A stretch of DNA of 64,000 nucleotides from Aquificota bacterium (GTDB lineage: Bacteria; Thermosulfidibacterota; Thermosulfidibacteria; Thermosulfidibacterales; B14-G1), in contig WFSL01000027.1 of NCBI GenBank assembly GCA_015486015.1, forward strand, positions 1-64,000. The letters run 5' to 3'. This document shows, piece by piece, positions 1 through 64,000 of the stretch. Each line of letters begins with the position of its first letter. Position 1 is the stretch's first letter. Made by a program: the position numbers and the translations under genes. The notes beneath the pieces were generated by a model. It searched no databases and was not told where the DNA came from. It saw nothing but the letters and a program-made list of their open reading frames with translations.

Positions 1-808
1 CCCCCTCCACAGGGGCCCTACCTTGAGATTGAATCAAGGGGATCTCTGGTGAAAACGGGACCTTTCCCACCACCTCTATGCCTTTAGATTCACACCATTC
101 CTCCATCTCTCTCCCCTTGTCAGGATTTATATCGAACTGGTTTATGCACACCTGCACCTTCGCATCGAAGTAGCTTGCAAGCTTTATCACCCTCCTTAGA
201 TCGTGCTGCCCTGAGGGGGTGGGTTCCGTCACCACCAGAACTTGATCCACCCCGGTCATGGAAGAGATCACCGGACAGCCTATGCCCGGGGGGCCATCTA
301 TGAGGATGAGGGAGTAGCCTTCTTCATTAGCCAATGCCTTGGCCCGATTCCTAATTACTGTCACCAGTTTCCCAGAGTTCTCCCGGCCAGGGTACAAGCG
401 CGCATGGGTCATGGGGCCACACCTGGCGCGAGAGAGAAACCAGACCCCTGCCTCTTCTTCCTGCAAGCTGATGGCATCTTCTGGACATGCAAAGTAACAT
501 AGGGCGCACCCCTCACAGGCCAATGGGTCCACCTCGTAGTCAGCAGTTATAGCACCAAAGCGGCACACCTCGTGGCATACGCCGCAACCATTGCATTTCT
601 CATGATCTATCCTGGCCACCTTGCCCCCCATGAATCTCTGGGCCTCCACCACCTGGGGCTTGAGGATAATATGAAGATCGGGGGCGTCTACATCGGCATC
701 CACCACCACTTTGGGGGGATCCAGGAGCGCAAAGGAAGAGACAAGGGTGGTCTTCCCCGTCCCACCCTTCCCACTCACCACCAGGATCTCCCTAAGGCCC
801 TTATTCAC
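1..808 (-). CDS. MinD-type P-loop ATPase with inserted 2x[4Fe-4S] ferredoxin domain (C-terminus cut by window edge)
   Basis: Reading leftwards from a GTG at 808, the frame stays open to base 1 (269 codons), so the C-terminus is missing. The protein opens with a deviant Walker A motif (VVSGKGGTGKTT). Two four-cysteine ferredoxin clusters follow (CNGCGVCHEVC, then CEGCALCYFAC), and then the ATPase resumes with ILIDGPPGIGCP and VLVVTEPTPSGQHD. This is the family of MinD-superfamily ATPases with a ferredoxin insert, usually encoded in pairs beside NifX/NifB-like proteins and thought to act in Fe-S cluster or redox handling. Its start overlaps the stop of the preceding paralogue by 4 bp (GTGA), implying translational coupling. 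The substrate is unknown. Confidence 0.9.
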   Translation of the reverse strand, partial: MNKGLREILVVSGKGGTGKTTLVSSFALLDPPKVVVDADVDAPDLHIILKPQVVEAQRFMGGKVARIDHEKCNGCGVCHEVCRFGAITADYEVDPLACEGCALCYFACPEDAISLQEEEAGVWFLSRARCGPMTHARLYPGRENSGKLVTVIRNRAKALANEEGYSLILIDGPPGIGCPVISSMTGVDQVLVVTEPTPSGQHDLRRVIKLASYFDAKVQVCINQFDINPDKGREMEEWCESKGIEVVGKVPFSPEIPLIQSQGRAPVEG

Positions 809-1653
809 GGCCGTCTCCCATTGCGGGTAGCCTCTAAGGCCCCCAAGAGCTCCAGAAAGCCCTCGCAGATGGTGGGCTCAGCCTCCACCAAGGGAATCCC
901 GAGGGAATACGCCCGAGCCCATTCCTGGTTGTAAGGTAGGGAGAATAACAACGGTATCCCCTTGTCTCTCAGGTGCACTCTCAGCCTGTCATCTCCCAAA
1001 CCTGCCTTATTCTCCACCACCCCAAAGGGAACAGAAAGCTCCATCAGATACTCCTCTACGAGGAGATAATCCTGATAGCCAAATGGGGTGGACTCTGCCA
1101 CCACCAGGCAAAAATCCGAGCCCCTCAGCGTCTCCACAAAGGGGCAGGACACCCCAGGAGGGGCATCCAGGATAACCAAAGGGGCATCCTGAGGGATGTG
1201 GGCCTTCACCTGGCGGATCAAAGGTGGAGCCATAGGCTCTCCTACATTGAGGCGCCCTGCCAGATAACTGACTTCATCCCGCTTTCCCCCCTGGATGACC
1301 CCTATGGACCTGGCGGTCTCGGATATCGCCCCCTGTGGACATACAAAGGTGCAAGTACCACAACCATGACACATCTTATCAAACACCAATACCTTATGAG
1401 GTAACACCATAATGGCATGGAACTGGCAAGCCTCAGAACAGGCCTTACAAAAGTTGCATCGTCCCTCATCCACCACGGGGTAGGGCAGGGTGGCCTCTTC
1501 CTCCCATTCCACATGGGGATGGAGAAGGAGGGCCCCGTTAGGCTCTTCCACATCGCAATCTACGTAGAGGGCCTCTCCCGCCGCCAAGGCGAGGCTCACT
1601 GCCACGCTCGTCTTACCTGCTCCACCCTTGCCACTGGCTACAGTGATCCTCAC
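805..1653 (-). CDS. MinD-type P-loop ATPase with inserted ferredoxin domain
   Basis: A 282-residue paralogue of the next gene. It has a deviant Walker A (VASGKGGAGKTS, residues about 5-16), then two ferredoxin-type cysteine clusters (CNFCKACSEAC and CHGCGTCTFVC, about residues 66-108), then ILDAPPGVSCP and the conserved VVAESTPFGYQD. Known members bind ATP and two [4Fe-4S] clusters; the two adjacent genes may form a heterodimer, as other MinD proteins dimerise. The start overlaps the NifX-like gene by 4 bp (ATGA) and the stop overlaps the next ATPase start, so all three are co-translated. No membrane-targeting helix is evident. Confidence 0.92.
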   Translation of the reverse strand: MRITVASGKGGAGKTSVAVSLALAAGEALYVDCDVEEPNGALLLHPHVEWEEEATLPYPVVDEGRCNFCKACSEACQFHAIMVLPHKVLVFDKMCHGCGTCTFVCPQGAISETARSIGVIQGGKRDEVSYLAGRLNVGEPMAPPLIRQVKAHIPQDAPLVILDAPPGVSCPFVETLRGSDFCLVVAESTPFGYQDYLLVEEYLMELSVPFGVVENKAGLGDDRLRVHLRDKGIPLLFSLPYNQEWARAYSLGIPLVEAEPTICEGFLELLGALEATRNGRRP

Positions 1654-2201
1654 TTTTTCTCCAACTCCTTGAGCCTCTTGGTAATATACTCTAATCTACC
1701 CTTTATAAACTCCATCTCCTCCCGCAAAGCGGCAACCTCATCTTCCCTACTGGCAAAGCCCGGGGAAGAGGGCATGGCGCCAAAACCTCCCATGCGGCCC
1801 ATTCCCCTGCCTATGCCTCGACCCATGCCCACCCCCATACCCATGTGGGGAGGTGCTGTAGCCTGAGCGGGAGAGGGCTTGATCCTGCCTTCCTTGAAAG
1901 CCTCCACAGCCTCCCTCACCGTCATCCCCTGGATCCCCAAGATCACCTGGATGCCCGCTGCTGCCAATGCAGATGCAGCATTAGGACCCAACTGCCCCGT
2001 GATTACCGCCTGGACCCCCTCATTGGCCACCATCTGGGCCGACTGGATACCAGCACCACCCAAAGCAGCCACATTTGGGTTAGCCACGGAGTCTGCCCTC
2101 ATGGTATCCGTATCCACAAATACAAAGTAGGCTGCCCGCCCAAAGCGGGGATCTACCTGAGCATCAAGCCCAGACGCAACTGCAGTCACACACACCTTCA
2201 T
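1650..2201 (-). CDS. NifX/NifB-type dinitrogenase iron-molybdenum cofactor-binding family protein with Gly/Met-rich linker and coiled-coil tail
   Basis: 183 residues. Residues 1-105 are a NifX-like domain (start MKVCVTAVASGLDAQVDPRF, later VITGQLGPNAASAL and a GIQGMTVREAV segment). Residues 117-145 are a low-complexity Gly/Met/Arg stretch, and 152-183 form a charged amphipathic helix likely to be a coiled coil. Small NifX-like proteins can bind iron-molybdenum cofactor or other metal clusters, but no nif structural genes are visible here, so a nitrogenase role is not supported. The gene lies 3 bp after the MerR-NifX gene and overlaps the next ATPase by 4 bp. Confidence 0.88.
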   Translation of the reverse strand: MKVCVTAVASGLDAQVDPRFGRAAYFVFVDTDTMRADSVANPNVAALGGAGIQSAQMVANEGVQAVITGQLGPNAASALAAAGIQVILGIQGMTVREAVEAFKEGRIKPSPAQATAPPHMGMGVGMGRGIGRGMGRMGGFGAMPSSPGFASREDEVAALREEMEFIKGRLEYITKRLKELEKK

Positions 2202-2204
2202 GAT

Positions 2205-2915
2205 TTACCCCTCCTCTTCGCCTATTGCTTGTGGCTCCTTGTCCTTGCATTCCCTCTCGTGAGGTTGGCAGAGGCTCTCTTCGAACTCGTGCCCCGCTAA
2301 CAGTGCCTGTAGGACATCCAAAACCCGTCCCTGGGCACCGGTGATGGGTTCCATTCCCCACTGACGAAGACGCTCTGCTGCCCGAACCCCCATGCCACCA
2401 GACACGATCACGTCTGCACCCTCATCCTTGACAAACCCTGGAACCAAACCAGGGCCATGGATCTGGGCGAAGGGGTTCCCTTTCACCTCCACAGAAACCA
2501 CCTCACCATCAGGGTCGAGCTCAACAAAGGTGAAGAAAGGGGCCATCCTGAAATGGGCAGAAACCTGGGCATCAAGCCCCCCCTCGTCATCCGTGGCGAA
2601 GGCAATCCTCATCTTCCACCTCCCATGCGCCCTATACCAGGGGCATTTTTCCCTCTTCATAACAGGGCATCTCAAGACCCGCCAGCAGGGAGCCAGGGAC
2701 AAGAGGCGCTTGATGCCGGCGATATTCACTCCCTCCTCCAAAAGGGCCCTGATGCAACGGAGGCGATGGAGGTCACTCTCAGAATAATAGCGTTTCCCCC
2801 CAATCCGCCGGGGGGAGATGAGCCCCTCCTCTTCATAAATCCGCAGGGTCCTGGGATGAACGCCCAGTATCCCACTTACCACTCCTATGGGATAAACAGG
2901 CCTATCCTCCATCAT
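2205..2915 (-). CDS. MerR-family HTH regulator fused to a NifX-like cofactor-binding domain
   Basis: 236 residues in two parts. Residues 6-75 are a MerR winged-helix domain (YPIGVVSGILGVHPRTLRIY, then the GLISPRR wing). A cysteine motif follows: C77-W, C83-P, C91-P-W-Y. From M102 (MRIAFATDDEGGLDAQVSAH) a complete NifX-like domain runs to about residue 205, followed by a charged tail. A ribosome binding site lies just before M102, so the second domain may also be made alone. It heads the operon of NifX and MinD-type genes. I infer that it senses a metal cofactor or Fe-S state and regulates its own operon. A recent loss of a stop codon between two genes is the alternative reading. Confidence 0.85.
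   Translation of the reverse strand: MMEDRPVYPIGVVSGILGVHPRTLRIYEEEGLISPRRIGGKRYYSESDLHRLRCIRALLEEGVNIAGIKRLLSLAPCWRVLRCPVMKREKCPWYRAHGRWKMRIAFATDDEGGLDAQVSAHFRMAPFFTFVELDPDGEVVSVEVKGNPFAQIHGPGLVPGFVKDEGADVIVSGGMGVRAAERLRQWGMEPITGAQGRVLDVLQALLAGHEFEESLCQPHERECKDKEPQAIGEEEG
2610..2624 (-). promoter_or_regulatory. Internal ribosome binding site and ATG inside the MerR-NifX gene
   Basis: On the minus strand GGGAGGTGGAAG directly precedes an in-frame ATG (2612-2610), with 6 nt between GGAGG and ATG. This ATG is where standalone NifX proteins normally begin (MRIAFATDD). The site could yield a free NifX domain as well as the fusion, or be a relic of two separate genes. Confidence 0.55.
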
Positions 2916-2935
2916 CTTCTCCTATACCCTGGACT

Positions 2936-2964
2936 TAAATATGACCTAACAATTCAATTGTCAA
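2936..2964 (-). promoter_or_regulatory. Predicted sigma-70 promoter of the MerR-NifX operon
   Basis: Minus strand: -35 TTGACA (2964-2959), 17-bp spacer, -10 TATTTA (2941-2936). The dyad ACAATT-n-AATTGT overlaps the end of the -35 box and the spacer. MerR-family regulators typically bind a dyad in this position, so autoregulation is likely. The operator role is inferred. Confidence 0.5.
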
Positions 2965-2972
2965 GAACTGTA

Positions 2973-3105
2973 GGGGTCAGGTCTTGAATTTGGCAATTTC
3001 TTTGGGCCTTGACAAGTATACCTCTAAGGGATCAAGGGGTTAAGGATTGAGGGATTAGGGAATAACCAGGTTAACCAGACATGTCAAATGTTGAGACCTG
3101 ACACC
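2973..3105. repeat. 133-bp mini-element bounded by imperfect inverted repeats related to the RAYT element ends
   Basis: The left end reads GGGGTCAGGTCTTGAATTTG. The right end (3081-3105) is a 25-bp stretch identical to 17692-17716, the right end of the intact RAYT element. The two ends are inverted imperfect copies of one another, and the interior has no coding capacity. This looks like a non-autonomous (MITE or REP-type) derivative mobilised by the same transposase. Confidence 0.65.
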
Positions 3106-3172
3106 TTCAGGTTGACATGCACCTTCAGGTTGACACATGACACCTTCAGGTTGACACACCTTCAGGTTGACA
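3102..3172. repeat. Four short direct repeats of CACCTTCAGGTTGACA
   Basis: Exact 16-bp copies lie at 3102-3117, 3120-3135, 3141-3156 and 3157-3172, with 2, 5 and 0 bp between them. They directly follow the mini-element and lie 87 bp before the Wzz-like gene. Near copy 1, ACCTGA-CACCT-TCAGGT can form a small hairpin. They may be amplified element termini or an array of regulator sites. The spacers are far too short for CRISPR. Confidence 0.8.
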
Positions 3173-3258
3173 ATTTCTGGGCATTAGGGTAGTAGTCGCC
3201 AAACCTTTGGGATACGGTTGGGTTGCAAGCTCTTCTATGGGCGGCGGGGAGGTAAAAG

Positions 3259-5058
3259 GTGAGCAATGGGAAGATCCCTGTAGAGGACTTTGAAGAGGTT
3301 GATCTCCGTAGATACATCCAGGTATTAGCTCGGCGATGGAAGATGATCCTCGGAATCACCTGTGCGGCAGCCCTTGCTGCTTTTCTAATCAGCTTGGCAC
3401 TTCCCCCGGTTTACGAGGCAAAGGCCCTATTGGCAATTGTAAGGGCCAAGTCTGAGATAACCTTTGAACCCAAATTCAAGACCCTCGGAGAGGAAGATCT
3501 GGCAGTTCTCGGTGCGCGGTTGTGGGGTAAATGGTATGAAGCACGTCGCAAGGCCTTGGCCGAGATGGTTCGAAACCCTGCCATAGCAAAGGAGGTAGTG
3601 AATAGGCTGAAGGGCGTATTTGGAAAAGAGGAGGTCGATCCTTCCTATCTGGTGAAAAGGGTGAAAGGGGAGGCTGGGATGGGAGGGGGAGACGTAATTG
3701 CCGTGTGCGTTAGGTGGGATGATCCGCGAGAAGCGGCCTTGATAGCGAATACATGGGCGCAGCTATATGAGGAGCATGTCAATAGACTTTATGCCACTAC
3801 TTCAACTGCTTACTGTAAGTCCATAGAAGATGAGCTGAAGAAGGCCGAAAGGCGTTACTTAACTGCAGAGGAAGCACTTGATAGTTTCATTAGGCAAAAC
3901 AGGATAAGGGAGATAAAGCGCTTAATAGCTGAAAAACAAGAGGTTATCTCTGCTTTGCAGCGTGGGAGAAAGGTGGCTGTCAATGCGCTGGTTAACGAGA
4001 AGATTAAGGCCCATCAGCGGTTAATCTCTGCATACTTGTCAGCTCAAGCAAAGAATAGGCTCTTAGCTTTTGAAAAAGAACAGGAGGGACTTAGGAACTT
4101 AGCTTCTGCTTATTTAGATGCCCGTAATAATTCCCAAATAAAAGTTTTTAAAAAGCAACTCGAGAGCCAGTTGCTATCCCTTGGTTCATACTACAAAACC
4201 AGGCAAAAGTTGCAGCTCCTTTTAGAGGATGCAAGGGTGCTTCGCGATCAAATATCAAAAGGAGGTGAAGGAGCTGCCATCACTAATGGTCTTGCTGTCA
4301 TATTGCTGAAAGCTCAAGTTTTTGCATCCTCGGCAAATTTGCCTGGGGCACTTGATATCGAAATACGAGAATTACCAAAGCTCAGCGTTGCAGAGCTTGT
4401 TAGAGACCTTGATACGCTTACTGTAGTTATTAAAGAGCGCTTAAAAAATCTCGATAAGAAGATCAGTATGCTATCCCGCCAAATAGTTTCAGGAAACTCA
4501 CTTGAGTTCTTTTATGGTGGCCAAGAAAAATTCATAGCTGCTTTCCAAAGGATTTATCCGAAGCTCTTCCAGGTTGGAGGACTTGTTTCTTTAAGTAGCA
4601 AAGTTGCCCACGAGAATGAGTTGCAGCGTAGAACTGAATTTATGGCTGGAAGATTGATGAAGCTGGAAGGCTTAGAGAACATACCTAAGGAGGAATTTTC
4701 TGGACCTTTAAAAGAGGCTATAGAAAGATTAGAAAAGGAGATAAATGATTTAGAAGCGAGATTGGAACAAGAAAAGGCCCATAAAAAAGAATTGGTTGAG
4801 GCTCGTGACCTTGCCTACAATACCTATGTCACCCTAAAGCGGAAGGCGGCGGAAGTCCGTCTGAGCGTGCGAGTGCCGGGAACTGAAGTCCGCTTTGCCG
4901 TTCCGGCTGGCATTTTGCCTCACCCCGTTTCTCCGCGTAGGCTTTTTAACACGGTCATAGCTGGGGTACTGGGCCTGATGGTGGCTGTGCTTGTGGCCTT
5001 CTTGATCGAGTTTTTGCAAGCACCGCGGACTGAGGAAGAAAAGAAAGAAGAAACTTAG
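3259..5058 (+). CDS. Wzz-like polysaccharide chain-length / co-polymerase protein
   Basis: 599 residues from a GTG start preceded by GGGGAGG at 6 nt. The N-terminal region (EEVDLRRYIQVLARRWKMIL) leads into TM helix 1 at about 29-50 (ITCAAALAAFLISLALPPVY). A very long helical periplasmic region follows (about 150-530). Next comes the proline-rich PAGILPHPVSPRR stretch and TM helix 2 (about 565-588), ending in a short charged cytoplasmic tail. This is the polysaccharide co-polymerase topology without a fused tyrosine kinase. No glycosyltransferase, flippase or export gene is adjacent, so it is an orphan here. The middle of the gene is visibly more AT-rich than its neighbours, suggesting transfer. 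Confidence 0.85.
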   Translation: MSNGKIPVEDFEEVDLRRYIQVLARRWKMILGITCAAALAAFLISLALPPVYEAKALLAIVRAKSEITFEPKFKTLGEEDLAVLGARLWGKWYEARRKALAEMVRNPAIAKEVVNRLKGVFGKEEVDPSYLVKRVKGEAGMGGGDVIAVCVRWDDPREAALIANTWAQLYEEHVNRLYATTSTAYCKSIEDELKKAERRYLTAEEALDSFIRQNRIREIKRLIAEKQEVISALQRGRKVAVNALVNEKIKAHQRLISAYLSAQAKNRLLAFEKEQEGLRNLASAYLDARNNSQIKVFKKQLESQLLSLGSYYKTRQKLQLLLEDARVLRDQISKGGEGAAITNGLAVILLKAQVFASSANLPGALDIEIRELPKLSVAELVRDLDTLTVVIKERLKNLDKKISMLSRQIVSGNSLEFFYGGQEKFIAAFQRIYPKLFQVGGLVSLSSKVAHENELQRRTEFMAGRLMKLEGLENIPKEEFSGPLKEAIERLEKEINDLEARLEQEKAHKKELVEARDLAYNTYVTLKRKAAEVRLSVRVPGTEVRFAVPAGILPHPVSPRRLFNTVIAGVLGLMVAVLVAFLIEFLQAPRTEEEKKEET

Positions 5059-5364
5059 GTTTTGGTGAAGCTGAGGGGTCAGTGCCTGAGTTTGGTGGAT
5101 TTGACCTCTTTTAAAGTGAGGCCTCAGCTTTGCGGCGATTGCGACTGGCGGATTTTGAGGCGTTTCACTGGATATAGCGAGTATTTGCAGGCTTCACCCA
5201 TCAAAGGGCCTTTAATTGAGGCCTGTCTTAGCGATTCCTGGTTGGTGAAAAGATGGGGGCCTCAAGGGGGCTGTTTGGATTGGGTCTTTTGAGATCAAAA
5301 TTGGAGGAAGTCTTGTATCTTTTAAGCTTCACATTTTGTCTTTGGTTTCTTATACTAAATTGCC
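5059..5364. other. Intergenic stretch with no convincing gene
   Basis: About 300 bp between the Wzz-like gene and the oxidoreductase. A 76-codon open frame (5062-5292) resembles no protein I know and has no ribosome binding site. The sequence AGGGGTCAGTGCCTGAGTTT near 5073 weakly resembles the RAYT ends, and several TGAGGCCT-like words recur. It may be decayed mobile or coding DNA. Confidence 0.4.
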
Positions 5365-6543
5365 ATGTCTTTCTGGGATGTGATCGTAGTGGGTGCAGGG
5401 CCTGTGGGGGCCTATCTCTCCCGGTGTCTGACGGAAAGGGGATATAGGGTCCTTCTTTTGGACAAGAAGGGGAAAACGGGGCGCCGGATCTGTGCCGGTG
5501 TGATAGGGGCTGAAGCCTTTCAGCGTTTCCCCCTGCCCATGGAGACCGTTCTTTCTTCCGTGAGGTCTATCACCATGGTATCTCCCTCGGGCAAGAGACT
5601 GAGGCACACCTCCAGGGCCCCAATGGCCCATGTGGTGGACAGGGTGGCCTTTGACAGGACCATCCTCAAGGAGGCTGTGGGCAGGGGAGTGGAGTTTTAC
5701 AACCTCTCCAAGGTGGTTGGGGTGGAGAGGGACCCGTCGGGCATTAAGGTGGTGTGCAGAAATGGAAGGGATAATGAAGGAGTTCAGCATTTCAAGGGGG
5801 CAATGGCCGTCTTTGCTACGGGCTATAACCCTGGGCTCTTGGATGCCTTGGGACTTCCGGGCTATCCTGGGGCTGTGGTGGGGATCCAATCTGAGGCTTT
5901 GATGGAAGGGGTAGAGGAGATAGAGGTCTACCTGGGCCAGAGGGTTGCCCCGGGTGGATTTGCCTGGTTGGTGCCTATGGGAGATGGGAGGGTGAGGATG
6001 GGCCTTGTGGCGCAGAGGGATGCTAAGGATTGGCTCTTCAGGTTCATCTCCTCTCCAGTGGTCTCTTCCCGTCTTGTGGATGAGCCAGGTCCCATCAGGG
6101 CTGCATGGATACCAATGGGGCCTATATCCAGAACCTTTGGGGACAGGTTCTTGGTGGTGGGTGAGGCTGCAGGACAGGTGAAGACCACCACATACGGCGG
6201 GATTTACTATGGGTTGTTGTGTGCCGAAAAGGCCCTGAACACCATAGATAAGGCCTTCGAAAAGGGGGATTGGGGGGAGGGGCTCCTCTCCTTTTACCAT
6301 AGGGCCTGGTGGAGGCTCCTGGGAGATGAGATGGAGGCGGGTGCCCATTTGAGGGACATGGTGGTGGCCATGGAAGACACGGATCTGGACGATCTCTTTG
6401 TCCTTTTGGGTAGTGATGGTATTTTGCCCAGGCTTCGGGCTACGGTGAGGTTCGATTGGCACAGGGAGAGCATTCGGTTACTCATTGGTCGGGTGCTAAA
6501 ATACGCCTTTGAGACTCAGGGGCGTGTGGCGCTTAGAGAATGA
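5365..6543 (+). CDS. FAD-dependent oxidoreductase, geranylgeranyl reductase family
   Basis: 392 residues. The N-terminal dinucleotide fold (VIVVGAGPVGAYLSRCLTERG) is followed by LLLDKKGKTGRRICAGVIG, where the family binds FAD. Further on are FATGYNPGL, and DRFLVVGEAAGQVKTTTYGGIYYGL, the second FAD-binding motif of the geranylgeranyl reductase / flavin monooxygenase-like family. Members reduce isoprenoid double bonds or act as electron-transfer flavoproteins; the substrate cannot be read from sequence. There is no clear strong ribosome binding site at the ATG (TACTAAATTGCC precedes it). The next gene is 95 bp downstream in the same direction. Confidence 0.8.
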   Translation: MSFWDVIVVGAGPVGAYLSRCLTERGYRVLLLDKKGKTGRRICAGVIGAEAFQRFPLPMETVLSSVRSITMVSPSGKRLRHTSRAPMAHVVDRVAFDRTILKEAVGRGVEFYNLSKVVGVERDPSGIKVVCRNGRDNEGVQHFKGAMAVFATGYNPGLLDALGLPGYPGAVVGIQSEALMEGVEEIEVYLGQRVAPGGFAWLVPMGDGRVRMGLVAQRDAKDWLFRFISSPVVSSRLVDEPGPIRAAWIPMGPISRTFGDRFLVVGEAAGQVKTTTYGGIYYGLLCAEKALNTIDKAFEKGDWGEGLLSFYHRAWWRLLGDEMEAGAHLRDMVVAMEDTDLDDLFVLLGSDGILPRLRATVRFDWHRESIRLLIGRVLKYAFETQGRVALRE

Positions 6544-6638
6544 GCAGGGCATAGGTAGGGGATCCGGAGGTCTGAGCGGCCGCAAGGTGGACCTATTCTC
6601 CGTTTTCTGATAATCCCTCTCCTTCAGGGGGTGGGCGG

Positions 6639-7982
6639 ATGAGAAGGCTGATGGGTATTATAGCGGTGGTTCTGCTCATAGGGATAGTGGTTATAGTGCT
6701 GTTTGCTCCGCCCTTTGAGAGAAGACCGCCTCGGATCGAGCTTGCCCATGTTGGTAAATTCCTTGGCGCAAGTACCAGGCTAACCGTCAGACTGGCAGAC
6801 AGACCTGCGGGGTTGAAGAGGGTCTCGGTGTTGCTGAAGCAGGGGAAGAGGGAGTGGGGGCTCTGCTCCCGTACATTCCCCACCGGGGTTTACGAGGCCA
6901 GGGTCTCCGTCACTGTTAAGCCTAAGGCGATGGGGGTGAAGGAGGGGCACGCTGCACTTGTGATTACCGCTTGTGATAGGTCCCTATGGCATCTAAGGAA
7001 GGGTAACACCCGCACTGTCAGGTTCCCCTTTACGGTGGACTTTACCCCGCCCACAGTCCAGATCCTTAACAGTACGAGGGCCATTTATGAGACAGGGGCA
7101 GGGGCCGTTCTGTTTGCTACATCAAAAGATGCAGTCAAGGCAAGGGTGCAAGTAGGTGGGCTCTCTTTTAAGGCGTATCCCAAAAAGGAAGGGGATAGGG
7201 TGCTATGGGCTGCGCTCTTTGGCGTCCCTCCTCATGCTATAGGGGCAAGCTTGGTGGTTGAAGACCAGGCTGGGAACAGAAGGGTCCTGGCCCTTCCCTT
7301 TCACCTTTTGCATAGGAGGTTGGTGAGGAAGACCATTGTAGTTACCGATGCCTTCATCCAACAAAAGATCCGCCCTTTATTACCCCCTGAAAGCAGGCGT
7401 CTTCCCCCTGTCCAGGCATTCAAGGCAGTGAACGAGAAACTGAGGAGGGAGAACGAGGGGTTTATCTCTTCTGTTGCGTCAAGGTCCTCTGGAGATCCTC
7501 AATGGAGGGGGGCCTTCATACAGATGAGGCGCTCTAAGGTCACGGCCACATTTTGGGATCAGAGGACCTATCTCTATAGGGGAAAGGTGGTCAGTCACTC
7601 CATCCATCTGGGCTATGATCTGGCCTCCGTTGCCCATGCTCCTGTCCCGGCGGCCAACTCTGGGAGGGTGATATTTGCGGGGTTTGTAGGCATTTATGGG
7701 AATGTGATCCTCATAGATCACGGCCTGGGCCTTGTCTCCCTTTACGCTCACCTCAGCCGGATGAATGTGCGGCCAGGGGAGGAGGTGGAGAAGGGAGAGG
7801 TTATTGGGTATACGGATTCTACGGGCCTGGCAAATGGGGATCACTTGCACTTTGGCATATTCCTTTCAGGACACCCAGTGAATCCGCTGGAATGGTGGGA
7901 CAAGAGATGGTTAAGGGGGAGGATCGCTTCTATCATCCTTCCGTATATCAGAGAGTGTCATGTTCAGGATCACCGTAGCTGA
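6639..7982 (+). CDS. M23-family zinc metallopeptidase with N-terminal membrane anchor
   Basis: 447 residues. A single TM or signal-anchor helix spans about residues 4-25 (LMGIIAVVLLIGIVVIVLFA), followed by an extended extracytoplasmic region. The catalytic LytM/M23 domain lies at about 325-430: HLGYDLAS supplies the first zinc His and Asp, YAHLSRM and HLHFG the remaining ligands, and VRPGEEVEKGEVIG is typical of the fold. The zinc motifs are complete, so it may hydrolyse peptidoglycan cross-bridges. Its 3' end overlaps queD by 23 bp. Confidence 0.88.
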   Translation: MRRLMGIIAVVLLIGIVVIVLFAPPFERRPPRIELAHVGKFLGASTRLTVRLADRPAGLKRVSVLLKQGKREWGLCSRTFPTGVYEARVSVTVKPKAMGVKEGHAALVITACDRSLWHLRKGNTRTVRFPFTVDFTPPTVQILNSTRAIYETGAGAVLFATSKDAVKARVQVGGLSFKAYPKKEGDRVLWAALFGVPPHAIGASLVVEDQAGNRRVLALPFHLLHRRLVRKTIVVTDAFIQQKIRPLLPPESRRLPPVQAFKAVNEKLRRENEGFISSVASRSSGDPQWRGAFIQMRRSKVTATFWDQRTYLYRGKVVSHSIHLGYDLASVAHAPVPAANSGRVIFAGFVGIYGNVILIDHGLGLVSLYAHLSRMNVRPGEEVEKGEVIGYTDSTGLANGDHLHFGIFLSGHPVNPLEWWDKRWLRGRIASIILPYIRECHVQDHRS

Positions 7983-8331
7983 TAGGTTTGCTGCAGCACA
8001 TCAGCTGAGGGGCTACAAGGGCCAGTGCGAGAGGCTCCATGGGCATAACTGGCAGGTGGAGGTGACGGTGGAGGGGGAGGAGTTGAGCGGCAATGGGATC
8101 CTCTTGGACTTCAGCCTTCTCAAGAAGGCACTCTCTGGGGTCCTGAAGGGACTGGATCACTCATTCCTGAATGAGCTTTCCTACTTTCAGGAGAGGAACC
8201 CCACCTCAGAGCACCTGGCTTATCTCATATTTTGCGAGATGAGGCAGGCCCTACGGGCCTATCCGGGGGTTAGGGTGAGAGAGGTGACCGTGTGGGAGTC
8301 GGATAGGGCCCGGGCCACCTACTTGGAGTGA
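7960..8331 (+). CDS. queD: 6-carboxy-5,6,7,8-tetrahydropterin synthase family (QueD/PTPS)
   Basis: 123 residues, the normal length. Zinc histidines come from AAHQL and from CERLHGH; the Cys of that motif is the catalytic thiol of QueD. GLDHSFLNE and PTSEHLA carry the rest of the active site, and the end VREVTVWESDRARATY is characteristic. The enzyme converts dihydroneopterin triphosphate to 6-carboxytetrahydropterin on the queuosine route. No other que gene is in the window. It overlaps the peptidase gene upstream by 23 bp and the convergent HAD gene by 13 bp. Confidence 0.9.
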   Translation: MFRITVADRFAAAHQLRGYKGQCERLHGHNWQVEVTVEGEELSGNGILLDFSLLKKALSGVLKGLDHSFLNELSYFQERNPTSEHLAYLIFCEMRQALRAYPGVRVREVTVWESDRARATYLE

Positions 8332-9185
8332 AACAGGATTGCCTCAAGATGCGCCAGGTCCCTGGCCACGAGATGGGGGTGCATCTCTGTGGGGCAAACA
8401 TCCAGGTCGTTCATGGAGGTGACCCCTGAAAGTACCAGCGCCGTCTTTGCCCCCACCTTGTGGCCCATCATGATGTCGCTGTCTATCTTGTCACCAATCA
8501 TGAGCACCTGAGATGGTGCACATCCACATTCCCTGATGGCCATCTCCAACATGTAGGTGTTGGGCTTCCCCACTATGAAGGGACTCACTCCGGTGGCCGT
8601 TTCTATGGCCGAAAGGAATACCCCTACCCCTGGCATGAACCCATTCTCCACAGGCCAGATAGGGTCCCCGTTCACCCCTATGAATAGGGCCCCCTCCATC
8701 ACGTCCCTCACCGCCTTACAGAGCTTTGGATAGTTTACTCCCCTGTCCAAACCCACCACCACCGCCTGGGCCACCTCTTCGTCATCGGGAGAGAGGTATC
8801 TCGGCTTCAGGTTGGCCAATTCTTCCTTTAACCCTTGCTCCCCCAACATAAATATCGTAGGGGAGGCACCTTCAAGCACTCCCTTCAGGTACCTTCCCGT
8901 TGCGTGGGCAGCGGTGATGATCTCATTGGGCTCCACGGGTATGCCCATGGCATGGAGCTTAGAGACGTAGTATCCCCTGGGTCTTAGGGTACTGTTGGTC
9001 ACAAATACCAGGGGACGGCCCATTTCCCTAACCCTCAGGATGAAGGAGGGGGCTCCGGGGAGCACGATATCGCCCCTATAAACCACACCGTCCAGGTCCA
9101 CTGCGAATAGCCCAATATCATCCACAGAGAAGGGTAGCCCCTTCACACTGCTCTCATTTTGGGGTGCTACCTTCAACTGATTCAC
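8319..9185 (-). CDS. HAD-IIA family phosphatase (NagD/p-nitrophenyl phosphatase type)
   Basis: 289 residues from GTG 9185, which overlaps the stop of the upstream metallo-hydrolase (GTGA). An ATG at 9221 would add 12 residues but lacks a ribosome binding site. HAD motifs are complete: FAVDLDGVVYRGD (nucleophile Asp), VTNSTLRPR (motif II), VGKPNTYMLEMA (motif III Lys) and MIGDKIDSDIMMG (motif IV). The C2-type cap lies between motifs II and III. The class dephosphorylates small sugar or nucleoside phosphates; the exact substrate is unknown. Co-transcribed with the upstream hydrolase. Confidence 0.87.
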   Translation of the reverse strand: MNQLKVAPQNESSVKGLPFSVDDIGLFAVDLDGVVYRGDIVLPGAPSFILRVREMGRPLVFVTNSTLRPRGYYVSKLHAMGIPVEPNEIITAAHATGRYLKGVLEGASPTIFMLGEQGLKEELANLKPRYLSPDDEEVAQAVVVGLDRGVNYPKLCKAVRDVMEGALFIGVNGDPIWPVENGFMPGVGVFLSAIETATGVSPFIVGKPNTYMLEMAIRECGCAPSQVLMIGDKIDSDIMMGHKVGAKTALVLSGVTSMNDLDVCPTEMHPHLVARDLAHLEAILFHSK

Positions 9186-9871
9186 ACCTCGTAGGTTCCA
9201 CCCACCTCCAGTACCACGCATTGGGAGTTGGTTTCTGCCTTTACCCTGCTGCAGAAGGCCTGAGGGTCTTGTGCTATGAGATCCCAGGTGTTGTAATGCA
9301 TGGGGATTACGGCCTTGGGTTTCAGCATTTTCACTGCCTCTAAGGCATCATCGGGACCCATGGTGAAATTGTCTCCGATGGGGAGAAGGGCCACGTCAAT
9401 TTTATGGAGGCGGCCCAGGATTTCCATGTCGGCAATGAGCCCTGTATCGCCAGCGTGGTAGATGAGTTTGCCGTCCATCTTGATCAGGAAGCCACAGGGA
9501 TTCCCAGTGTAGACCGTCTTTTCTTCATCCACATAAGCGGAGCCGTGGGAGGCGGTGGTGAGCTTCACCCAGGCGAAGGCAAACTCTCTGGATCCACCAA
9601 TGTGCATAGGATGCACCGATACCCCTTGGCTCGCCAAAAAGTTGGCCAGTTCGTAAGGGGCAACCACCATGGCGTTGTTGTTCTTCGCTATGGCTACGGT
9701 ATCCCCCACGTGATCACTGTGCCCATGAGTCACCAGGATTGCATCCACTTGGATCTCTTCTGGCTTAGCCTTTGCGATAGGGTTTCCCGTTAAGAAGGGA
9801 TCAACGGCCACCCTCCCCTGCTTACCCTCAATGAGGACTGCCGCATGCCCTAAAAAGGTGATCTTGACCAT
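9182..9871 (-). CDS. UPF0173-type metal-dependent hydrolase (metallo-beta-lactamase fold)
   Basis: 229 residues, the usual family length. It starts MVKITFLGHAAVLIEG and contains THGHSDHVGD, the HxHxDH zinc motif, then TASHGS, YHAGDTG (metal-bridging Asp) and IPMHYNTW (final His). The start has a clear ribosome binding site (AAGGAGGTGGAGC). The family belongs to the UlaG-like branch of the metallo-beta-lactamase fold, and the in vivo substrate is unknown. It is first in a two-gene operon with the HAD phosphatase. Confidence 0.88.
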   Translation of the reverse strand: MVKITFLGHAAVLIEGKQGRVAVDPFLTGNPIAKAKPEEIQVDAILVTHGHSDHVGDTVAIAKNNNAMVVAPYELANFLASQGVSVHPMHIGGSREFAFAWVKLTTASHGSAYVDEEKTVYTGNPCGFLIKMDGKLIYHAGDTGLIADMEILGRLHKIDVALLPIGDNFTMGPDDALEAVKMLKPKAVIPMHYNTWDLIAQDPQAFCSRVKAETNSQCVVLEVGGTYEV

Positions 9872-10013
9872 GCTCCACCTCCTTAAATCCAGTTTAATTT
9901 GTTAATAGTTTAACACCTATTCATACCTCGCTCAACCGGATGCTTTAGGATCCATGGGCTTGTGCAAAAGGGTTAATCTGTGCCATGTTAATCAAAAACC
10001 GTGGAGGTAGAAG

Positions 10014-11159
10014 ATGCTCCCTCTTGAAGGCATTGTTGTGTTGGATCTTACCAGGCTCCTGCCAGGTCCTTACTGTTCCATGATCCTGGCAGACCTGGGA
10101 GCAGAGGTGATAAAAGTAGAGCCCCCTTTGCCAGGGGATTATATGAGGGAGTTCGAGCCTAAACTCAAGAAGGATAGTGCTTTCTATTATGCGGTGAATA
10201 GAAACAAGAGGAGCGTCTCTCTGAATCTTAAGGAGGCAGGGGATAGGGAGGCTTTTTTGAAGCTGGTCTCTAAGGCCCATGTGCTGATGGAGGGCTTTCG
10301 TCCTGGTGTGATGGACAGGTTGGGGCTGGGCTACCGGGAGCTCAAGGGCCTCAACCCTGCCCTTGTCTACTGTGCCATTACAGGCTTTGGCCAGGATGGG
10401 CCTTACAAGGACAGGCCTGGTCACGACATCAACTATATCGGAATGGGGGGCCTTTTGGATCAGATAGGGACGAGGGATGGCCCTCCCATTCTTCCCGCCG
10501 TCCAGATTGCCGATATAGGCTCTGCCCTCTGGGCAGCCATTGCCATACTTGCTGGGGTAGTGAGATCTAAGGCTACAGGTGAGGGGACCTTCATTGATCT
10601 CTCCATGATGGACACGGTCCTCTCCTGGCTCCCCCTACACTTTATGGAATACGCTGCTACGGGTCACGCCCCCACCAGGGGTGACTTCTTGTTGGGTGGG
10701 AGTTTCCCCTGCTATCGGGTGTACCAGACTAGGGACGGCTCCTATCTCACCCTGGGGGCCTTGGAGGAGAAGTTCTGGGAGGTCTTTTGTCAAGCGGTGG
10801 GCAGGGAGGATCTCCTGCCCCATCAGTTTTCCCAGGACCCAGAGATCTTTGAGGAGATGGAGCGGCTCTTTCGCTCTAAGACCTTGGAAGAATGGCTGGA
10901 GCTCACCTGTGCTACAGATGACCTCATGCTGTATCCCGTCAACTCCTTGGCAGAGGTGATGGAAGATCCCCAGGTGAAGGCGCGGCATATGCTCTGGCGG
11001 GTGAAACACCCCGTGGAAGGTGAGCTCTTGATGGTGGCCCCACCTTTCAAGATGGAGGGTGTGGATTTTGGTTGCCGAAGACTCCCTCCGGCACTGGATC
11101 AGGATAGGGAGGAGATCTTGGGGGGCGCCAATGTTGAGAATAGAAAGAATCTAATATAG
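10014..11159 (+). CDS. Class III CoA-transferase (CaiB/BaiF family)
   Basis: 381 residues, with a GGAGGTAGAAG ribosome binding site. Hallmarks are the start LEGIVVLDLTRLLPGPYCSM, ADLGAEVIKVEPP, NRNKRSVSLNL, and the loop with the catalytic Asp (GHDINYIGMGG). Members move CoA between carboxylic acids through an aspartyl thioester, or racemise 2-methylacyl-CoAs. Length and motifs fit formyl-CoA transferase or alpha-methylacyl-CoA racemase relatives. The gene stands alone, divergent from the metallo-hydrolase across 142 bp. Confidence 0.88.
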   Translation: MLPLEGIVVLDLTRLLPGPYCSMILADLGAEVIKVEPPLPGDYMREFEPKLKKDSAFYYAVNRNKRSVSLNLKEAGDREAFLKLVSKAHVLMEGFRPGVMDRLGLGYRELKGLNPALVYCAITGFGQDGPYKDRPGHDINYIGMGGLLDQIGTRDGPPILPAVQIADIGSALWAAIAILAGVVRSKATGEGTFIDLSMMDTVLSWLPLHFMEYAATGHAPTRGDFLLGGSFPCYRVYQTRDGSYLTLGALEEKFWEVFCQAVGREDLLPHQFSQDPEIFEEMERLFRSKTLEEWLELTCATDDLMLYPVNSLAEVMEDPQVKARHMLWRVKHPVEGELLMVAPPFKMEGVDFGCRRLPPALDQDREEILGGANVENRKNLI

Positions 11160-11601
11160 GTACTTTTCGGGATAATTTCTGGAGGGTTTGTGCCCTTCGG
11201 ATTGAGGGGTTTAACTTTTTAATCTTTCAATGGATCAGTGTCTGTTAGCCTATCAAGGCTCTATATCCTTGAGTTTGTCCCAGTCTTTCTGAACAATTTC
11301 GCTTCTTTTCTTTCGATTTGCTTGTTTATATGAAATACATTGGAATAATTATATTGGAAGGATGAGCTCTCTTGTTATCTTATTCGACTCTAAAGGAGGC
11401 TTGTTTTCACATGGATCCTTTGCTCACCCCACATATTCTTTCCCATGAGTGGATATTAGATAGACTGAGCTATTACTCATTGCACTTTTACTTGACTTAT
11501 GGATGTAGATGGCATATTTTTCATAAGATCTTAAAGGGTGGATTTGTGCATCCGGTAATCCGTCCTTTGGGTCTTATTTGATTGGGTGCAGGAAAGGGGG
11601 C
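11160..11601. other. AT-rich leader region before the PAS/HD-GYP gene, with one doubtful small ORF
   Basis: About 440 bp, clearly more AT-rich than its flanks. The only possible gene is 11411-11581 (56 codons, starting MDPLLTPHILSHEWILDRLS), preceded by AAAGGAGG at 11 nt; I recognise no family. It may instead be a long 5' untranslated region with the signalling gene's promoter. Confidence 0.35.
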
Positions 11602-13869
11602 ATGAAGAAACCGCTTGAGGCGATAGTTGAAAGTACCATAGTAGGTGTCTACTTGGTACAGGACGGGATCTTCCGATATGTCAATCCTGCCTTGTCCAGG
11701 ATCTTTGGTTATAAGCCTGAAGAGCTCATGGATAAGCTGGGGCCTCTGGATCTTACCCATCCTGATGACCGGGAGATGGTGAGGAGAAGCATTGAAGAGC
11801 GCATAGAGGGGCGGGTTTTACATGTCCATTCAATCTTTAAGGGGGTGCGGAAGGACGGATCCACCATATACTGTGAGGCCTATGGGGGCCTCACCGAGTA
11901 TAAGGGCAGGCCAGCCATTGCAGGTACCCTGGTAGATATTACAGAACAGAAGCGGGCCCAGGATGCCCTGAAGGCATCGGAAGAGCGATACCGGACATTG
12001 GTGGAAACTGCTCGGGATGTGATATTCCGCCTCTCCTTAAAGGGAGAGATTGTGTCCCTGAATCTCGCTTTTGAGGCCCTCACTGGGTGGTCCCGTTCTC
12101 GGTGGATAGGGAAGCACTTTTCCGAGCTTGTACACCCTGAGGATTTCCCCACTGCTGAGGATGTCTTCCGACGGGTCTTAGAGAGGGAATCGCTGCCCCC
12201 ATTTGATGTCCGGCTCCTCTTAAGATCTGGTGGTTACGGTATTTATGAACTCACTGGTGCACCCGTGGTGCAGGGTGGAAAGGTGGTGGGTGTCTTAGGG
12301 ATAGCCCGGGACGTCACTGTTCGCAAGGAGATGGAAGAGAAGCTCAAGTGGGATCTTAAGGTGAATGCTCTCCTGTCCGATCTCTCCCGCGATCTGTTGA
12401 ACCCCCTATTCTCTTTGAGGGATGTAAGTGAAAGACTTCTGCAACGAGTGATGGACCTTACCAGCAGTCAGCATGGCTTCGTTTCCCTTATTGAGCCTGG
12501 AGCGGAAAGGGAGGTACGGCTACTCTTTGCTGGTGTGGAGAATAAGGAGTGTGCAAAACGCACAAAGGGTGAGGTAGCCTTCTCTAAGGGTCCTGATGGG
12601 CGCTATCATGGTTTGTGGGGGCATGCCCTAAATACGGGCCAGCCCTTCTTTACCAATGAGCCAGGTACCCATGAGGCAAGCATGGGAGTCCCCAAATGGC
12701 ACCCTCCATTGCAAAACTTTATGGCGGCCCCTGGTGTGGTAGGTGATGAGGTGGTGGGCCAGATCGCCTTGGCCAATTCCCCCAATGGATTTACTCAGCG
12801 CTACTTAGAGGTCCTGGAACGTGTGGCAGGCCTTTATGCCCTGGCAGTGAGGAGGCACTACGATACCATAGCCCTTCAGGAATCTGAGGAGCGGTATAGA
12901 CTTTTGGTGGAGAGTTCCCTCACCGGTGTCTTCATTCATCAGGATGGCAGATACGTGTTTGTCAACAAACGATTTGCCCGGATGCATGGCTACGAGCCTG
13001 AGGAGTTGATTGGTAGAGACTTCCTGGAGCTGATTCACCCTGAGGACAGAGAAGCTGCAAGGCAGCGAACAGCGCAGAGGATAGGTGGGAAGCTACTACC
13101 TGAGTACCATGAGATCCGGAGGCTCACAAAGGATGGACGGGTCATCTGGTGTGAGATGATGGCGGTGGCCATTAAGTACAAGGGGAGGCCTGCAGTTATG
13201 GGCAATGTGGTGGACGTCACCAAGCGGAGGCAAGCGGAAGAGGGTCTGAGGGATGCCCTAAGAGGGCTTCACAGGGTGTTGGAGCAAACTATCCAGGCCT
13301 TTGCCTCCACTGTGGAGAAGAGGGATCCCTATACTGCGGGGCATCAGAAGCGGGTGGCCCGACTTGCCTTAGCTATTGCTAAAGAGATGAGGCTCTCGAG
13401 GGAGGAGTGCAGAGGGATTTACATGGCGGGGCTGATCCATGACATTGGGAAGATCTCTGTGCCTGCGGAGATCTTGGCAAAGCCTACTCGCTTGACGGAT
13501 GTGGAGTTTGATATGCTGAAGCTGCATTCCAAGGTGGGATACGAGATCTTGAAAAGGGTGGAGTTTCCATGGCCCATAGCCGAGATGGTACTTCAACACC
13601 ACGAGAGATGGGACGGATCCGGTTATCCAATGAGGATAAGGGGCGAGAAGATCCTTTTGGGTGCCCGGATCTTGGCTGTGGCAGATGTGGTGGAGGCCAT
13701 GGCCTCTCACCGTCCATATAGACCGGCCTTGGGTTTGGAGAAGGCGTTGGAAGAAGTGCAACGGGGTAAGGGTACCGCCTATGATCCCCAGGTGGTGGAC
13801 GCCTGCGTGAGGCTGTTCAGAAAGAAGGGGTACCGACTGGATAAGGCCTTGGAGAGGGTTGAAGGTTAG
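11602..13869 (+). CDS. PAS-PAS-GAF-PAS sensor with C-terminal HD-GYP c-di-GMP phosphodiesterase domain
   Basis: 755 residues from ATG 11602 (ribosome binding site AGGAAAGGGGGC); a TTG at 11578 is possible but lacks a site. Domains in order: PAS about 1-115 ([10 protein letters not shown], ending in a PAC segment), PAS about 125-250 ([14 protein letters not shown]), a GAF-like region about 270-430, PAS about 432-555 ([13 protein letters not shown]), HD-GYP about 570-745. The HD motif is in LIHDIGKIS (about 613) and the GYP motif in [11 protein letters not shown] (about 672). HD-GYP proteins linearise cyclic di-GMP; all key motifs are present. No transmembrane segment is seen, so the sensor is probably cytosolic. 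Confidence 0.9.
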
Positions 13870-13954
13870 GCCTCGAACAAATCCCCCTATCTGTGACTTG
13901 CGGCCAGGGTTCCTTTTTTGCTCTAATGTTTTTATCTGCATCAAGGAGGACCTT

Positions 13955-14626
13955 ATGGAGAGGCCCAAGATCAGGATAGCCCCATCCATCCTCAGTGCTG
14001 ATTTCTGGAGGCTGGGGGAAGAGGTGGCCCAGATAGTGAGGGGGGGTGCCCATCTCATCCATGTTGATGTAATGGATGGACATTTTGTGCCTAATATCTC
14101 TGTAGGCATCCCTGTAGTGGAGGGCCTCAAGGCCCACACTTCTCTCCCCTTAGATGTGCACCTTATGATTATGGGACCTGAGAGATATGTGGCGGCCTTT
14201 GCCAGAGCAGGGGCGGACATTATCGCCTTTCATGTGGAGGCCACATTCCATCCCCATCGGGTGATTCAGATGATCAAGGAGGAGGGGAAGATGGCAGGGG
14301 CTGTGCTCAACCCTTCCACCCCCCTGAATGTACTGGACTATATCCTGGGGGATCTGGATATGGTCCTCCTCATGTCGGTGAATCCAGGCTTTGGTGGCCA
14401 GAGGTTCATCCCCTCTGTGATGGAGAAGATCAGGGCGCTGAGGGATAAGGCACCGGAGCTGGATATAGAGGTGGATGGCGGCATTACCCTAAGCAACGTC
14501 CAGGATGTGGTGAGGGCAGGGGCCAATGTGATTGTGGCAGGCTCCGCTATCTTTAATTCTGCTGACCCTTGCGGGGCCACCAAGGAGATGCTCCGTTTGG
14601 CTATGGAGGCTTGGGGGGAGATGTGA
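13955..14626 (+). CDS. rpe: Ribulose-phosphate 3-epimerase
   Basis: 223 residues from ATG 13955, chosen because AAGGAGG precedes it and because homologues begin near [10 protein letters not shown]. Motifs: [13 protein letters not shown] (metal His and catalytic Asp), [26 protein letters not shown], and [10 protein letters not shown] with the second catalytic Asp. It interconverts ribulose-5-phosphate and xylulose-5-phosphate. Its stop overlaps the EF-G start by 4 bp (GTGA). Confidence 0.95.
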
Positions 14627-16662
14627 AGATAGATAGGATCCGCAATATCGGTATCGCCGCCCATATAGATGCAGGTAAGACCACCCTTACGGAGCGTATC
14701 CTCTTTTATACAGGCCGCATACACCGCATGGGTGAGGTCCATGATGGTCAGGCTACAATGGACTGGATGGATCAAGAAAAGGAGAGGGGCATCACTATTA
14801 CGGCTGCAGCTACTTACTGCCAATGGCGGGGACACCATATCAATATCATAGACACACCGGGGCATGTGGACTTTACAGTGGAAGTTAAGAGGTCATTAAG
14901 GGTGTTGGATGGCCTGGTAGTGGTCTTTTGCGGGGTGGGAGGCGTTGAACCACAGTCGGAGACCGTGTGGCACCTGGCGGACGAATTCGGTGTCCCCAGG
15001 ATCGCCTTTGTGAATAAGATGGACAGGGCAGGCGCTTCTATGGACCGGGTGCTGGAAGAGATGGGGGAGAGGCTGGGGGTCCGGGCTGTTCCAATCCAGC
15101 TCCCCTTAGGGGCAGAGAATGGCTTTATAGGGGTGGTAGATCTCTTGGAGATGAAGGCGCTGGTGTGGGACAGGGATCCTCAAGGTGTTGAGTACAGGGT
15201 GACTCAGGTGCCTGATCCGCTGTGTGGAAGGGCCGAGGTGGCACGGGATGCCCTGATAGAGGCGCTTGCAGATGTGGATGATGAGGTAGCGGAGCGTTAC
15301 TTAGAGGGGGAAGAGATCCCCCCTGAGACTATGAGGCGGGCCATCAGGAGGGCGACCTTGGAGAGGAGGCTGGTGCCACTCATGTGTGGATCTGCCTTAA
15401 GGAACAAGGGGGTTCAGCCACTTCTTGATGCTGTCTTGGACTATCTTCCCTCCCCATTAGATGTACCCCCTATTGAGGGGATCAATCCCGCTACCCATGA
15501 AAGGGAGATACGCAGGCCCCTGGAAAAGGAACCCTTAGCTGCGCTGGTCTTCAAGGTGATGGTTGAGGGCGGTAGGAAGTCTGTGTACCTTCGGGTCTAT
15601 TCGGGGGTCATGAGGGAGGGGAAGAGGGTTTTGAATGCTACGGCGAATAGGAAGGAGCGTGTGGGGAATCTCTTTAGGGTGCATGCGAAGCGGATGGAGA
15701 AGGTGGAGGCCATGGGGCCTGGTGAGATTGGGGCTGTCACGGGGATGAGATGGGCCTGTACCGGTGATACCCTGTGTCAGGAAGATGCCCCTATCTTATT
15801 GGAACAGATCCGGTTTCCCCAGCCTGTAATCTCTGTGGCAGTGGAGCCTTCGAGCCCCTCTGAGATGGAGAGGCTTGAGGAGGCCTTGGTGCTCTTGGAG
15901 GACGAGGATCCCACGTTTCGTTACCACCGGGATCAGGAGACAGAGCAGATGATCATCTCTGGCATGGGGGAGCTGCATTTGGAGGTATTGGCCGAGCGTC
16001 TTCGCCGTCACTATGGGCTTAGGTTTAAGACGGGTAGGCCTCAGGTGGAGCTAAGGGAGACCATTACTCGGCCTGTGGAGGTTCAGGAAAAGGTTGATAG
16101 GGTATTGGGGGAAGAGGAGGGTGTCTATTTGTGTGCAGGGGTGAGGCTCAGGTTGGAGCCCCTGGAACGTGGGAAGGGCCTTGTCATAGCCGAGGAGGTG
16201 CCTGATAAGTCCCATATCCCTAAGCACAGGGAGGTGATGGAGGCCATCGCCCAGGCCATCCAGGATACCGCAACCAGTGGGGTGAAGGCAGGTTATCCCG
16301 TTACCGACGTAAGGGTGACCATCTTGGATTACGAATTTGATCCTGGAAGGTCCACAGAAAAGGCCTTTGCCATTGCAGCATCCCTTGCCTTCAAGAAGGG
16401 GTTGGAGGAAGGTGGGAGCGTGCTCTTGGAGCCCATTATGGAGTTGGAGGTGCTGGTACCAGGGGAGAACGTGGGGGATGTGGTGGGGGACTTAGGGAGT
16501 AGGGGTGCCAGGATAGAAGGGATCATTGACAGGGGTGCCCACCAGGTGATTCGTGCTTTTGTCCCTTTGAAGTCAATGTTTGGGTATACAACAGCCCTCA
16601 GATCCCTCACCAAGGGAAGGGGAACATCCACCATGCAGTTCCATCGCTTTGATCACTTCTGA
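14623..16662 (+). CDS. fusA: Elongation factor G family GTPase, probably a divergent paralogue
   Basis: 679 residues from GTG 14623, a little shorter than usual EF-G (about 690-704). G motifs: [10 protein letters not shown], switch [27 protein letters not shown]. The domain III-V signature [15 protein letters not shown] and the C-terminal [15 protein letters not shown] are present. The domain IV tip region reads [13 protein letters not shown] instead of the usual SSEMAF type. It is not linked to rpsL, rpsG or tuf but coupled to rpe, so it is more likely a second EF-G than the housekeeping copy. The RAYT element begins 3 bp after its stop codon. Confidence 0.87.
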
Positions 16663-16665
16663 TCT

Positions 16666-16692
16666 TATGGTGTCAGGTCTCAACATTTGACA
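16666..16692. repeat. Left terminal inverted repeat of the RAYT element
   Basis: 27 bp, the exact reverse complement of 17693-17719; its inner 25 bp is also repeated at the right end of the mini-element near 3081-3105. Confidence 0.85.
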
Positions 16693-16754
16693 AGCTGTTT
16701 TGAGGATGGTAGTGGGAGTGCCCACGGAGAACAGAAATAGAAAGGGCATAGAGC

Positions 16755-17705
16755 ATGGGGAGACCATTAAGAATTCAATATCCAGGAGCCTTCTATCATG
16801 TCACCTCAAGAGGCAATGAACGGAAAGTTATATTTTCGAGCAAGCGGGATCGGGAGCAATTTCTGTCTTATCTGGAATCAGCCTCTGAGCGGTATGGGGC
16901 TGTCATCCATGCTTTTTGTATGATGAATAACCACTACCACCTTCTATTGGAGACCCCTTATTCAAATTTGTCACAGATTATGCATCATATCAATGGGGCC
17001 TATACAAATTATTTCAATACGAAGCGAAGGCGTTCTGGCCATTTGTTTCAGGGAAGGTATAAGGCTATACTTGTTGAGAAGGATGCCTACTCTCAGGAAC
17101 TTTCGAGATACATTCATTTGAATCCTGTGCGGGCCAAACTGATTGAGGATCCGTTAGATTATCCATGGTCGAGTTATCCGTACTATGTTGGGGCAAAGAA
17201 AAGGCCTGGTTGGCTGAAAATGGATGACATCCTTAGTTATTTTTCAAAAAGCAGGTCCAAAGCGATGCGGCTTTATAAGCAGTTTGTGGAAGACGGAATT
17301 GGGAAAGAAATGCACAATCCTTTCGAGAAAGTGTTTGCATCTACCTTTTTGGCTGGCAGTGATTTTATATCCTGGGTTAGTGAGAAGTGGATAACCCTTA
17401 AGGAGGCTGACGAAAGAAACATTCCAGCCTTGAGAAAGATGATGAGAAAGCCGTCTCTGGATGAGATTGAGCAAGCAGTTGAGTCGATTATCGAAAGAGA
17501 TGATCCTCTTTATAGGAAAGTTGCTATCTATTGTTGCCATCAATTTAGTGGTGCGAATCTGAAGGAAATTGGCGCTCACTTTTCGATGCAGGGATCGGCC
17601 GTGAGTCAATCAAGTCGAAGGTTTAAGGTCCAGATCTCTGGAGACAAAAAGCTTCAGGAGATTGTTGAAAAGATTAAAAGGCGGATTAGGAATGTCAAAT
17701 GTTGA
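16755..17705 (+). CDS. REP-associated tyrosine transposase (Y1/HUH family) with C-terminal HTH-like domain
   Basis: 316 residues. The start MGRPLRIQYPGAFYHVTSRG is typical of TnpA_REP proteins. The HUH metal motif is NNHYHLLLET, and the catalytic tyrosine is most likely in RYIHLNPVRA. Residues 1-150 form the Y1 transposase domain; residues about 235-305 (CHQFSGANLKEIGAHF, then SAVSQSSRRF) resemble a DnaA-C-like helix-turn-helix that could recognise the element ends. The product nicks single-stranded DNA at hairpin ends. Motifs are complete, so it could be active. Codon use is more AT-rich than its neighbours. Confidence 0.92.
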   Translation: MGRPLRIQYPGAFYHVTSRGNERKVIFSSKRDREQFLSYLESASERYGAVIHAFCMMNNHYHLLLETPYSNLSQIMHHINGAYTNYFNTKRRRSGHLFQGRYKAILVEKDAYSQELSRYIHLNPVRAKLIEDPLDYPWSSYPYYVGAKKRPGWLKMDDILSYFSKSRSKAMRLYKQFVEDGIGKEMHNPFEKVFASTFLAGSDFISWVSEKWITLKEADERNIPALRKMMRKPSLDEIEQAVESIIERDDPLYRKVAIYCCHQFSGANLKEIGAHFSMQGSAVSQSSRRFKVQISGDKKLQEIVEKIKRRIRNVKC

Positions 17706-17719
17706 GACCTGACACCATA
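17693..17719. repeat. Right terminal inverted repeat of the RAYT element
   Basis: 27 bp, the exact reverse complement of 16666-16692. It contains the transposase stop codon (TGA, 17703-17705). Confidence 0.85.
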
Positions 17720-17728
17720 GCTTTTTCT

Positions 17729-17803
17729 TGGAGGCGGCACCCGGATTCGAACCGGGGATTCAGGGATTTGCAGTCCCTTGCCTTACCACTTGGCTATGCC
17801 GCC
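17729..17803 (-). tRNA. tRNA-Cys (GCA)
   Basis: 75 nt including an encoded CCA. Acceptor stem GGCGGCA/TGCCGCC, D arm GCCAAGTGGTAAGGC, anticodon arm AGGGA-CTGCAAA-TCCCT (anticodon GCA), T arm CCCGG-TTCGAAT-CCGGG. The discriminator base is U, the identity base of tRNA-Cys. It is transcribed after tRNA-Gly from the promoter at 17896-17924, with an 8-bp gap between the two. Confidence 0.96.
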
Positions 17804-17811
17804 CAAAACAG

Positions 17812-17886
17812 TGGAGCGGGAAACGGGATTTGAACCCGCGACCCCTGCCTTGGCAAGGCAGTGCTCTACCCCTGAGCTATTCCCGC
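17812..17886 (-). tRNA. tRNA-Gly (GCC)
   Basis: 75 nt including CCA. Acceptor stem GCGGGAA/TTCCCGC, D arm AGCTCAGGGGTAGAGCA, anticodon arm CTGCC-TTGCCAA-GGCAG (anticodon GCC), T arm GCGGG-TTCAAAT-CCCGT. First gene of the two-tRNA transcript. Confidence 0.96.
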
Positions 17887-17895
17887 CTTGAATTT

Positions 17896-17924
17896 TTTAT
17901 ACATTCACCCCTGAGGCGTGTCAA
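17896..17924 (-). promoter_or_regulatory. Promoter of the tRNA-Gly/tRNA-Cys transcript
   Basis: Minus strand: -35 TTGACA (17924-17919), 17-bp spacer, -10 TATAAA (17901-17896), ending 9 bp before the tRNA-Gly 5' end. A near-consensus sigma-70 promoter. Confidence 0.75.
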
Positions 17925-18032
17925 GTGTGTCAGCCCCATTTCACCCGGGGTCACTATTCAGGCCAAGCCTTGATGGCCCAGGGTCTTTGGGTATAAAGAC
18001 GTGGATGCAGATCGAGGAAGGGGGGATGGCTT

Positions 18033-19880
18033 ATGCTGAGGACCATGAGGAAGAACATGAAGTCGCTGAGTGTGGTCCTTTGGGTGGTGGTGGCAGCATT
18101 TATTGGGACCATCTTCTTAGTATGGGGAAGGGGGAGACTCAGGGGCAATAGGGACATCCTGGCCCACGTGGGCGACAGGGTTATCACATATCCAGATTTT
18201 AGGAGGGCCTATGCAAAGGCATATGATTTTTATAGGAGGATGTTTAAGGAACACTTCAGTGAGGACCTTATAAGGAGTCTTCATCTCAAGGAGCAGGTGC
18301 TCAACAACCTTATAAATGACCGGTTGATAGAGGTGGTGGCTGAGAAGGAGGGCATTACCGTTTATCCCCGTGAGGTAGTGGAGGAGATCTCCAAGATGGA
18401 GGCATTTAAGACCAATGGCCGGTTCGATCCCGAGAAGTACAGACGTGTGCTCCAGTTGAATAGGCTTACCCCTGCAGAATTTGAGGGGGATGTTAGAGGC
18501 TCCATCTTGAAGGAGAAGGTGCTGGCGCTGGTGAAGGACAGTGCCATTGTTCCATCAGCAGAGGTTCGTGATGAGATCATTTATGGGATGGAGGGGATTA
18601 AGTTGAGATATGCGGAGCTATCCCCAAAGCTCTTTATGGACAAAGTTGAGGTAAAGGGGGAGCTGCAGCCGTATTATCAGGAGCATATGGAGGATTTCAG
18701 GGTACCCGAAATGGTAAGGGTCGCTTACATCCCATTCCTAATAGAAGCCTTCAAGAGCCGGGTTAAGGTGAATGAAGGAGAGATGAAGAGGTACTATCAA
18801 GAGAATGCCGAGGACTTCCCCGCCCCTTTAAGGCTACACCTTTTGGTGATCACCGTTAAGGATAGGAAGAGACTGAAGGGTGTGGAGAAAGAATTGGCCA
18901 GTGGTGAGTTTTCTAAGGTGGCCAGAAGGTACTCTCAAGATCCCCTGGCCCCAAAGGGTGGGGACATGGGTTGGGTAGAACTCACAGCCCTTCCCCCTCA
19001 GGTATCCCGGGTAGTCTCATCTCTTGGGGAGGGGGAGATATCAAAACCTGTTAAGGTGGGTGGTGTTTTCAAGATATTCAAGTTGGTGGAAAGGAAGGAG
19101 GGGGGGGTGAAGCCATTCGAAGATGTGAAAGGGGAGATCAGGGAAAGGATTGTGGCTGACAAGGCCAGGAAGGAGGCCCTCAGGAGCGCTGCTATGGCAA
19201 GGCAGATGCTGAGGAATGGCGCTACCCTCAAGGAGGTAGCTGCCAAACTGGGTCTCTCCGTGGTTACATCCCCCTTCTTCTCTAAACAGGGGCATCTTTC
19301 CAAACTCCCTCCCGAGTTGAGGAAGGTGGCCTTTGAGGTAGCTGAGGGCTCGCTTTCGGATATTGTGAGGACCAAGGAGGGCTTTTACATCCTTAAGGTT
19401 CTGGAGAAGAGGCCCTCCTATATACCCCCTTTAAAGGAGGTGAAGGCCCAGGTTGAAGAGGAGGTGAGGCTCCAGAAGGCCAAGGAGCTCCTTTACAGAA
19501 AGGCTAATTGGATAGTCTCTCAGGCCCAATCCCGGGGTCTGAAGGAGGTCTTAAAAGGGATAGGCCTGTGCCATGTGGAGGTTAAGACATCAAACCTCCT
19601 GACACGGGCCTCTCCCGGTACGTGGGAGAGGAGTGCGATAGAAAAGGCATTTGACTTGGATAGGGGTGCTTATGCATGGGAAAAGAGGGGTGACGGGGTA
19701 GTGATTTTCACGGTGGCAGAGAGGCGGGAGGTGAGTGAGGCGAGTATAGAGAAGATGAGGCCGCGGTTGGAGCGGTACCTTTTGATGAGGAGGCGGAGGG
19801 AATTGGAGGATCAGTGGCTTAAGGACCTGAGGGGTAGGATCGAGGTGAAGGTGAATGAGAGGCTGTGGAATGCCATTTAA
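18033..19880 (+). CDS. PpiD/SurA-like membrane-anchored peptidyl-prolyl isomerase
   Basis: 615 residues, close to PpiD length. One N-terminal TM helix (about 12-30, VVLWVVVAAFIGTIFLVWG) is followed by a SurA_N-type chaperone region (VGDRVITYPDFRRAY, LKEQVLNNLINDRLI). A parvulin-type domain lies at about 265-360 (FSKVARRYSQDPLAPKGGDMGWV, VVSSLGEGEISKPVKV). The protein would face the periplasm and help fold exported proteins. It starts a run of overlapping genes: its last codons overlap pyrR by 11 bp. Start ATG preceded by GGAAGGGGGG. Confidence 0.87.
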   Translation: MLRTMRKNMKSLSVVLWVVVAAFIGTIFLVWGRGRLRGNRDILAHVGDRVITYPDFRRAYAKAYDFYRRMFKEHFSEDLIRSLHLKEQVLNNLINDRLIEVVAEKEGITVYPREVVEEISKMEAFKTNGRFDPEKYRRVLQLNRLTPAEFEGDVRGSILKEKVLALVKDSAIVPSAEVRDEIIYGMEGIKLRYAELSPKLFMDKVEVKGELQPYYQEHMEDFRVPEMVRVAYIPFLIEAFKSRVKVNEGEMKRYYQENAEDFPAPLRLHLLVITVKDRKRLKGVEKELASGEFSKVARRYSQDPLAPKGGDMGWVELTALPPQVSRVVSSLGEGEISKPVKVGGVFKIFKLVERKEGGVKPFEDVKGEIRERIVADKARKEALRSAAMARQMLRNGATLKEVAAKLGLSVVTSPFFSKQGHLSKLPPELRKVAFEVAEGSLSDIVRTKEGFYILKVLEKRPSYIPPLKEVKAQVEEEVRLQKAKELLYRKANWIVSQAQSRGLKEVLKGIGLCHVEVKTSNLLTRASPGTWERSAIEKAFDLDRGAYAWEKRGDGVVIFTVAERREVSEASIEKMRPRLERYLLMRRRRELEDQWLKDLRGRIEVKVNERLWNAI

Positions 19881-20451
19881 GGTGGGGATTCCTCAGGGAT
19901 TCAGGCTGAAAAGGGTGCTCATGGATGAGGATTCCATGGGAAGGACGCTGAGGCGCATGGTCCATGAGATACTGGAAAGGAGCAAGGGGGGAGCTAATCT
20001 GGCCTTGGTAGGAGTGAGGAGGAGGGGTGATGTGCTGGCATCAAGGATGTCGGAGGCAATTGAGGGGGTATTGGGCATGGAGGTGCCCCTTGGGGTGCTC
20101 GATATCACCTTATACCGGGATGACCTTAGGATGTTGGCGCAACACCCAAAGATTGGGAAGACAGAGATACCCTTTCCTATGGAGGGTAAGCAGGTGGTGC
20201 TGATAGATGACGTGATCTTCACTGGAAGGACCACACGGGCTGCATTGGATGCCATTATGGATCTGGGCAGACCAAAAAGCGTCCAGTTGGCGGTCTTGAT
20301 AGACAGGGGACACAGGGAGTTGCCTATCCAGCCCGATTATGTGGGGAGAAAGGTGCCCACATCCATCCACGAGAACGTGTTGGTGCTCTTGAGGGAGGTG
20401 GATGGAGTGGACCAGGTGGTCTTGGTGGAGGAGGAGAATGCTGAAGGGTAG
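19870..20451 (+). CDS. pyrR: PyrR: pyr operon regulator / uracil phosphoribosyltransferase
   Basis: 193 residues from ATG 19870, which has GAGAGG at 7 nt; ATG 19855 would add 5 residues. The PRPP-binding loop is [35 protein letters not shown] and [10 protein letters not shown] are typical PyrR segments, and [21 protein letters not shown] is the family signature. In Gram-positives PyrR attenuates pyr transcription in response to UMP; it also has some UPRTase activity. It precedes pyrB with a 14-bp overlap, supporting a pyrimidine role. I saw no obvious attenuator. Confidence 0.93.
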
Positions 20452-21355
20452 GGATCTGATCGCCCTGGCGGACCTCTCTAAGGAGGAGATCCTGTATATC
20501 TTAGATACTGCAGAATCTATGAAGGAGGTGCTCACCCGGGACATCAAAAAGGTCCCCACCCTCAGGGGGAAGACGGTAGTGAACCTATTTTTCGAACCCA
20601 GCACCAGGACCCGTACATCGTTTGAGATGGCTGGAAAGAGATTGTCTGCCGATGTGATCAACTTCTCTCCAGCCACCAGCAGCCTCGTCAAAGGTGAGAC
20701 CTTAAAGGACACGGCTAAGAACATTGAGGCCATGGGTGTTGATGCTGCAGTGGTTAGACACAAGGCCTCGGGGGCGTGCAGGTATCTCTCGAAGGTGCTC
20801 TCTGCCCCGGTAATAAACGCAGGAGACGGTATCCACGAACACCCTACTCAAGGGCTCCTGGACCTCTTTACCATAAGGGAGAAAAAGGGGGGGATAGAGG
20901 GCCTAAGGGTGGCCATTGCGGGGGACATTTACCACAGCAGGGTGGCGAGATCAGACATCCATGGCTTGGTCAAGTTGGGGGCCCAAGTGATGGTAGCAGG
21001 TCCCCCTACCATGATACCACCAGAGATTGAGTCTATGGGTGTCTGTGTGGTCCCATCGGTGGATGAGATCTTGGGAGAGGTTGATGTGGTGATCATGCTC
21101 AGGATCCAGATGGAGAGGCAGACCTCTCCCCTCTTTCCGTCTATGAGGGAATATTCCAGGTACTTCGGGCTCAGCATGGAGAAAATAAAGGATGGCATGG
21201 CCAAGGATCTTCTGCTGATGCATCCTGGCCCTGTAAACTGGGGAGTTGAGCTCTCCCCTGAGATGGCTTATTACTCTAACAACCTGATCTTGAACCAGGT
21301 AACCAATGGCGTGGCAGTGAGGATGGCCGTGCTTTATGCCGTTATCGCTGGATGA
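20438..21355 (+). CDS. pyrB: Aspartate carbamoyltransferase catalytic chain
   Basis: 305 residues from ATG 20438 (ribosome binding site GGAGGAGGAGA). The carbamoyl-phosphate loop is [19 protein letters not shown]; the second-substrate region includes [27 protein letters not shown] and [14 protein letters not shown]. It condenses carbamoyl phosphate with aspartate, the committed step of pyrimidine synthesis. No pyrI or pyrC is adjacent. It overlaps pyrR by 14 bp and tsaE by 4 bp (ATGA). Confidence 0.96.
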
Positions 21356-21846
21356 TTGTTTCATTGAGCACAGAGAGTCCTCAGCAGACGAGGCTCTTGG
21401 GTAAAGTCTTATCGGAGACGGCGGGTGGGGGTTGCATTTTGGCCCTAAGAGGGGAGCTTGGGGCCGGTAAGACCACCTTAGTTCAAGGTGTGGCTGAGGC
21501 CTTGGGCATAGAAGAGGCTGTCACCAGTCCTACCTTTACCTTGATAAACGAGTATCGGGGTGTTTGTCCCCTTTATCACGTGGATCTCTATCGCCTTAGT
21601 GCCCCTGTGGACCTGTGGGAGTTTGGCGTGGAGGAATATCTCGAGGGGGAAGGATTGGTGGTGGTGGAGTGGGCGGAGAAGGTGGGAGACTGGCCCCACT
21701 GTCCCATTTGGGTAGTGGAGATGTCGGTTTGTGAGGGTGAGAGAAGGGAGATGCGGATCACGCCTCCAGAAGAAGGGAAGGGGAGGTCCCTTCAGAGGGC
21801 CCTTGTTATGGCTGGTTTTGAGGTGAGGGTATGGGAGGGACCTTGA
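21352..21846 (+). CDS. tsaE: TsaE: tRNA threonylcarbamoyladenosine biosynthesis ATPase
   Basis: 164 residues. Walker A is [28 protein letters not shown] and LYHVDLYRL are family hallmarks, and EWAEKV closes the core. TsaE works with TsaB and TsaD to make t6A37 on ANN-decoding tRNAs. The partners are not in the window. It overlaps both pyrB (4 bp) and the prenyltransferase (16 bp). Confidence 0.93.
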
Positions 21847-22694
21847 GGAAGCTGAGGCTCTTCTTTGAGATGATAAAGTTTCCTCATACCCTTTTTGCCC
21901 TTCCATTTGCCTTTACGGGGGCCCTTATGGCAGCCCATGGAATGCCTCCCTTCAGGGTCATATGCTGGATCTGCGTGGCCATGTTTGGGGCGAGATCGGG
22001 GGCCATGTCCTTTAATCGCTGGGCCGACGCCATTATAGATGCAGCCAATCCCAGGACCCGCAATAGGCCCATACCCAGGGGTGACCTCTCCAGAAGGGAT
22101 GCCCTCCTCTTTTCCGTTGCATCATACGCCCTCCTGGTCTTTGCAGCCCATCAGCTAAATCCACTCTGCTTCAAACTTTCCCCGGTAGCTGTGTTGATCA
22201 CCGCTGCTTATTCCTATACGAAACGCTTCACCTGGGCCACCCATATGGTCTTGGGCCTTTCCCTCTCCATGGCGCCTATAGGGGCTTGGATTGCCGTTAG
22301 GGGTTGTATAGATCCCCCTGCAGTGTATCTTGGTTTGTCGGTCCTCTGCTGGGTGGCAGGCTTTGATATCCTCTACGCCCTTCAGGATATAGAGTTCGAT
22401 AAGAGGTTTGGGCTTTATTCTATCCCAAGGCTCATAGGCGTGGCCCCCTCCCTCTATCTGGCTCGTCTCCTCCACGGTATCACCCTAATTTTTTTGGTGC
22501 TTACTGGTTTGGGATGCAATATGGGGTGGTGGTATTGGCTGGGGCTTATTGTGGTATTGATCCTCTTCATTTATGAGCATTCTCTCTTAAGTCCCCATGA
22601 CCTCAGTAAGTTGGATGTGGCATTCTTCAACATGAATGGGTATATTAGTATAGTAGTATTTTCCTTTACCTTATTGGATTACCTTCTGCACTGA
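21831..22694 (+). CDS. UbiA-family polyprenyltransferase (menaquinone/ubiquinone type)
   Basis: 287 residues with about eight or nine TM helices. The first Asp-rich motif is NRWADAIIDAANPRTRNRP, the second DILYALQDIEFDKRFGLYS; both bind the Mg-diphosphate of the prenyl donor. It opens LFFEMIKFPHTLFALPFAF, which matches the UbiA-like group that includes MqnP of the futalosine menaquinone route. Without mqn or ubi neighbours the aromatic acceptor cannot be fixed. The stop codon lies inside the first of two CTGAAATATAAGC repeats (22691-22720). Confidence 0.88.
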   Translation: MGGTLRKLRLFFEMIKFPHTLFALPFAFTGALMAAHGMPPFRVICWICVAMFGARSGAMSFNRWADAIIDAANPRTRNRPIPRGDLSRRDALLFSVASYALLVFAAHQLNPLCFKLSPVAVLITAAYSYTKRFTWATHMVLGLSLSMAPIGAWIAVRGCIDPPAVYLGLSVLCWVAGFDILYALQDIEFDKRFGLYSIPRLIGVAPSLYLARLLHGITLIFLVLTGLGCNMGWWYWLGLIVVLILFIYEHSLLSPHDLSKLDVAFFNMNGYISIVVFSFTLLDYLLH

Positions 22695-22851
22695 AATATA
22701 AGCTGCGCTGAAATATAAGCCTTGGATTATCAAGTTGTTACATGCGTCACCCGCCCGGAATGGGAGAAAATTCCCCCTTTACTTTATAGGGGTAATTGAG
22801 TATAGGCATGCAGAGTTATATCAGGAGATGGATGGAGGCAGGGTTGGGGAT

Positions 22852-23460
22852 ATGAGAGACAGGGTACTGATAGTGGACGATGAGCCTGAGGTACAGGAGT
22901 CCCTTTCCCGGTGTTTGGAGGGCTCTGGGTATCATGTGATGGCCTGTGGATCTCTTTCGGAGGCCGCTTCTGCCGTGAAGGCGTTTTCTCCTCATCTGGT
23001 GCTCCTGGATCTCCATCTCGATAGGGAAGAGGGCCTGGACTTACTCAGGGGAATGGGGGACAACTCCTGTGGGATCCCTCCTGTGGTAGTGCTTTCCGAG
23101 GAGGGTTCCTGGGAGAGTGCTGTAGAGGCCATGAGGCTGGGATGCAGGGACTACCTTGTCAAGCCTGTGGAAGAGGGCGAATTGCTGTTCAGGGTGAGTG
23201 AGGTCATAAGGAGAGGGGCCTTTCGCTATAAAATGGGTAGGGTTCTTCCTATATGCTGCGTGTGTGGCAAGGTGAAAAGCGAGAATGGAGAGTGGATGGA
23301 TCCCTCTTCCTATCTTGTGCATGACCTTGGGATGCTCTTGAGTCATACTTACTGCCCCGAGTGTTTTGAGGTCGAAATGGGAAGGCTGAGTAGGACCCAT
23401 GAGAAGCACTGCCATCTTCCAGATGAGGGGGGAGATGAGCTTGAACCCTCCAAAGAGTAG
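22852..23460 (+). CDS. Response regulator with C-terminal CxxC...CPxC zinc-ribbon-like region
   Basis: 202 residues from ATG 22852 (the receiver begins VLIVDDEPEV); an ATG at 22828 is possible. Receiver about 1-125, with the acidic pocket in DDE, the phosphoryl-accepting Asp in LVLLDLHL and Lys in YLVKP. The C-terminal part (ICCVCGKVKSENGEW, later SHTYCPECFE) matches the cysteine-rich module seen on many sensor and regulator proteins. No DNA-binding domain is present. No kinase is adjacent. The last 420 bp are antisense to the M50 protease frame. Confidence 0.85.
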   Translation: MRDRVLIVDDEPEVQESLSRCLEGSGYHVMACGSLSEAASAVKAFSPHLVLLDLHLDREEGLDLLRGMGDNSCGIPPVVVLSEEGSWESAVEAMRLGCRDYLVKPVEEGELLFRVSEVIRRGAFRYKMGRVLPICCVCGKVKSENGEWMDPSSYLVHDLGMLLSHTYCPECFEVEMGRLSRTHEKHCHLPDEGGDELEPSKE

Positions 23461-24069
23461 GAAAACCACCAGGATAATTAATCCATAGGGTTCAATCTTT
23501 GCATAGCTTTGGGCCAAGTTGGAGGGCAGGACACCTACCAGGATCCTGCCTCCATCCAGTGGAGGGATAGGGATGAGATTGAAGATGCCCAGGGCTACAT
23601 TGATAATGATGCCCAGGGTTATCATTAGGAAGAGGGGAACGGTTACGCAGTATACCCCTTTAAGTGGTGGTATGAGTCCTGTATGGAAGAAGACCGCCAG
23701 GTACCGGAGGAGAAGTGGGTCAAGTCTGGAAAGGACCTGAAAGGGAATGGCAAAGGCGAGGGCCAGGAGAAAATTGGTTGCGGGCCCGGCCATAGCTACC
23801 CACATCATGCCTTTCCTTGGGTCACGAAGGTTCCATGGATTCACGGGTACGGGCTTTGCCCATCCTATGAAGCGTGTGATCACAAATACCAGTAGCCCTA
23901 AGGGGTCCAGGTGCTTCAAGGGGTTGAGGGTGAGTCGCCCCGCATTTTTGGCAGTAGGATCCCCCAGTCGGTAAGCCATATAACCATGAGAGACCTCATG
24001 ACATGTGATGGAGAAGAGGATAGGGGGGGCCGCCAGTGCTATTTGCTGAATGGTGGACTCAAGCCCCAT
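23041..24069 (-). CDS. Site-2 protease family (M50) membrane metalloprotease, with an unusual antisense-encoded C-terminal extension
   Basis: 342 residues from ATG 24069. Residues 1-225 are a standard short M50 protein: zinc motif SITCHEVSHGY (about 21-30), VAMAGPATNF, and the third-ligand motif NLIPIPPLDGGRI (164-176), over about five TM helices. Related short S2P proteins end near residue 220. Here the frame stays open for another 117-120 codons opposite the response regulator and gives an unlikely basic, His-rich sequence. The functional protein probably ends soon after the last TM helix in most relatives, so the tail may be non-functional. The start overlaps the PilT-like gene by 11 bp. 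Confidence 0.8.
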   Translation of the reverse strand: MGLESTIQQIALAAPPILFSITCHEVSHGYMAYRLGDPTAKNAGRLTLNPLKHLDPLGLLVFVITRFIGWAKPVPVNPWNLRDPRKGMMWVAMAGPATNFLLALAFAIPFQVLSRLDPLLLRYLAVFFHTGLIPPLKGVYCVTVPLFLMITLGIIINVALGIFNLIPIPPLDGGRILVGVLPSNLAQSYAKIEPYGLIILVVFLLFGGFKLISPLIWKMAVLLMGPTQPSHFDLKTLGAVSMTQEHPKVMHKIGRGIHPLSILAFHLATHAAYRKNPTHFIAKGPSPYDLTHPEQQFALFHRLDKVVPASQPHGLYSTLPGTLLGKHYHRRDPTGVVPHSPE

Positions 24070-24946
24070 GGAGGAGGGCCTCTTTTTCCTGTCCGGTGTA
24101 CAGAACGATCTCTTTCTTCTGGACAATCTGTACCACAGCGGGGAGCAACTCCCGAACCACCTGAGAGAAGAGGTCCTCGTCGCCATAGAGATGGCGGAGT
24201 AACTTGATGGCCAGGGAGGGAGACCATGCAGGGAACCTCAGCAGGCATAGGGTGGCCCTGTTGGCTGCCTCTATGAGCTTCACTACGGACTCTCTGTCTG
24301 GTGCGTCACTCACGTACAGTATGTCTGCCTCTAAGAAGCTCCCTTGACTTATTCCGAGGGCCATACTCTCAACATCTACACCTACCTCCCTCTGGATCAC
24401 TACAGACTCATTGTTGTTAAGGATGTACTGGATGGGTTTTTCTACGGTGTAGATGATTTGATTTTTTGTGTCGTTGATGTGTTTTAGAATGGCGTAAATC
24501 ACCTCTGCCACCTCCGAGGCTTTGCTGCCAGTGAAGAGGATGATCCCTGTCTCATTCTCTATGAGGTGGGCAATCCTATCTTGTAGCTCTGGGTTGGGTA
24601 TGCATTCGAGGAGGGCGGGGATGTGAGAGGAGAGCCTTTCTATGAAGACCACGGGGGTACCCCTCTGGATGATGAAGTTCACCCTGAGCCTTCCCACATC
24701 TTGAGTGGAAAGCGTGAAGGTGCCATGGGTGGTTTTTCCGGCACTCGCTACGATCTGATAGTTGGCGATAGTGGCTAACCCACTCAGGGTCTCTCTCACA
24801 TCTTGGGGGGTTACGGGTGGTAGCCCCGAAGGGACAACGGTCCCACCCATTCGAAGGAGTAATGGGGACTTTGGGACTAATAGAATCTTATCACCCTTCC
24901 CGGTCTGCAGTGTCTCTATGATCCTGGGTGAAAGGTTCATATTCAC
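24059..24946 (-). CDS. PilT-like secretion ATPase homologue lacking Walker A and B (pseudo-ATPase)
   Basis: 295 residues that align along PilT: an N-terminal sensor-like domain (VPKSPLLLRMGG), then IENETGIILFTGSKASEVAEVI where PilT has TGPTGSGKST, then YTVEKPIQYILNNNE (PilT TIEDPIE) and VVIQREVGVDVESMALGI (PilT INQREVG). The Walker A Gly-Lys-Thr is absent (TGSKASE, 139-145), and the Walker B region reads YVSDAPD (211-217) in place of VGEMRD. It therefore should not hydrolyse ATP. It follows hslU by 23 bp in the same operon; no pilus genes are nearby. The role is unknown; a regulatory or scaffold role is possible. Confidence 0.75.
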   Translation of the reverse strand: MNMNLSPRIIETLQTGKGDKILLVPKSPLLLRMGGTVVPSGLPPVTPQDVRETLSGLATIANYQIVASAGKTTHGTFTLSTQDVGRLRVNFIIQRGTPVVFIERLSSHIPALLECIPNPELQDRIAHLIENETGIILFTGSKASEVAEVIYAILKHINDTKNQIIYTVEKPIQYILNNNESVVIQREVGVDVESMALGISQGSFLEADILYVSDAPDRESVVKLIEAANRATLCLLRFPAWSPSLAIKLLRHLYGDEDLFSQVVRELLPAVVQIVQKKEIVLYTGQEKEALLHGA

Positions 24947-24969
24947 CTCCTAAAGGGGGCAACGCCTCT

Positions 24970-26328
24970 TCACAGGATGTACCTGCTAAGGTCTTCGTCC
25001 CTTATTATGGATTCCAACCTCTCCCTCACGTAGGCCACGTCGATGGTGATTTCCCTCCCCTTCAGATCTGGGGCATGGAAGGAGAGATCCTCCAGCACCT
25101 TCTCCATCACAGTGTAGAGCCTCCTTGCTCCAATGTTTTCCATCCTTTCGTTGAGCTGCACGGAGATGTTTGCCACCTCCTCTATAGCCTCTGGGGTGCA
25201 TTCAAGATGGACGCCTTCAGTTTCCATCAGGGCCTTGTACTGCTTGAGGAGGGCATTTTCTGGTTCAGTAAGGATCCTTACAAAGTCCTCCTTTGTAAGG
25301 CTCTTCAGCTCTACCCGGATGGGGAACCTCCCTTGGAGTTCGGGTATAAGGTCTGAAGGTTTTGAGACGTGGAAGGCCCCTGCGGCTATGAAGAGGATGT
25401 GCTCCGTGCGAACCATCCCGTACTTTGTGGCCACTGTCGTGCCCTCGACAATGGGGAGGAGATCCCTTTGAACACCCTCCCTGGAAACGTCGGGGCCGTG
25501 TCCCCCTTCCCTTCCAGCGATCTTGTCTATCTCGTCCAAGAACACGATCCCTGCATTCTCCACGCGCTCAATAGCCTCGCGCACCACCTGGTCCATGTCT
25601 ATAAGCCTCTGGGCCTCTTCTTCAACGAATATCTCTAAGGCTTCTGGGACCTTTACCCTCCTCTTCTTGTACCTCTTGGGGAATAGGTTCCCCAGCATAT
25701 CCCTGAAGTTGATGTCCATGTCCTCAAGCCCGGAGGAACTGATCACCTCTATGGCGGCGGTGCTGCCCTTCTCCTCCGTCTCTATCTCCACCACCCTGTC
25801 ATCGAGCTTTCCTTGGCGGAGCATCTCCCTGAGCTTTTCCCTGGTTCTCCTGTGTTGCTCCTTCAGTTCTTCCCCTTGGGAGGTGGGGTAGCCCTTCTTC
25901 TCTACTGGAGGTAGGGGAAGGAGGATATCCAAAAGCCTCTCCTCAGCGTTGGCCCTGGCCTTACCCCTTACTCTCTCCGCCGCCTCACTCTTCACCATCT
26001 GAACCGCCAACTTGGTAAGGTCCCTTATGATAGATTCCACGTCCCTCCCTACATATCCCACCTCTGTGAACTTGGAGGCCTCCACCTTTATGAAGGGGGC
26101 CTTGGCCAAGCGCGCCAGTCTCCTTGCAATCTCAGTCTTTCCCACGCCTGTTGGGCCTATCATGATGATGTTTTTTGGCAACACCTCCTCCTTTAGGTGG
26201 GGGGGGAGTTGCTGGCGCCTCCACCGGTTTCTCAGGGCTATGGCCACGGCCTTTTTGGCTTCTTCCTGGCCGATGATGAATCTATCTAAGGTCTCTACGA
26301 TCTCCTTTGGGGTGAGACACTCTATCAT
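24970..26328 (-). CDS. hslU: HslU: ATPase subunit of the HslUV protease
   Basis: 452 residues, the normal length. It begins [20 protein letters not shown]; Walker A is [14 protein letters not shown], the I domain lies between about 110 and 240, Walker B is [12 protein letters not shown], and the C-terminal tail ends [10 protein letters not shown], which docks into HslV. It unfolds substrates for HslV. It starts TAATG with the hslV stop, a 1-bp overlap typical of this pair. Confidence 0.97.
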
Positions 26329-26861
26329 TACATCTCCTCCAGCAGCACCTCTTGGTTTGTGTAGATGCAGATGCCTGCAGCGATTTTTAGGGCCCTTAGG
26401 GCTATCTCCCTTGGGGTGAGATTTGTGTATGCCATAAGGGCCCGGGCAGCAGCCAGGGCATATGGACCCCCAGAACCAATGGCGATGAGGCCATCATCGG
26501 GCTCAATCACGTCTCCGGTGCCCGATATGAGAAAGGTCTTTTCCCTGTCGGCAGCCACAAGGTAAGCCTCCAGACGCCTGAGGAGCCTGTCCGTCCTCCA
26601 GTCCCTTGCCAGTTCCACTGCTGCCCGGGGTAGGTTCCCCCCATATGTCTCCAATTTCTCCTCCAGGCGCATCATCAGTGTGAGGGCATCGGCGGACGCC
26701 CCTGCAAAGCCCACGATCACCTTGTCCTTGTAAATCCTCCTGACCTTTTTGGCCTTGGCCTTGAGTACGGTATTTCCTAAGGTGACTTGACCGTCCCCTG
26801 CCACGGCCACTTTCCCTCCCCTTCTCACTGCCACAATAGTTGTACCCCTCATTTGCTTCAT
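26328..26861 (-). CDS. hslV: HslV: proteasome-like peptidase subunit
   Basis: 177 residues from ATG 26861, which overlaps the xerC stop by one base (TGATG) and has AGGAGG at 8 nt. A short propeptide precedes the catalytic threonine ([20 protein letters not shown]). [15 protein letters not shown] and [12 protein letters not shown] are family signatures. It forms a double hexamer capped by HslU. Gene order xerC-hslV-hslU matches many bacteria, including the Bacillus codV-clpQ-clpY set. Confidence 0.96.
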
Positions 26862-27736
26862 CAATCCTTCCTCCTGGCCCTGGGGTGTGATCTGGTGTAA
26901 ACCTCCTTTAGGCGCTTGGTGGTGAGATGGGTATAGATCTGGGTAGTAGAGAGGTTGGCATGACCCAGCAGCTCCTGTACCACTCTCAGGTCTGCCCCTC
27001 CCTCCAACATGTGAGTGGCAAAGGAGTGGCGTAGTGTATGGGGGGAGAGAGGCTTTCCCAAGCCGGAGCTTACAGAGGCCTTATTGATAATCCTCCTCAC
27101 GGTTGTATGTGAGATTCTGCCGCGGGATGTTACAAAGAGGGCCTTATCATCCCCCTTCCCGTACAGGCCCCTTTTGGTGAGGTACGCCCTCAGGGCCTCT
27201 ATGGCCTTAGACCCTATCAATACTATTCGTTCCTTTTTACCCTTCCCCATCACCCTGATCTGCCCCTGTGACAGGTCTATATCATTGAGGTTGAGCCCCA
27301 CCAGTTCCGATATCCTGATGCCGCTGGCATAGAAGAGCTCTACGATAGCCCTGTCACGGAGGTCCATTTTACCTGCCTCGAAAAGCCTCTTGGCCTCTGC
27401 GATAGAGAGCACCCGGGGTAGGGCCTTTCCCTTCTTTGGTGTGCGCAGGAGCCTTGCGGGGTTGCCCTTTAGTATGCCCCTCCCCTTGAGGAAAGCATAG
27501 AAGCACCTGATGGATGCCACCCTCCTGGCTATGCTGGTAGGGGCTAGTCCCCTCTTTTTACAGTGGAGGAGGTAGGCCCTCAGATCCCAGGAGGAAGCCT
27601 TTATAAGGGATAGGCCCCTCTCTTCCAGAAATGCCTGGAGGTCTCTCACCTCCCTTACATAGTTCCTAACAGTATGGGGGGACGCTCCCTTCTCACTTAT
27701 GAGGTGCTGGCGGAAAGTGTCTAAGGGGTTCACCAC
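26861..27736 (-). CDS. xerC: Tyrosine recombinase XerC
   Basis: 291 residues from a GTG. N-terminal SAM-like DNA-binding domain about 1-90, catalytic domain about 105-285 with the R-K-H-R-H-Y set: [11 protein letters not shown] (Arg), [30 protein letters not shown] (His, Arg), [16 protein letters not shown] (His and nucleophile Tyr). With XerD (29340) it would resolve chromosome dimers at dif. Its place upstream of hslVU supports the XerC assignment. The start overlaps gmk by 7 bp. Confidence 0.93.
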
Positions 27737-28341
27737 TTCAGCTCCTGAATGCGGCTCACCCTATGGCGTTCGGCCTCCACAATGCATACAAGCTCTTTTA
27801 CAGCATCCTCTAACACATCGTTCACAATAAAGTAGTGGAAGAACGGGTACATGGCCACTTCCTCCTCTGCCCTTTCCCAGCGCTTTTTTATCTCTGAGGG
27901 TGTGTCCGTATCTCTAAGGGTGAGTCTCTCCTTAAGGGCCCTTAGGGAGGGGGGAAACACATAGATGGCCACGGTATCATTTGGAAACTTGGCCTTTATC
28001 TGGGAGGCCCCCTGGGTATCTATGTCGAGAAGCAGATCCCTTCCTTCCTCTATAGCCTTGTCCAGGCTGAAGATGGGGGTGCCGTAGAGGTGGTCATAAA
28101 CCCTGGCCCATTCTGCCATCTCCCCCCTTTCTACCATATTCAGAAAGGTCTCCTCTTTTACAAATCTGTAGTCCACACCTTCTCTCTCCTCTGGCCTGGG
28201 TGGTCGCGTAGTGTATGAGACGGAGAACTCAATCCCTTGGAGCCTCTCCAATGCCCTTCGACAAAGGGTGGTCTTCCCCGCACCTGAAGGAGCGGAAACA
28301 ACAAAGAGTATGCCCTTTCTCTTTATCTTCATAATAGTCAC
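27730..28341 (-). CDS. gmk: Guanylate kinase
   Basis: 203 residues. The P-loop is VVSAPSGAGKTTLCRR; the GMP-binding segment is SVSYTTRPPRPEEREGVDYRF, followed by LLDIDTQGASQI and the LID region. It phosphorylates GMP to GDP. Starts at GTG 28341, overlapping the yicC stop by 4 bp (an ATG at 28332 is the alternative). Confidence 0.96.
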   Translation of the reverse strand: MTIMKIKRKGILFVVSAPSGAGKTTLCRRALERLQGIEFSVSYTTRPPRPEEREGVDYRFVKEETFLNMVERGEMAEWARVYDHLYGTPIFSLDKAIEEGRDLLLDIDTQGASQIKAKFPNDTVAIYVFPPSLRALKERLTLRDTDTPSEIKKRWERAEEEVAMYPFFHYFIVNDVLEDAVKELVCIVEAERHRVSRIQELKW

Positions 28342-29216
28342 TCTACATTTTGTATTTGCTCTCGCATTTTTTCAATTTCTCCCTTCATCTCAACGATCAT
28401 GTGTGAAATCATGGCATCTTGGGCCTTGGAGGCAATGGTGTTGCTTTCCCTTAGGGCCTCCTGAGCCAGGAAATCCAGCTTGCGACCACAGGGGGATCCC
28501 CTCATCAATGTCTCCCTCATCTCCCCTAAGTGGGTCCTGAGCCTGACTACCTCTTCTGATATATCGGTCCTTTCTGCCATTAATGCTACCTCTTGTGCCA
28601 GCCTCTCCGGTGGCACCTCTATCTTGAGTGACCGAAGGCGCTCTCTCAGTCGGTTTCTATAAAGCTGGGGCAAGTCCGGTGCCCTGTGGGCTGTCTCTGA
28701 TAGAAGGTGCTCCATTCTTGTGAGGTGGCTTAGGATATCCTTCTTGAGTGCCTCCCCTTCTCTCTGGCGCTCCTGTATCATAGCATTTATGGCCTTTCCC
28801 AAGGCCTCCTCGATGGTCCCCCACAAAAGCTGGGGATCCTGCTCCTTGCCCCTCATATTGAATACCTCTTGATGGGCCAAGAGGTGCGATAAGTGGAGCT
28901 CCCCCTTTCTCCCTATGGCCTCAGCCACCTGCTCTAAGGCACTCCAGATGGCCATTGCCCTTCCCCAATCTATTTCTATCTCAAAACCCTCTTCCCCTGT
29001 GGGTGTTACGGTGACGACGATATCCACCTTTCCCCTGTGGCATACCTCCCTCACCTTCTCACGGATCAGGGACTCTAAGGTAGTGAGGAAGCGTGGAAGC
29101 CTGGTGGTGATTTCTAAGAACCTGTGATTGACGCTCTTTACCTCTATTTCAATATCTACCCCCAGGCCCTGGCTCTCTCCCTTTCCATACCCTGTCATGC
29201 TCCTCAGGTATCCCAT
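28338..29216 (-). CDS. yicC: YicC-family endoribonuclease
   Basis: 292 residues, normal length. It starts LRSMTGYGKGE and has VNHRFLEITTRLPRF; the conserved C-terminal domain contains GSPCGRKLDFLAQEALRESNTIASKAQD. YicC proteins are endoribonucleases that cut single-stranded RNA, and the yicC-gmk pair is widely conserved, as here (4-bp overlap). First gene of the minus-strand operon running to the M50 protease. Confidence 0.93.
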   Translation of the reverse strand: MGYLRSMTGYGKGESQGLGVDIEIEVKSVNHRFLEITTRLPRFLTTLESLIREKVREVCHRGKVDIVVTVTPTGEEGFEIEIDWGRAMAIWSALEQVAEAIGRKGELHLSHLLAHQEVFNMRGKEQDPQLLWGTIEEALGKAINAMIQERQREGEALKKDILSHLTRMEHLLSETAHRAPDLPQLYRNRLRERLRSLKIEVPPERLAQEVALMAERTDISEEVVRLRTHLGEMRETLMRGSPCGRKLDFLAQEALRESNTIASKAQDAMISHMIVEMKGEIEKMREQIQNVE

Positions 29217-29339
29217 AAATTAAATGATAATGGGAATGAAGATGGAAAGGCAAGCCAAGGATCCTTTTGGAAGGAGAGGATTGAGGAAGGCGTGCATTGT
29301 TGGTGGCGATACTGCCCAAGTTAGGATAAAATAAAAATT

Positions 29340-30224
29340 ATGAAGGGTAACGAGCTGCTCTTGAGGTATCTCACCTTCCTCTCTGTGGAGAAGGGGCTCT
29401 CGTCTCATACGATAGAGGGGTACAAGGGCGACATCGAGGACTTCCTGGGGTATCTTAAGGTCCTGGGTCTGGCGTTACCCGATGCGGTCCGTGATGCGTT
29501 TACAGGGTACCTTATGCACCTGGCAGGCAGGGGGCTTTCGCCATCTACCATTAGGAGGAGGTTTTCTGCCTTAAGGGGGTTGTATGCCTTTATGGTAGAG
29601 GAGGGGATACTCTCTTCTGATCCAATGGAGGGCGTGGATACCCCCAGACTATGGGCTACACTTCCCTGCGTCTTAGACCTTAGGGAAGTGGAGCGTTTGC
29701 TGGAGGCCCCCCCTGTGCATACCCCCTTAGGGGTGCGGGACAGGGCTATGCTGGAACTCCTCTACGCCACAGGGGTGAGGGTCTCTGAGTTGGTGGGTCT
29801 GAGGCTTGTGGACCTGGATATGGTAGAGTGTCTCTTGCGCCTCAGGGGGAAGGGAGGAAAGGAGAGGATAGTGCCAGTGGGTCAGGAGGCTCTCCTGTGG
29901 CTGGGGCGGTATCTTAATGTGAGGAGAGAGTTGGACAAGAGGGGATCACCCTATCTCTTCCTCACCACCAGAGGAGGGCCTATGAGTAGGCAGAGGTTCT
30001 GGCAGTTGGTGAAGTCTTACGCTAAAGCGGTGGGGATAGAGAAGGCCATCTCCCCCCATACCCTGCGCCATTCCTTTGCCACTCACCTGTTGGAGAGGGG
30101 GGCCGATTTAAGGGTGGTCCAGGAGCTGCTGGGCCATGCCGATCTCTCTACTACCCAGATCTATACCCATGTGGCCCGTTCGCACATTGCAAGGGTCTAC
30201 AAGAAGAGTCATCCCAGGGCTTGA
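29340..30224 (+). CDS. xerD: Tyrosine recombinase XerD
   Basis: 294 residues. N-terminal domain opens LTFLSVEKGLSSHTIEGYKG; catalytic motifs are [44 protein letters not shown] and [16 protein letters not shown]. All catalytic residues are present. It is about as close to XerD as any short name allows, being the second Xer protein here, transcribed away from the yicC operon across 123 bp that also holds the xerD promoter. No dif site is visible. Confidence 0.9.
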   Translation: MKGNELLLRYLTFLSVEKGLSSHTIEGYKGDIEDFLGYLKVLGLALPDAVRDAFTGYLMHLAGRGLSPSTIRRRFSALRGLYAFMVEEGILSSDPMEGVDTPRLWATLPCVLDLREVERLLEAPPVHTPLGVRDRAMLELLYATGVRVSELVGLRLVDLDMVECLLRLRGKGGKERIVPVGQEALLWLGRYLNVRRELDKRGSPYLFLTTRGGPMSRQRFWQLVKSYAKAVGIEKAISPHTLRHSFATHLLERGADLRVVQELLGHADLSTTQIYTHVARSHIARVYKKSHPRA

Positions 30225-30233
30225 GGGGCTGGC

Positions 30234-31349
30234 TCAGTTTATGTATTCCCTCTCTGTGGGGTGAGTGCCCCCCAGAAGGCAGAAGACCTCGTAAGGTATG
30301 GTCTCCATCCATTTGGAAAGTTCAAACACGGATATCCTGTTTTTCCCCTTGCCTCCCAAGATAGTTACAGTGTCTCCTATACCTGCTTGGGGAATATGGG
30401 TAAGATCTATGATAGTGAGGTCCATGCACACCTTCCCTAAGACTGGGGCCCTTTCGCCCATCACCAGCATCTCTCCGCGATTGGAGAGGCACCTCAGATA
30501 ACCTACACTATACCCCACTGGCACCACCCCAATAATGGTCTCCCTCGAGGTCCTGAATGCCCTCCCATAGCTCAAAAACCTATTCCTGGGGACGCGCTTG
30601 ATGTGAAGGATCCTGCTGGACACTTCCATGGCCTCCGTTATGGAAGTCCCTGGTACCTTTACTCCCCCGTAGAGGCTGAGGCCAGGCCTCACTAAGTTCC
30701 AGTGGGCCCTGGGAAGTTTGATGATGCCGGCGGTGTTGGCCAAGTGGATCCATTTTAGGTTTGGAAGCCTCTCCTTAGCCTCTTCTACCACCCTTTCGAA
30801 GGCCTCTATTTGCTGCTGGGTGTAGGCCATGTCGCTTGCATCGGGGCTGTCGGCCACGGAAAAGTGGGACATGAGCCCTTCAACAATTATGCCGGGCATG
30901 GACAAAATTTCGTTGATGGTATCCCTCCAGTTCTCTAAGGTTATACCCAGTCTCCCCATTCCCGTATCCACCTTAAGATGGATGACAGCCTCCTTCTGAA
31001 GCTCCTGAGCCGCCCTCGAGAGGGACTTTGCCACCTCTATTCCACTCACCACGGGGGTGATCCCGTGAGAGATGCAATCCTTAGCCTCCTCAGGCCATAT
31101 ACCCCCAATGAGGAGGATGCCCCCTTTGATCCCATGCTGACGGAGTCTCACCCCGTCGTCCAGCAGGGAGACTACCAGGAAGCATGCCCCTTCCTCTTTG
31201 AAGACCCGTGCACACTCTATCATTCCATGGCCATAGGCCTGTGATTTAACCACAGCGCCTATAGCGGTGTTGGAGGGGAGCATACGTCTAATTTCCCTCA
31301 GGTTGTTCCTCAACACCTGCCGATCTATCACTACCTTGAGATACCCCAT
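30234..31349 (-). CDS. alr: Alanine racemase
   Basis: 371 residues. The PLP lysine lies in AVVKSQAYGHGMIE; VDTGMGRLGI and VRPGLSLYGG follow; the catalytic tyrosine is in PVGYSVGYLR, preceded by LSYGRAF. It makes D-alanine for peptidoglycan. Last gene of the cobS-cobD-alr run; 30 bp separate it from cobD. It converges on xerD with only 9 bp between. Confidence 0.95.
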   Translation of the reverse strand: MGYLKVVIDRQVLRNNLREIRRMLPSNTAIGAVVKSQAYGHGMIECARVFKEEGACFLVVSLLDDGVRLRQHGIKGGILLIGGIWPEEAKDCISHGITPVVSGIEVAKSLSRAAQELQKEAVIHLKVDTGMGRLGITLENWRDTINEILSMPGIIVEGLMSHFSVADSPDASDMAYTQQQIEAFERVVEEAKERLPNLKWIHLANTAGIIKLPRAHWNLVRPGLSLYGGVKVPGTSITEAMEVSSRILHIKRVPRNRFLSYGRAFRTSRETIIGVVPVGYSVGYLRCLSNRGEMLVMGERAPVLGKVCMDLTIIDLTHIPQAGIGDTVTILGGKGKNRISVFELSKWMETIPYEVFCLLGGTHPTEREYIN

Positions 31350-31379
31350 GGAAAAATCATTACCCCGTTTGATGTCCTC

Positions 31380-32450
31380 TTACAACCCGTTGGTTAGCCC
31401 CATCAACTTGTGGACTGCGGAGAGTAAAGAGAGATTTTCTTTTGCCTTCTTGGTGGCTATCCGGATGAAACCTTCTCCCAAGCCATGGAAGGATCCACAG
31501 TGTCTGGTCAGGATACCTATTTTTGCGAGGGGTTCCCATAGAGGGAAAGGCCCTTCTAACAGAAAATAGTGTGTTGAGGTAGGGTATACCTTTAGTCCCA
31601 GCCTCTTCAGCCTATCCATCAGGTCATCCCTGAGCTTCCTCAATCTTACCCTACTTTCGTGGACAAAAACCCTGTCCCTTAGGCAGATTAGACCCACCTC
31701 TTGGGCCAGCCCCCCCAAGGTCCATGATGGGGTTCTCTGCACAAGCACCTCTATGAACCCTTTTGGCGCTACTACGTATCCCAGGCGGATCCCCGGTACC
31801 GTGTATATCTTGGTAAAGGAGCCTATAACCACCAGGTTGCTGTATTTCCCCACCTTCTCCACTATCCCTTTCTCTTCGGTGAAGGGTAGAAAGGCTTCGT
31901 CCACCAGGATTCGACAACCCTTGGCATTACAGTATCGGATCAACGCCTCCAGCTCGCCGCAAGGGAGATGGTATCCGGTGGGGTTGTTAGGGTTGCATAA
32001 GATCAGCATCTCTACCCCTTTCAAACTCTTGCAAATTCTCTCAGCATGCAACTGGAATCCGTCTCCCTTCGAGAGGGTGTACTCCCTGAGGCTGCACCCA
32101 TAAGCCACAGCCGCCCTTGCATATTCCCCAAAGGTGGGTTGTGGGATGAGCACTTGCTTGGGTCTGAGTATTTCAAAGATCCTGTAGATGAGCCATGAGC
32201 TTCCAGGGGCAGGCATTACATTATCGGAGGGTACCTCTAAATGCTCTGATAGTGCCATTCTTAGCTCCTCAGGGAAGATAGGAGGATGGGTGGTCCAGCC
32301 CTTCAGCACCTTCTCCCTATCCTCCAGTAACTCGATGACCATGGGGGGTGGTCCGAAGGGATTGAGGTTTGAACTGAAGTCCAGGATTTTCCCCTGAGGT
32401 ATCCCAAATCTTTGGGAGATCTCGCTGATGTTGCCGCCATGGACCTGCAT
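31380..32450 (-). CDS. cobD: CobD: threonine-phosphate decarboxylase (class I aminotransferase fold)
   Basis: 356 residues. The start MQVHGGNISEISQRFG and DFSSNLNPFGPP are typical of CobD rather than histidinol-phosphate aminotransferase. LCNPNNPTGYH, DEAFLPF and the PLP lysine in GSFTKIYTVPGIRLGY are present. It makes (R)-1-amino-2-propanol phosphate, the cobalamin lower-loop linker. Four bp from cobS, which supports the assignment. Confidence 0.9.
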   Translation of the reverse strand: MQVHGGNISEISQRFGIPQGKILDFSSNLNPFGPPPMVIELLEDREKVLKGWTTHPPIFPEELRMALSEHLEVPSDNVMPAPGSSWLIYRIFEILRPKQVLIPQPTFGEYARAAVAYGCSLREYTLSKGDGFQLHAERICKSLKGVEMLILCNPNNPTGYHLPCGELEALIRYCNAKGCRILVDEAFLPFTEEKGIVEKVGKYSNLVVIGSFTKIYTVPGIRLGYVVAPKGFIEVLVQRTPSWTLGGLAQEVGLICLRDRVFVHESRVRLRKLRDDLMDRLKRLGLKVYPTSTHYFLLEGPFPLWEPLAKIGILTRHCGSFHGLGEGFIRIATKKAKENLSLLSAVHKLMGLTNGL

Positions 32451-32454
32451 CTCA

Positions 32455-33180
32455 CTACCTAAGCAGGGAAAGGACGAGGATTAGTGCCTCTGTCGTCTCG
32501 CAAGAGGTGCCCATGAGATCTCCCGTCATGCCACCCACTCTCTCCTTCCAGAACCATCTATACCCCATGAGGGCAGGATAGAGCCATAGGATGTGGAGGA
32601 GCCCTTTAACATGCACTAAGGATATAAGGACAAAGCACCAGCCGGTGGCCATGACAAGCCCCTTCCCCTGGGAATGTTGCATAATCCAGGCCCCCAATCC
32701 TTCCTCCTTTGCCGGTTTGCCTGTGACGGATAGGCATACCAAGGCCCATCTCCCCCAGATGGGGGCCAAGAGCAAGGGGTAATAGACTCCCCTCTTTAAC
32801 AGCTCCCAGACGGATACCCACTTCAACAACAGGATCATCACTAAGGCGAGGACCCCAAAGGTACCGATGGTGCTTTCTTTCATGATATGCAGGATCTCCT
32901 CTCTGGATTTACTCAGGGCCAACCCATCGAAGGTGTCGGCTATTCCGTCTAAGTGGAACCCCCCTGTAAGTGTCATCATGCAGCACAGGACCAAGAGGGC
33001 TGCCAAGGAGGGGGGTAGGACCTTCAGAGTTGCATAGGCTACCAGGGCATATATGAGGCCCAGCAGGAACCCCACAACCGGGAAAAAGGGCACAGCCCCA
33101 GCTATCTCTTCATGGGATACTGGCCTTCTACCCACCGGCAGTAAGGTAAGAAAGCCTAATGCAGTGGTGAGCCCCTTCAT
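32455..33180 (-). CDS. cobS: CobS: adenosylcobinamide-GDP ribazoletransferase
   Basis: 241 residues, polytopic. It opens GLTTALGFLTLLPVG and has the catalytic Mg motif GGFHLDGIADTFDG, then KSREEILHIMKESTIGTFGVLAL. It joins adenosylcobinamide-GDP to alpha-ribazole in the membrane, the last stage of cobalamin synthesis. First gene of the cobS-cobD-alr run; no cobalamin riboswitch is seen upstream, where the tetR operator lies. Confidence 0.93.
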   Translation of the reverse strand: MKGLTTALGFLTLLPVGRRPVSHEEIAGAVPFFPVVGFLLGLIYALVAYATLKVLPPSLAALLVLCCMMTLTGGFHLDGIADTFDGLALSKSREEILHIMKESTIGTFGVLALVMILLLKWVSVWELLKRGVYYPLLLAPIWGRWALVCLSVTGKPAKEEGLGAWIMQHSQGKGLVMATGWCFVLISLVHVKGLLHILWLYPALMGYRWFWKERVGGMTGDLMGTSCETTEALILVLSLLR

Positions 33181-33238
33181 GAAAATAGAGATAAACAGGG
33201 AGGTAAGGAGGGTGTCAAGGGCTGGGAATAATTAGGCC

Positions 33239-33266
33239 TTGACATCGCATCCCTTTCTATTATATG
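33239..33266 (+). promoter_or_regulatory. Predicted promoter of the tetR-fadN-fadA operon
   Basis: -35 TTGACA at 33239-33244, a 16-bp spacer, and -10 TATATG at 33261-33266. The -10 box is inside the long palindrome, so a bound repressor would block it. Confidence 0.55.
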
Positions 33267-33290
33267 AATGAGTACTCATTCATATAATAG
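33257..33290. promoter_or_regulatory. Perfect 34-bp palindromic operator upstream of tetR
   Basis: All 17 base pairs of the dyad match; the core is TGAATGAGTACTCATTCA, flanked by AT-rich arms. A near-identical core at 37541-37558 precedes the acyl-CoA dehydrogenase. TetR proteins bind such sites and usually repress their own genes, so this is the probable site of the adjacent FadR-like TetR protein. Confidence 0.8.
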
Positions 33291-33299
33291 GGGAGGGAG

Positions 33300-33887
33300 A
33301 TGAGGGAAGAGAAGGAGCGGAAAAGGAGGGCCATACTGGATGCTGCCATAAAGGTATTTGCCGAGAGGGGATTCCACGGCTCCAGGATCAGTGATGTAGC
33401 GAAGGAGGCAGGGGTAGCAGAGGGCACCATCTATCTATACTTCAAGGGCAAGGACGATCTTCTCCTCTCTGTCTTCTCCAAGAGGGTGGGCACTTTTGTA
33501 GAGAACGTAAGGGCAACAGTGGCTGGTATGTCTACCCCACAGGAGAAATTAAGGGCTATTGTAGAGAATCACTTTTCTCATCTGGAGGGTGACCCCCCTT
33601 TGGCCCAGGTGATCCAGATAGAATTGAGGTCTTGCAGCGCTTTTATGAGGGGAGGGGTCTCTCCAGAGCTTAAGGCATACCTGGGGATCATTGAGGGGAT
33701 CTTGGAGGAGGGGAAGGCAAAGGGGACCTTCAGGCCGGATCTTAATGTGAAGCTTGCTGCTAAGGCCTTCTTTGGGATGATGGATGAGGTGGCCACAGTT
33801 TGGGTCTTGGGGCGTAAAAGACCCCTCACAGAGATGGCGGGAGAGATATTCTCTATCTTTTACCAGGGGATAAAAAGGGAGGGTTAG
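33300..33887 (+). CDS. TetR-family regulator of fatty-acid beta-oxidation (FadR-like)
   Basis: 195 residues. The HTH lies at about 9-55 (AILDAAIKVFAERGFHG, SDVAKEAGVAEGTIYLYFKG). The C-terminal ligand domain is of the Bacillus FadR type. It lies 9 bp after a perfect palindrome, and its stop codon abuts the fadN start. In Bacillus, FadR is released from DNA by long-chain acyl-CoA; the same ligand is likely here by context. Confidence 0.88.
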   Translation: MREEKERKRRAILDAAIKVFAERGFHGSRISDVAKEAGVAEGTIYLYFKGKDDLLLSVFSKRVGTFVENVRATVAGMSTPQEKLRAIVENHFSHLEGDPPLAQVIQIELRSCSAFMRGGVSPELKAYLGIIEGILEEGKAKGTFRPDLNVKLAAKAFFGMMDEVATVWVLGRKRPLTEMAGEIFSIFYQGIKREG

Positions 33888-36281
33888 ATGATGGCGGATG
33901 GGATCAAGCGAACAGCGGTACTGGGGGCGGGCACCATGGGTGCTGCCATTGCTGCTCATCTGGCCAATGCGGGGGTGAAAGTATTGCTTTTGGATATCGT
34001 GCCAGAAGGAGAACAAGACAGAAACAAGATCTCCAGGATGGGCTTGGAAAGGGCCAAGGAGGCCAGGCCTGCTGCCTTCTATCTTAAGGACTTCGCCCGT
34101 CTTGTGGAGGTGGGTAACTTTGAGGATCACATGGAGAGGCTGGTTGATGTGGACTGGATAATCGAGGCTGTGGTGGAGAGGCTGGACATCAAGCGCCAGC
34201 TCTTTGAAAGGGTAGACCAGTTCCGAAGGCCGGGCTCCATTGTGTCCACCAATACCTCGGGTATCTCGGTGAATGCCATTGCCGAGGGTCGGTCAGAGGA
34301 CTTCAGAAGGCACTTTATGGGTACCCACTTCTTCAATCCCCCCCGTTACATGAAGCTTTTGGAGATCATCCCTGCCAAGGACACTGACCCCGCCGTGGTG
34401 GACATCATATCCAGGTTCGGTGAGGATGTGCTCGGTAAAGGGGTCGTACATGCCAAGGACACCCCCAACTTCATCGCCAACCGTATCGGTCTCTTTGGTA
34501 TGATGTATACCTTGAGGGTCATGGAGGAACTGGGTCTCACTATTGAAGAGGTGGATGCCCTTACGGGGAAGGCTATAGGTAGGCCCAAAGTGGCTACCTT
34601 CCGTTTGGCAGACATGGTTGGCATAGACGTCCTTTACCATGTGGCCAAGAACGTCTATGACAATGCTCCCGACGATGAGTTTAGGGAGATATTCAAACCA
34701 CCCCGATGGTTGGTAAGAATGGTCCAGAAGGGATGGCTGGGGGACAAGGCTAAGCAGGGCTTCTACAAGAAGGCGGAGGGTGAGGGGGGCAGGAAGGTAC
34801 GCCTGGTCTTGGATTACGAGACCTTAGAGTACCGCCCTGCGAAGAGGGCCTCTTTTCCCGGACTGGAGATGGCTAAGCAGGAAGAGGATCTGGTTAGACG
34901 CATCAGGGCCCTTATCTCTGGTAAGCATAAAGAGGCCCAGTTTGTTGCAAAGACCTTGGCGGCCCTCCTTGTCTATTCGGCTAATCGGATTCCGGAGATT
35001 GCCGATGATGTGGTGAGCATTGATAGGGCCATGAGGTGGGGATTTAACTGGGAAAAGGGGCCTTTTGAATTGTGGGATTCTGTTGGATTGGAAAAGGCCT
35101 TGGACATCATCAAGGCCAGTGGGTTTGAGGTGCCTGCCAAGGTTCAGGAGATGGTAGATAGAGGCTTAAGCTCCTTTTACAAGGAAGGGATCAACGATCA
35201 AGGTGTAAAACATTATTATTACGACTTTAAGGCCAAAGATTACAAGGAGATAAAGCCCAATCTCAGAATGATCATCCTGCCCGATCTCAAAAGGGCCAGA
35301 AAGGTGATCTTGGAGAATGCTGAGGCCTCCCTCATTGACATCGGAGACGGCGTGGCCTGTTTAGAGTTTCACACCAAGATGAATGCCATCGGTCCGGGCA
35401 TCCTCCAGATGGTTAATGAGTCCCTACAGGAAGTGAGGAGCAACTTTATGGGCCTCGTCATTGGCAACCAGGGGGAGCACTTCTCTGCTGGCGCCAATAT
35501 TGCCTTGCTCCTTATGGCTATCCAGAACGAGGAGTGGGAGGAGATAGATTGGATGGTGCGCTCCTTCCAGGGTGCTACTATGGCTCTCAAGTACTTCGAG
35601 AAGCCCATAGTGGCTGCACCCCATGGCATCACAGTAGGTGGTGGATGCGAGTTCTGTCTCCACTGCCACCGTATCAGGGCCGCAGCCGAGACCTATATGG
35701 GTCTGGTGGAGGTGGGGGTGGGGCTTGTGCCTGCCGGTGGTGGCAGCAAAGAGATGGCCATGAGGAACCTCTCCCATATCCCCGCCGACATGCCCAGGGG
35801 CGTGGTGATAGATCCCTTCCCTTACCTAAGAAGGGCCTTTGAGACCATAGGTACGGCCAGGGTGGCCAATAGTGCTTATGAGGCCAAGGAGATAGGCTTC
35901 CTCACCCCCTGCGATGGTATTTCTATCAACAAGGATTTTCTCATCCATGATGCCAAGGAGACGGTTTTGGCTCTTGCGAGAATGGGCTACAGGCCCCCTA
36001 TGCCTACTATGCTCAGGGCACCGGGTAGGGATGGTTATGCCTATCTGGGGACGCTCATTTACAACATGCAGGTTGCAGGTCATATCACTGAGCACGATGC
36101 CAAGATAGGGCGTCACCTGGCAAGGATCCTGTGTGGTGGCGATGTGCCTGCGGGTACTTGGGTAGGGGAGCAGGAGCTTCTGGATCTGGAGAGGGAAGCC
36201 TTTCTCTCCCTGTGTGGCGAGCCCAAGACCCAAGAACGCATCCAGCACATGCTCACTACAGGTAAACCCCTGAGAAACTGA
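33888..36281 (+). CDS. fadN: FadN-type 3-hydroxyacyl-CoA dehydrogenase / enoyl-CoA hydratase
   Basis: 797 residues with the dehydrogenase first and the hydratase last, the FadN order and opposite to E. coli FadB. The NAD-binding site is [25 protein letters not shown]-like STNTSGISV and [18 protein letters not shown] follow. The hydratase/isomerase domain (about 485-780) has the oxyanion hole motif [10 protein letters not shown] and [11 protein letters not shown]. The enzyme hydrates enoyl-CoA and oxidises 3-hydroxyacyl-CoA. The stop-start junction with tetR is immediate, and fadA follows after 25 bp. Confidence 0.92.
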
Positions 36282-36306
36282 GTCTCGGGGATACAGGAGG
36301 TAAGGG

Positions 36307-37488
36307 ATGAGAGAGGCGATGATAGTGGCGGCAACCAGGACGGCGGTGGGCAAAGCCCCCAGGGGCACCTTGAAAGACACCCGGCCTGACGAGATGGCAG
36401 CAGTGACCATCGCTGAGGTACTGAAGAGGGCAGGCATTGAGCCTGGTCAGGTGGACGACGTGATCCTGGGTTGTGCCTTTCCTGAGGGTGAGCAGGGGAT
36501 GAATGTGGCCAGGGTGGCACTCATCCGGGCAGGTTTCCCCAGCTCAGTGCCAGGTATGACTGTAAATCGCTTCTGTTCTTCAGGGCTTCAGGCCATTGCC
36601 ATTGCCTGTGAAAAGGTGATGTGCGGTTTTGCCGATATTGTGGTGGCGGGTGGTACAGAGTCCATGTCCATGATCCCCATGGGTGGGCTCAAACAGGCCC
36701 CCAACCCCCAAGTGGTGGAGGATTACCCCCAACTCTACATGGCCATGGGCCTTACTGCAGAAGAGGTGGCCAGGAGGTGGGAGGTCAGTCGGGAGGACCA
36801 AGACGGCTTTGCTTTAGCAAGCCACCAGAAGGCAGCGGCTGCCATTAATGAGGGTCGTTTCAAGGACGAGATCGTGCCTATCAAGACCTGGGTCCGCAGG
36901 GAGTTCCCGGATGGTTCCCAGAAGATCGAGGAGGTGGTCTTCGAGGTAGACGAGGGTGTGAGGCCAGATACTACCTTGGAGGCGCTATCCAAGTTGAAGC
37001 CTGCCTTTGCCCTTAAAGGCACAGTGACGGCGGGTAACTCCAGTCAGATGTCCGATGGTGCTGCTGCGGTGGTGGTTATGTCTGACAAGAAGGCGGCAGA
37101 GCTGGGTGTCAAGCCCATGGCTGCCTTCAGGGGATATGCCGTGGGTGGTGTGGATCCTGGAATCATGGGCATTGGCCCCACTGTGGCCATTCCCAAGGTG
37201 ATGAAGATTACGGGTCTCAAAATCGAGGACATGGATCTCATCGAGCTCAACGAGGCGTTCGCTGCCCAGTCCCTGGCGTGCATCCGTATTCTGGGTATGG
37301 AGGGTTTGATGGATCGGATCAACGTGAATGGCGGGGCCATAGCCCTGGGTCATCCCTTAGGCTGCACGGGGGCCAAACTCACGGTGACTATCCTTCACGA
37401 GATGGCCAGAAGGAATGCCAGATACGGTCTGGTGAGCATGTGCATTGGTGGTGGCATGGGTGCTGCTGGGGTCCTTGAGAGGGTGTAA
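36307..37488 (+). CDS. fadA: FadA: acetyl-CoA acyltransferase (thiolase)
   Basis: 393 residues. Catalytic Cys in [14 protein letters not shown], active His in [16 protein letters not shown], second Cys in [11 protein letters not shown]. It cleaves 3-ketoacyl-CoA, the last step of beta-oxidation. It ends at a strong terminator. An ACAGGAGG ribosome binding site precedes the ATG. Confidence 0.95.
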
Positions 37489-37530
37489 AAATGGACGGCC
37501 GGAGGGAGAACCCTCTGGCCTCCATTTTTT
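37487..37530 (+). terminator. Rho-independent terminator after fadA
   Basis: The stem GGCCGGAGGG/CCCTCTGGCC has one mismatch. It is extended by AATGGA/TCCATT and ends in TTTTTT, beginning at the fadA stop codon. It separates the tetR-fadN-fadA transcript from the acyl-CoA dehydrogenase, which has its own operator. Confidence 0.85.
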
Positions 37531-37540
37531 GGCAGAATTA

Positions 37541-37558
37541 TGAGTGAGTGCTCATTCA
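37541..37558. promoter_or_regulatory. Second TetR operator, upstream of the acyl-CoA dehydrogenase
   Basis: TGAGTGAGTGCTCATTCA matches the core of the palindrome at 33257-33290 at 16 of 18 positions. Its location 22 bp before the start codon fits repression of the acyl-CoA dehydrogenase by the same TetR protein. Confidence 0.7.
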
Positions 37559-37580
37559 AGATCTTGAAGGAGGAGAAGCC

Positions 37581-39368
37581 ATGGAGGAAGGGATGGTAAA
37601 GGGTGGGGCCTTTTTGTTGGAGTCTCCTGGGCTTGAAGAGGTCTTTGTTCCCGAGGAATTTACGGAAGAGCAGAGGATGTTTGCCAGGACAGCAGAGGAG
37701 TTTGTCAAGAAGGAGGTGGCCCCAGTGAGCGACGAGATAGAGGCCAAGAACGAGGAGCTCCACATCCAGCTCTTTAGGAAGGCTGGTGAACTGGGACTTC
37801 TCATGACAGATATCCCCGAGAAGTATGGAGGATTGGGACTGGACAAGGTTAGCTCTATGCTGGTCCAGGAAAAGATATCCAGCGGTCAGGCCTCCTTCTC
37901 TGTCACTGTCACCGACCACACAGGCATAGGCACTCTGCCCATCGTCTATTTTGGCACAGAGGGGCAGAAGCGTAAGTATCTGCCCAAGCTGGCCACGGGG
38001 GAACTTATCAGTTCCTACGCCCTCACGGAGACAGGTGCTGGCTCCGATGCCATGGGCATCAAGACCAAGGCGGTCCTCTCCGAGGATGGGAAATACTATA
38101 TCCTTAACGGCTCCAAGCAGTTCGTGACCAATGCAGGCTTTGCCGATATTTGCATTGTCTATGCCAAGGTGGATGGTGAGCATCACGCTGCCTTCATCGT
38201 GGATATGAAATCAGAGGGGGTGACCTTAGGGCCTGAGGAGCACAAGATGGGTATCAGGGGCTCCAGTACCAGGGCTGTATTTTTTGACAATGTGAAGGTG
38301 CCTGTGGAACAGCTTTTAGGGGAGGTGGGTAAGGGTCATCTCATCGCCTTCAACGTCCTGAACATAGGTCGCTACAAGTTAGGCGTTGCTTGTGTTGGGG
38401 GCTCCAAGGCGGCCATTGAGGATGCAGTGAGATACGCCAACCAGAGGTTCCAGTTTGGTGTGCCCATCTCCAGTTTCGGTATGATCAAGGAGAAGCTGGC
38501 AGACATGGTTACCAGGACGTTTGTACTGGAGAGTGCTGTGTATAGGACAGCTGGTTTTATCGATGCCATCTTCAGCCACCTGGATCATGGTGATCCCGAA
38601 TTTGGTAAAAAGGCTATGGAGGCTATTTCCGAATATGCTACCGAGTGTTCCATTATCAAGGTCTATGGTTCTGAGGCCCTGGAATTTGTGGCAGACGAGG
38701 CACTGCAGATCTTTGGGGGCTATGGTTATATCGAAGACTATCCTGTCGAGCGGTTCTACAGGGATTCCAGGATTAACAGGATCTTTGAAGGAACCAATGA
38801 GATCAACCGGATGCTCATCCCTGCTATGCTCATGCGCAGGGCCTTGAAGGGGAAGCTGCCCCTGTTGCCTGCAGCCCAGAAGCTGGCGAAGGAGGTCATA
38901 ACCCTCATGCCCCTCTCTATGCTGGGGAGCGGCCCTTTAGCCCAGGAGGAGCTGGCAGTAGAGATGACCAGGAAGATTGCCCTTATGGTGGCCGGTCTGG
39001 CAGTCCAGAGATATAAAGAAACCTTGAGGGACCAGCAGATGCTGCTGGCCCGCATGGCCGATATTATCATTGAGCTCTATGCCATGGAGAGTGCCTTATT
39101 GCGTACCAAGAAGGTAATGCAAAAGGGGGATGAGGAAAAGGCCAGGTATCATCTGGCCATCACGCGGCTCTATGTGGCCCAGGCCTTTGCCAGGGTGACT
39201 CATCTTGCCCAGGAGGCCCTATCGGCCATTGAGAGGGGGGATGTGCTCAAGGCCAATCTCTCTATACTCAGGAAGCTCACCCGCTGGTATACTCCTGTCT
39301 CCTCAGTGGATCTCAAGACCATGGTGGCTGATAGACTGATCGAGGAGGAAAGGTATTGGCTCTGTTGA
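37581..39368 (+). CDS. fadE: Acyl-CoA dehydrogenase (FadE, YusJ type)
   Basis: 595 residues from ATG 37581 (AAGGAGGAGAAGCC precedes it); an upstream TTG would enter the operator. Flavin and substrate motifs: YALTETGAGSDAMGI, KQFVTNAGFADICIVYAKV, the base-containing FGGYGYIEDYPVERFYRDSRI and IFEGTNEINR. The extra C-terminal helical domain of about 180 residues matches the Bacillus FadE (YusJ, about 594 residues) type. It performs the first oxidation of beta-oxidation, with fadN and fadA just upstream. Confidence 0.92.
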   Translation: MEEGMVKGGAFLLESPGLEEVFVPEEFTEEQRMFARTAEEFVKKEVAPVSDEIEAKNEELHIQLFRKAGELGLLMTDIPEKYGGLGLDKVSSMLVQEKISSGQASFSVTVTDHTGIGTLPIVYFGTEGQKRKYLPKLATGELISSYALTETGAGSDAMGIKTKAVLSEDGKYYILNGSKQFVTNAGFADICIVYAKVDGEHHAAFIVDMKSEGVTLGPEEHKMGIRGSSTRAVFFDNVKVPVEQLLGEVGKGHLIAFNVLNIGRYKLGVACVGGSKAAIEDAVRYANQRFQFGVPISSFGMIKEKLADMVTRTFVLESAVYRTAGFIDAIFSHLDHGDPEFGKKAMEAISEYATECSIIKVYGSEALEFVADEALQIFGGYGYIEDYPVERFYRDSRINRIFEGTNEINRMLIPAMLMRRALKGKLPLLPAAQKLAKEVITLMPLSMLGSGPLAQEELAVEMTRKIALMVAGLAVQRYKETLRDQQMLLARMADIIIELYAMESALLRTKKVMQKGDEEKARYHLAITRLYVAQAFARVTHLAQEALSAIERGDVLKANLSILRKLTRWYTPVSSVDLKTMVADRLIEEERYWLC

Positions 39369-39388
39369 TTTATTTTACCCCTTTTTCC

Positions 39389-39964
39389 CTACTTCGGGGA
39401 GGGTTTTCTCATTAGAAGGGTGGTGTATTCTTCCAAAAAGCGGTTCTTGAGTATATCCATGCTCAGGCGTCTGTAAGTGAGGAGCACCTGATAGTTCTCA
39501 TGGTATACTATGCCCGAAAGGAGGAGGTGGCCCCCTGGAGATAACCGCTCCACTATCTGGCTGGCCAATCCCAAGAGCACGTCACCTTGGATATTGGCCA
39601 TGATGAGCTGGAATTTGCCTGGGGCAGCATTTATGCTTCCCACTTCTGCCATCAGATGCACGCCATTGAGTCTGGCGTTCTCTCGGCATACCTTCACAGC
39701 GCAAGGGCTAATATCTACGGCTATTACCTCCTTAGCCCTCAACTTGGCAGCGGCCAGGGCCAGGATCCCTGTGCCACAACCCAGATCCAGCACTCGCTTC
39801 CCCGCTAAGTTCCCTATTTCTGCTAATTCCTCCAGACAGGAGGCGGTGGTCTCGTGCTCACCTGACCCAAAGGCCCCTCGCTTAATGAGAATGGGGATTG
39901 TACCCCTTGGAGGGTGAGCCTCCTGGGGAGATAGGATCGCCCATCTTTGACCTATGATAAACAT
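39389..39964 (-). CDS. Short PrmA-like methyltransferase (C-terminal domain only)
   Basis: 191 residues, against about 290 for ribosomal protein L11 methyltransferase. It carries the SAM-binding part: FGSGEHETTASCLEEL (PrmA FGTGxHxTT), VLDLGCGTGILALAAAKL, and MANIQGDVLLGLA where PrmA has NI-L-AN. The N-terminal substrate domain of PrmA is absent. It follows the purine permease by 7 bp. It may methylate another protein. The start is not certain. Confidence 0.75.
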   Translation of the reverse strand: MFIIGQRWAILSPQEAHPPRGTIPILIKRGAFGSGEHETTASCLEELAEIGNLAGKRVLDLGCGTGILALAAAKLRAKEVIAVDISPCAVKVCRENARLNGVHLMAEVGSINAAPGKFQLIMANIQGDVLLGLASQIVERLSPGGHLLLSGIVYHENYQVLLTYRRLSMDILKNRFLEEYTTLLMRKPSPK

Positions 39965-39971
39965 CTTCCCC

Positions 39972-41264
39972 TCACAAGTAGAGTTTGATGATAAATATGC
40001 CCCCTAATACCCACAGCACAGGGTGCACCTCTCTCCATCGGCCAGTAAACAGCTTCATTACAGGATAGGAGATGAACCCAGCGGCCAGGCCGTTGGCAAT
40101 GGAGTAAGTAAGAGGCATGGTAAAGAGTGTGAGGAATGCGGGTAGTGCCTCCGTGATATCTGCCCATGGGAGGTCCTTGGCCTGGGAAGTCATGAGGATG
40201 CCTACAACTATCAGGGCGGGGGCCGTGGCTGCAGGTGGGACTACCTTGACTATGGGTGTGAAGAAGAGGGAGAGGAGAAAGAGGAGGCTTACCACCACTG
40301 CAGTGATGCCAGTCCTTCCGCCCTCTGCCACCCCTGTGGAACTCTCTATGTAGGTGGTTACAGTGGAGGTACCTGTCACAGCCCCCATGACGGTTCCAAT
40401 GGCGTCGGCCATAAGTGCCTGGTCCATGCGCTTTAGTGTCCCATTGCTCATGAACCCTCCCAATGTGCCCATAGCAGTGAGGGAGCCAATGGTGTCGAAC
40501 ATGTCAACAAATAGCAGGGCCAGTACTGCTTGCCAGAATTCCATGGTAGTGATCCCTGAGAGGTCCATCTTGAGGAGGGTGGAAGAGGGATGGGGTGTGG
40601 CGAGGAATCCCTTAGGTGGTGAGGTGTTGCCTGTAGCAAGTGCTGTAAGGGTTACAACTATGATACCTATAAATATGGCCCCCTTTACCCTCCGAGCCAT
40701 GAGGACCCCGATAAGGATGAGTCCGATGAATGAGAGGATGGGGGTGGGGGCAGAGAGATGACCCAGAGTTACTAAGGTGTCGGGGGATCCCCTTATGAAC
40801 CCGGCATCCCTCATGCCGATGAAGGTGATGAAGAGGCCTATCCCTACAGGGGTGGCCGACCTGATGCTTTGTGGTATCGCTATCACCAGTCTCCTTCTGA
40901 GGCCGAAGAGCGTGAGGAGGATGAAGAGCATCCCCTCTATGAAGACCGCGCCAAGGGCTACCTGCCAGGTGTAACCCAGCCCCTTCACAATCCCATAGGT
41001 GAAGTATGCATTGAGTCCCATTCCTGGGGCCAGGGCAAAGGGGTATCCAGCATATATCCCCATAATTAAGGTGGCCAGTGCCGAGGCTGTGCAGGTGGCA
41101 AATATCACCCCTTCAAAGGGCATACCTGCATGGGATAGGATGGCAGGGTTGACAAATATGATGTATGCCATGGTGAGAAAGGTGGTCACTCCAGCCCTGA
41201 CCTCACGACGGAGTTCCTGGGGCGTGAGGCGAGGAAAAGAAGCAGGCCGTAGGTGATCGAGCAT
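39972..41264 (-). CDS. NCS2-family purine permease (hypoxanthine/guanine/adenine type)
   Basis: 430 residues, about 12-14 TM segments. TPQELRREVRAGVTTFLTMAY and FVNPAILSHAGMPF are typical of the AzgA-like (PbuG/PurP) branch, as are ALAPGMGLNAYFTYG and the TSTVTTYIESSTGVAEGGRTG signature. It imports purine bases by proton symport; the exact base cannot be read from sequence. 47 bp after murA; no purine riboswitch is seen. Confidence 0.9.
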   Translation of the reverse strand: MLDHLRPASFPRLTPQELRREVRAGVTTFLTMAYIIFVNPAILSHAGMPFEGVIFATCTASALATLIMGIYAGYPFALAPGMGLNAYFTYGIVKGLGYTWQVALGAVFIEGMLFILLTLFGLRRRLVIAIPQSIRSATPVGIGLFITFIGMRDAGFIRGSPDTLVTLGHLSAPTPILSFIGLILIGVLMARRVKGAIFIGIIVVTLTALATGNTSPPKGFLATPHPSSTLLKMDLSGITTMEFWQAVLALLFVDMFDTIGSLTAMGTLGGFMSNGTLKRMDQALMADAIGTVMGAVTGTSTVTTYIESSTGVAEGGRTGITAVVVSLLFLLSLFFTPIVKVVPPAATAPALIVVGILMTSQAKDLPWADITEALPAFLTLFTMPLTYSIANGLAAGFISYPVMKLFTGRWREVHPVLWVLGGIFIIKLYL

Positions 41265-41311
41265 GGTTTCCCCTGTTTGTGGTTCAACCTACTTAAATAC
41301 CATATCTGGGC

Positions 41312-42577
41312 CTAAGGCCAGTCCTCTTTTATGCGTTCGATTTTGGCCCCCAGGGCTATCAGTTTTCGGTCCAATCTTTCGTAGCCTCTGTCTAAGTGGT
41401 ATATCCTGGAAATCCTACTCTCTCCCTTTGCAGCCAGACCAGCCAGCACTAAGGAGGCACTGGCCCTCAGATCAGTTGCCATAACAGGGGCACCCTTCAG
41501 CGTTTCTATGCCCTCCACCACAGCCTTATTGCCCTCTACCTTTATCTGTGCCCCCATGCGCTGCAGCTCCGCTGCGTGGAGGAACCTGTTTTCGAATATC
41601 ATCTCCGTAATCACCGAGGTGCCATGAGCGATGCTCATCAGCGCCATGAACTGTGCCTGGACATCCGTTGGGAAGCCTGGATAAGGGAGGGTAGTGATGT
41701 CCACCGCTTTAGGTCGGCAGGAGCCCTTTACCTCTATAGCCCTATCCTCGATATTGAGTTTTATGCCTGCCTCTTTTAGCTTCTGGGTCACGGCCTCGAG
41801 GTGGTGAGGGATCACCCCCTCAACCCTCACATCCCCCCCCGTTATGGCCCCTGCTATAAGGAGGGTGGCCGCTTCTATCCTGTCTGGCATCACCCTGTGA
41901 TGGTAGCCCTTGAGCCCCTTCACCCCTCGAATATGCATGGTGTCTGTACCCTCCCCTTCTATGGAGGCGCCCATGCACCTGAGGACCTGGGCAAGCTCCT
42001 GTACCTCGGGCTCTTTGGCGCAGTTCTCCAGTATGGTCTCTCCCTTAGCCAGGCTTGATGCCATAAGGATGTTCTCTGTACCCGTGACTGTCACCTTGTC
42101 GAAATAGATGGTGTTTCCATGCAGCATGTTGCAGGTGGCCACCACGTATCCTTCTTCCAAGGTTACTCGAGTACCAAGCCTTTCTAAGGCCTTCAGATGC
42201 AGGTCTATAGGTCTCACACCAATGGCACACCCCCCTGGAAGTGAGATCTTGGCCTTGCAGAATCGGCCAACCATGGGGCCCAGCACGAGGATGGACGCCC
42301 TCATGGTCTTCACCAGCTCGTAAGGGGCCTCCATAGAAGAGAGGCCTGCCGCCTGGATGGTGATCCTTTCTCCTTTCCATGTCACCTGTGCTCCTAAGGC
42401 CTTTAAGAGTGAGACCATAGTGCTTACATCCCTAAGCCTGGGCACCCCTTCCAACACGCAAGGCTCAGGTGTGAGAAGGGCAGCAGCCATAAGCGGCAGT
42501 ACCGAGTTCTTCGCCCCACTTACAGTCACCTTACCCCTCAGTGGTTTTCCACCGTGTATGAGGAATGCCTCCATCAT
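41312..42577 (-). CDS. murA: UDP-N-acetylglucosamine 1-carboxyvinyltransferase
   Basis: 421 residues. It starts [20 protein letters not shown] with the conserved Lys. The catalytic Cys that reacts with phosphoenolpyruvate (and fosfomycin) is in [34 protein letters not shown] is a family signature. It commits UDP-GlcNAc to peptidoglycan. Coupled to prmC by a 4-bp overlap. Confidence 0.97.
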
Positions 42578-43428
42578 CTCCTCCTGGCCAGCACCACCCT
42601 GTCCCTACCCTCTAAATCGGGGAAGAAACTCACCCCTGTATAAGGTTTGCCCTCAAACAAGTCTTCTACCTTGTGTCTCTGCTGCCACCCTATCTCCAAG
42701 GCCAGGAAGCCGTTGGGCAACAGGTGCCTCCAGGCCTTGGAAACGAGGGCATTCAAATAGAACAGTCCCCCTTTACCTCCCTTAAGGGCATGGGATGGCT
42801 CGTATCCCCGCACCTCTTTGGGCAGGGAGTTCCACTCCTCCTCCGCCACATAGGGGGGGTTTGAGATGATGGCATGGAAGGCCTCCTCTTTAAAGGGTGC
42901 GAGGAGATCTCCCTGTACAAGGGCAAGTCGGTCTGTTACCTTTATGTGGGCGGCATTTTTCTTGGCTATCCTTAGGGCATCTAAGCTGATATCTGCAGCT
43001 ATTCCCACGGCGTTGGGAAGATCTGCCAAGATAGAGATGATGAGGCATCCAGACCCTGTGCCTACATCCAAAATCAGGGGTGCATCCCAGTCCCTAAGGG
43101 TCTCCAATGTTACCTGTACCAGCACCTCGCTCTCACGCCTGGGGATGAGCACCCGTGGATTCACCACAAATTCGTGCTTCCAGAAGCCTTGCTTTCCAGT
43201 GATGTACTGAAGGGGCTCGCCCTTTATGCGGCGCTTTACCATACCCTTGAAGGTAGCAAGCTCCTCAGGGTGGAGGGGACGGTGAGGATCTAAATAGAGA
43301 TCTAAGCGGTTCACGCCTAAGAGATGGGCCACGAGCTGTTCCCCCTCCAACCTCGGGGATGCGAGTCCCTTTCCCCTGAGGTACTCCTCTGTCCACTTAA
43401 GTAGCCTCTGTACCGTCCAGCGCTCCAA
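42574..43428 (-). CDS. prmC: PrmC: release factor glutamine methyltransferase
   Basis: 284 residues from TTG 43428, chosen because AGAGGAG lies 5-6 nt upstream; a GTG at 43434 is the alternative, and an ATG at 43476 would run into pgi. SAM motif LILDVGTGSGCLIISI and the catalytic ISNPPYVAEEEW are present. N-terminal helical domain has SPRLEGEQLVAHLL. It methylates the GGQ glutamine of RF1/RF2. It starts 12 bp after the pgi stop. Confidence 0.93.
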   Translation of the reverse strand: MERWTVQRLLKWTEEYLRGKGLASPRLEGEQLVAHLLGVNRLDLYLDPHRPLHPEELATFKGMVKRRIKGEPLQYITGKQGFWKHEFVVNPRVLIPRRESEVLVQVTLETLRDWDAPLILDVGTGSGCLIISILADLPNAVGIAADISLDALRIAKKNAAHIKVTDRLALVQGDLLAPFKEEAFHAIISNPPYVAEEEWNSLPKEVRGYEPSHALKGGKGGLFYLNALVSKAWRHLLPNGFLALEIGWQQRHKVEDLFEGKPYTGVSFFPDLEGRDRVVLARRR

Positions 43429-43439
43429 TTCCACTCCTC

Positions 43440-44783
43440 TTAAACGATGAGGGATGCCTTTATGCTTTTCTCCCATATCTTTTGGGCCTCATAGCCCTTG
43501 TCTTGGTAGCCTTCTCTCCCCATAAGCCCATAGGTGAGCTGTTTCCCCTCTTCAACTCCAGGTTGGTCAAAGGGGTTTATGCCATAGAGATATCCACTTA
43601 GGGCCGTGGCCATCTCATAGACCATGAAAAGGGCCCCCATGCATGCCTCATCTATCTTAGGTAGGGTGATGGTGATTGATGGTACTCCCCTCTTGGCCAA
43701 TGCCGATGCTGTGCCTATCAGTTCCCTTTTCAGCAGCTCCCCCAGCCTGTGTCTGCCCAGGTATGCCAATGCAGGTTTGTGCGGATATAGGTGGGGTATT
43801 TCATGGTCTAAGGCGAAGTTTTCTACCTGGAGGAAGGTGATCACCTTGTCCCTTGGCCCCTCGTTGTATAGCTGTATCTGGGAGTGCTGATCTACGGCCC
43901 CTATGGCCTTAACTGGAGTTTGACCCTTCCCATCCTTACCCAGACTTTCTGCCCAGAGCTGACGGTACCAGTCTACAAAGGTAGAGAGCCTTTCATGGTA
44001 GGCCATCATCACAGAGATACCCCTGTGTTCCAGGGTCTGGTAGAGGTAGTGGAGTCCCGCTATGAGCCAGGCTGGATTATGGGTCACGGAGTCTTGCCTC
44101 TTACAGGCCTCCAGCGCTCTGCTTGCCCCTTCAAGGAGCCTCTTTACATCTATCCCCAGGACAGCGGCTGGGAATAGCCCTACAGGAGAAAGCACAGAAA
44201 ACCGGCCGCCTACATTGGAGGGGATATCCAGCGACCTGTAACCCTCTTCTCGAGCCAATTCCCTAAGGGTGCCTCTGTGGGGATCGGTGATAAAGACTAT
44301 CCGTTTGCGTGCCTCTTCTCTACCTACGGCCCTTTGTAGCAGGCCCAGGGCTACCAGGAAGTTGGCCATAGACTCTGCTGTGGAGCCAGATTTGGAGACC
44401 ACGCAGAAGCAGGTCGCCTCTATTTTTACTTCACTCATGGTCTTCTCCACCTTCACAGGGTCTACATTGTCGAGGATGTGGAAGGTAGGGTGTGAATGCC
44501 GGTTGTAAGACGGACCCCTCAAGGCGTCAAAGAGGGTCTGTGCACCCAAGGAAGAGCCGCCAATGCCGATAAGCACAAAATGATCGTATAGGTTTCTCAC
44601 CTCTCTGGCCACTTGAAGGACAGGAGAAGGATCCTGAAGGGGCAGATCCATGAATCCCACTTCCCCCCTTGCTCCCTCTTCCTCCAGCCATTGCTGGGCC
44701 TCCAACAGCCTCTCCCGTAGCCCCTCCAATGCCTCCAATGTCACCCTTCCCTGGCCCAAGGCTAAACCATAGGCTATCCTCAT
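43440..44783 (-). CDS. pgi: Glucose-6-phosphate isomerase
   Basis: 447 residues from ATG 44783 (AAAAAGGGGGAGACT precedes); longer upstream starts would collide with divergent serS. Motifs: LIGIGGSSLGAQTL, VVSKSGSTAESMANFL, VGGRFSVLSPVGLFP, the catalytic Glu-His region of the PGI fold, and the C-terminal PFDQPGVEEGKQL with the catalytic Lys. Short bacterial-type PGI. It interconverts glucose-6-phosphate and fructose-6-phosphate. Divergent from serS over 114 bp. Confidence 0.95.
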   Translation of the reverse strand: MRIAYGLALGQGRVTLEALEGLRERLLEAQQWLEEEGARGEVGFMDLPLQDPSPVLQVAREVRNLYDHFVLIGIGGSSLGAQTLFDALRGPSYNRHSHPTFHILDNVDPVKVEKTMSEVKIEATCFCVVSKSGSTAESMANFLVALGLLQRAVGREEARKRIVFITDPHRGTLRELAREEGYRSLDIPSNVGGRFSVLSPVGLFPAAVLGIDVKRLLEGASRALEACKRQDSVTHNPAWLIAGLHYLYQTLEHRGISVMMAYHERLSTFVDWYRQLWAESLGKDGKGQTPVKAIGAVDQHSQIQLYNEGPRDKVITFLQVENFALDHEIPHLYPHKPALAYLGRHRLGELLKRELIGTASALAKRGVPSITITLPKIDEACMGALFMVYEMATALSGYLYGINPFDQPGVEEGKQLTYGLMGREGYQDKGYEAQKIWEKSIKASLIV

Positions 44784-44897
44784 AGTCTCCCCCTTTTTGT
44801 TTGTCTTATGTGACATAGAGGCCCAAAAGGCAATCACCCTTTCCTTGCCTGTGAAGAGGGCTTTATTTATAACCCCAGAGGGAGATAGGGAGGGACT

Positions 44898-46172
44898 ATG
44901 CTGGAATTGGCCTTTTTGAGGAGGAACCTGGAGTATGTTCGTGAAAGGCTGGCCACCAGAGGGGTTCAGGTAGACTGGGAATACTTTCTGGAAACCGATG
45001 AGAAGAGGCGCAGGGCCATCCAGGAGGTGGAGGAGCTGAAGCATGTGCGCAATACCATCTCCAAGGAGTTGGGCAGGAGGAAGGCCCGGGGTGAAGATAT
45101 CTCAGGTGATAGGGAGCAGATGAAGACCCTATCCGAAAGGATTAAAGAGATGGAGTCTCAGGTAGAGGAATGGGATGCCCGTCTCTATGCATTTCTGGAA
45201 ACCCTGCCCAATCTTCCCCATGAGTCTGTGCCTGTAGGGCTGGATGAGGGGGGCAACGTGGTGGTGAGGAGATGGGGTGAACCAAGGGGGTTTCCCTTCC
45301 CGCCACGCCCCCACTACGAACTGGGGGAGGCCTTGGGTATCCTGGACCTCAGGAGGGCGGCAAAGATCTCGGGCTCCAGATTTGCCGTGCTTAGGGGCTG
45401 GGGGGCCCGTTTGGAAATGGCGCTCATCCAGTTCATGCTCGATCTCCATGTGAATGCCCACGGTTATACCCCGTTTATGACACCGTACATGGTGAATCAG
45501 GAGACCATGTATGCCACAGGGCAACTGCCTAAGTTTGAGGAGGAGCTCTATCGCATAGAGAGGGACCAGCTCTATCTCATACCCACGGCCGAGGTGACCT
45601 TGGTGAATCTCCACAGGGGCGAGACCCTCAGCGAGGTGGACTTGCCCCTCTGCTATACTGCCTATACCCCGTGCTTCAGGCGGGAGGCAGGTTCTCACGG
45701 TCAGGACGTGAGGGGGATCATCCGGCAGCACCAGTTTGATAAGGTAGAGTTGGTGAAGTTCACCACACCAGAGACCAGCTATGAGGAGCTGGAGAGGCTC
45801 ACTGCCGATGCAGAGGAGGTGCTGCAAAGGCTGGAGCTGCCCTATCAGGTAGTGGAGCTGTGTACTGGGGATCTGGGTTTTGCTGCGGCAAAGACCTATG
45901 ACATAGAGGTATGGATCCCTTCCCAGGGGCGTTACCGGGAGGTGTCCAGCTGCTCAAACTGTGAGGATTTCCAGGCCAGGAGGGGAAACATAAGATACAG
46001 GCCTGTAAAAGGTGGTAAGAGCAGGCTGGTTCATACCCTCAACGGTTCGGGGGTAGCTGTGGGAAGGGCCATGGTAGCCCTTTTGGAGAACCATCAGGAG
46101 GAGGATGGGACAGTGGTGATTCCTCAGGCCTTGGTCCCCTACTTGGGCATAGATAGGCTCACACCGGGATAG
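44898..46172 (+). CDS. serS: Seryl-tRNA synthetase
   Basis: 424 residues. N-terminal tRNA-binding coiled coil about 30-100; class II core with [53 protein letters not shown] (motif 2) and [18 protein letters not shown] (motif 3). It charges tRNA-Ser. The stop TAG abuts the holB start. First gene of the serS-holB-ricT-metG-tatD run. Confidence 0.97.
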
Positions 46173-47063
46173 ATGGGGACGCTTAATATCAAGGGGCATC
46201 AAGAGGTTAGGGCGCTACTTGGTCGCATCCTTGAGGAGGAGAGGCTGGGTCATGCCTACCTTTTTGTGGGTAGGGAGGGGATAGGTAAGAGACTGGTGGC
46301 ATTGGAGTTTGCTGTTGGCATCTTAGGAGAGGGTAGTGGAGAAAGGGTACTGAGGGGCATACATCCGGACCTCATGGTGGTAGAACCGGAGGAGGGGATT
46401 ATTAGCATAGACACCATTCGGGATGTCCAAGAGTGGCTCTCCCTCTCACCCATGGAGGGGACCAAGAAGGTTTTGTTGATGGATGATGCACACGCCATGA
46501 GGGAAGAGGCGGCCAATGCCTTTCTCAAGAGTCTTGAGGAACCCCCTATCTCTTCCCTCATCCTCCTTGTCACTCCTCGTTCTCACCAATTACCTTCTAC
46601 TATCCTCTCTCGATGCCAGGTGGTACGTTTTGCTCCTCTCAGGGAGAGGGAGGTGGAAGAGGTCCTCCTGGATCAAGGTGTGGATGAAGCTCTGGCCAAG
46701 GAGTTGGCCCCTGTTTCTCAGGGTTCCGTGGGGCAGGCCTTGGCCTTGATAGAGGATGAGGGTATTCTCAGATACGCCAAAGGGCTCTATGAGGGTGATA
46801 TTAGGGTATCCTCTCTTCTGAAGGCCCTTTCTTGGAAGGGTAAGGTACCTGCATGGAAGAGGGACAGAGAAGCTGCCTTGAGGGTCCTGACGCTCCTTAG
46901 GGGCATGTTGATGAAAGATATGGAACGGGGTGAGCGATCGCCACTTCTGTGGGAAAGGCATAGGCTATTGGCAAGGCTCGAGGAGTCTTTGTATCAATAC
47001 AATCTCAACCCCCAGTTTATATTAGAGTATCTGGAGCTGAGATGGAGGAGCTTGGCACTATGA
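46173..47063 (+). CDS. holB: DNA polymerase III delta' subunit, lacking the zinc module
   Basis: 296 residues. The clamp-loader AAA+ fold starts GHAYLFVGREGIGKRLVAL (degenerate P-loop, usual for delta'), continues VLLMDDAHAMREEAANAFLKSLEEPP and has the Ser-Arg-Cys motif ILSRCQVV. Typical delta' proteins have a four-Cys zinc module before HPD; here IHPDLMVVEP follows a short linker with no cysteines (about 52-64), so the module is missing. Context (serS, ricT, metG, tatD) is classical for holB, and the stop overlaps ricT (ATGA). Confidence 0.9.
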   Translation: MGTLNIKGHQEVRALLGRILEEERLGHAYLFVGREGIGKRLVALEFAVGILGEGSGERVLRGIHPDLMVVEPEEGIISIDTIRDVQEWLSLSPMEGTKKVLLMDDAHAMREEAANAFLKSLEEPPISSLILLVTPRSHQLPSTILSRCQVVRFAPLREREVEEVLLDQGVDEALAKELAPVSQGSVGQALALIEDEGILRYAKGLYEGDIRVSSLLKALSWKGKVPAWKRDREAALRVLTLLRGMLMKDMERGERSPLLWERHRLLARLEESLYQYNLNPQFILEYLELRWRSLAL

Positions 47064-47968
47064 TAGGTGAGGCTGTAAGGCACACCCCTGTAGGGGTGGA
47101 GAAGAAGGTGTGGTTGGTCTTTTCCAGGGCAGGGAAGCTCAGGCCCTATCGGTGTGGTTCCATGAATATCAAGCCTGGGGATGCAGTTGTGGCTTATACT
47201 GAGAAGGGACTTGAGCTGGGGCTGGTAGTAAAGGGACCTGTGATGATGAGAGAGGTGGAGCCCCACATCCCAGCTATAGAGAGGATAGCAACCCAGGAGG
47301 ACAGGGAACTTTGGAAGGAGAACCAGCGGCTGGCAAAGGAGGCAGGGGCTTTCTGTGAAGAGAAGATCAGGGAGAGGGGCTTGCCCATGAAGCTGGTGGA
47401 TGTGGGGTATACCTTGGACAGGGCGAAGGTGATATTCTATTTCTCCGCCGAGGGGAGGGTAGATTTTCGTGCCTTGGTCAGGGACTTGGCCAAGAGGCTC
47501 CGTACCCGCATAGAGATGCGTCAAATTGGTATCAGGGATGAGGCAAAGAAGCTTGGGGGCATTGGGCCCTGTGGTAGGGAGATTTGTTGTTCTAAGTTTA
47601 TCAGGGAGTTTGAGCCGGTATCTATAAGAATGGCCAAGGACCAGTATTTGATTCTCAACCCCAGTAAGATCTCTGGCCTATGCGGTCGTCTCATGTGTTG
47701 CCTCTGTTTTGAGTACGATACTTACAAGGAAGCGGGTGGAAGGTTTCCCCGAGTAGGTGAGCGGGTGGTAACCCTGGATGGCCATGAGGGTGAAGTGGTA
47801 AGCGTGAACATCGTCGGCGAAAAGGTGCTCCTTTCCTTAGGAAATGCCAAAGGGCAGCTGAGTGTTCCCCTGTCCCAGATAGTGAGGAGACAGAAAGGCG
47901 GTCGCTCGGAGAAGGAGGAGCATAAAAAGAGATTCTCTAAAACTACCAAGAGGAAGGAGGCCCATTAA
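47060..47968 (+). CDS. ricT: PSP1-domain protein (RicT/YaaT type)
   Basis: 302 residues from ATG 47060, which makes an ATGA overlap with holB and has GGAGGAG at 9 nt; an ATG at 47042 is also in frame. The PSP1 domain has KVIFYFSAEGRVDFRALVRDLA and RTRIEMRQIGIRDEAKKLGG. It is followed by the cysteine cluster GPCGREICCSKF and GLCGRLMCCLCFEYD, which binds [4Fe-4S] in RicT. In Bacillus the Ric complex modulates RNase Y; here only the family can be stated. The basic C-terminal tail (about 275-302) may bind RNA. Confidence 0.9.
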   Translation: MIGEAVRHTPVGVEKKVWLVFSRAGKLRPYRCGSMNIKPGDAVVAYTEKGLELGLVVKGPVMMREVEPHIPAIERIATQEDRELWKENQRLAKEAGAFCEEKIRERGLPMKLVDVGYTLDRAKVIFYFSAEGRVDFRALVRDLAKRLRTRIEMRQIGIRDEAKKLGGIGPCGREICCSKFIREFEPVSIRMAKDQYLILNPSKISGLCGRLMCCLCFEYDTYKEAGGRFPRVGERVVTLDGHEGEVVSVNIVGEKVLLSLGNAKGQLSVPLSQIVRRQKGGRSEKEEHKKRFSKTTKRKEAH

Positions 47969-47971
47969 GGG

Positions 47972-49858
47972 ATGAAAAAGTTTTATGTGACCACACCCAT
48001 ATACTATGTGAACGATGTACCCCATATTGGCCATGCATACACTACTGTGGCGGCTGATGTAATGGCGCGCTATAAGAGGCTTTGTGGCTTTAGAACCTTC
48101 TTCCTCACGGGTACCGATGAGCATGGTCAGAAGGTGGAGAAGGCTGCCCGCTCCCAGGGCATGGGTCCTGGGGAGTTGGCAGACCGCGTGGTAGTTCGGT
48201 TTCAGGGGTTGTGGAAGAGTCTCAATATCTCCAACGATCACTTTGTGAGGACTACGGACGTGTATCACCAAAAGGCTGTCCAGGAGCTTTTCAAGATCAT
48301 CAAGGAGAAAGGGGATATTTACCTGGGGGAGTATGAGGGGTGGTACTGTACACCATGCGAGACGTTCTGGAGCGAGGGCCAGCAGTTGGAGGGTAACCTT
48401 TGCCCAGACTGTGGCAGGCCTACAGAACGCCTAAAAGAGCCCAGCTATTTCTTCAGGCTCTCCAAGTATCAGGATGCCCTTCTCAGGTTTTACGAAGAGC
48501 ACCCCCACTTTGTCATGCCGGAGGTCAGGATGAATGAGATCGTCTCTTTTGTGAAGATGGGCCTCAAGGATATCAGCATAAGCCGCACTACCTTCAAGTG
48601 GGGGATCCCTGTGCCTGAGGATCCAGAGCATGTGATCTATGTATGGTTTGACGCCCTATTCAACTATGTGTCTGCAGCAGGTTATGGTTGGGACAGGGAT
48701 AGATTTGGGACCTTTTGGCCTGCAGATCTCCACATCATAGGGAAGGACATCCTTCGGTTCCATGCCATATACTGGCCTGCCTTTTTGATGTCCGCAGGCC
48801 TGCCTCTCCCTAAGAGAGTGTTTGCCCATGGGTGGTGGACCATTGAGGGGCAGAAGATGTCTAAGTCTCTGAGAAATGTGGTGGATCCACACCGACTCAT
48901 AGAAGAGTATGGGGCTGATGCCCTTAGATACTTCCTGATGAGGGAGGTCCCCTTTGGTCAAGACGGTGATTTTTCTCACAAGGCCATGGCCCACAGGGTC
49001 AATTCCGATTTGGCCAATGATTTAGGTAACCTCCTTTACAGGAGCCTTACCATGACCCTGAAATACTTCAAGGGGGAGGTACCCAGTCCTGGGGGGGACA
49101 TGAGGGAACTCCAGGGTTTGGCCTCTTCTGTGGTGAGAGATATGGAGGCTTTGATGGATCAGCAGGCCTTCAGTCGGGCATTGGAAAGGTTATGGGACCT
49201 GGTGAAAGGGGTAAACAGGTATATTGATACCAAGGCCCCTTGGGCCCTGGCCAAGGAGAAGCGCCATGAGGAGCTGGCCACAGTCATATACAGCATCCTT
49301 GAGGGGTGTCGGATCATTGCCCTCTTGGTGAGCCCCTTCATGCCTTCCAAGGCCCAGGAGATGTGGGATCAGTTGGGGGTGGGTAAAGATGTGGCCATGG
49401 CCTCTATAAATGATGCTACCTGGGGAGGGCTCAAGCCGGGCACCAAGGTGAGGAAGGGCAGACCTCTTTTCCCTCGTCTTGATGAAAAGGCTATTGTGGC
49501 AAAGATTCAAAGAGAACTCTCTGAGCAGGTGGAGGAGGAAATCACCCTCCAGGAGTTTTCTAAGGTGAGGTTGGTGGTAGCCCAGATCCTTCATGCAGAG
49601 AGGGTCCCAGGCTCCAAAAGGCTTGTTAGACTCATGTTGGATACGGGAGAAGAGAAGCGTCAAGTGGTGGCGGGCATTGGTGAACACTATGACCCAGATG
49701 TCTTGATAGGCAAGAAGGTGCTCCTTGTGGCCAACCTGAAGCCTGCAAGGCTTATGGGGATGGAGTCCAAGGGAATGATACTTGCAGCGGTGTGGGAGAA
49801 GGGGATGGCTCTTCCCCTTTTCGTAGAAGATGTTCCTCCTGGGGCTGTGGTGAAATGA
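47972..49858 (+). CDS. metG: Methionyl-tRNA synthetase with C-terminal tRNA-binding domain
   Basis: 628 residues. HIGH motif in YVNDVPHIGHAYTTV, zinc knuckle CTPCETFWSEGQQ with CPDC, KMSKS-type GQKMSKSLRNVV at about 295, and a C-terminal OB-fold (about 525-628, FSKVRLVVAQILHAERVPGS) that binds tRNA. It charges tRNA-Met. Starts 3 bp after ricT and overlaps tatD by 4 bp. Confidence 0.97.
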   Translation: MKKFYVTTPIYYVNDVPHIGHAYTTVAADVMARYKRLCGFRTFFLTGTDEHGQKVEKAARSQGMGPGELADRVVVRFQGLWKSLNISNDHFVRTTDVYHQKAVQELFKIIKEKGDIYLGEYEGWYCTPCETFWSEGQQLEGNLCPDCGRPTERLKEPSYFFRLSKYQDALLRFYEEHPHFVMPEVRMNEIVSFVKMGLKDISISRTTFKWGIPVPEDPEHVIYVWFDALFNYVSAAGYGWDRDRFGTFWPADLHIIGKDILRFHAIYWPAFLMSAGLPLPKRVFAHGWWTIEGQKMSKSLRNVVDPHRLIEEYGADALRYFLMREVPFGQDGDFSHKAMAHRVNSDLANDLGNLLYRSLTMTLKYFKGEVPSPGGDMRELQGLASSVVRDMEALMDQQAFSRALERLWDLVKGVNRYIDTKAPWALAKEKRHEELATVIYSILEGCRIIALLVSPFMPSKAQEMWDQLGVGKDVAMASINDATWGGLKPGTKVRKGRPLFPRLDEKAIVAKIQRELSEQVEEEITLQEFSKVRLVVAQILHAERVPGSKRLVRLMLDTGEEKRQVVAGIGEHYDPDVLIGKKVLLVANLKPARLMGMESKGMILAAVWEKGMALPLFVEDVPPGAVVK

Positions 49859-50640
49859 GCCTTGTTGACGCCCACTGTCACCTTCATATGGATGATTACA
49901 AGGGCGATCGGGGGGAGGTGATTCAGAGGGCTAAGGAGGAGGGGGTCGTCCACATGGTTACCGTGGGGATAGATCTTTCCGATAGCAAAGGTGCCTTAGC
50001 CCTAACCCAGAAGGAGAAAGGTATTCTCTGTGCTGTTGGTGTTCATCCACATGCAGCTCGCAGGATGGGGAATGATGATCTCCGAGTGCTTGAAGAAATG
50101 GCAAGGCACCCTGCCGTGGTAGCTATTGGGGAGGTGGGGCTGGATTACTATCGGGACCTGTCGCCTCGGGAAACTCAAAGGGAGGTCTTAATTGGTCAGA
50201 TAGGGCTTGCTAAGTCTGTGGGCAAACCCTTGGTGATCCATTGCAGAGACGCTTACAGGGACCTTGTGAGGATCTTACGTGCGCAGGGGGCGCAAGAGGT
50301 TGGAGGGATGATCCACTGCTTCTCCGGGGGTTGGAATGCTGCCAGGGCGTTTCTCGATATGGGATTTTATCTCTCCTTTGCAGGACCCCTTACCTATCCC
50401 AAGAGTAGGGAACTCAGGGAGGTCTTCAAGAAGATACCGAACCACAGGATCTTGATGGAGACAGACGCCCCGTTTCTCTCGCCTCAGCCTGTGAGGGGCA
50501 GGAGGAACGAGCCTGCCTTTGTGGTTTATACTTACCAAGAGGGGGCACGTCTTAAGGGGCTGGAGCTGGAAGAGTGGTGCCTCGTGGTCGAGGAGAACTT
50601 TTACAAGGCCTTCAGGATATCTTCATGGGGCATTGTTTGA
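49855..50640 (+). CDS. tatD: TatD-family metal-dependent hydrolase
   Basis: 261 residues from ATG 49855 (ATGA overlap with metG). Metal ligands: LVDAHCHLHM, AVGVHPHAAR, AIGEVGLDYYRD, VIHCRDAY, MIHCFSGG and METDAPFLSPQ. The family includes 3'-5' DNases and other hydrolases; the metG-tatD pairing is widely conserved. Last gene of its operon. Confidence 0.92.
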   Translation: MSLVDAHCHLHMDDYKGDRGEVIQRAKEEGVVHMVTVGIDLSDSKGALALTQKEKGILCAVGVHPHAARRMGNDDLRVLEEMARHPAVVAIGEVGLDYYRDLSPRETQREVLIGQIGLAKSVGKPLVIHCRDAYRDLVRILRAQGAQEVGGMIHCFSGGWNAARAFLDMGFYLSFAGPLTYPKSRELREVFKKIPNHRILMETDAPFLSPQPVRGRRNEPAFVVYTYQEGARLKGLELEEWCLVVEENFYKAFRISSWGIV

Positions 50641-50728
50641 TGAAACTCTATAGAGTCAAATGATAGGGGGTCGTTACATAGCTCCCCATGGCAAGATCTC
50701 TCATGTGAGTCAATTTGTTTAATGGAGC

Positions 50729-50757
50729 TTGACAATTAATTAACCTTGTTCTATATT
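50729..50757 (+). promoter_or_regulatory. Predicted sigma-70 promoter of the IclR-type regulator
   Basis: -35 TTGACA (50729-50734), exact 17-bp spacer, -10 TATATT (50752-50757), 28 bp before the start codon. An AT-rich spacer (ATTAATTAACC) may hold an operator. Confidence 0.7.
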
Positions 50758-50785
50758 TTGGCTGATCATAAAAAAGGAGGGAGAC

Positions 50786-51565
50786 ATGCAGAGGCCAAGT
50801 AAGAGAGAGACACCTCTGGTTAGGGCAGTTGATCACGCACTACAGCTTCTTTCATGCTACTCGGAGAAAGAGGAGATGGGTGTAACAGAGTTAAGTAAGA
50901 AGCTTGGATTACATAAAAACAATGTATTTAGGATCCTTGCTACCTTAGAGTTTAGGGGGTACATTGAACAGAACGAAAAGACCGAGGGATATCGTTTGGG
51001 CTCCAAGATCTTTGAATTGGGGCTTTACTTTAAATACCAAATGGGTCTCATAAGGCATGCCAAACCCATCATGGGAGAGATCGTGAGGCGCCATAACGAG
51101 ACTACGTACCTTGGGGTTTTAAGGAATATTTATGCCATCTATATAGACAATGTGGAAACTACGCATACTGTGCGGGTGGTCTCCCGGGTGGGGAGTCAGA
51201 TACCTGCTTATGCCTCCGCTATCGGGAAGGTGCAGCTTGCCTATCTCCCCTCAGACGACTTGGAGCAGCTCTTGAGAGACAAAAAGCTGAAGCCCCTTAC
51301 CAGTAACACTATCACGGAGAGGGAACTCTTGCTGGAGGAATTGAATAAGGTGGCGCGTCAAGGATACGCCTTGGATAACGAGGAGTTTGAGCAGGATGTA
51401 AGGTGTGTGGCCGCCCCTATTCGGGATTACACCAGATGGGTGGTGGCTGGGCTTTCTATTTCAGGGCCGGCCTTCAGGATGACAGACGAGGTCCTACCGG
51501 AGCTGATAGAGAGTGTGAAGTGGGGGGCATTGCAGATCTCCAAGAGCTTGGGATATGTGCCCTGA
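50786..51565 (+). CDS. IclR-family transcriptional regulator
   Basis: 259 residues with an AAAAAAGGAGGGAGAC ribosome binding site. N-terminal winged HTH (RAVDHALQLLSCYS, TELSKKLGLHKNNVFRILATL, YIEQNEKTEGYRLGSKIFEL). C-terminal effector domain (about 85-255) with YASAIGKVQLAYL and RQGYALDNEEFEQDVRCVAAPI. IclR proteins regulate catabolism of small organic acids. The only neighbour in the same direction ends with it; pdxA converges 17 bp downstream. Target unknown. Confidence 0.92.
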   Translation: MQRPSKRETPLVRAVDHALQLLSCYSEKEEMGVTELSKKLGLHKNNVFRILATLEFRGYIEQNEKTEGYRLGSKIFELGLYFKYQMGLIRHAKPIMGEIVRRHNETTYLGVLRNIYAIYIDNVETTHTVRVVSRVGSQIPAYASAIGKVQLAYLPSDDLEQLLRDKKLKPLTSNTITERELLLEELNKVARQGYALDNEEFEQDVRCVAAPIRDYTRWVVAGLSISGPAFRMTDEVLPELIESVKWGALQISKSLGYVP

Positions 51566-51582
51566 TTTTTTATATTGGGGAC

Positions 51583-52593
51583 TTACCGAAGCTTAAGCCT
51601 CTTCGTTGCCAGTTTTAGGGCCAGTTTATACGCTGCATCTAAGCTTTCAGGATGGGCTATCCCTTTTCCTGCGATGTCGAAGGCGGTTCCATGATCCACG
51701 GATGTCCTCACAATGGGGAGCCCTAAGGTGAGGTTTACTCCCCTATCGAATGCTTCTAATTTAACGGGGATTAGTCCTTGGTCGTGGTACATCGCCACCA
51801 CGGCGTGGAATTCCCCTTGGGCGTGACGATGAAAGAGGGTGTCGGCAGGATAGGGCCCCCAAACGGGGTAGCCGATTTCCCTGAGGTCCTCTATGGCAGG
51901 GATAATGATCCTTTCTTCCTCATCACCAAAGGCCCCCTCTTCCCCTGCATGAGGGTTCAGGGCAGCTACGGCTACCTTGGGTTCTTCTATGCCGAACCAG
52001 TCTTTCAGACACCGGTATGTGAGGCGAGTGATTCGGAACACCTCCTGACGGGTTATAAGGCGAGGCACGTCCCTCAATGCCACATGGATGGTGATTAGGC
52101 TCACCCGGATGCTGTCGCCTATGAGCATCATGGCATAATCTTGGCATCCTGTGATCTCTGCTAGCAGCTCTGTATGCCCTGGATAGGGGTATCCTGCTGC
52201 ATGAATAGAGGCCTTGTGCAGAGGTGCAGTGACAACAGCGGCTATTTTCCCCTTTAATGCGAGGAGGGCCCCCTCCTTCACATACCTCACTACGGCCTCC
52301 CCGCATTTGATGGAGGAGCACCCAGGGGCAAAATGGGCAGACTCCAGGCTGGTGATGGAAAGAATGTAACCCCCTTCTTTTAATGGGGCTAAGTTTATTG
52401 GATCTCCTTCGACGGGGATTAGGGGGATGTGCATACCAAGGAGTGAGGAGTAAAAATCCATCACCCTTTTATCCCCTATGATCAAGGGGATGCTCTCCCT
52501 TTGCCATTCACTCTTGGAAAGGGCCTTCAGAATAATCTCTGGCCCGATGCCGGCCGGATCCCCCATGGTTACTCCAATGACTGGTCTTTCCAA
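51583..52593 (-). CDS. pdxA: PdxA: 4-hydroxythreonine-4-phosphate dehydrogenase
   Basis: 336 residues. It starts IGVTMGDPAGIGPEIILKAL; metal histidines come from PYPGHTELLAEITG, ALNPHAGEEGAFGDEE and AMYHDQGLIPVK; the end has FDIAGKGIAHPESLDAAYKLA. It oxidises 4-phosphohydroxy-L-threonine on the pyridoxal phosphate route. Overlaps the S4 gene by 25 bp. Being last in an operon that encodes a PLP enzyme is suggestive but may be coincidence. Confidence 0.95.
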   Translation of the reverse strand: MERPVIGVTMGDPAGIGPEIILKALSKSEWQRESIPLIIGDKRVMDFYSSLLGMHIPLIPVEGDPINLAPLKEGGYILSITSLESAHFAPGCSSIKCGEAVVRYVKEGALLALKGKIAAVVTAPLHKASIHAAGYPYPGHTELLAEITGCQDYAMMLIGDSIRVSLITIHVALRDVPRLITRQEVFRITRLTYRCLKDWFGIEEPKVAVAALNPHAGEEGAFGDEEERIIIPAIEDLREIGYPVWGPYPADTLFHRHAQGEFHAVVAMYHDQGLIPVKLEAFDRGVNLTLGLPIVRTSVDHGTAFDIAGKGIAHPESLDAAYKLALKLATKRLKLR

Positions 52594-52850
52594 TCCTTCC
52601 TCCTTTCTTCGAGCAGGGTATATAGGGTATGGGCTTCCCCCTTTTTCACATTACCCCCTGGAAGGGCTTCAACCCTTACCTTCAGATAGACAGTAGCCAG
52701 GTCTATCTCCAAGATGTCTCCGATCTTGAGTGGGTGTGATGGCTTGGCTTCCCTTCCATTTACCTTGACCGCCTTGAGGCGGCAGGCCTTGGTAGCCATG
52801 CTCCGTCTCCTTAGGATTCGAGAGATCTTGAGAAACCTGTCTAATCTCAA
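52569..52850 (-). CDS. S4-domain RNA-binding protein (Hsp15/HslR-like)
   Basis: 93 residues. It starts MRLDRFLKISRILRRRSMA and has VKVNGREAKPSHPLKIGDIL, a minimal S4 fold. Related small proteins bind ribosomal RNA or stalled 50S subunits (Hsp15, RqcP). The role here is not determined. It overlaps pdxA by 25 bp and follows trxB by 26 bp. Confidence 0.87.
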   Translation of the reverse strand: MRLDRFLKISRILRRRSMATKACRLKAVKVNGREAKPSHPLKIGDILEIDLATVYLKVRVEALPGGNVKKGEAHTLYTLLEERRKDWKDQSLE

Positions 52851-52876
52851 TGCATTAGCCTGATTCGAAAGGCCAT

Positions 52877-53818
52877 TCAGCTTAGGTCCCAGTGGAATGT
52901 CCTTTCGAGATACCGCTCTGCTGCATGGGCTGCTGTGGCCCCATCCCCCACTGCAGTGGAGACCTGGCGGAGGATCTTGCGGCGCACATCTCCTGCGGCA
53001 AAGATGCCTGGCACGCTGGTCTCCATGTTCTCTCCTGTGATCACAAATCCCTCTGCGTCCAAGTCTACCACGCCTTTGAGGAACGCACTATTTGGTCTCC
53101 ATCCTACAAATAGGAAGAGGCCTAATACCTTCAGTACTTGCTTTTCCCCTGACTCCAGGTTCCTGACCCTTATCCCTTCTAAAAGGCCTTCACCAATAAG
53201 CTCATCCACGGCGGAAGACCAAAGCACCTCTACCTTATCGCTTTGAAGTAGCCTCTCTTGCAAGATCCTGGCTGCCCTTAGCTTGTTCCTCCGGTGGATG
53301 AGGTACACCTTCTTTGCGAACTTGGTGAGATAAAGGGCTTCTTGAACGGCGGTGTCTCCACCGCCCACAACAGCTACATTTTGTCCTTTGTAAAATGGAG
53401 CATCGCAGGTGGCGCAGAATGAGATACCCCTACCAATGAACTCATCCTCGCGGGGCAGCCCCAGCCTCTTGGGTGATGCACCAGAGGCCACCACCACTGT
53501 CTTTGCCTCCAGCCAGTCGCTGTCCACATATACCACCTTAAATGCCCTGTCTTCTTCAAGGGCCCGGACCTCACCCTGCCTAATGGGCACATTTAGCTTG
53601 TCTACTTGGGCTTTGATCCTGCTCACCAATTCCATGCCCGTTATCCCTTCTGGGAAACCTGGGTAGTTCTCCACCAGATCAGTCATGGCGATCTGTCCCC
53701 CTGGGGCCACTCTCTCCACCAAGAGCACATTGAGCCTGGAGCGTGCAGCGTATAGTGCAGCGGTGAGGCCTGCAGGTCCTCCCCCTACGATAATGAGATC
53801 GTATGCCTCTTTCTTCAT
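52877..53818 (-). CDS. trxB: Thioredoxin reductase
   Basis: 313 residues. FAD site [20 protein letters not shown], redox-active CATCD (the following residue is Ala where most have Gly), NADPH-binding [17 protein letters not shown], and the C-terminal FAD contact [23 protein letters not shown]. It reduces thioredoxin with NADPH. 60 bp downstream of the GNAT gene, in the same direction. Confidence 0.93.
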
Positions 53819-53878
53819 CCTTCCCCTCCCATATGCCGAGATGCCTCTAAAGGAGGTTATCTCGATGGCCTTTACACC

Positions 53879-55027
53879 TCAAGGCATCTCATTCCGAGGA
53901 GAAGCTTTCAAGGTCATCTCATAGATCCGGTACCTCTTATACAGTCTTCCACCCAGCTTTTCTATGAAGGAGTTGATGGCATGGTTGTCCTCAAGGGTCC
54001 ATGATAATTCCCCTCCGTGATATCCCCTTTTTCTCCCTGCCTCTAAGGAGTGGAGAGATAGTAATAGCTCCAGCCCTTTGTTTCTAAAGGCCTTTCTTAC
54101 GCCCAGGGCGACGAGCCTCCCCTGGGTTATGTGCCTGGAGTAGAGGTAGAACTTGAATATCCCCAGTGGGAAGAGGCTGCCCTTCATCCTCTTGAAGACC
54201 TGGTTGTAGTCAGGGAGGCTGAGGGAGACCGCCACAGGTTCTCCGTCTGCCTTCTCTGCGATAAGGGCAAGATCCGGTACCACTAAGGGCTTGAGCCTCT
54301 TTGCCATGTGCACCACCTCTTCTCTCTTCAGTGGTACGAAACCCCAGTTAGCCTCCCATGCATCATTATACACGGTGATGAAGCGTTCGAGCTCCTCATT
54401 GAATCTGCGCACATTGGCCTTGCGTATCTTGAAGCCGTAGCGCTTCTGGAGCTTCTCTGCAAGGTTGAGGACCTGAGAAGGCACATCCCTCCAGATTTCA
54501 AACCAGTATGCATAGAGATCCTTGGCCTTGGTGAAGCCGTAGCGCTCGAGGAAGTCCTTATAGTATGGTGGATTGTAAGGCATCATGATCACAGGGTCCT
54601 CGTTAAACCCCTCGATAAGCAGGCCGCATTCGTGGTTTGTAGAGAAGGAGAGGGGACCCCGCATTACCTCTATCCCCCTTTCCCGAAGCCACTGCTCCCC
54701 AGCATTTAAAAGCTCCTTTGCCACTGCGTAATCCTTTACCGTTTCAAAGAAGCCAAAGGCCCCCATCTTTTCTCCATGGAACTCCTCATATGCATGGTCT
54801 ATGGTGATAGCGATTCTGCCCTGAGCACGGCCCTTGGCATCCCTAAGGAGGAAATACACGCCATCTGCATGTGAGAAAAAAGGGTTCTTCTCTGGCCTTA
54901 AAAACTGGAGATGGTCTACCACAATGGGGGCCACCCAGTGGTTGTCGTAGCGGTAGACCCTCCAAGGCATCCGGACGAATTCAATCAAGGCCCTCCGGTT
55001 AGCGGGATCAACCACCTCTACAGCCAT
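53879..55027 (-). CDS. YghO-like GNAT-fold protein (possible N-acyltransferase)
   Basis: 382 residues. The start is followed by MPWRVYRYDNHWVAPIV and PEKNPFFSHADGVYFLLRDAKGRA. The central part has MRGPLSFSTNHECGLLIEGF, and the C-terminal half the GNAT-like GVRKAFRNKGLELLLSLHSL and GGELSWTLEDNHAINSFIEKLG. The fold belongs to the N-acyltransferase superfamily; the substrate is unknown. Related proteins near serine palmitoyltransferase genes act as bacterial ceramide synthases, which fits the adjacent alpha-oxoamine synthase, but this is an inference. 66 bp after that gene. Confidence 0.75.
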   Translation of the reverse strand: MAVEVVDPANRRALIEFVRMPWRVYRYDNHWVAPIVVDHLQFLRPEKNPFFSHADGVYFLLRDAKGRAQGRIAITIDHAYEEFHGEKMGAFGFFETVKDYAVAKELLNAGEQWLRERGIEVMRGPLSFSTNHECGLLIEGFNEDPVIMMPYNPPYYKDFLERYGFTKAKDLYAYWFEIWRDVPSQVLNLAEKLQKRYGFKIRKANVRRFNEELERFITVYNDAWEANWGFVPLKREEVVHMAKRLKPLVVPDLALIAEKADGEPVAVSLSLPDYNQVFKRMKGSLFPLGIFKFYLYSRHITQGRLVALGVRKAFRNKGLELLLSLHSLEAGRKRGYHGGELSWTLEDNHAINSFIEKLGGRLYKRYRIYEMTLKASPRNEMP

Positions 55028-55093
55028 AACTCCTCCCTTTCCCTTTGATCTTCCTCAAGAAAACCATGCTCTGGGCAGTGATGCAAGGGCTGT

Positions 55094-56278
55094 TTAGATG
55101 AGGCCCAATTCTTTGCCTGCTTGGGCGAAAGCATCCAGGGCCAGTGAGAGGTCCTCCTCTGTATGGGTGGCCATTAAGGTGACCCGAAGGCGGCTTGTGC
55201 CAGGAGGTACGGTAGGAGGCCTTATGCCCGCCACAAACACCCCATGCTTCAAAAGCATCTCGCTCATCTGCATGGTCTTATCCTCAGGGCCAATGATCAC
55301 AGGTACTACAGCAGTGCCTTGGTTGGTGACATCAAAACCCATAGAGCTCAGTCCATCTACAAAGATTTTCACGTTGTGATGGAGCCTTTGGCGCCTCTCA
55401 GGCTCCTCTTGCATCAACCTTATGGCCTCTAATGCCACAGCCATATCTGCTGGGGGAAGGGCTGTGGTAAATATGAAGCTTCTGGCCTTGTTGATAAGAT
55501 ACTCCCTGAGGATTTTGCTCCCAGCTATGTAGGCACCAAAACCCCCCAGGGCCTTGCCCAAGGTGCCCATTTGTATTGGCACCCTTTTGGTGAGGCCAAA
55601 GTACTCTACGGTGCCTGCACCTCTCTCACCCAAGACGCCGGTAGCATGGGCCTCGTCCACCATGATCCAGGCCCCATACTTCTCGGCCAGCTCCACCATC
55701 TCCGGCAAAGGTGCAATATCACCATCCATACTAAAGACCCCATCCACCAAAATCATCCGCCGCCGTCCCTTCTCATTCCTTAAGAGGTTCTCCAGGGCGT
55801 TCATATCCTTATGAGGGAAAACCACTACCTTGGCACGTGAGAGGCGGCATCCATCTATGATGGATGCATGGTTGAGCTCGTCTGAGAAGGCCACGTCCCC
55901 AGGACCCAAAAGGCTGGAGATGATGCCCACATTGGCCATGTAACCGCAGTTGAATATCAGGGCAGTCTCAGTACCCTTAAATTTGGCTATGGCCTCCTCC
56001 AGTTTCTTGTGGAGGGTCATGGTACCTGATACCAAACGGGAAGCTGAAGCGCTGGTACCGTAACAATCTATAGCCTTCTTGGCCGCCTCTGTGAGTCTGG
56101 GGTGGTTCGCCAGGCCCAGATAGTTGTTGGAGCACATGAGCACCACCTCCCGACCGTCCAGGGTCACACGAGGGGATTGGGCCGTCTCTATATTCCGCAA
56201 AAAGCGGTAACGACCCGCCGATTTTATGGCTGTTAGCTCTTGGGAGAGGGAGGTGTCCAGCTCTTTCCTCAATCCCAT
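55094..56278 (-). CDS. Alpha-oxoamine synthase (BioF / KBL / serine palmitoyltransferase family)
   Basis: 394 residues. It starts LSQELTAIKSAGRYRFLRNI. PLP lysine K242 lies in MGTLGKALGGFGAYIAGSK, PLP-contacting D208 and H211 in IMVDEAHATGVLGERGAG, and H136 in SDELNHASIIDGCRLS. The C-terminal AGIRPPTVPPGTSRLRVTLM is BioF-like. Members condense an acyl-thioester with an amino acid: pimeloyl-ACP with alanine (BioF), acetyl-CoA with glycine (KBL), palmitoyl-CoA with serine (SPT). No biotin gene is present, and neighbours are an acid-ligase homologue (10-bp overlap) and a GNAT protein, which leaves the substrate open. Confidence 0.87.
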   Translation of the reverse strand: MGLRKELDTSLSQELTAIKSAGRYRFLRNIETAQSPRVTLDGREVVLMCSNNYLGLANHPRLTEAAKKAIDCYGTSASASRLVSGTMTLHKKLEEAIAKFKGTETALIFNCGYMANVGIISSLLGPGDVAFSDELNHASIIDGCRLSRAKVVVFPHKDMNALENLLRNEKGRRRMILVDGVFSMDGDIAPLPEMVELAEKYGAWIMVDEAHATGVLGERGAGTVEYFGLTKRVPIQMGTLGKALGGFGAYIAGSKILREYLINKARSFIFTTALPPADMAVALEAIRLMQEEPERRQRLHHNVKIFVDGLSSMGFDVTNQGTAVVPVIIGPEDKTMQMSEMLLKHGVFVAGIRPPTVPPGTSRLRVTLMATHTEEDLSLALDAFAQAGKELGLI

Positions 56279-57471
56279 TTCCGCTTATCCTCCAGAAGCT
56301 TTCCCTCCCCCAGTTGGCCAATCTCCAAGAGCTTCACAGCATCTACTTTCAGACGGAAGGTCTCTCCAGCCCGCTTCTGGAGGGCACCCAGATCTTCTGG
56401 GGATACACCTTCTCCCTCTACCAGGAGGGTGAGGGTATCCCGTACCCCCTCTCGATCTACCACCACCCGAAGGGCCTTCGCCCAAGGGAACTCTCTACCT
56501 AAGGCCTTTACCTGATGGCCATGAATGAAGAGGCCCCTTACCTTGACAGCGTTTCCCACCCGGCCCATGAAGCCTGCCAGTCTGGGAGAAGTCCACCGGC
56601 CACATGGGCAAGGATCCTCCAGGAACTTGGAGAGATCCCCTGTACCGAATCGGATGAGGGGATAGACAGGACTTAATAGGGTGACTACCACTTCACCCAC
56701 CTTACCCAGGGGCAAGGGTTCTCCCGTGACAGGATCGCAGATCTGGACCACTATGTCTTGGGCCAGATGGAGGCCATCCTTTTGGGAGCATTCAAAGCCA
56801 ATGGTGCCTACATCGGCAGTACCATAACACTGGTAAGTGTCTATGCCCCATTCCTCCTCAAACATGTTTCGGAGATGGTTCGGCAAGGGCTCGGCAGAGA
56901 CTAAGGCCTTTTTGATGGGAAATTTCCCGGGACCATGCCCTTTCTCCTGGGCCACCTCCAATAAGGCTGCCAGGAAGCTGGGGGTGCCTACAAAGCCTGT
57001 AATTCCCAGCCTAGTGATGATATTCACCTGGAGCTCCCTGTTCCCTACCCCCGTAGGTACTACCACGGCCCCCAATACCCTCAAGCCCTCATCATACATG
57101 AAGCCGGCAGGTGTAAGGTGGTAGGAAAAGGTGTTTACCACCAGATCTCCCGGGCCGAAGCCCGCTGCCTCTAAGGCCTGGGCCCTCCTCCAATAATCTG
57201 GCACCGCGCCCTGGGGATCGAAGATGGGTCCTGGTGACACAAAAATCCGAGCCAGGAAGGAAACATCTGCAGCCAAAAGTCCACCAAAAGGGGGGGTCTG
57301 AGTTTGGAGATCCCCCAGTTGGTCCTTCTTCAATACAGGGATCCGGGCTAACCCTTCCTCTCCATGGATATCCTCGAGGGCCAAGCCTGCCTCCTCCATG
57401 CGCCTTCTTAAGACAGGGCATCTCTTCCATGCCAGGGCCAATGTCTCCTTTATTCTGGTGTCTATGTCCAT
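56269..57471 (-). CDS. Phenylacetate-CoA ligase-like adenylate-forming enzyme with altered P-loop
   Basis: 400 residues. Adenylate-forming core motifs A5 (CYGTADVGTIGFE), A7 (LIRFGTGDLSKF) and A8-like (AVKVRGLFIHGHQVKAL) are present, and the end GEGKLLEDKRKWD resembles the A10 lysine region of PaaK. The P-loop, SSGTTGKP in PaaK, reads VSPGPIFDPQG (about 78-88) here. CPCG is a cysteine pair also found in PaaK relatives. It probably activates an aryl or aliphatic acid, but the altered loop makes that uncertain. It heads the ligase, oxoamine synthase, GNAT, trxB, S4, pdxA operon. Confidence 0.75.
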   Translation of the reverse strand: MDIDTRIKETLALAWKRCPVLRRRMEEAGLALEDIHGEEGLARIPVLKKDQLGDLQTQTPPFGGLLAADVSFLARIFVSPGPIFDPQGAVPDYWRRAQALEAAGFGPGDLVVNTFSYHLTPAGFMYDEGLRVLGAVVVPTGVGNRELQVNIITRLGITGFVGTPSFLAALLEVAQEKGHGPGKFPIKKALVSAEPLPNHLRNMFEEEWGIDTYQCYGTADVGTIGFECSQKDGLHLAQDIVVQICDPVTGEPLPLGKVGEVVVTLLSPVYPLIRFGTGDLSKFLEDPCPCGRWTSPRLAGFMGRVGNAVKVRGLFIHGHQVKALGREFPWAKALRVVVDREGVRDTLTLLVEGEGVSPEDLGALQKRAGETFRLKVDAVKLLEIGQLGEGKLLEDKRKWD

Positions 57472-57557
57472 AGCCTCACCCCATGGTTATTTTAAATTTT
57501 ATCCCTAAATCCTTGAGAGGCCAAGCCCATTTATGGTTTGGTTGTAAAAAAAAATTC

Positions 57558-57586
57558 TTGACAAAACTGAAGAAATAGGTTATGCC
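57558..57586 (+). promoter_or_regulatory. Possible promoter for the small ORF and acetate transporter
   Basis: -35 TTGACA (57558-57563), 17-bp spacer, weak -10 TATGCC (57581-57586). It is preceded by an A-tract (57546-57554) that could act as an UP element. Confidence 0.4.
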
Positions 57587-57628
57587 CCTTCAAAAGCTGT
57601 TTGCTCTTTCTGAGAAAGGAGGTGAGTT

Positions 57629-57821
57629 ATGGATGATGAGGAATTATTGCAGCCTTTTGTGCGTGCGTCCAATGGTGGGGGATCCTTTGTCGATTTTTTG
57701 TTATAACGAAGGTCCATACTTGTGTGTGACACGTGGCCCTCCTTATAGGGACAAGTCATTTTATCTGCTGGATGGGAGGTTGTATTGGTATAAGTACTTA
57801 GATCAAATTGCGATAGAATAG
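57629..57821 (+). pseudogene. Frameshifted small gene of about 63 codons upstream of the acetate transporter
   Basis: An ATG at 57629 with an ideal ribosome binding site (AAAGGAGGTGA) opens MDDEELLQPFVRASNGGG, but this frame stops at 57706 after 25 codons. A +1 shift in the T6 run (57694-57699) continues into an open frame of about 40 codons (NEGPYLCVTRGPPYRDKSFY and on) that stops at 57821, 11 bp before the next gene. Either a real single-base insertion has broken the gene, or a sequencing error or programmed frameshift is at work. I recognise no family. It is probably co-transcribed with the transporter. Confidence 0.5.
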
Positions 57822-57832
57822 AGGAGGTAAAA

Positions 57833-58351
57833 ATGGAGCATATGGCACATGTAGCAATGAATACCCTTATTTGGGAAGCAGCAATAATGTTGTGGATAAT
57901 TGGATTGGTTGAGCTGGGTGTGGATAAGCGGCATGACCCAAAGGATTTTGGGTGGGTGTTGCTTACAGGTGGTTTGATGGAAACGGTGGCGATGTGCTTC
58001 CTCATTGGTGCTGGGGATATGTTTGGGGCCACCGCCGCCGCCGCATTCATACTCCTCCTTTGGGTGTTGGGTGTAGGTTTAGTGACTGGCACAAACCGTG
58101 CTGTCCAGAATCATGCGATATGGTTTACTGGCTTCTATTTCTTGGGGGCCACCATATTCACTGCTTCTCACCATCTTGTGTTTTTGAGCTTTATGCTTGG
58201 CATTTTGGTACCCCTCACGTGGCTTCTCTCACTGGCAAACTATACAGGGATACATGGTTTGGCTAAAATCGGAGGGTTCTTATCGGCAGTGGATGGGATC
58301 CTGTTCTTTATATGGGCCTTATCAACAGCTATTGGTCATCATCTGCCTTAG
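57833..58351 (+). CDS. GPR1/FUN34/YaaH-type acetate transporter-like membrane protein
   Basis: 172 residues with five or six hydrophobic TM segments. GGLMETVAMCFLIGAGDMFGATA matches the FGATAF-type motif of the family (SatP/YaaH); GFYFLGATIFTAS and AKIGGFLSAVDGILFFI match later helices. The N-terminal NPAPLG motif is absent, so it is a divergent member; the AmiS/UreI family is the other possibility. The ribosome binding site is AGAGGAGGTAAAA. It is followed by a strong bidirectional terminator. Confidence 0.6.
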   Translation: MEHMAHVAMNTLIWEAAIMLWIIGLVELGVDKRHDPKDFGWVLLTGGLMETVAMCFLIGAGDMFGATAAAAFILLLWVLGVGLVTGTNRAVQNHAIWFTGFYFLGATIFTASHHLVFLSFMLGILVPLTWLLSLANYTGIHGLAKIGGFLSAVDGILFFIWALSTAIGHHLP

Positions 58352-58382
58352 AAGTGTACCAACTTTTTCTAATACGTTACCC

Positions 58383-58410
58383 TATGTAGGCCCCCACGGG
58401 GGCCTACATA
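58383..58410. terminator. Bidirectional terminator between the transporter and galT
   Basis: Perfect 12-bp stem TATGTAGGCCCC/GGGGCCTACATA with a CACG loop, followed by ATTTTATTT on the plus strand. It can end both converging transcripts. Confidence 0.85.
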
Positions 58411-58418
58411 ATTTTATT

Positions 58419-59453
58419 TCATAGCTTTATTCTTATATTCCTCAATTCTTCTGCTGCCACCTCTGGGGGGGTGGGATTGATGTAAAAGCCTGTGCCCCAT
58501 TCGAAGCCTGCTATTCTGGTCAGCCTGGGGATAAGCTCGATATGCCAGTGATAGTCATACTCAATGGTGCCCCAGTAATGGGGCTTGCCGGGGCGAGGAG
58601 TGAGAGAGGGACAGGTATGAAGGACAAAGTTATAGGGGGGATCGTTAAGCGTGAGCTTTATGCGCAGTAGCATGTCCTTCAAGGCCCTGGCCAAGACCAG
58701 AAGCTCATCGTCGGCGAGAAGGGCAAAGTCGTGGCGATGCTTCAATGGGAAGAGCCATGTTTCAAAGGGGAAGGAAGAAGCGAATGGGGTCCAGAGCATA
58801 TAGTCACTGTCTGCCTTTACCACCCTTTTACCTATGGCGAGCTCTTGTTTGATGATATCGCAAAAGATACATCTCTCTTTTTTGAGATAGTGTTCTTGGG
58901 CCGTCTTCAGCTCCTGGATCACGATAAATGGGGTTACAGGGGTGGCGATGATTTGGCTATGGGAATGGGAGATGGATGCCCCTGCTGCTGCCCTATGGTT
59001 CTTGAAAACCAGGATGTAACGGAAACGCTTATCCTGCCTCAAATCCCTGATCCGTTCCCTGTAAGCCAACAATACGTCTCTGATCTCCTCTACCGAGAGG
59101 TCGGCCAGGGAACGGTCATGGTCGGGATTTTCTATCACCACCTCATGGGCCCCTATACCCGCCATCCTGTCAAAGATACCTACCCCCTCCCTTTGCAGTT
59201 CCCCTTCTATGCGCAGGGCAGGGTATTTGTTTGGGGTGACCCTAACACTCCAGCCCGGGGTATTGGGGAGAGATCCTGGGGGACGTATGGCGAAGACCTC
59301 TGGTGGGGTTTTATCTTCATTGCCATAGCAGAAAGGGCAGACATGGAGGTGCCTCTCTTCTTCAGGGATCTGATAATCTTTGGGCCTCCTTGCCCTTTCC
59401 ACGGCTATAATTACAGTCCTGTGCCTAATGGGGTCCATCCTCAGCTCTGGCAT
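58419..59453 (-). CDS. galT: Galactose-1-phosphate uridylyltransferase
   Basis: 344 residues. Zinc-binding CPFCYGNED, nucleotide contact VTPNKYPALR, the active-site motif GASISHSHSQIIATP (His-X-His), and a C-terminal half with HTCPSLTPRPGKPHYWGTIEYDYHWHIEL. It transfers UMP from UDP-glucose to galactose-1-phosphate; some relatives act on other sugar phosphates or ADP-glucose. 2 bp after the GH57 gene, which suggests a role with starch- or glycogen-type sugars. Confidence 0.9.
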   Translation of the reverse strand: MPELRMDPIRHRTVIIAVERARRPKDYQIPEEERHLHVCPFCYGNEDKTPPEVFAIRPPGSLPNTPGWSVRVTPNKYPALRIEGELQREGVGIFDRMAGIGAHEVVIENPDHDRSLADLSVEEIRDVLLAYRERIRDLRQDKRFRYILVFKNHRAAAGASISHSHSQIIATPVTPFIVIQELKTAQEHYLKKERCIFCDIIKQELAIGKRVVKADSDYMLWTPFASSFPFETWLFPLKHRHDFALLADDELLVLARALKDMLLRIKLTLNDPPYNFVLHTCPSLTPRPGKPHYWGTIEYDYHWHIELIPRLTRIAGFEWGTGFYINPTPPEVAAEELRNIRIKL

Positions 59454-59455
59454 CT

Positions 59456-61426
59456 CTATTCTCCTTCCCTTATGGAGACATTGGCCCTAGTGCCTCTCAG
59501 TAGCAACAAGAAACCCGTGCCCTGATATATGCGGTCGAAACCCCCTTCAGATTGGGACACGGTGAAAAAGGGCACCTGCCACAGTGTAGCCTCTCCTTCT
59601 ACTTTGAGCACTACTGGGGAGGGAAGGGAGGGATCCAAACAGCTCCATTCCTCTATTGGGCCCCAGTCTCTCGCCTCTGTGGCAGGGAGTGATGTATTAC
59701 CTACAGAGACCCTTGCCTCCTGCGCCCATGGCATGTGAAGGTTGATCTCTACCGCGAGCAGCCAATCCTGGGAGAAGCCCCATTTGTATTGGCATAGGAG
59801 TCCGTCTTTCAACCTGTAGACCTTTTCTATGAAGCCCCAGTCCCCCCTTGCATGCATCTTTGCAGATGAGGAACTGATAGGTGAATGGCGGTAGGGCTGA
59901 TCTCCCAGCCTCTTCCCCTGCAGTCTCCCCCGTTGCCAGTCTTCTATGGTTTCTCCTGGCATTATGAGGCTGTCTAAGAAGCTGTAACGGGGCAGGGGAT
60001 CGTAGATCAGGTCTTCTTTGGGGGGATGTTTGGCCCGTTTATGGATACTGGGGGTCCCCTCTTCCTCTTCTCCCTCCATACCTCTATGATAATGTTCGAA
60101 TCGCCTGGCCAAGGTATCGGTGATGTTTACTCCTGGGAGGCGGAGGTCCAGTTCCACCAAGGCGCCCCCATAAGAAGGTTTGATCACGGCGAGGTACTCG
60201 GTATTGGAGAGTACAAGCTCTTCGTAACCGTCTGCATCCATATCCCCACGCCATTCGTAGCACAGGGCCTCTTTACTGAGGCGCTCGGCCTCCAGGAGAT
60301 GATGGAACACGGATCGCCTTAAGTGTGGAAGATAGATGCCGCCAAAGATGCCATGCCAGTATGCATCATTACATTGGGCCTTGTACAGGGCCCTTTTAGC
60401 CTCTCCCTTCTTCTTGAGTCTTTTACTTGTCCAAATCATCCTTTTGTGCATGTGATTGGCTTCTGGGTACTTTATCAGGAAGTGCTTCCATATCCCTCCC
60501 CGGATGTACGGCCGGTACCGCTCCCAATCGCCCCGCCTCTTTAGCTCTTCTACAATCCTATGAAACTCTGAGGCCTGAGGAGCAGGAAGGCTCCACTCTC
60601 CCATTTCAAGGTAGGAGGCCGTAGGGAGATAGGCCCTCCCTTGGGGTGGGTGTTTATCCATAAACGAAGAAAAAGTGCGGGTCTTGAGCCATGTGGCAGA
60701 GGCTAAGGCATTTAAGAACCTATTCAGCCATCCTTCTTTGTACACCCAGTCATGGGTCCCAGGCCAGACCCCGAACTTCTCAGCGTCGTCATAAAGGATG
60801 GCACCTGGCCCAGGGCAATCTTTCAGGTATTCCATTACCTGCTTTACAGGTCTAAAGGGCACCAAGTACCGGAGGCGCTCGCTAATGGGGAAGATGGCCA
60901 TGGTCTTTCCCCCTTCCTCTGTGAGAAAGTAACCCCCCAACTTCTCCTGAGGCACCCCAGCACAGAGGAAGTGGTAGTCGTCCACCAGTACGTATCGGAT
61001 TCCAGACTCTATGAGCCCAGGCAGTATCTGGGGTTCCCACACCCTTTCTGTGAGCCATAGACCCTGGGGACGCACCCCCCATTTGGTTTTCACATATTCT
61101 ATGGACATCTCTATTTGGCCCAGTTGGTCTTCAGGGGGAATAGAGGCCAGGACAGGTTCGTAGAATCCACTTACCTGTATCTCTAACTGCCCCCTTTCCA
61201 CCATCTCGCCTATCCAGTCCAGGAAGTAGGGCCTTTCTTTCTCTATCCATTCCCAAAGGGGTCCGCTGTAGTGGAGGGAGAAGGCAAATTCTGGATGTGC
61301 CCTCATCGCTTCTATGAATGGTTTGTATGCCCTTTCGAAGGCCCCCTCTATCACCCATGGGAGGTTCCCCTGGGGTTGGTGACCATGTACCCCAAAGAGG
61401 AAGAGGATCTCATTGTCCCCTTCCAC
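59456..61426 (-). CDS. GH57 4-alpha-glucanotransferase/alpha-amylase-type enzyme
   Basis: 656 residues, like Thermococcus 4-alpha-glucanotransferase (659). HGHQPQGN is GH57 motif 1; the nucleophile is E127 in LWLTERVWEPQ (E123 in the Thermococcus enzyme); the acid/base is at D213/D214 in AILYDDAEKFGVWPG (D214 there). PTASYLEMGEW is another conserved region. The C-terminal beta-sandwich domain starts at about 390. It transfers or hydrolyses alpha-1,4-glucan chains. No signal peptide, so it acts in the cytosol. It overlaps the nucleotidyltransferase gene by 17 bp. Confidence 0.88.
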   Translation of the reverse strand: MEGDNEILFLFGVHGHQPQGNLPWVIEGAFERAYKPFIEAMRAHPEFAFSLHYSGPLWEWIEKERPYFLDWIGEMVERGQLEIQVSGFYEPVLASIPPEDQLGQIEMSIEYVKTKWGVRPQGLWLTERVWEPQILPGLIESGIRYVLVDDYHFLCAGVPQEKLGGYFLTEEGGKTMAIFPISERLRYLVPFRPVKQVMEYLKDCPGPGAILYDDAEKFGVWPGTHDWVYKEGWLNRFLNALASATWLKTRTFSSFMDKHPPQGRAYLPTASYLEMGEWSLPAPQASEFHRIVEELKRRGDWERYRPYIRGGIWKHFLIKYPEANHMHKRMIWTSKRLKKKGEAKRALYKAQCNDAYWHGIFGGIYLPHLRRSVFHHLLEAERLSKEALCYEWRGDMDADGYEELVLSNTEYLAVIKPSYGGALVELDLRLPGVNITDTLARRFEHYHRGMEGEEEEGTPSIHKRAKHPPKEDLIYDPLPRYSFLDSLIMPGETIEDWQRGRLQGKRLGDQPYRHSPISSSSAKMHARGDWGFIEKVYRLKDGLLCQYKWGFSQDWLLAVEINLHMPWAQEARVSVGNTSLPATEARDWGPIEEWSCLDPSLPSPVVLKVEGEATLWQVPFFTVSQSEGGFDRIYQGTGFLLLLRGTRANVSIREGE

Positions 61427-63932
61427 TCTTGGCCTCCTCCTTCCATTCTTCCACCAAGGACTGGTATCTCCCCAAAAGCTCTAAGGCCTCTCCTTCTTCC
61501 TTTGCCTCTGCAAAGAGATGGAAGACGGGCTTCACCTGGTCTGGCAATAGGAGGATCCATGATCCAGAGGGGAAGAATATCTTGATGCCATCAATGAAGG
61601 AGGCTTCCTTGTCAGCAGCCTCACTGCTCAATTGTCGCATGATTGTGCCTTTGAACTCCCATGGACAGGGAACCTCCTTATGTAGGTAGGCGCTTGAAGG
61701 CAGTCTCGCTCTGGCTTGGCTGAGGGAAAGATTGCCCTTGGCCATCATCTCTAAGGTGTTAGCAAGGGCAAAGAGGGCATCATAGACATAGTGGAAACGC
61801 GGAAAGATGAAGCCTCCTTCCAGCGATGCACCCATCACCACCTTTCCTTTCCTACAGGCCTCCACAATGCTTCGTGGTCCCTGGGGAACCCGATATAGGG
61901 TGAAGCCTGCCTGGACCGCTGCCTCTTCCAGCACGGATGGGGCTGCCATGGGTACCACTATGGTCCCAGGATCGCCCGCGGCTACTGTCAGTGCAGCCAT
62001 CCCCATGAGGGCCTCCACTCCCTGATACACCTTTCCCTTTTCATCTACCAGGATAAGCTCTTCCCCAGAGGGGGATATCCTGAACCCTCCCTGTGCCTCT
62101 AAGGCCACTACGATCTTGGAGAGGGCCTCTAAGGAATCTGTGGTCCCTCGGGTCTCATTGAGGGCACGTTCTTCTAAGTATGCATTGATCCCTACCACAT
62201 CGCACCCCATTTCCCCCAGTATTTCTGGAAGGATGGTGCTGGATGGGCCATGGGCGAAGTCCACTACAATCCGGAAATGGGCCTCTTTTATGGCTTCCCT
62301 GTTTAGGGCTTTTAGGAAGCCCTCCCGATAGAAGTCCACCACCTTGGGCATCTCCAATATACCCCCTGGCTCTGAGGGGTGGACCCTACGAAAGTCCTCC
62401 CTTGAGAATATCCTTTCTATCCCTTTTTCTTGAGATGTGGAAATGCTGAGTCCTTCTGTGTCGTAGAAACAGATCTCCGTCATGGAGGGATTTTCCCGAG
62501 ACTGGCGAAACACTACCCCTCCCACCTCTCCAAAGGACTGGAGCTTATAGCGGAGCACAGGTTCAGAGATGAGGCGCAGATCCTTCACATGAACACCTGC
62601 GGAGAGCACACCACCTATGAATGCCCTCTTGAGCATGCGAGAGGCCCTAAAGGCATCTCTCCCTGTGAGGATGGATGCATTTTTGGGAATGGTGGATCCA
62701 TAGGCTACCCCCAACTTGGCGACAAACTCTGGGGTGAGGTCCATATTTGTAATGCCTGTGACCCTGGAGCTCTCGAAGAGGCGTCTCTTCCATTTCTCCC
62801 CCCAGATGAGATTGTCGGTGAGGACCGAGCCCTCCTCCAGCATCTTGTTGGGCCAGATCATTACCCCTTCCTTTACCACTACCCCAGCACCCAGGGAGCA
62901 ACCCTCGGCTACCACTGCCCCCTTTTCCACCTCTGAGCCCGCTCCTACCTTCACGCTGTTGCACACCACTGCCCCTGCCATATGGACCCCTTCTTCCAAC
63001 AACACATTGTCCCAGATCACGCTGTCCTGCGCCTTAGTATGGGGGCCTATGAAGCAGTTGCTTCCTATCACACAATTTCTCATAAAGGCCTTATCCCCTA
63101 TACGGGTGTTGTTTCCTATGATCACTGCTCCCTCGAATCTTATATTCTCCCCCAAGGATACCTCGTTACCCACGCGTACGTCTCTGCCCACTAGGTCCAG
63201 CTTGTGCCCGGGGATCTCTATTCTTACCTTTCCATCGAAGGCATCGTTATGGGCCTGTCGGTAAGACTCGGGGTCACCAATGTCCCTCCAGTATCTCTTG
63301 CTGTGGAACCCAAACAACGGTTTCCCCTCTCTCAATAGCGCAGGGAACAGGTCTCTGCTAAAGTCAAATTCCTCGTCCTCTGGGATCCACTCTAAGACCT
63401 GGGGCTCCAACATATAAACCCCTGTGTTTATCGTGTCGCTGAAGACCTCCCCCCATCCCGGTTTTTCCAGGAACTTGACTACACGTCCCTCTCTGTCAGT
63501 GATCACCACACCAAACTGAAGGGGGTTTACCACGGAGACCAGACCTAAGGTAACCCATGCCCCCTTCTCTGCATGGTAGTTCGCAAAAGCAGTGAGATCC
63601 ATGTCGGTGAGGAGGTCCCCAGAGATCACGAGGAAGGATTCGTTTAGATAGTCTTGAGCAGCCTTCACTGCCCCGGCAGTGCCCAGGTCCTTGGCTGGAG
63701 TGATGTATGTAATCTGTACCCCCCATTCATGGCCATCGCTAAAGTAGTCTTTGATCACCTGGGGCTGAAAATAAAGTAGAAGTACCAATTCAGAGAACCC
63801 GTGCCTCCTCAAGAGCCGCACAATATGTTCCATAATGGGGGCATTCATTAGAGGAAGCATGGGTTTTGGGAGGGAAGAGGTCAGGGGGCGTATACGGGTG
63901 CCAAAACCCCCTGCCATGATTACAGCCTTCAT
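61410..63932 (-). CDS. Sugar-nucleotidyltransferase fused to a degenerate phosphomannomutase domain
   Basis: 840 residues. Residues 1-235 are an NTP-transferase (MKAVIMAGGFGTRIRPLTSS, LPKPMLP, ISGDLLTDMDL). Residues about 250-380 are left-handed beta-helix hexapeptide repeats (IIGNNTRIGDKAFMRNC). Residues about 390-830 resemble a phosphomannomutase, but its signatures are eroded: the phosphoserine loop (TASHNP normally) reads FRQSRENP near 475, and the metal DGDxDR loop reads SPSGEELILVDEKG near 620. The first part probably makes GDP-mannose or another NDP-sugar. RBS GGGAGGGG at 9 nt. In an operon with GH57 and galT. Confidence 0.87.
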   Translation of the reverse strand: MKAVIMAGGFGTRIRPLTSSLPKPMLPLMNAPIMEHIVRLLRRHGFSELVLLLYFQPQVIKDYFSDGHEWGVQITYITPAKDLGTAGAVKAAQDYLNESFLVISGDLLTDMDLTAFANYHAEKGAWVTLGLVSVVNPLQFGVVITDREGRVVKFLEKPGWGEVFSDTINTGVYMLEPQVLEWIPEDEEFDFSRDLFPALLREGKPLFGFHSKRYWRDIGDPESYRQAHNDAFDGKVRIEIPGHKLDLVGRDVRVGNEVSLGENIRFEGAVIIGNNTRIGDKAFMRNCVIGSNCFIGPHTKAQDSVIWDNVLLEEGVHMAGAVVCNSVKVGAGSEVEKGAVVAEGCSLGAGVVVKEGVMIWPNKMLEEGSVLTDNLIWGEKWKRRLFESSRVTGITNMDLTPEFVAKLGVAYGSTIPKNASILTGRDAFRASRMLKRAFIGGVLSAGVHVKDLRLISEPVLRYKLQSFGEVGGVVFRQSRENPSMTEICFYDTEGLSISTSQEKGIERIFSREDFRRVHPSEPGGILEMPKVVDFYREGFLKALNREAIKEAHFRIVVDFAHGPSSTILPEILGEMGCDVVGINAYLEERALNETRGTTDSLEALSKIVVALEAQGGFRISPSGEELILVDEKGKVYQGVEALMGMAALTVAAGDPGTIVVPMAAPSVLEEAAVQAGFTLYRVPQGPRSIVEACRKGKVVMGASLEGGFIFPRFHYVYDALFALANTLEMMAKGNLSLSQARARLPSSAYLHKEVPCPWEFKGTIMRQLSSEAADKEASFIDGIKIFFPSGSWILLLPDQVKPVFHLFAEAKEEGEALELLGRYQSLVEEWKEEAKSGRGQ

Positions 63933-63934
63933 TC

Positions 63935-64000
63935 TTATGTACCCCTCCCATACTTCTTCAGGAGCCTTTTTACCTCCTCTTTGAGTTCGGTAAGGTCTGA
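63935..64000 (-). CDS. C-terminal end of a gene cut by the window edge
   Basis: 21 codons and TAA, reading SDLTELKEEVKRLLKKYGRG, an amphipathic charged helix. The stop lies 2 bp before the next gene's ATG, so the two are co-transcribed. Too short to identify. Confidence 0.5.
   Translation of the reverse strand, partial: SDLTELKEEVKRLLKKYGRGT

Follow-up and report, generated by a model that had tools for sequence, protein, structure and literature searches.

A MerR helix-turn-helix and a NifX domain in one reading frame

The window analysed here, a 64,000-nucleotide stretch of Aquificota bacterium DNA (contig WFSL01000027.1), carries near its left end a minus-strand reading frame of 236 codons in which a MerR helix-turn-helix (HTH), a linker with three cysteines and a NifX domain follow one another without interruption (Table 1). 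Translation may begin at the ATG at 2915 or at the ATG at 2912, the latter being better spaced from an AGGAG at 2923–2919. An earlier note on this DNA, made from the sequence without database searches, had read both domains in a single frame. This reading is borne out: MerR_1 and Nitro_FeMo-Co (PF02579; residues 115–206, 4.8e-18) both pass their Pfam cut-offs, and C77, C83 and C91 lie in the linker where they had been placed. A structure model of the fusion, predicted from four input sequences (mean pLDDT 71.1, pTM 0.52), contains both domains. Using Foldseek, the NifX half matches PH0822 (2yx6; 7.1e-12, TMt 0.88), the orange protein (ORP; 2wfb, 1.3e-5) and NifX in complex with NifEN (9ian, 2.8e-5). 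Where a MerR-family dimerisation helix would be expected, the model shows two short helices (residues 65–74 and 77–81) and then residues 82–101 of the linker, where pLDDT is below 50, as it also is in the tail (residues 212–236).

Table 1. Features of the MerR-NifX locus (positions in the window)
Feature	Position	Strand	Remarks
MerR-NifX fusion gene, 236 aa	2205..2915	-	six full-length copies in the phylum
MerR winged helix-turn-helix, residues 8–73	2697..2894	-	Pfam MerR_1 (PF13411) 6e-21; Foldseek GlnR 4r4e 1.7e-4
Cysteine linker, residues 77–101 (C77, C83, C91)	2613..2687	-	shortened cysteine domain of stand-alone MerR-Cys proteins, from sequence comparison
NifX domain and cysteine/histidine tail, residues 102–236	2208..2612	-	Pfam core residues 115–206
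Internal Shine-Dalgarno GGGAGG, codons Gly98-Arg99	2619..2624	-	identical in 7/7 genomes
Internal ATG, Met102 (codon 102), proposed start of free NifX	2610..2612	-	7/7 genomes
Second NifX (Nitro_FeMo-Co + DUF5320), next gene of the operon	1650..2201	-	
MinD-type ATPase with 4Fe-4S ferredoxin insert	805..1653	-	
Second MinD-ferredoxin ATPase, truncated where the window and contig begin	2..808	-	
Putative operator CTTGACAATTGAATTGTTAGG, an imperfect inverted repeat that shares positions with the -35 box	2945..2965	-	
Putative promoter: TTGACA 2964–2959, 17-bp spacer, TATTTA 2941–2936	2936..2964	-	

The domains of the three downstream genes on the same strand agree with the earlier proposal that the fusion heads an operon of NifX and MinD-ferredoxin ATPases. 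In a related locus (L001), the second MinD-ferredoxin gene is followed by a gene for an Mrp/NUBPL-type ATPase. Four exact tandem copies of ACCTTCAGGTTGACA occupy positions 3103–3172, between the operon promoter and a gene at 3259; the window holds no further exact copy.

Conservation of the fusion

The complete fusion is present in six of the nine genomes that represent the window's phylum in the search set (G000, G001, G002, G003, G005 and G006). In a seventh, G007, a contig end falls inside the linker and the remaining frame runs open through C83, C91 and the NifX domain; we counted this genome only where its sequence exists. The fusion is absent from G004 (73% complete) and G008 (90%), both of which match only through an hspR-like gene. 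The earlier note had named a stop codon in the linker of relatives, or a sequencing error, as grounds for giving up the fusion. None of the seven genomes has such a stop, and the complete gene occurs in six separate assemblies. C83 and C91 are conserved in 7/7 sequences and C77 in 6/6. A frame of 370 aa at L003, which looked like a larger triple fusion in G006, proved to be an assembly gap, a run of Ns (5582–5591) bridging two genes.

In the NifX tree, the seven fused domains group as a single clade (support 100/99) that excludes the second NifX of their operons as well as the remaining homologues. The HTH tree, built on 78 columns, leaves a single origin of the fusion undecided, with G005 falling apart from the rest; the NifX tree settles the matter. 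In both halves pN is low and pS near saturation: between the window and G005, pN is 0.27 for the HTH and 0.25 for NifX, with pS of 0.76 and 0.77. This purifying divergence fits a functional HTH and a functional NifX domain within one gene. At the level of sequence, the comparison confirms that the MerR-NifX fusion is real, under purifying selection and kept across this small, uncultured phylum.

Distribution of HTH-NifX architectures

Searches with the fusion profile over six overlapping sets of 386, 17, 74, 82, 394 and 385 genomes (1,338 genome searches, a sample out of 97,973 species, with thresholds from 1e-15 to 1e-28 and, for many genomes, just seven first-look candidates scored) found the HTH and NifX in one frame in six genomes, all from the window's phylum. 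A profile scan of genome contigs returned loci of G002, G003 and G006 (L001–L003) and two HTH-only matches. Among 1114 open reading frames of at least 80 aa in the fetched loci, 39 match the HTH-linker profile, 66 the NifX profile and six both; these six again belong to the window's phylum. The earlier note had called the architecture unfamiliar, which stands for MerR-NifX within the sampled genomes. It does not hold for the joining of an HTH to NifX in general, since G029 encodes a DUF134-NifX fusion of 224 aa (L120, 323–997) that passes both Pfam cut-offs. On contig C9 of G000, DUF134 at 316–567 lies near a NifX-type match at 1498–1698 within a 403-aa frame, which may be an MrpORP. The literature searches brought up nothing pertinent on a MerR-NifX or NifX-HTH protein and nothing useful on internal starts in fused regulators; the portions of PMC2725144 and PMC5701242 that were available describe no MerR-NifX fusion.

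Regulators also occur beside unfused NifX genes. Ten proteins picked by eye from the 1.5-kb flanks of NifX-homologue loci, a chosen set rather than a count, include ArsR (L049, L054, L064), PadR (L053, L056, L068), FUR (L028, L070) and DtxR-type (L061) regulators, the tenth being at L091. NifX genes thus often adjoin a regulator of some family.

Relation of the linker to stand-alone MerR proteins

A group of stand-alone MerR proteins combines an HspR-like HTH with a cysteine domain (CW-x4-C-...-C-x-Y-...-PCW). We found no family name for these proteins and call them MerR-Cys; they score up to 124 bits against the profile of the fused HTH and linker, versus 66–84 bits for the hspR-like sequences. 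The fusion keeps the first three cysteines of this domain; the PCW and the later cysteines are gone, and NifX starts directly after the PCW position. As judged by this alignment, the linker is a shortened version of the cysteine domain of a widespread stand-alone MerR family, and its cysteine motif is no novelty of the fusion.

Some of the stand-alone proteins lie beside genes like those of the fusion operon. In G181, a single strand carries MerR-Cys, two MinD-ferredoxin genes and NifX in succession, and in G395 and G396, from the same family, MinD-ferredoxin or NifX genes come after MerR-Cys. We also inspected 20 loci from relatives of G268, taking up to ~4 kb on each side and less at contig ends (at L155 the MerR gene was missed by the ORF filter). 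None of the 20 has NifX or MinD-ferredoxin genes near MerR-Cys; the family is therefore broader than NifX control, and we rejected a general linkage of MerR-Cys to NifX. In these relatives MerR-Cys is a widespread protein of ~150 aa (L093 and L144–L163), several times adjoining a penicillin-binding-protein-like gene, a family assignment confirmed for L093. At L097 (4378–8289) and L096 (4649–8075), stand-alone MerR-Cys genes adjoin DsrE-like, DsrC-like and pyridine nucleotide-disulphide oxidoreductase genes, which may indicate regulation tied to sulfur.

The fused NifX domain has an altered motif

In all seven sequences the fused NifX domain reads HFRxA at the position of the usual HFGxC. Most of the listed first-type NifX homologues have HFGRC or HFGHC and some have HFGxA; HFR occurs in no other row; this comparison dropped NifX rows shorter than 85 aa, below 35 bits or containing X, and the Pfam model does not require HFGxC. 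In the available part of a study of MrpORP, the CXHFGHCE motif of its cluster-binding Di-Nase domain is discussed as a conserved one (PMC6345978). All fusions with a tail present retain a C-terminal LC..HE..C stretch, with some variation in G005. Because HFRxA replaces HFGxC, the fused domain may bind another ligand than the usual NifX one, or none through that site. The substitution counts against reading the fused NifX as a plain carrier.

A proposed internal start for free NifX

Within the linker, GGGAGG precedes an in-frame ATG by 6 nt. The earlier note placed this ATG where stand-alone NifX proteins begin; phmmer indeed pairs residue 102 of the fusion with residue 1 of PH0822 (2yx6). We asked how often such an arrangement occurs by chance. 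In 55 ORFs of the window, GGAGG stands 5–9 nt before 15 of the 485 in-frame internal ATGs, five of these being GGGAGG. In a single genome the arrangement is therefore weak evidence. It is more than chance because it is kept, with invariant codons, in seven of seven genomes, all of which read GGG AGG TGG/TTG AAG/AGA ATG.

Codon choice elsewhere in the gene provides the comparison. Among 92 columns with an invariant residue (excluding those with fewer than six sequences or no codon choice), seven keep a single codon, and the only neighbouring pair among them is Gly98-Arg99. A single codon is kept in one of 19 invariant glycine columns and one of eight invariant arginine columns. From each gene's own codon use, the probability of GGG AGG throughout is 3.6e-6 if the genomes are taken as independent, which overstates the case, and 5.9e-4 with four representatives. 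Synonymous sites in the linker are near saturation (pS 0.71–1.0). RNA folding around the internal start in four genomes revealed no special structure (z 0.14, -1.47, 0.47 and 0.35). The codon conservation suggests that selection acts on an internal start that would make free NifX at Met102. It also lends support to the earlier proposal that the gene gives two products, and we consider it very likely that the start is used in cells.

An inverted repeat at the putative promoter

Upstream of all six intact fusions we find CTTGACAATTNNATT, which comprises the TTGACA box and the beginning of an inverted repeat. The -35 box is thus present in each, and the -10 region is less conserved in G005 and G006. 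The repeat is perfect in G002 (CTTGACAAT-TCG-ATTGTCAAG); in the other five promoters the right arm is imperfect, matching at 7 or 8 of 9 positions, and the left arm is in part plain -35 box. We searched the nine genomes of the phylum for CTTGACAATNNNATTGTNA with up to two mismatches, where a reversed-pattern control gave 0–4 hits per genome and strand. It occurs upstream of all six fusions without mismatch, except for one mismatch in G005. In these six genomes the fusion promoter is the only place within one mismatch, the remaining hits having two mismatches or being the same palindrome on the opposite strand. With a near-exact repeat only at its own promoter, the gene looks like a single-site autoregulator. 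In G008, which is without the fusion, two stretches around sites with one mismatch contain no NifX or MinD-ferredoxin genes that could be recognised by eye.

The same repeat, in perfect form, is found in another phylum. In G267, CTTGACAATTGTAATTGTCAAG lies between a MerR-Cys gene and divergent NifX-MinD-MinD-Mrp genes, which connects the repeat with the regulator and the operon in an unfused setting. Its symmetry is 18/18. Neither 200 shuffles nor the remaining 25 of the 26 scanned regions upstream of MerR-Cys genes gave more than 14. The spacer of the G267 repeat is one base longer than that of the fusion repeat. The divergent promoter there (L092, 1637–1797) is near-symmetric: each strand has TTGACA-N17-TAGTAT, placed about a single perfect palindrome. 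G181, G395 and G396 share CTTGACAAAAAT, with the -35, at the promoter and have no palindrome. The conserved repeat overlapping the promoter, together with the same repeat beside the unfused genes of G267, supports the reading as an autoregulator. We conclude that the full-length protein probably binds the repeat at its own promoter.

A model for regulation by a NifX fusion

Based on these observations, we favour, as fairly probable, a model in which the gene is an autoregulator of a NifX/MinD-ferredoxin/Mrp operon for metal-sulfide cofactors and gives two proteins from one frame. A dimer of full-length MerR-NifX would bind its own promoter at the inverted repeat that overlaps the -35 box. The NifX half would serve as the effector domain, answering to a metal-sulfide species handled by the operon. 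The strong internal Shine-Dalgarno would start free NifX as a second product, which could carry the same ligand or draw it off and thereby set the threshold; TipAS may play such a part next to TipAL. With regulator and NifX in one protein, the signal for regulation is coupled to the NifX fold. We give ligand sensing through the NifX half slightly less than an even chance, and the assignment of the ligand as a thiometallate or Fe-S species is weak. A further reading, to which we give somewhat less than an even chance, is that of a phylum-wide metal-sulfide-responsive transcription factor with the NifX fold itself as sensor and a built-in titration by the free domain, made from an internal ribosome site, through competition for ligand or heterodimers.

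Several other explanations were weighed. An assembly or sequencing artefact might be suspected, as every genome is a MAG or a draft, but the identical junction in seven genomes from three families, assembled independently, makes this negligible. A second view is that only the full-length protein is made and that GGGAGG is kept for another reason, as a relic of an old nifX start or an overlapping nucleic-acid signal. The background of well-placed GGAGG before other ATGs and the fact that the Shine-Dalgarno encodes a conserved Gly-Arg would both allow this, but the other 18 invariant glycine and 7 invariant arginine columns all differ in codon, and a relic should be gone by decay with synonymous sites so close to saturation. 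We regard this view as improbable.

The origin of the HTH bears on a further alternative, in which the gene is a duplicated HspR that controls stress genes and its NifX domain has no regulatory meaning. The best NCBIfam match of the HTH is HspR (NF047375), and the CTTGAC-N9-GTCAAG of the promoter has the geometry of HAIR, given as CTTGAGT-N7-ACTCAAG in the available text of PMC6102357. The score of 72.7 bits nevertheless falls short of the cut-off of 105. The window genome has its own hspR elsewhere, between dnaJ and clpB as read by eye, and in the HTH tree (where five rows are in no group) the hspR-like rows form a clade (98/94) that excludes the fusions; beyond the window genome's own gene, the label hspR is our reading and not the call of a model. 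Descent from the genome's own HspR was rejected on this separate clustering. Canonical HAIR sites in the nine genomes are not commoner than a reversed-pattern control, so the genomes' HspR cannot be judged from them, and in the six fusion genomes near-exact copies of the fusion repeat occur solely at the fusion promoter. We consider a duplicated HspR very improbable. Less remote, though still unlikely, is a regulator whose HTH and linker cysteines sense sulfide, redox state or a metal, with NifX as a passenger carrier that was joined through a lost stop codon and is mostly supplied from the internal start. Consistent with this, all three cysteines are conserved, the same spacing of cysteines recurs in stand-alone MerR-Cys proteins that have no NifX, and some of these proteins adjoin the Dsr-type and oxidoreductase genes described above. 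Against it, the fusion truncates the cysteine domain, and the NifX motif is altered as if its role had shifted.

To our knowledge, the roles and inducing signals of the widespread NifX/MinD-ferredoxin (ORP-type) operons are poorly known. The fusion offers a handle on them, through the effects of ligands on DNA binding. If the NifX fold itself is the sensor and the free domain titrates its ligand, the protein would represent a cofactor sensor of NifX type, without precedent in our searches, and the TipA design would have arisen independently a second time.

Comparison with known systems

HspR is the closest NCBIfam model and has a similar repeat geometry. The fusion differs from it in scoring under the cut-off, in falling outside its clade, in the letters of its operator and in heading a NifX/MinD rather than a chaperone operon. 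With stand-alone MerR-Cys it shares the HTH and the first three cysteines, a similar NifX/MinD-ferredoxin operon alongside in G181, G395, G396 and G267, and, in G267, the inverted repeat; the stand-alone proteins have no NifX, a longer cysteine domain and, in the 20 loci from G268 relatives, no link to NifX. DUF134-NifX proteins such as that of G029 also join an HTH-type domain to Nitro_FeMo-Co, but their HTH belongs to an unrelated family and they retain HFGHC.

The Desulfovibrio ORP operon and MrpORP, as described in the available part of PMC6345978, combine Nitro_FeMo-Co proteins with the ferredoxin-bearing Orp3/Orp4 and an Mrp ATPase, a set like that of the fusion operon. Unlike the fusion operon, a sigma54-dependent promoter is reported for that operon, and the same part of the paper describes no MerR fusion.

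The nearest parallel is TipA, a MerR-family regulator of Streptomyces. According to the text available in PMC7762955, two start codons give TipAL and the predominant TipAS, and expression is autoregulated, as proposed for the fusion. In both systems a MerR HTH is joined to a ligand-binding domain, putatively so for NifX, and an in-frame internal start precedes the effector domain; TipAS is made alone from its second start, and in the fusion the two products are inferred from GGGAGG-N6-ATG. The effector is NifX rather than the antibiotic-binding domain of TipAS, for which a Pfam search of the fusion gave no match; the fusion may therefore work like TipA but is no TipA. If its internal start is used, it would be a two-product regulator of the TipA kind, kept across a phylum and equipped with another effector domain.

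Follow-up and report, generated by a model that had tools for sequence, protein, structure and literature searches.

The window analysed here is a whole stretch of 64,000 nucleotides from a genome labelled as an Aquificota bacterium, and it carries a PaaK-like AMP-ligase homologue (LIG), an alpha-oxoamine synthase (AOS1) and a GNAT-type N-acyltransferase (GNAT) side by side. Most probably this arrangement joins a biotin-type half, LIG-AOS1, to a ceramide-synthase homologue that was parted by rearrangement from its serine palmitoyltransferase (SPT) partner, which now lies elsewhere in the genome. Gene content suggests that sphingolipid synthesis probably takes place in this organism, but by a route other than the window trio.

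An initial annotation had pointed to these three genes as a possible amino-ketone lipid route. Its physical description of them is accurate, as LIG, AOS1 and GNAT are adjacent, co-directional and all intact (Table 1). The LIG and AOS1 reading frames overlap by 10 nt, GNAT starts 66 nt downstream of AOS1, and Pfam and NCBIfam confirmed the families. The draft assembly of this genome (G000) comprises 1.62 Mb in 43 contigs and is 97% complete. It was compared with relatives that include members of the same genus (G001), the same family (G002, G003) and the same order (G005, G006, G008). Relatives carry the name Aquificota bacterium (S016_37, B14_G1) or Thermodesulfobacteriota bacterium (Dive96_bin4.269). 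The family assignments, gene orders and junction reported below are read directly from sequence. The window also encodes, on the plus strand at 57833-58351, a 172-aa hydrophobic membrane protein that is present in the same-genus relative (L121) and has no match in Pfam or NCBIfam.

Table 1. Positions of the genes and the intergenic segment discussed in the text (window coordinates unless a contig is given).
Feature	Position	Strand	Size and basis
LIG, PaaK-like AMP-ligase homologue	57471..56269	minus	400 aa; Pfam PF00501 (AMP-binding), 42 bits
AOS1, BioF-like alpha-oxoamine synthase (8-amino-7-oxononanoate synthase)	56278..55094	minus	394 aa; Pfam Aminotran_1_2; TIGR00858 bioF
AOS1/GNAT intergenic, likely rearrangement breakpoint	55028..55093	minus	66 bp; blastn synteny
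GNAT, bCerS/YghO-family N-acyltransferase	55027..53879	minus	382 aa; Pfam Acetyltransf_1; E. coli YghO homology
trxB-like thioredoxin reductase, downstream of GNAT	52877..53818	minus	named by reading sequence, not family search
AOS2, SPT-type oxoamine synthase	G000:C37:10242-11378		SPT clade; S. multivorum SPT identity

By homology, GNAT is a member of the bacterial ceramide N-acyltransferase family (YghO/CC_1154). E. coli K-12 YghO matches it with 34% identity across 368 aa (E=5e-70), nearly the full length, and BL21 YghO also aligns over its length. For the BL21 sphingolipid cluster, yghO is listed as aca, the gene of an acyl-CoA N-acyltransferase corresponding to CC_1154 of Caulobacter (PMC9386255); as we read that cluster from its sequence, the order is yghO, fatty acyl-AMP ligase, epimerase, ACP and spt. 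Homologues of GNAT were detected in 24 of the 60 genomes searched and often adjoin an oxoamine synthase. Outside the order several GNAT loci also include a CerR-like SDR, and loci in other lineages hold an oxoamine synthase and/or a CerR-like SDR. NCBIfam has no specific family for GNAT, a PDB sequence search with it gave zero matches, and an AlphaFold model built without an alignment reached a pLDDT of only 36 and was not used. Its predicted activity, from homology and from SPT linkage in the relatives, is N-acylation of a long-chain base.

The genome holds two oxoamine synthases, AOS1 in the window and AOS2 on contig C37. AOS2 shows 53.6% identity (466 bits) to the SPT of Sphingobacterium multivorum and has MGTFSKSLASLG, identical to that enzyme. 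In a tree of 35 rows it falls into a clade supported at 100/100 with the S. multivorum, S. wittichii and BL21 SPTs. All GNAT-adjacent oxoamine synthases belong to this clade except the G054 row, which is divergent and has a very long branch. The best NCBIfam model for AOS2 is SPT-CFB, at 591 bits and under the strict cut-off of 640. AOS2 is an SPT-like enzyme and the predicted natural partner of GNAT.

This pairing is seen directly in the relatives, where GNAT lies immediately 3' of AOS2 in G001, G002, G003, G005, G006 and G008, at the end of the cluster ilvD-ilvB-ilvN-ilvC-psd-pssA-ychF-AOS2-GNAT (the G001 and G003 contigs carry just part of it). AOS2 of G000 retains the ilv-psd-pssA-ychF cluster, but its next gene is another ORF, not GNAT. 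The LIG-AOS1 pair also occurs in G001, G002 and G003, at a locus separate from AOS2-GNAT. By blastn synteny the LIG/AOS1 side of the window, including the gene at 57833-58351 common to G001, matches G001:C44, G002:C28 and G003:C45, and its GNAT side corresponds to the AOS2-GNAT-trxB loci in the same three genomes. The order GNAT, trxB-like gene, 93-aa ORF and 336-aa ORF is kept in G002 and G003, and in G001 via overlapping contig ends. AOS1-GNAT adjacency was found in G000 only and in none of the relatives examined. This distribution, together with the position of GNAT behind AOS2 in six relatives, indicates that the window trio is likely a lineage-specific junction, seen in a single assembly, with its breakpoint in the 66-bp AOS1/GNAT intergenic segment. 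A LIG-AOS1-GNAT operon as a conserved unit is ruled out by the gene orders in the relatives. Across the order, an SPT-type oxoamine synthase stands beside phosphatidylserine synthase and decarboxylase genes, as the series ilvD-ilvB-ilvN-ilvC-psd-pssA-ychF-SPT is found at 2689-11378 of contig C37 and at loci L040-L044 and L056.

We consider it unlikely that AOS1 and GNAT were misjoined during assembly and that the true genome retains AOS2-GNAT. Such an error would fit a single draft assembly in 43 contigs whose same-genus relative retains AOS2-GNAT-trxB. It is opposed by the sequence around the junction, where no repeat longer than 13 bp is common with the AOS2 contig stretch or with the other G000 stretches tested and where an ordinary ribosome-binding site precedes GNAT in the intergenic segment; moreover, the contig of AOS2 continues past it with other genes.

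The oxoamine synthase within the window is of a different type. AOS1 reached 502 bits with the TIGR00858 bioF model, above the cut-off of 426, and stayed under all three SPT models (399, 342 and 297 bits against cut-offs of 640, 500 and 670). It shares 52.5% identity with the BioF encoded in an Alicyclobacillus bioB-A-F-D-W operon and bears IRPPTVPPGTSRLR, matching the IRPPTVPxGTxRLR loop of BioF references. In the tree AOS1 falls outside the SPT clade, and a topology test rejected AOS1 and AOS2 as a single clade (p=5e-6). A serine palmitoyltransferase role for AOS1 was discarded on the model scores and the tree position, and with it the proposal that the window supplies the SPT, which sits on another contig. 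The tree allows AOS1+BioF and AOS1+KBL equally (p-AU 0.33 each), and the NCBIfam KBL model gave 455 bits, just below its cut-off of 460. That AOS1 serves threonine breakdown as a glycine C-acetyltransferase (KBL) instead of being a BioF is nevertheless quite improbable given its residues, since at the Val79 position of KBL, a Val in KBLs, AOS1 has Ser as do the BioF references, and its loop is again that of BioF where KBLs have G-F-x-x-P-V-V-P. The genome also encodes bioA (533 bits), bioD (160 bits) and bioB (344 bits), each above cut-off. From score, residues and gene complement, with a tree that leaves BioF and KBL open, AOS1 is BioF-like and not the predicted SPT of the genome. The remark in the initial annotation that the synthase also looks BioF-like is thus upheld by model, signature and the accompanying biotin genes. 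The same annotation named BioF grouping together with a biotin set as evidence against its lipid reading, and proposed placing the enzyme in a BioF/KBL/SPT tree; by score, residues and gene complement this evidence holds for AOS1, while the tree alone excludes AOS1 from the SPT clade and fits either BioF or KBL.

The biotin side has a clear gap, as bioF, bioA, bioD and bioB occur here with no known pimelate-forming enzyme. BioW (TIGR01204) was detected in none of the 10 genomes searched, and BioC had no match above cut-off in the genome. The same pattern of biotin genes with neither BioW nor a BioC match above cut-off is seen through the order (G000-G008). Of the annotated references used here, the BioF nearest to AOS1 is that of the Alicyclobacillus operon, which includes bioW; G000 differs in lacking BioW, in having dispersed biotin genes and in having a PaaK-like homologue in front of bioF.

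This gap, the overlap of LIG with AOS1 and the retention of the pair in four genomes of the family favor a reading in which LIG is a novel BioW analogue that activates pimelate for AOS1, yet we regard that role as distinctly doubtful. PaaK and LIG are homologous over most of their length and have in common CxCGR and RxGTGD-type motifs. However, in an alignment that included PaaK paralogues from G000 and its relatives, LIG reads SPGPIFDPQG where PaaK-type enzymes have the SSGTTGKP loop, has YGTAD for YG(x)(S/T)E, and has no conserved A10 lysine. The replacements extend across the subfamily, with SPGPI(F/Y/N)DP at the SSGTTGKP site, mostly YGTAD and an A10 lysine that is not conserved (motif counts and conservation over 36 rows). 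The features by which ANL adenylating enzymes are recognized (P-loop SSGTTGxP, A5 Glu and A10 Lys) are therefore not those of the LIG subfamily. Gene neighborhoods also argue against the role. Among GTDB genomes 570 LIG relatives were confirmed, and LIG lies 3' of branched-chain amino-acid (Liv-type) ABC transporter genes in half of the scored loci (32 of 64). None of the fetched loci outside the family of G000 has an adjoining oxoamine synthase or a convincing biotin-gene neighbor. Within the order, AOS1 occurs with no LIG beside it in G006-G008, and LIG stands apart from any oxoamine synthase in G005. Since the LIG loci fetched from elsewhere have no adjoining oxoamine synthase, the LIG-AOS1 link is local and, among the loci examined, limited to the family of G000. 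Membership of LIG in a general biotin cluster was rejected for want of linkage in the fetched loci. Loci of the subfamily (L171-L250) are often preceded by a Liv-type ABC transporter, together with a FadD-like ligase. The more specific idea that this subfamily, with its usual adenylation motifs gone, gives BioF activated pimelate by an undescribed chemistry and so fills the BioW/BioC gap here would be more speculative still. Of the pimelate-to-biotin route that the initial annotation had set against its lipid reading, the BioF-like synthase and the biotin set stand, but activation by LIG is supported neither by motifs nor by the wider loci. Nor is LIG of the AasR type found in the BL21 sphingolipid cluster.

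Candidates for the ketone reductase and the acyl carrier protein, which the initial annotation had listed as missing from the window, lie elsewhere in the genome. A profile built from six GNAT-linked SDRs and BL21 CerR picked out a CerR-like SDR on contig C9 at 265 bits; the second-best SDR of the genome reached 122. It has counterparts at 232-276 bits in G001-G005, G007 and G008; G006 had no SDR at this level in the same search. The C9 protein shares 28% identity with BL21 CerR and 34% with a GNAT-linked SDR from a distant genome, and its gene is surrounded by a hemL-like aminotransferase, sua5, purE, metK, a CDP-alcohol phosphatidyltransferase, gpsA and ahcY. It is likely a CerR-like candidate for the reductase, and the set of SPT, N-acyltransferase and reductase appears complete but dispersed. 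Two ACPs are present, one of them adjoining an AMP-ligase. On contig C24 (G000:C24:48000-59000, L298) consecutive ORFs at 4281-6595 encode this ACP, the AMP-ligase and a nitroreductase. A close counterpart of the ACP-AMP-ligase unit was sought in nine relatives and found in none, and the pair was rejected as an AasR/AcpR analogue on that ground and on an identity to AasR of only 24%.

Substrates, reaction order and sphingolipid production are inferred from this gene content. AOS1, as BioF, would use L-alanine and a pimeloyl thioester in a condensation on the way to biotin. AOS2, as SPT, would condense L-serine with a long-chain acyl thioester to give a 3-keto long-chain base, which GNAT would then N-acylate, and the CerR-type SDR on contig C9 would reduce the ketone. 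A chromosomal rearrangement would have cut between AOS2 and GNAT and put GNAT behind bioF, so that the new operon would be a matter of position and not a pathway. That the trio is itself a lipid route, in which an acid activated by LIG is turned into an amino ketone by AOS1 and then N-acylated by GNAT, is highly improbable. In its favor, the three genes adjoin and run in one direction, LIG overlaps AOS1, and AOS1 could be promiscuous like wild-type Thermus AOS, its closest solved relative, whose substrates include acetyl-, pimeloyl- and palmitoyl-CoA together with Gly, Ala and Ser (PMC11906848). Against it, the AOS1-GNAT pairing is peculiar to G000 among the genomes examined, relatives have GNAT with AOS2, AOS1 has BioF signature residues and LIG lacks the usual adenylation motifs. 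What survives of the proposed amino-ketone lipid route is the family of GNAT and the presence of SPT-like and CerR-like genes in the genome; the passage through AOS1 does not.

The reading of the window as a biotin-type pair joined to a displaced ceramide-synthase homologue leads to the prediction that sphingolipids occur in an uncultured lineage with relatives assigned the label Aquificota or Thermodesulfobacteriota. It also cautions that an oxoamine synthase adjoining a bCerS homologue is no proof of a ceramide operon, and the conserved SPT-bCerS neighborhood by the phosphatidylserine genes can guide the search for sphingolipids. Our literature search found no paper joining 'Aquificota' and 'sphingolipid', and Aquificota are not named in the main text of a study of Black Sea metagenomes (PMC11334938). 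The Spt/bCerS/CerR sets of that study, which span many phyla, resemble the present one, since uncultured bacteria there carry an SPT-clade oxoamine synthase along with homologues of bCerS and CerR. The E. coli BL21 cluster (yghO, aasR, cerR/epi, acpR, spt) and Caulobacter CC_1154/1162-1165 likewise have the same families of N-acyltransferase, SPT-type oxoamine synthase and SDR reductase. In contrast to BL21 and Caulobacter, G000 has its genes on three contigs with no AcpR-SPT pair, its LIG is not AasR, and its AOS2 is nearest to the Sphingobacterium-type SPT, not the Rhodobacteria type. Compared with the Black Sea study, the present analysis adds the conserved ilv-psd-pssA-ychF-SPT-bCerS neighborhood and its later split.
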